Below are positions 1-11,568 of a stretch of DNA of 11,568 nucleotides, piece by piece. This DNA is from Acidimicrobiaceae bacterium (GTDB lineage: Bacteria > Actinomycetota > Acidimicrobiia > Acidimicrobiales > UBA10347), in NCBI GenBank assembly GCA_003485885.1, contig DNHM01000419.1, forward strand, positions 1 to 11,568, given 5' to 3'. The notes below the pieces were generated by a model. It was given only the letters and a program-made list of their open reading frames with translations. It had not been told where the DNA came from and made no database searches. The first letter of the stretch is position 1; the number at the start of each line of letters is the position of its first letter. A program made the translations under genes and the position numbers.

Positions 1-601
1 CAAGAATGTCGTGCAGTAGTTCGTCGCCGAGTTGATCGAGTTGGGCCTCGCTGTATGCCGATGTGTCCTGATTTAGGAGAACGTCGGCGAGGCCTTCGAT
101 GACTAAGTCGTGAAGCTTTTCTTCACTGACGGTGCTGTCGGAGAGAAGAGAACCAAGTCGGACCGTCAACGCGTCCTTGGCTGAGTGTTTAAGATCGTTG
201 AGCTCTTCGGTCAGAGGCGGCCGCTCGAAAGAGACCGCCGGTAGACCGCCAGTGGGCGCTTCCTCTGCGGATACAACGGCCGCCGCTGGGGGAAGCTGCA
301 TCGCGTCGCTTGGTCGTGAAGTTGGAACTGGCGTGTACTCGATGGTCCCGGCACTGGCCGGTGCCGGAGTAGCAGCAGGCGCTACAGCGGCAGATGTTGG
401 AGCTGCAGGTGTTGCTAGGTTCGTCCACCCCGTTGCCGGTTGGTCAACGACCGGCGAGGGTGCGTCGGGGTTGAGGTACCAGTCAACGAGGTCAGCGATG
501 TCGTTGTTCACGGGAGCTGCGTCCGGTGCAGCGGGTGCAACTACTACGCCTGCTAGGCCGGATTCGCTGTTGGATTCTTCGCCTTTCTTGAAGATCTTCA
601 T
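1..601 (-). CDS. cpaF: CpaF/TadA-type Flp pilus assembly ATPase, N-terminal part (cut by left window edge)
   Basis: Partial gene: 200 codons are visible, starting at ATG 601-599 and running off the left edge. CpaF/TadA proteins are cytoplasmic hexameric ATPases of the type II/IV secretion family that power Flp/Tad pili. Residues 1-16 are charged (MKIFKKGEE). Residues about 17-125 are a Pro/Ala/Thr-rich, low-complexity linker. From about residue 131 the sequence matches the helical N-terminal domain of CpaF: LTEELNDLKHSAKDAL, then a segment starting at RLGSLLSD, then QLDQLGDELLHDIL, the family's usual lead-in to a GxGPLE segment, which would lie outside the window. Walker motifs would also lie outside, so ATPase activity is inferred from family. 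The start overlaps the cpaB stop as ATGA, implying translational coupling. The long linker before the CpaF domain is somewhat unusual. A CpaE-like or fused protein cannot be fully excluded. Confidence 0.72.
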   Translation of the reverse strand, partial: MKIFKKGEESNSESGLAGVVVAPAAPDAAPVNNDIADLVDWYLNPDAPSPVVDQPATGWTNLATPAAPTSAAVAPAATPAPASAGTIEYTPVPTSRPSDAMQLPPAAAVVSAEEAPTGGLPAVSFERPPLTEELNDLKHSAKDALTVRLGSLLSDSTVSEEKLHDLVIEGLADVLLNQDTSAYSEAQLDQLGDELLHDIL

Positions 602-1653
602 GAATCTCCGGCGATGTCGTCTTCTTGAGTAGCGAGACCGACATCGCTGGTGTTGTCTTCGTCCCCGGGCAGATCCAGCTGAATGCTTTCGCCTTCAGGG
701 CCTTGTTCGGCCGAGTATGCCGAGACGATGTCGATGAGGTTGCCGTCTTCGATTTCGGCCAGCCATACGCCATCGTCGCCAACGATCTGGTCAATGAGTG
801 TGGCCGCACGGGGGCCGTCGCCGTTATCGAGGCCCTCGACGGCGGTGGCGAGTGTGACTTCACCGTAGCTCGTGGTGTAGACCAGATCCGTGAGCTCTTC
901 GGGGGTGACTGCAACCGTGATCGTGAAGCTGCCTCGGCTGGCTGTGCCCGTTTGATTGAGATCGCTGGACAGCTGCCCAACTACTTCGAGTGAGGATTGG
1001 ATGCTCAGAACCTCAACCTGGTTCATGACGACAACGGACATGTCAAAAGCGTCGGAGCCCGGAGGCGACACTCGAAAGCCTCCGACAACGGTCACCTTCT
1101 CCCCAGGGGCAATATTGCCGCCGAGTGCTCGGCGAGAGGGGAGTTCAAGCACAACGGCATGGTGGCCTGCAGGGATTTCGAATCCTGATCCTGCTTCAAG
1201 GAAGGTCTCACCGCTTGAGCCGAAGTCGTTGGGGTCTCGGAAACGTCCGCGGAGTAGTTGTTCGCCAGCAAGTGCATCTGACGCCAACACCATTCCCGCA
1301 AGTTCGCGAAGCTCAGCTACCGAGGTAATGGCGGATTCAGCCACAAACTGCTCGGGGACCGCACGAGCCGAGAGGTACACGGTGGGAGCCTCGATGAGTT
1401 CACTGACCGAAGTGTTCCGAGGAATGGTCTCGACGACAACCAGTACTTGCCGGTTCGCTTCAGCGGGAGTAGTAGTTGCATCTGTGCTGGTGGCGACGTC
1501 GTCGCTGCCGCTACTCACGTACCACACCAGCAGGAAGGCACCCGCAATAGCGAGGAGACCTGCAAGCGCAGCCAGCACCATTGGGCTGCGCTGACCCGAG
1601 GGTTCGGCCATCGGGTCGACGATTTCTTCGGTATTGTCAGATCTCGAGAACAT
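598..1653 (-). CDS. cpaB: CpaB/RcpC-like Flp pilus assembly protein (SAF domain)
   Basis: A 351-residue protein. CpaB/RcpC proteins are anchored in the inner membrane with the bulk outside the cytoplasm, and help assemble Flp/Tad pili. Residues 1-24 are a short cytoplasmic head. Residues about 25-46 are a single hydrophobic helix (MVLAALAGLLAIAGAFLLVW). A Thr/Ala/Asp-rich linker follows, then a SAF-like domain at about 69-137 (VLVVVETIPRNTSV through AGEQLLRGRF). An RcpC/CpaB beta-rich region runs to about residue 300 (AVVLELPSRRALGGNIAPGEKVTVVG, here split by its two motifs at the Gly-Gly). The tail from about 325 is very acidic. The ATG at 1653 is preceded on the minus strand by TTGGAG with 5 nt spacing, a normal ribosome-binding site. 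Its TGA overlaps the downstream ATPase start as ATGA. The order cpaB then cpaF, with no cpaE between, is noted. Family assignment is by motif and context. Confidence 0.82.
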   Translation of the reverse strand: MFSRSDNTEEIVDPMAEPSGQRSPMVLAALAGLLAIAGAFLLVWYVSSGSDDVATSTDATTTPAEANRQVLVVVETIPRNTSVSELIEAPTVYLSARAVPEQFVAESAITSVAELRELAGMVLASDALAGEQLLRGRFRDPNDFGSSGETFLEAGSGFEIPAGHHAVVLELPSRRALGGNIAPGEKVTVVGGFRVSPPGSDAFDMSVVVMNQVEVLSIQSSLEVVGQLSSDLNQTGTASRGSFTITVAVTPEELTDLVYTTSYGEVTLATAVEGLDNGDGPRAATLIDQIVGDDGVWLAEIEDGNLIDIVSAYSAEQGPEGESIQLDLPGDEDNTSDVGLATQEDDIAGDS

Positions 1654-1956
1654 GGAAACTCCAAGGAGTGGTGTAGGTCAAGGTGCTCGGGTTGAACACA
1701 AAGGTGTGTGTCTTGGCCGTCGCAGGTGTTCTGCCTCTGCTTAGATCGGCTCGCACTGACCAAAGTTGAGTAGTTCTCTCGACCCAATTGCTGCTCGCCT
1801 TGCGTCGCGTTTCGTGGATGCCGCACGAACTGCACTCACGAAAGGGCACCGCGATCTCGTGCGTGCGACCCATGCGGTCTGCGTCACGATTTTTGGAACA
1901 GAGCAGAATTACCCGAAATGCTCGACAACACGCTTCATGGGCCGACACAAAGGTTT

Positions 1957-2304
1957 GTGAGATTCCCTCTGAACACGGCCAAGCGCCGTCGTCGCTCACG
2001 CCGCGGTGCAACGATGGTCGAATCCGCCATCGGGCTGACAATGCAAGTTCGCCAGTGCCGGCAGGTTAGATCGGCGGCACTCCCCAGCCCGACGTGTGCA
2101 ACGTCTACCACCCCAATGGTGACGGCGAGTTCAACCTGGATCCGAGTGCATTTGGTTGCCCCGGCATTCTCGGGTGTCTACGTTGCGTCGGTTTATGACA
2201 GCACCACGGGTATCGAATCGAGCGCATTCAATCTGCAGGATCGTGCGGTATTCGCGTTGTACTTCCCTCCATCGCCAGACGAACCCGAGGCCGCCACCGG
2301 CTAA
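1957..2304 (+). pseudogene. Decayed TadE-like (pilus pseudopilin-family) remnant
   Basis: Starting near GTG 1957, frame 1 encodes a basic stretch followed by GATMVESAIGLTM. This resembles the TadE/TadG N-terminus, where basic residues precede a Gly and a Glu lies at +5 of a prepilin-like motif. The expected hydrophobic helix then breaks off at about 2043. From 2070 frame 3 takes over with a coding-looking segment (PDVCNVYHPNGDGEFNLDP) that ends at a TGA. Frame 1 resumes at about 2157 with VYDSTTGIESSAFNLQDRAV and stops at TAA 2302-2304. Frame switching without a continuous ORF suggests at least two indels. The neighbouring pilus genes make a Tad origin plausible. The Tad assignment rests on one short motif, so confidence is limited. 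Sequencing error or chance similarity are alternatives. Confidence 0.4.
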
Positions 2305-2664
2305 CAGTGCTGTGAGAGCATCAGAAGCAGTCGCCGTGATGACATACAGATCCGCGACTACTTTGTTCGGGGGACACGTAGCGGTATCCATGTCAACGCA
2401 TCCATGGCAACGCCTGGCGTTGAGTTCTCGACCGTAGGTCTGGTGTCATTGACCACCATCGTGCTCGTGGTCGGCGCTCTCATCGTGAGATCACTCACTC
2501 TCTTCGACGACTAATTCACGCCGCACGTCCCCGAGTATGTCGCCCAATTGTTCCGGGTTGAGGCCATGACACTGCGCATCGCGACTGACAACACCGAGTT
2601 CGGCTTCGACACGGTGCGGCTTGGCTATCGCGTCAACCAGGATGTCATCGTCTCGTTGGATTGA
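2305..2664 (+). pseudogene. Unrecognised coding-like stretch with an internal stop, possible gene remnant
   Basis: Frame 1 stays open from 2305 to TAA 2512-2514, and again from 2515 to TGA 2662-2664. The first part ends in a strongly hydrophobic helix (GLVSLTTIVLVVGALIV) followed by RSLTLFDD. The second part (FTPHVPEYVAQLFRVEAM, then a beta-like segment ending GYRVNQDVIVSLD) has mostly G or C at third codon positions, as expected of real coding sequence here. I do not recognise either part. There is no convincing start codon with a ribosome-binding site, and a 14-bp tandem duplication lies inside (2386-2413). The best reading is a decayed gene or two small fragments. A short real ORF beginning at ATG 2566 (32 codons) is possible but unsupported. 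Confidence 0.35.
2386..2413. repeat. 14-bp imperfect tandem duplication
   Basis: ATCCATGTCAACGC (2386-2399) is followed immediately by ATCCATGGCAACGC (2400-2413), with 13 of 14 bases identical. Fourteen is not a multiple of three, so the duplication shifts the reading frame. This fits loss of function in this region. Confidence 0.85.
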
Positions 2665-2677
2665 GGAGCGCTCGCAC

Positions 2678-2723
2678 GTTTCTGACGATTTTACGTATTT
2701 GCGAACGTGAAATCGCCAGAAAC
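2678..2723. promoter_or_regulatory. 19-bp imperfect inverted repeat upstream of malic enzyme (candidate operator)
   Basis: Left arm 2678-2696 (GTTTCTGACGATTTTACGT) pairs with right arm 2705-2723 (ACGTGAAATCGCCAGAAAC) around an 8-nt centre (2697-2704). The only departures are one A/C mismatch (2685/2716) and one T·G pair (2692/2709). No T-run follows on either strand, so it does not look like an intrinsic terminator. It ends 4 bp before the proposed -10 element and covers the -35 region, where a dimeric repressor or activator could act. The pairing is seen directly; the function is inferred. Confidence 0.6.
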
Positions 2724-2726
2724 ATC

Positions 2727-2732
2727 TACCCT
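2727..2732 (+). promoter_or_regulatory. Candidate -10 element (TACCCT), leaderless promoter of malic enzyme
   Basis: TACCCT fits the actinobacterial TAnnnT -10 pattern and lies 8 nt before ATG 2741. No Shine-Dalgarno sequence precedes the ATG. Transcription would start at or next to the A of the start codon. There is no clear -35 at 17-18 bp. The same layout precedes argS, hom and thrH. Confidence 0.5.
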
Positions 2733-2740
2733 TGCCCGCC

Positions 2741-4147
2741 ATGGCTGTTCCCACTGGACCTACTGCGGCGTTTCAAATCCAAATGCGAGTGCGCCTTCGC
2801 AACGTGCCCGGCGTCCTTGGCGCGCTAGCCACGGTGATCGGCGACGCCGGCGGCAATATCGCGGTTGTCGAAGGTTTCGAGGCCAAAGGCGCCACCCTCG
2901 AGCGCAGCATTTGCGTCAACGCCCGTGACGAAGACCACCAGTTGCGGATCGTCAAAGCCGTCGAGAGCCTCGAGAACGTCGAACTGCTCGATTGGTTCGA
3001 CCGCACGTTCCGCATGCACGAGGGCGGCAAAATCGAGACGCTAGCGTTGTGCTCAGTCGGAGACCGAGATGACCTGTCGATGGCCTACACCCCAGGCGTT
3101 GCTCGGGTCTGCATGGCAATCCATCACGACGTGGCAAAGTCGCACGAGCTGACCATCCGAAAGAACACCGTCGCCATCGTGAGCGATGGCACCGCAGTGC
3201 TCGGGTTAGGCAACATCGGCCCCGAAGCTGCAATGCCTGTCATGGAAGGCAAGGCGCTGTTGTTCAAAGAATTCGCGGGCGTCGACGCGTTTCCCTTGTG
3301 CCTGAACACGACAGACACCGAAGAAATTATTGAAACCGTCCAGCGCATTGCTCCAAGTTTTGGCGGAATCAACCTCGAAGACATCGCTGCGCCAGCGTGT
3401 TTCGAAATTGAGGAACGACTGAAGGAACTGCTCGACATCCCGGTCTTCCATGACGATCAGCACGGCACCGCAGTGGTGGCACTTGCGGCACTATGGAACT
3501 CACTGAAGATCGTTGACAAAAACATGGAGGATATCTCTGTGGTGATCTCGGGAATTGGCGCCGCAGGTGTAGCGATCGGCAAGATCCTGTTGAGCGCGGG
3601 GGTTGGCGAAGTCATCGGCGTCGATTCGACTGGCGCCATCTACAAGGGCCGTGACCGGTTGAACCCAGTGAAAGAATGGTTCGCTGCAAACACCAACGCA
3701 GAACGCCGGGCCGGCAGTCTCCAAGATGTCATTGCGGGCACAGATGTGTTTATGGGTGTTAGTGCACCCGACGTGTTGACTGCTGCTGATCTTCGCAACA
3801 TGGCAAAGGATCCGATCATCTTCGCCATGGCCAACCCGAACCCAGAGATCACGCCCGAGGCCGCCGATGGTCTCGCCGCAGTGATGGCAACCGGGCGAAG
3901 CGATTACCCCAATCAGATCAATAACGTGCTGGCATTCCCTGGAATCTTTCGAGGGGCATTCGATGCATGCGCAACCGACATCACCGAATCGATGAAGCTT
4001 GCCGCAGCCGAGAACATCGCAGCCGTTGTTGGTGACGAACTCGCCCCTGACCACGTCATCCCGTCGGTCTTCGACCCCCGGGTTATCGAACGAGTCGCAC
4101 CAGCCGTCGCCGCAGCAGCCATCGCCGAAGGCGTCGTCCGCGGCTAG
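2741..4147 (+). CDS. NAD(P)-dependent malic enzyme with N-terminal ACT domain
   Basis: A 468-residue cytoplasmic enzyme that oxidatively decarboxylates malate to pyruvate and CO2. Residues about 12-88 form an ACT domain (RLRNVPGVLGALATVIGDAG), usually an amino-acid or small-ligand sensor. The catalytic part follows: YTPGVA at 116-121 with the active-site Tyr, the lysine in MEGKA (K171), metal ligands in NLED (211-214) and HDDQHGT (237-243), the Rossmann motif GIGAAG at 271-276, and NPNPEI near 345. Without the ACT domain the length matches the short bacterial malic enzymes. An in-frame TTG lies three codons upstream (2732), but it falls on the proposed -10, so I prefer ATG 2741. Cofactor preference cannot be read securely. 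An 87-bp gap separates it from argS. Allosteric control by an amino acid is inference from the ACT domain. Confidence 0.93.
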   Translation: MAVPTGPTAAFQIQMRVRLRNVPGVLGALATVIGDAGGNIAVVEGFEAKGATLERSICVNARDEDHQLRIVKAVESLENVELLDWFDRTFRMHEGGKIETLALCSVGDRDDLSMAYTPGVARVCMAIHHDVAKSHELTIRKNTVAIVSDGTAVLGLGNIGPEAAMPVMEGKALLFKEFAGVDAFPLCLNTTDTEEIIETVQRIAPSFGGINLEDIAAPACFEIEERLKELLDIPVFHDDQHGTAVVALAALWNSLKIVDKNMEDISVVISGIGAAGVAIGKILLSAGVGEVIGVDSTGAIYKGRDRLNPVKEWFAANTNAERRAGSLQDVIAGTDVFMGVSAPDVLTAADLRNMAKDPIIFAMANPNPEITPEAADGLAAVMATGRSDYPNQINNVLAFPGIFRGAFDACATDITESMKLAAAENIAAVVGDELAPDHVIPSVFDPRVIERVAPAVAAAAIAEGVVRG

Positions 4148-4185
4148 TCCGCCTTTCGGCCAGGAACGAATCGAAACGCGGACTA
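4145..4185. repeat. 8-bp perfect inverted repeat over the malic enzyme stop codon
   Basis: TAGTCCGC (4145-4152, beginning with the malic enzyme TAG stop) is the exact reverse complement of GCGGACTA (4178-4185), with 25 nt between. A smaller GCC-TTTC-GGC hairpin sits inside at 4151-4160. There is no T-run, so a classical terminator is not supported. It could be a weak 3'-end structure or chance. Confidence 0.4.
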
Positions 4186-4221
4186 CCCAGAAAGTACCCG
4201 CGGTTCGCTCCAAGCGGCGAA

Positions 4222-4227
4222 TACGCT
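4222..4227 (+). promoter_or_regulatory. Candidate -10 element (TACGCT), leaderless promoter of argS-lysA
   Basis: TACGCT (TAnnnT) is followed by 7 nt and then the argS ATG at 4235. There is no Shine-Dalgarno sequence upstream, which supports a leaderless transcript. No -35 is recognisable. Confidence 0.5.
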
Positions 4228-4234
4228 GCCCGGC

Positions 4235-5842
4235 ATGATTCGTGACCAGTTGACCGAAGCGCTCGCGGGCGCACTTACCGCCGTTGGTGTTGAGGTAGAT
4301 GCCGGCTCGATAGAGCTCGAGCGGCCAGCCCGCCGCGAACACGGTGACTGGTCCTCCAACGTTGCTATGGCCAATTGGAAACCCGCTGGGCGCAGTAACC
4401 CTCGTGCCTTTGCCGGCGAGATTACTGATCATCTCAACGCAAACCTTCCAGCCCATGTTGAAGCGGTCGAGATCGCTGGGCCGGGCTTCGTTAATTTCCG
4501 ATTGTTTGACACCTGGCTGTACGACGTCCTCAACGATGCGGTCAGTACCGGCGAAGACACGTTTGGGCGCCACGCCTTTGGCAGCGGGACACACATCAAC
4601 GTCGAGTTTGTGAGTGCGAACCCAAACAAACCGCTGCATGCAGGCCATGCCCGAGGCGCCGTCTACGGCGACTCTGTCGCCCGGCTACTCAAAGCCGTTG
4701 GTTACCAGGTCACCACCGAGTTCTACCTGAACGACCGGGGCGTGCAGATGAGCCTGTTCGCCGAATCGCTTGCAGCCCGTAAACGTGGCGACGACGTGCC
4801 AGAAAACGGCTACCACGGTGAGTACCTGATCGACTGGGCCGCCGAGATGCCCGACGATGCTGACCCGCTCGAGTGGGGGTATGCCCGAGCGCTCCAGAGT
4901 CACAAGGAAACATTGGCCAGGGTCAGTGTGCATCACGACGTCTGGTTCTCTGAGCGGTCGTTGGTTGCCGACGGACAGGTCCCCAATGCTCTCGCCGAAC
5001 TCCAGGCAAGTGGCATGGTCTACGAAGCCGACGGCGCTACCTGGCTCAAGACCACCGAGGCAGGCGATGACAAGGACCGGGTCCTGATCAAGGCCGACGG
5101 TGACTACACCTATCTGACGCCCGACATCGCCTACCACCGAGACAAGTTCAGCCGGGCCGACCGGCTGATCAATGTGTGGGGGGCAGATCACCACGGCTAC
5201 ATCCGTCGGATGAAGGCTGCGATGGCATTTCTGGGCAACGACCCCGACGCACTCGAAGTCATTGTCACCCAACTGGTGTCGCTCGAACGCGATGGTGTCG
5301 AAGTGCAGATGTCTGGCCGACTAGGCGACATGGTCTCGCTCGACGAAGTCATCGACGAAGTCGGCCCGGACGCGGCCCGGTACACCTTCTTGACCCAGTC
5401 CATGGACACCAAACAGAAGGTCAACCTGAGCGCACTTGCTACCAAGAGCATGGAGAACCCGGTGCACTATGTGCAGTACGCAACTGCACGTATCGACTCG
5501 CTCGCCAAAAATGCTGCGGCAGCTGGGCATGCCCGGGGGCCACTCGCTGCCGCTGAGCTCGCCACGCTCACCACGGAACGTGAACTTGAGGTGCTTCGGG
5601 TCCTCAGCACCTTCAGCGACATCGTGGCCATCGCAGCCAGAGAACGGGCGCCGCACAAGATCACGACCTGGCTGCGTGAACTCGCCGCAGCATTTCATGG
5701 TTTCTACGCAGATTGTTATGTCGTAGGTGATGGCGTGAGCCCCGAACTGACACAGGCTCGGTTGTGGCTCATCGAAGCGGCTCGCATCGGCTTGACGAGC
5801 GGGCTTACGCTGGTTGGCGTGTCGGCACCCCAGGAAATGTGA
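4235..5842 (+). CDS. argS: Arginyl-tRNA synthetase
   Basis: A 535-residue class I aminoacyl-tRNA synthetase that charges tRNA-Arg with arginine in the cytoplasm. Residues 1-90 form the ArgS-specific N-terminal domain (RREHGDWSSNVAM, GPGFVNFRL). The HIGH-type signature is HAGH at 135-138 within NPNKPLHAGHARGAVYGD. WGADHHGYI (315-323) belongs to the catalytic core. The KMSK-loop position reads MSGRLGD (359-365), so the usual second lysine is replaced by Gly; ArgS often has a degenerate KMSKS motif. The DALR anticodon-binding domain follows (NPVHYVQYATARIDSL from 408). Length is slightly short of the usual 550-580. Its stop overlaps the lysA start as TGATG, so the two are translationally coupled. 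argS next to lysA is a conserved actinobacterial pair. Confidence 0.96.
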   Translation: MIRDQLTEALAGALTAVGVEVDAGSIELERPARREHGDWSSNVAMANWKPAGRSNPRAFAGEITDHLNANLPAHVEAVEIAGPGFVNFRLFDTWLYDVLNDAVSTGEDTFGRHAFGSGTHINVEFVSANPNKPLHAGHARGAVYGDSVARLLKAVGYQVTTEFYLNDRGVQMSLFAESLAARKRGDDVPENGYHGEYLIDWAAEMPDDADPLEWGYARALQSHKETLARVSVHHDVWFSERSLVADGQVPNALAELQASGMVYEADGATWLKTTEAGDDKDRVLIKADGDYTYLTPDIAYHRDKFSRADRLINVWGADHHGYIRRMKAAMAFLGNDPDALEVIVTQLVSLERDGVEVQMSGRLGDMVSLDEVIDEVGPDAARYTFLTQSMDTKQKVNLSALATKSMENPVHYVQYATARIDSLAKNAAAAGHARGPLAAAELATLTTERELEVLRVLSTFSDIVAIAARERAPHKITTWLRELAAAFHGFYADCYVVGDGVSPELTQARLWLIEAARIGLTSGLTLVGVSAPQEM

Positions 5843-7131
5843 TGGCACTCGCATCGGCAACAGGGCCCGTCCCCCGTCATCTACTCCCGGACAACACCGA
5901 GATTTCTCCTGAAGGGCGCATGAGTGTCGGCGGTGTCGACCTCGTCGAACTCGCTGCCGAGTTTGGCACCCCGCTCTTTGTGTACGACGAGGAGCATCTT
6001 CGCTCCCGGTGTCGCGAAGCAGTCCAGGTCTTTGGCCCGGGGGTTGCCTATGCAACCAAGGCGTTTCTGTGTGTGGCTATGGCCAAGCTCGCCCACGAGG
6101 AAGGCATGCACCTCGACGTTGCGACACTGGGCGAGCTTCATGTGGCTCGGGCGGCCGGAGTCCCGCCGAGTGACCTGGTATTTCACGGCAACAACAAGTC
6201 GGGTGCCGAACTTGTTGCCGCGATGCAAGCGGGTGTGGGCCGCATCGTCATCGACAGCTTCGACGAGATTGCTCGGATCGAAGCCATCCACGCAGACACC
6301 GGGCTGATCGCTCGGGCGCTTCTGCGCATCACTCCCGGTGTCGAAGCACACACGCACGAGTTCATAGCAACCGGCCAGGATGATTCCAAATTCGGTTTTA
6401 CCGTGTCGACGGGACTAGCTGACAAGGCTATTCAGCAAGCGTCGACCTCGCCAGCGATCGAGTTGCTTGGCATCCACGCTCATATTGGGTCACAGGTCTT
6501 TCGCATCGATTCGATGCGCCAATCCGCTGCCGTGCTCGCCGAGATTTCTCAGCGGTTCAATCTGCCTGAACTGTCGGTCGGTGGCGGCTTGGGCGTCGCG
6601 TATGTCGGTAGCGAAGAAGCCCCGACGATCTCCCAGTGGGGACGTTCCGTGCTCGAGGCGACAGGCGACGCTGGCATCGACGCGACCGTGTTGGCCGAAC
6701 CTGGCAGGTCCATTGTGGCCACGGCGGGTATGACCATCTATCAGGTGGGCACGATCAAAGAGCTTGAAGATATCCGCACCTATGTCGCCGTCGATGGTGG
6801 CATGAGCGATAACCCTCGGCCAGTTCTGTACGGCAGCGGCTACGAAACCTTCGTACCTGACCGCGCCGATGCTGATCGGCCCGAACAGATTCGTCTCGTC
6901 GGCAAACACTGTGAGTCCGGCGACATCATCATCCGTGAAGCCAACGTGCCTGCGGATCTTGTGGTCGACGATTTTCTCGCAACTCCGGTGACTGGCGCCT
7001 ACGGACATTCCCTCGCTTCGAACTACAACAAGGTCACCCGACCAGCAGTTGTGTTCGTCAGCCACGGCAACGCCCGTCTCGTCGTCCGCCGCGAAACCCT
7101 CGACGATCTCCCCCGCCTCGACATCCTCTGA
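5842..7131 (+). CDS. lysA: Diaminopimelate decarboxylase
   Basis: A 429-residue PLP enzyme (alanine-racemase-like TIM barrel plus beta domain) that decarboxylates meso-diaminopimelate to lysine, the last step of lysine synthesis. The PLP lysine is K73 in AYATKAFLC. HGNNKS (115-120), HAHIGSQ (212-218), GGGLG (247-251) and EPGRS (286-290) shape the cofactor and phosphate site. VDGGMSDNPRP (317-327), C357 in KHCESGD and GAYGHSLASNYN (385-396) form the substrate and dimer-interface motifs. I chose ATG 5842 because it overlaps the argS stop by one base and has AGGA 6 nt upstream. An in-frame start at 5764 would add 26 residues that merely read through the argS end. The 101-bp gap to hom contains two CAAATTTG palindromes. 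Confidence 0.96.
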   Translation: MALASATGPVPRHLLPDNTEISPEGRMSVGGVDLVELAAEFGTPLFVYDEEHLRSRCREAVQVFGPGVAYATKAFLCVAMAKLAHEEGMHLDVATLGELHVARAAGVPPSDLVFHGNNKSGAELVAAMQAGVGRIVIDSFDEIARIEAIHADTGLIARALLRITPGVEAHTHEFIATGQDDSKFGFTVSTGLADKAIQQASTSPAIELLGIHAHIGSQVFRIDSMRQSAAVLAEISQRFNLPELSVGGGLGVAYVGSEEAPTISQWGRSVLEATGDAGIDATVLAEPGRSIVATAGMTIYQVGTIKELEDIRTYVAVDGGMSDNPRPVLYGSGYETFVPDRADADRPEQIRLVGKHCESGDIIIREANVPADLVVDDFLATPVTGAYGHSLASNYNKVTRPAVVFVSHGNARLVVRRETLDDLPRLDIL

Positions 7132-7132
7132 C

Positions 7133-7184
7133 GCAAATTTGGAGCACTACCCGCGATGCCTGCGGGGAACCCTGCAAATTTGGG
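7133..7184. promoter_or_regulatory. Two CAAATTTG palindromic boxes between lysA and hom (candidate operators)
   Basis: GCAAATTTGG at 7133-7142 and GCAAATTTGGG at 7174-7184 are direct repeats of a 10-bp word whose core CAAATTTG is itself palindromic. They are 41 bp apart, close to four helical turns. They are AT-rich islands in GC-rich DNA and lie 38-90 bp before the proposed hom -10. Between them is a small CCCGC/GCGGG hairpin (7150-7166) without a T-run. Binding by a regulator is inferred, and no protein is assigned. Confidence 0.4.
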
Positions 7185-7219
7185 TCGGCAAGTCGGGGAT
7201 CAGCGGGGGAGTGACTCGC

Positions 7220-7225
7220 TAGTCT
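7220..7225 (+). promoter_or_regulatory. Candidate -10 element (TAGTCT), leaderless promoter of hom-thrC-GNAT
   Basis: TAGTCT (TAnnnT) is followed by 7 nt and ATG 7233, the same spacing as at argS. This favours ATG 7233 over the in-frame GTG at 7227, which would lie upstream of the expected transcript start. No Shine-Dalgarno sequence or clear -35 is seen. Confidence 0.5.
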
Positions 7226-7232
7226 CGTGTCC

Positions 7233-8525
7233 ATGGAAATGCAGTCGGTGCGTATTGGGCTTCTTGGCTTTGGGAACGTTGGTGGTTCTCTGGTTGGACT
7301 GATCAACGAACAACGAACTGACATTGCAGCACTGACCGGGATTGACCTGACCGTGACCAGGGTCGCGGTGAGTGATCTCAGCAAACCTCGCCCAGGTATC
7401 GGCGATGCGGTGCTCACCGATCAGGCGAGCGATGTTATTGATGCTGATGACGTCGACCTCGTTGTCGAACTCGTTGGCGCCGTCGAGCTCGCCCGAGAGT
7501 GGATTAGCCAGGCGCTCTATGTGGGCAAGTCGGTGGTGACCGGTAACAAGGCGCTGCTGGCAGCTCACGGACGCGAGCTCTTCGATCTGGCCGCTGCAAA
7601 CGACGCCGAGTTGTTGTTCGAAGCCTCGGTCGCTGGCGCCATCCCGCTCATGCGCACGCTGCAAAAGTCGCTGCGAGGTGAACCGATCGACCGCATCATG
7701 GGCATCGTTAACGGCACCACGAACTACATGCTTTCGGCCATGACCGAAGACGGCGCCGATTACGCCGAGATCCTGGCCGAAGCGCAACGGCTCGGTTATG
7801 CCGAGGCTGACCCGACCGCGGATGTCGAGGGTTACGACGCGCAGGCCAAAGCCGCAATCATCGCCACTGTTGCGTTTGGTGTTGCCGTCACCGCTGCCGA
7901 CGTACCGGTCGAAGGCATCAGCGGGGTGACAGCAACGGACATCGCCAATGCAAGCCGTCTCGGTTACGTCATCAAGCTGCTTGCCGTTGTCGAACGAGTC
8001 GGCGATACCGCGCCGTACGAGATTTCTGCTCGGGTCAACCCGACCATGGTCCCGCACAACCATCCGCTCGCAACGGTGCGGGGCAGCTTCAACGCAGTCT
8101 TCATCGAAGGTGGAGCGCTCGACGAGCTCATGCTCTACGGCCGCGGCGCTGGCGGACGCCCTACTGCTTCGGCAGTCCTTGGCGACATCATCGAGGCTGC
8201 CTCCGGGATCGCACACGGAACAGTTCGCCGGCTTCCGGCGCTCGGTGATGCGCTGGTGCGTCCGCCCGAGGCGGCCACGTCGGCGTTCTACCTTGACCTC
8301 GCAGTCGATGACAGCCCTGGCGTTCTGGCTGAAGTAGCTGGCGTGTTCGGGGCCAACGGCGTGTCGATCAAGTCGATGGAACAAGAAGGCACGGGAACAG
8401 AAGCATCGTTGGCCTTCATCACCCACCAGGCGTCCGAGGCCGACATGGCGGCGACCATCGAGAAACTCACGTCTCTGTCGTCGGTCAACCGGGTTGGTGC
8501 GCTCTACCGCGTTATCGGCGCATGA
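7233..8525 (+). CDS. hom: Homoserine dehydrogenase with C-terminal ACT domain
   Basis: A 430-residue enzyme that reduces aspartate-4-semialdehyde to homoserine with NAD(P)H, the branch point towards threonine and methionine. The Rossmann motif GFGNVG is at 12-17 (after VRIGLL). The catalytic domain shows ASVAGAIPL (131-139), NGTTNYM (150-156), and the homoserine dehydrogenase signature region EADPTADVEGYDAQAKAAI (181-199) with conserved Asp residues and Lys196. A C-terminal ACT domain (about 351-427, LAVDDSPGVLAEVAGVFG) matches the usual monofunctional actinobacterial type, in which threonine gives feedback inhibition. The thrC start overlaps its stop (ATGA). It has no aspartokinase domain, so it is not a ThrA fusion. 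Confidence 0.96.
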   Translation: MEMQSVRIGLLGFGNVGGSLVGLINEQRTDIAALTGIDLTVTRVAVSDLSKPRPGIGDAVLTDQASDVIDADDVDLVVELVGAVELAREWISQALYVGKSVVTGNKALLAAHGRELFDLAAANDAELLFEASVAGAIPLMRTLQKSLRGEPIDRIMGIVNGTTNYMLSAMTEDGADYAEILAEAQRLGYAEADPTADVEGYDAQAKAAIIATVAFGVAVTAADVPVEGISGVTATDIANASRLGYVIKLLAVVERVGDTAPYEISARVNPTMVPHNHPLATVRGSFNAVFIEGGALDELMLYGRGAGGRPTASAVLGDIIEAASGIAHGTVRRLPALGDALVRPPEAATSAFYLDLAVDDSPGVLAEVAGVFGANGVSIKSMEQEGTGTEASLAFITHQASEADMAATIEKLTSLSSVNRVGALYRVIGA

Positions 8526-9913
8526 GCAGCATGAACTACATCAGCACCAGAGGCGCAGCGCCGGCGTTGAACTTCGGCGATGTCTTGTTGACCGGGCTGG
8601 CAAACGATGGTGGGTTGTATCTCCCCGAGAGCTGGCCACAATCGGTTGCTACAGCCCGAACCGACACCTACGTGAACACCGCAGTGGATGTCATGTGGCC
8701 GTTCGTCGAAGGGGTTATTGACCGAGCTGACTTTGAAACCATCGTTGCTGACACTTACGCCACATTTGAAACCGACAATGTGGTCGAACTCGTCGAAATT
8801 GATCCCAACGTGTGGTTGCTGGAGCTCTTCCATGGCCCGACATTGGCGTTCAAAGACGTTGCCCTTCAGCTGGTAGGCCGTCTGTTTGACTATGAGTTGA
8901 GCCGACGTAATGAACGCATCACCATCGTGGGTGCCACGTCAGGTGACACCGGGTCCGCAGCCATCGAGGCATGCCGAGACCGCGATGCCATCGACATCTT
9001 CATTCTTCACCCCCACGGCCGGGTCAGCGACGTGCAACGCCGCCAGATGACAACTGTCGAGTCAGCGAACGTGCACAACGTGGCCATCGAAGGCACCTTC
9101 GACGATTGCCAGGACCTGGTCAAGGCCATGTTTGCCGACGCCTCATTTCGCGACGAGGTACGAATCGGTGCAGTGAATTCGATCAACTGGGCCCGGGTGA
9201 TGGCTCAAATCGTCTATTACGTTGTCGCTTCCTCCCGGGTTGCGTCGGTATCAACGCCTGTTTCGTTCACCGTGCCGACCGGCAATTTTGGCAATGTGTT
9301 TGCCGGGTGGTCGGCCCGCAGCATGGGTCTGCCAATTGACCGGTTCTGTGTTGCGAGTAATAGCAACGACATTCTGGCCCGGCTGTTCCAAACCGGCACC
9401 ATGGAGATCCTCGACGTCGTCCCCACGCTGTCGCCCAGCATGGATATTCAGATCTCGAGCAATCTCGAACGGTTGTTGTTCGAGACACACGGCCGAGATG
9501 GTCACCGTATTGCCGAGGCCATGGCTGAGTTCCGCGACACAGGTGCGCTGACACTCGACCCTCCTCACCGTGAGTTGCTCGCAGAACTCTGGACCGGCGT
9601 GCGGGTAGATGACAATGCCCCGGGGGGTGTCGTCGACACCATTGCCGAGATCTATGAGCGCCACGGGATGCTGCTCGACCCACACAGCGCTGTTGGTGTC
9701 AGTGCAGCCCGCACGCTCGGTTCCAACGGGTCGCCAATGGTCTGTCTGGCCACGGCGCACCCGGCCAAGTTCCCAGACGCGGTCGAGAAGGGCACGGGCC
9801 GACGGCCAGCGCTCCCTGAACGGGTTGGTGATCTCTTTGACCGAGAGGAACGTTTCGACGTGCTTCCGAACGACCTAGCGACCGTGCAAGCCCACGTTCG
9901 CGCCAATCGCTAG
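8522..9913 (+). CDS. thrC: Threonine synthase, long (proteobacterial/yeast-like) type
   Basis: A 463-residue PLP enzyme of fold type II that converts O-phospho-L-homoserine and water to threonine and phosphate. It opens with the characteristic YISTRG motif (residues 6-11) and NDGGLYLPESWP. The PLP lysine is K111 in PTLAFKDVA. The phosphate-cradle motif GATSGDTGSAA is at 127-137, PTGNFGNVFAG at 252-262, and the C-terminal ATAHPAKFPDAV at 430-441. The start region and length match the E. coli/alphaproteobacterial/yeast form, not the roughly 360-residue form of mycobacteria. ATG 8522 overlaps hom (ATGA). An in-frame ATG at 8531 would give MNYISTRG, which is closer to the usual family start; either is possible. 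The next gene overlaps by one base (TAGTG). The nearest homoserine-phosphorylating candidate is thrH downstream. Confidence 0.95.
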   Translation: MSSMNYISTRGAAPALNFGDVLLTGLANDGGLYLPESWPQSVATARTDTYVNTAVDVMWPFVEGVIDRADFETIVADTYATFETDNVVELVEIDPNVWLLELFHGPTLAFKDVALQLVGRLFDYELSRRNERITIVGATSGDTGSAAIEACRDRDAIDIFILHPHGRVSDVQRRQMTTVESANVHNVAIEGTFDDCQDLVKAMFADASFRDEVRIGAVNSINWARVMAQIVYYVVASSRVASVSTPVSFTVPTGNFGNVFAGWSARSMGLPIDRFCVASNSNDILARLFQTGTMEILDVVPTLSPSMDIQISSNLERLLFETHGRDGHRIAEAMAEFRDTGALTLDPPHRELLAELWTGVRVDDNAPGGVVDTIAEIYERHGMLLDPHSAVGVSAARTLGSNGSPMVCLATAHPAKFPDAVEKGTGRRPALPERVGDLFDREERFDVLPNDLATVQAHVRANR

Positions 9914-10344
9914 TGGCCAGGCCGGTTGCGTTTCGTAGCGCGGGCGTCGAGGATGTCGACGCGATTCTCACGTTGTGGCAATTGGGTGGCGTCGATCACG
10001 ACGAGGTAGGGGACCGCTTCGAGATTGTGACCAAGCTCGATTACGACGGCGATCTGTTCGTGGTGGCTGCCCGTGACGACAAGGTCGTTGCGTCGGTCAT
10101 GGGCACCTACGACGGTCATCGCGGGCGCATTAAGCGGTGTGTCGTCGACCCGGCCGAACAGCGGAGTGGCGTTGGTCGCCAGGTGGTAGCGGAACTTGAG
10201 CGCCGGTTTATTGCCCGAGGGATCACCGAATTACGGCTCGAGGTATGGGCTGACAACATTGGCGCCCAAACGTTCTGGTCCACGATGGGCTGGGAACACC
10301 TCGAAGACATCCGCTACTACACGCGCAGTTTGCGAACGGATTAG
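9913..10344 (+). CDS. GNAT-family N-acetyltransferase, YpeA-like
   Basis: A 143-residue protein with one GNAT fold. The acetyl-CoA pyrophosphate-binding loop is QRSGVG (83-88), following the beta-4 strand RIKRCVVDP. The motif VMGTYDGHRG (62-71) and the ARGITELRLEVWADNIGAQTF region (split around residue 110), with a C-terminal MGW, resemble E. coli YpeA, whose substrate is not known to me. GTG 9913 shares its G with the thrC TAG stop (TAGTG), so translation is probably coupled to thrC and the product made in proportion. This is roughly where thrB sits in mycobacteria. A role in the threonine pathway, such as acetylating an amino acid or protein, is only suggested by context. It is not RimI-like enough for me to use that symbol. 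Confidence 0.85.
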   Translation: MARPVAFRSAGVEDVDAILTLWQLGGVDHDEVGDRFEIVTKLDYDGDLFVVAARDDKVVASVMGTYDGHRGRIKRCVVDPAEQRSGVGRQVVAELERRFIARGITELRLEVWADNIGAQTFWSTMGWEHLEDIRYYTRSLRTD

Positions 10345-10423
10345 CAATCGTGGGAGGCCGGTGCGATGTAGTGGGGCGAGGTAGTGGTGTGGCGGCCGCC
10401 GGTCACCGCCTTATCCTCATTCC
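10345..10423. other. GNAT-thrH spacer with a short direct repeat and GC palindrome
   Basis: This 79-bp gap holds GTAGTGG twice (10368-10374 and 10381-10387, 13 bp apart) and a perfect 10-bp palindrome GGCGGCCGCC (10391-10400). It ends with the proposed thrH -10. No T-run terminator is present. The repeats are seen directly; no function is assigned. Confidence 0.5.
10412..10417 (+). promoter_or_regulatory. Candidate -10 element (TATCCT), leaderless promoter of thrH
   Basis: TATCCT (TAnnnT) lies 6 nt before GTG 10424, with no Shine-Dalgarno sequence. This suggests that thrH can be transcribed independently of the hom-thrC-GNAT chain. Confidence 0.48.
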
Positions 10424-11029
10424 GTGACCGACCAGCAGCGAGTTATCTGTCTTGATGTCGAGGGCGTACTCATGCCCGAAGTGTGGATCCAGCTGGCTGA
10501 GCTGACTGGGATCGATGAGCTTCGGCGTACGACTCGGGATGAGCCTGATTACGACGTGCTCATGACCTATCGACTCGGGATTTTGACAGAGCATGATCTG
10601 ACGATGTCCACGGTTGCCGAAGTGCTGGCCGAGATCAAGCCGCTTGACGGAGCGCCTGATTTTCTCGACGAACTCCGCAGTCGCCATCAGGTGCTGCTGC
10701 TCAGCGATACGTTCGAGCAGTACGCCGGTGCGATGATGCCTCACTTGGGCATGCCTACGATCTTCTGTCATCGTTTGATCGTCGAGAATGACCGCATCGT
10801 GAACTACGAGCTACGGATTCCCGACCACAAACGCCGCACCGTCGAGGCCATGCAAGGTCTGAACTTCCACGTGACCGCAGGTGGCGACTCGTTTAACGAC
10901 TTGTCAATGCTCAATGCCGCCGATGCTGCCAGCTTGTTTCACGCACCGCAGCAGATCATCGACGACAATCCGCACTTGGCGTCGTTCCAAGAGTTCGGCG
11001 ACTTCCTCGCCTGGATCGACGCCCTCTAA
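10424..11029 (+). CDS. thrH: ThrH: phosphoserine phosphatase / phosphoserine:homoserine phosphotransferase
   Basis: A 201-residue HAD-superfamily protein of the usual ThrH length. Motif I is DVEGV (11-15), with D11 as nucleophile and Glu at the +2 position, as in ThrH rather than the DxD of classical SerB. Other ThrH hallmarks are MPEVWIQLAE, TTRDEPDYDVLM (36-47), motif II LSDTF (93-97), the motif III lysine around K136, motif IV GDSFND (154-159) and LFHAP (171-175). P. aeruginosa ThrH hydrolyses phosphoserine and can transfer its phosphate to homoserine, replacing ThrB. In the canonical actinobacterial order, thrB lies between thrC and rho, and here thrH occupies that slot. I infer that it supplies phosphohomoserine to ThrC. 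A simple SerB-like phosphatase role is the alternative. The GTG start fits the -10 spacing. Confidence 0.92.
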   Translation: MTDQQRVICLDVEGVLMPEVWIQLAELTGIDELRRTTRDEPDYDVLMTYRLGILTEHDLTMSTVAEVLAEIKPLDGAPDFLDELRSRHQVLLLSDTFEQYAGAMMPHLGMPTIFCHRLIVENDRIVNYELRIPDHKRRTVEAMQGLNFHVTAGGDSFNDLSMLNAADAASLFHAPQQIIDDNPHLASFQEFGDFLAWIDAL

Positions 11030-11082
11030 CCATCGACCATCTCAGGAGGAACATATCGGTGCGACTGATAGCGTTCCCGCCA

Positions 11083-11105
11083 GGTGGCTCGCCACCGAAG
11101 TTTTT
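11083..11105 (+). terminator. Candidate intrinsic terminator or attenuator between thrH and rho
   Basis: GGTGG (11083-11087) pairs with CCACC (11092-11096) around loop CTCG, and GAAG then TTTTT (11101-11105) follow. The stem is short (5 bp) and the T-run starts 4 nt after it, so strength is uncertain. It may end thrH transcription or act as an attenuator in the rho leader. Confidence 0.38.
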
Positions 11106-11120
11106 CGCAAACGGGCGTTT

Positions 11121-11150
11121 CGCCCCGTCTCCCGCCCTTCGCCTCAGCCC
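11121..11150 (+). promoter_or_regulatory. C-rich, G-poor tract in the rho leader (rut-like)
   Basis: By my count 19 of 30 bases are C and 5 are G, with many pyrimidine-C steps. Such tracts are the known loading sites of Rho. Rho autoregulates through its own leader in E. coli; a similar loop here is inference. Confidence 0.35.
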
Positions 11151-11199
11151 ATGTAAGGCATCGAGATCGAGTGGCATCACACCTCACCAGGAGTTACCC

Positions 11200-11568
11200 G
11201 TGGCTTCCGATCGCAGCACCCTTGAAGGCAAGGATCGTGCCGAGCTGACCGTCATCGCTCAGGCGATGGGCAACAAGGTCGGATCCCGCATGCGCAAGGC
11301 GCAGATTATCGATCTGATCGTAGGCCCCGAACCCGACGAGACTGCAGCGAAGAAGCAAGCTGAGACCCAGCTCGATTTCTCCAGTTCGGTGTCCACCGAC
11401 GGCTCGGCCGATGACCGGGCAACCGGCGATGCTGCCCGCAGCGACGACGACACGGCCACCGCCGACGCCGACACCGTCGATATTGACTCGAATGAAGACG
11501 GTCGCCCACAACGTAGTGGCGACTCGGGCGGCGCTCGCAAGAACCGCGGTGATCGCAATGACCGTGAT
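11200..11568 (+). CDS. rho: Transcription termination factor Rho, N-terminal part (cut by right window edge)
   Basis: The first 123 codons are visible, running off the right edge. Rho is a hexameric RNA-dependent ATPase/helicase that ends transcription. Residues about 7-40 match the Rho N-terminal helical domain (DRAELTVIAQAMG, SRMRKAQIIDLIVG). From about residue 44 there is an acidic Asp/Thr/Ala-rich stretch, and from about 110 a start of Arg/Asn/Asp/Gly-rich sequence (RKNRGDRNDRD). This is the hydrophilic insertion typical of high-GC actinobacterial Rho, placed before the RNA-binding cold-shock-like domain. I chose GTG 11200 because AGGAG sits 6 nt upstream and the family resemblance begins just after it. 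An in-frame GTG 47 codons upstream (11059) also has a strong ribosome-binding site. Placement after the threonine genes is conserved in actinobacteria. Confidence 0.9.
   Translation, partial: MASDRSTLEGKDRAELTVIAQAMGNKVGSRMRKAQIIDLIVGPEPDETAAKKQAETQLDFSSSVSTDGSADDRATGDAARSDDDTATADADTVDIDSNEDGRPQRSGDSGGARKNRGDRNDRD

Follow-up and report, generated by a model that had tools for sequence, protein, structure and literature searches.

A ThrH-family gene between thrC and rho in an uncultured actinobacterial genus in which thrB was not found

Gene order of the locus and identity of ThrH

The window (the whole stretch of DNA analysed here, 11,568 nucleotides) carries a run of seven genes, all on the same strand:

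4235..5842, + strand: argS, arginyl-tRNA synthetase
5764..7131, + strand: lysA, diaminopimelate decarboxylase (436.4 bits against an NCBIfam cut-off of 297.9; the true start may be more internal)
7227..8525, + strand: hom, homoserine dehydrogenase with a C-terminal ACT domain (NF004976, 496.9 bits against 205)
8522..9913, + strand: thrC, long-type threonine synthase (Thr_synth_N + PALP + THR4_C; TIGR00260, 263.2 bits against 167.1)
9913..10344, + strand: GNAT acetyltransferase gene, between thrC and thrH
10424..11029, + strand: thrH, HAD-family phosphoserine phosphatase / homoserine phosphotransferase of 201 aa (NF010109, TIGR02137)
11200..11568, + strand: rho, N-terminus of transcription terminator Rho, with a GTG start at 11200 and truncated by the window end

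The ORFs of hom and thrC overlap by 4 nt and those of thrC and the GNAT gene by 1 nt, and an Rfam scan of the window returned no matches. The partial ORF 11059/11200 had no family match by itself in the family profile searches; it was named rho because homologous N-termini at loci L092-L096 continue into a Rho-like protein. In mycobacteria, the order is argS-lysA-thrA(hom)-thrC-thrB-rho. No thrB ORF was found between thrC and rho in the window, in agreement with the original prediction that a GHMP-type homoserine kinase is missing there. The clear ThrH which it had placed between thrC-GNAT and rho was likewise recovered by the ORFs and by both ThrH models, and the quoted motifs (DVEGV, TTRDEPDYDVLM, GDSFND and LFHAP) are present in the translation.

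The ThrH of the window exceeded the cut-offs of both ThrH models (NF010109, 257.3 bits against 133; TIGR02137, 242.8 bits against 223.4), and with the SerB model TIGR00338 it reached 45.5 bits, under the cut-off of 144.15. When it was aligned with the solved structure of the P. aeruginosa protein (PDB 1rku chain A), 95 of 188 aligned residues were found to be identical (51%), among them D11, E13, S94, K136, D155 and D159, and these six residues were invariant across 19 acidimicrobial ThrHs. The DxE arrangement, in which Glu replaces the usual second Asp of the HAD motif, is a mark of the ThrH family. The P. aeruginosa enzyme (PDB 1rku/1rkv) was reportedly studied by Patte in 1999 and Singh in 2004. 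According to PMC1079889, it is reported to complement in vivo the loss of either enzyme, homoserine kinase or phosphoserine phosphatase, and to use phosphoserine as the phosphate donor for homoserine while showing no ATP-dependent kinase activity. The window ThrH belongs to the same family and has identical HAD motif residues, from which we infer that it may carry out the same phosphotransfer from phosphoserine.

Seventeen positions, some of them adjoining catalytic motifs, separate the ThrHs of the window's genus from 13 other acidimicrobial ThrHs; the genus-specific residues include V12, M17, H135 (next to the catalytic lysine), F157 (within motif IV) and L160, and such sequence differences suggest that the activity may have shifted. 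These substitutions would also suit an enzyme with a different phosphorylated substrate, whether amino acid or alcohol; it might, e.g., act on phosphohomoserine or phosphothreonine as a house-cleaning phosphatase. A phosphoserine:threonine phosphotransferase has been hypothesised for the ThrH homologues CD0241/PA1089 (PMC10714395). However, the window protein stands above both ThrH cut-offs, and we regard another substrate of this kind as highly improbable.

The thrC-rho slot in the genus and its relatives

The window's family consists of one uncultured actinobacterial genus, represented by six draft genomes of 60-94% completeness including the window's own (G000, 80% complete). In all six, thrH was found between thrC and rho; it starts 12-21 nt after thrC in two of them, and the GNAT gene lies between thrC and thrH in four, being absent there in G111 and G113. 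The order thrC-(GNAT)-thrH-rho was recovered in all five other genomes, so it does not stem from a faulty assembly of the window's draft.

The same six drafts yielded serC 6/6 and thrH 6/6, and no GHMP-type thrB (TIGR00191) was detected in any of them at E 1e-3, the best match in G000 being 13.5 bits against a cut-off of 168.25. Nine GHMP-domain matches in the genus were considered and rejected as thrB: five are galactokinases, three are IspE-like and one is a sugar-kinase-like protein of G000 (L001). A thrB elsewhere in the genome, which had been set beforehand as a refuting result, was thus looked for and not found in G000 or in the five other drafts. The homoserine kinase families searched in the genus were thrB, the apgM type and thrB_alt; a further family, the shikimate-kinase-like one, has been reported in Desulfovibrio (PMC5764234). 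The apgM-type candidate homoserine kinase gave no match in the six assemblies. Weak matches to thrB_alt (TIGR00938; E 1.2e-8 to 5.1e-4) were obtained in five of the six genomes, none above cut-off, and were tentatively read as unrelated APH-type proteins.

The genus could nevertheless possess a homoserine kinase, GHMP thrB or other, that is absent from drafts 60-94% complete or is too divergent. ThrH would then have an auxiliary part, like the isozyme of P. aeruginosa, an organism that carries thrB besides thrH. Against this, the joint probability of missing thrB in all six is ~7e-5 (assuming independent losses and completeness equal to the detection rate), the model detected thrB, divergent ones included, with scores of at least 101 bits in 65 of the 110 genomes of the class, and all nine GHMP matches are explained otherwise. 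We therefore consider a hidden kinase quite unlikely. The genus differs from P. aeruginosa, whose ThrH is an extra isozyme, in having thrH inside the thr operon with no thrB found in six drafts.

The slot was then compared across the order. It is occupied by thrH in 6/6 genomes of the genus, by a gene of the apgM/TIGR02535 type in 4/5 genomes of the neighbouring families f4 and f10 (after thrC in G023, G035, G081 and G105) and by thrB in 1/1 of family f7; in 12 genomes of families f2 and f9, the slot yielded none of these three genes. The slot protein of f4 and f10 reached 410-428 bits with TIGR02535 in 5/5 genomes, under the cut-off of 446.3, and 420-430 bits with PRK04200, slightly better and above the cut-off of 426 in two of three genomes scanned; on these scores, we label the gene only as being of the apgM/TIGR02535 kind. 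Among 19 genomes of the order with this ThrC type (the window's own included), thrB adjoined thrC in G075 only. The conserved thrB-containing neighbourhood assumed by the original prediction is therefore not seen in this order. Its claim that thrH replaced thrB in place holds as far as thrB is missing from all six drafts and thrH is fixed in the operon; a direct step is improbable, and because the slot in relatives holds thrB once and the apgM type in 4/5 of f4 and f10, it is more likely that thrH displaced the apgM type rather than thrB. In the ThrC tree, the genus groups with f4 (97/96), a relationship that the Hom tree did not resolve.

TIGR02535 was searched for in a set of 38 genomes. Of the 13 without thrB, eight carried thrH, the other five the apgM type and none both, and the apgM type was found in none of the 25 thrB-bearing genomes. 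Like thrH of the genus, the TIGR02535 type lies downstream of thrC in the neighbouring families, and it occurs only in thrB-less genomes of this set; it is an apgM-kind protein unrelated to ThrH. The best evidence for function is that three unrelated candidate homoserine-phosphorylating enzymes share one slot.

SerB and ThrH within and beyond the genus

Canonical SerB was detected in 4/6 genomes of the genus (G111-G114, 236-258 bits, cut-off 144), a count for which G110 (60% complete) was probed with the ThrH protein only; no SerB above cut-off was obtained in G000. The proposed serB search thus indicates that ThrH does not cover both steps in those four genomes, and ThrH as the obligatory sole phosphoserine phosphatase of the genus was rejected. 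With SerB at hand, ThrH seems dispensable for serine in the genus, which favours a role in threonine synthesis.

In the class sample, 13 of the 16 thrH-bearing genomes also carry thrB and 14 of the 16 have no serB above cut-off; in the 38-genome set, thrH was present in 8/13 thrB-less vs 13/25 thrB-bearing genomes, so its presence does not track the absence of thrB. ThrH as a general thrB replacement in the class was accordingly rejected, and in thrB-bearing class genomes it is probably a phosphoserine phosphatase. Ilumatobacter coccineum, of the same class and with a ThrH of the same family, has been described as having no serB and a single thrH (YM304_28950), suggested to replace serB (PMC3910706). 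Its family would be f2, judging from the named Ilumatobacteraceae loci that fall among f2 in the tree, and thrB was found in 8/10 sampled f2 genomes.

In the genus as well, ThrH could mainly be a phosphoserine phosphatase for serine, idle in threonine synthesis, with an unrecognised enzyme phosphorylating homoserine. Such a role is in line with I. coccineum, with the class sample and with G000, where SerB stayed below cut-off. But SerB is present in 4/6 genomes of the genus, thrH is fixed beside thrC in a slot that relatives use for candidate homoserine kinases, and no alternative kinase searched reached its cut-off; we judge this reading unlikely, though the least so of the alternatives.

At 31 other acidimicrobial thrH loci (13 with just 1.5 kb flanks), no neighbour type occurred in more than four, and thrC stood beside thrH at one (L130), in convergent orientation. 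This indicates that the same-strand linkage is a derived state retained in the genus. Of 511 relatives, the best 80 were retained, and five of these by raw count had hom or thrC near thrH (L130, L160, L168, L202 and L205), including a Bacteroidales genome (L202) with thrC 158 nt upstream of thrH and Pseudobutyrivibrio (L205), where hom ends 12 nt upstream; L175 had argS only. The neighbour scan of named genomes used single window proteins as queries. In the ThrH tree, the genus forms one clade, sister to the acidimicrobial MAG sequences L127 and L132; the bootstrap did not settle and the deeper forks are weak. Neither thrC nor hom was found on the stretches examined of L127 and L132.

A proposed role for ThrH in threonine synthesis

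We propose, with a probability of roughly 0.68, that in this genus ThrH makes O-phosphohomoserine for threonine synthase and has taken over the slot between thrC and rho. By analogy with the characterised P. aeruginosa enzyme, phosphoserine would phosphorylate D11 to an aspartyl-phosphate, and this phosphate would pass to homoserine, giving serine and O-phosphohomoserine. The homoserine step would then use no ATP directly and would release one serine per threonine made. Phosphoserine would thereby have a dedicated branch through ThrH, and as the genus has SerB as a separate enzyme, serine supply need not hinge on threonine demand. More tentatively, and with somewhat less than even odds, the ATP-free step could be hard-wired, an active-site-specialised, phosphoserine-fed ThrH being the sole source of O-phosphohomoserine and SerB being kept for serine. 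Within one order, a single operon position would have been occupied by a GHMP kinase, an apgM-type enzyme and a HAD phosphotransferase, three solutions unrelated to one another.

A similar idea is already in print for Geobacter: in 2009, a single sentence put forward a HAD protein (Gmet_1630/GSU1694), whose gene lies between two genes for threonine synthesis, as a phosphoserine:homoserine phosphotransferase (PMC2700814). In that paper the phosphoserine phosphatase is called unidentified, whereas SerB is found in 4/6 genomes of the window's genus.

A missing homoserine kinase is a gap met repeatedly. In GapMind, ThrB was of low confidence in 29 of 148 organisms growing without amino acids, and 15 of the 29 have TIGR02535 (PMC7311316). 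This "proposed homoserine kinase" is the ThrB2 of PMC9026213 and the BT2402 of PMC7311316, and the latter was reported to fail in rescuing an E. coli thrB mutant. The natural exchange of three gene types in a single operon slot offers context evidence for two non-ThrB answers, ThrH and the apgM type, which occur in relatives testable side by side; the three-solution slot, if true, would also back the disputed apgM-type 'homoserine kinase'. If the proposed role is true, threonine synthesis takes its phosphate from phosphoserine, and the fluxes of serine and threonine meet at one enzyme. The synthesis of the two amino acids would then be tied together in this genus, provided that its ThrH works like the known relative.

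The thrH locus in the window and in its genus

The right part of the window carried an argS-lysA-hom-thrC-GNAT-thrH-rho run, as read from open reading frames and family searches. The features are:

2-601, reverse strand: open reading frame beside the Flp pilus gene, no Pfam family matched
598-1653, reverse strand: RcpC/CpaB-type Flp pilus assembly protein (PF16976)
2732-4147, forward strand: malic enzyme with N-terminal ACT domain, upstream of argS
right part of the window, forward strand: argS-lysA-hom-thrC-GNAT-thrH-rho
10424-11029, forward strand: thrH

The thrH product exceeded both curated ThrH cut-offs (NF010109 and TIGR02137), and 95 of 188 residues aligned with the solved P. aeruginosa ThrH (PDB 1rku) were identical, the HAD motif residues among them; the original prediction had placed a ThrH gene between thrC and rho correctly. 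In the window, thrC overlaps hom by 4 nt and GNAT by 1 nt, and a gap of 79 nt separates GNAT from thrH. The malic enzyme gene was found to adjoin argS in G110 and G113 too.

In the genome set the window's family is represented by a single genus with six genomes, whose completeness ranges from 60 to 94% (80% for the window's own, G000, an assembly of 572 contigs). Orthologues of the window ThrH were present in all five others (identity 70-88%), each of them on the strand of thrC and rho and in the interval between these two. GNAT separates thrC from thrH in G000, G110, G112 and G114; without it, thrH starts 12 nt past thrC in G113 and 21 nt past it in G111 (distances from aligned ends). In G112 an opposite-strand pair is inserted besides, in the GNAT/thrH interval (HipA-like, 403 aa, and helix-turn-helix-like, 103 aa; reverse-complement 2192-3711 of the G112 stretch L094, translation read by eye). 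A further 31 acidimicrobial thrH loci were compared (for 13 the flanks were limited to 1.5 kb), and any given type of neighbour recurred in four of them at most; in one (L130) thrC adjoins thrH convergently. Same-strand thrC-thrH linkage is therefore, as far as seen, particular to the genus.

Unrelated bacteria, too, were seen to carry thrH close to hom or thrC. It follows the end of hom after 12 nt in Pseudobutyrivibrio (L205) and that of thrC after 158 nt in Bacteroidales (L202), and the genes are on opposite strands in L130 (Acidimicrobiia) and in L160 and L168 (Chloroflexi).

In an alignment of 19 ThrH rows (six from the genus, 13 other acidimicrobial), 17 positions held a residue common to the genus and absent from the others, including V12 in the DxE loop, H135 adjoining the catalytic lysine, and F157 and L160 in motif IV; these may reflect specialisation and serve as a lead only. 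Judged by identity, window-type ThrH is a distinct group in many metagenomes, because 67 of the 120 clusters listed (out of 7992 protein clusters) were at least 67% identical to it and the rest 58-64%.

Search for other homoserine kinases

A thrB elsewhere in G000 would have spoken against the original prediction; it was searched for and not found, and at E 1e-3 TIGR00191 (GHMP thrB) matched nothing in the six drafts. The weak matches of G000 reached 13.5 bits (the L001 kinase) and 11.1 bits. With completeness taken as the detection rate and losses as independent, the chance of missing thrB in all six, were it in all six, is about 7e-5. All nine GHMP-domain matches of the genus were identified and rejected as thrB: galactokinases in G110 to G114, proteins resembling IspE but scoring under its cut-offs in G112, G113 and G114, and in G000 a sugar-kinase-like protein (L001) encoded next to a nucleotidyltransferase. 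No genome of the 38 searched with the thrB_alt model (TIGR00938) came up to its cut-off; 15 gave weak matches, five of which belong to the genus. TIGR02535, the model of the unrelated apgM-type "proposed homoserine kinase", had no match in the genus.

In the class sample (110 genomes at least 85% complete, besides G000), thrH was over cut-off in 16, serB in 27, and thrB scored at least 100 bits in 65, below which the scores dropped to 53. Thirteen of the 16 thrH-bearing genomes had thrB and two (G084, G090) had serB, which agrees with the suggestion, in the accessible text of PMC3910706, that ThrH stands in for SerB in Ilumatobacter coccineum. In the genus, however, this pattern is reversed: thrB was not found, and the serB search set by the original prediction detected SerB of 402-445 aa in G111 to G114 (236-258 bits against a cut-off of 144). 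Separately, the 45 class genomes lacking a thrB match of at least 100 bits include at least 15 of family f14, each about 1 Mb in size.

When TIGR02535 was searched in 38 genomes, 13 were thrB-less (the genus plus G023, G031, G035, G081, G087, G102 and G105); thrH occurred in eight of these, the apgM type in five and both in none, and the 25 thrB-bearing genomes had thrH in 13 and the apgM type in none. Here thrH was called with the window protein for G110 to G114 and with NF010109 for the rest. In this set thrH is hardly associated with thrB absence (8/13 versus 13/25), which counts against the reading that ThrH acts in threonine synthesis in the genus. G031 and G087 (family f2; 98% and 97% complete) have thrH, and thrB was not found in them; the GHMP matches there resemble galactokinase and IspE, and G008, of the same genus as G031, carries thrB. 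Further thrB losses in these two are possible.

Other occupants of the position after thrC

Stretches centred on thrC were taken from 20 relatives. The thrB-containing gene order of mycobacteria, to which the original prediction referred, proved rare, occurring in one of the 19 genomes of the order with window-type ThrC (the window's own included). In G075 (family f7) thrB occupies the thrC-rho interval. In G023, G035 and G081 (f4) and G105 (f10), all Acidimicrobiales, an apgM-type protein of 381-394 aa starts 65-130 nt directly downstream of thrC (L072-L075), and rho begins 0.2 to 3 kb past it. Scores place these proteins, and the one of G102 (f10), in the TIGR02535/PRK04200 kind, though short of the curated threshold of TIGR02535 (410-428 bits against 446.3); the three scanned with PRK04200 gave 420-430 bits against 426, two of them exceeding it. 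The place of the gene right after thrC in the four genomes is independent evidence, from gene context, in favour of this disputed family. G102 (f10) has its apgM-type gene elsewhere, on L104, and rho was not found in its thrC stretch. Ten f2 and two f9 genomes showed none of thrB, apgM type or thrH in the thrC-rho interval (the L086 contig stops before rho); any thrB that these genomes do have is on a different contig or hundreds of kilobases away.

The ThrC tree joined the genus with f4 (support 97/96), and the Hom tree left that grouping unresolved. Given the ThrC grouping and the apgM type after thrC in f4 and in G105 of f10, the enzyme displaced by thrH is inferred to have been the apgM type rather than thrB, as the likelier of the two. 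The proposed in-place replacement of thrB by thrH accordingly held as to thrH in the slot and the failure to find thrB in the genus, but probably not as to the gene replaced.

ThrH and threonine synthesis

The chemistry of ThrH is already described for P. aeruginosa in the accessible text of PMC1079889, and that of PMC2700814 proposes that a HAD phosphotransferase among thr genes completes threonine synthesis in Geobacter. Among the literature matches listed, with subscription journals mostly outside coverage, we found no report of thrH as sole homoserine-phosphorylating gene, none of an exchange between apgM type and thrH at one position, and nothing on this genus.

We put the probability that ThrH supplies O-phosphohomoserine in the genus at roughly two in three. 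By analogy with the biochemistry of the P. aeruginosa relative, phosphoserine would be the phosphate donor; serC (TIGR01366) was over cut-off in all six genomes, so that phosphoserine is presumably made. Serine and threonine fluxes would be coupled in these bacteria only if both hold, the supply of O-phosphohomoserine by ThrH and phosphoserine as its donor.
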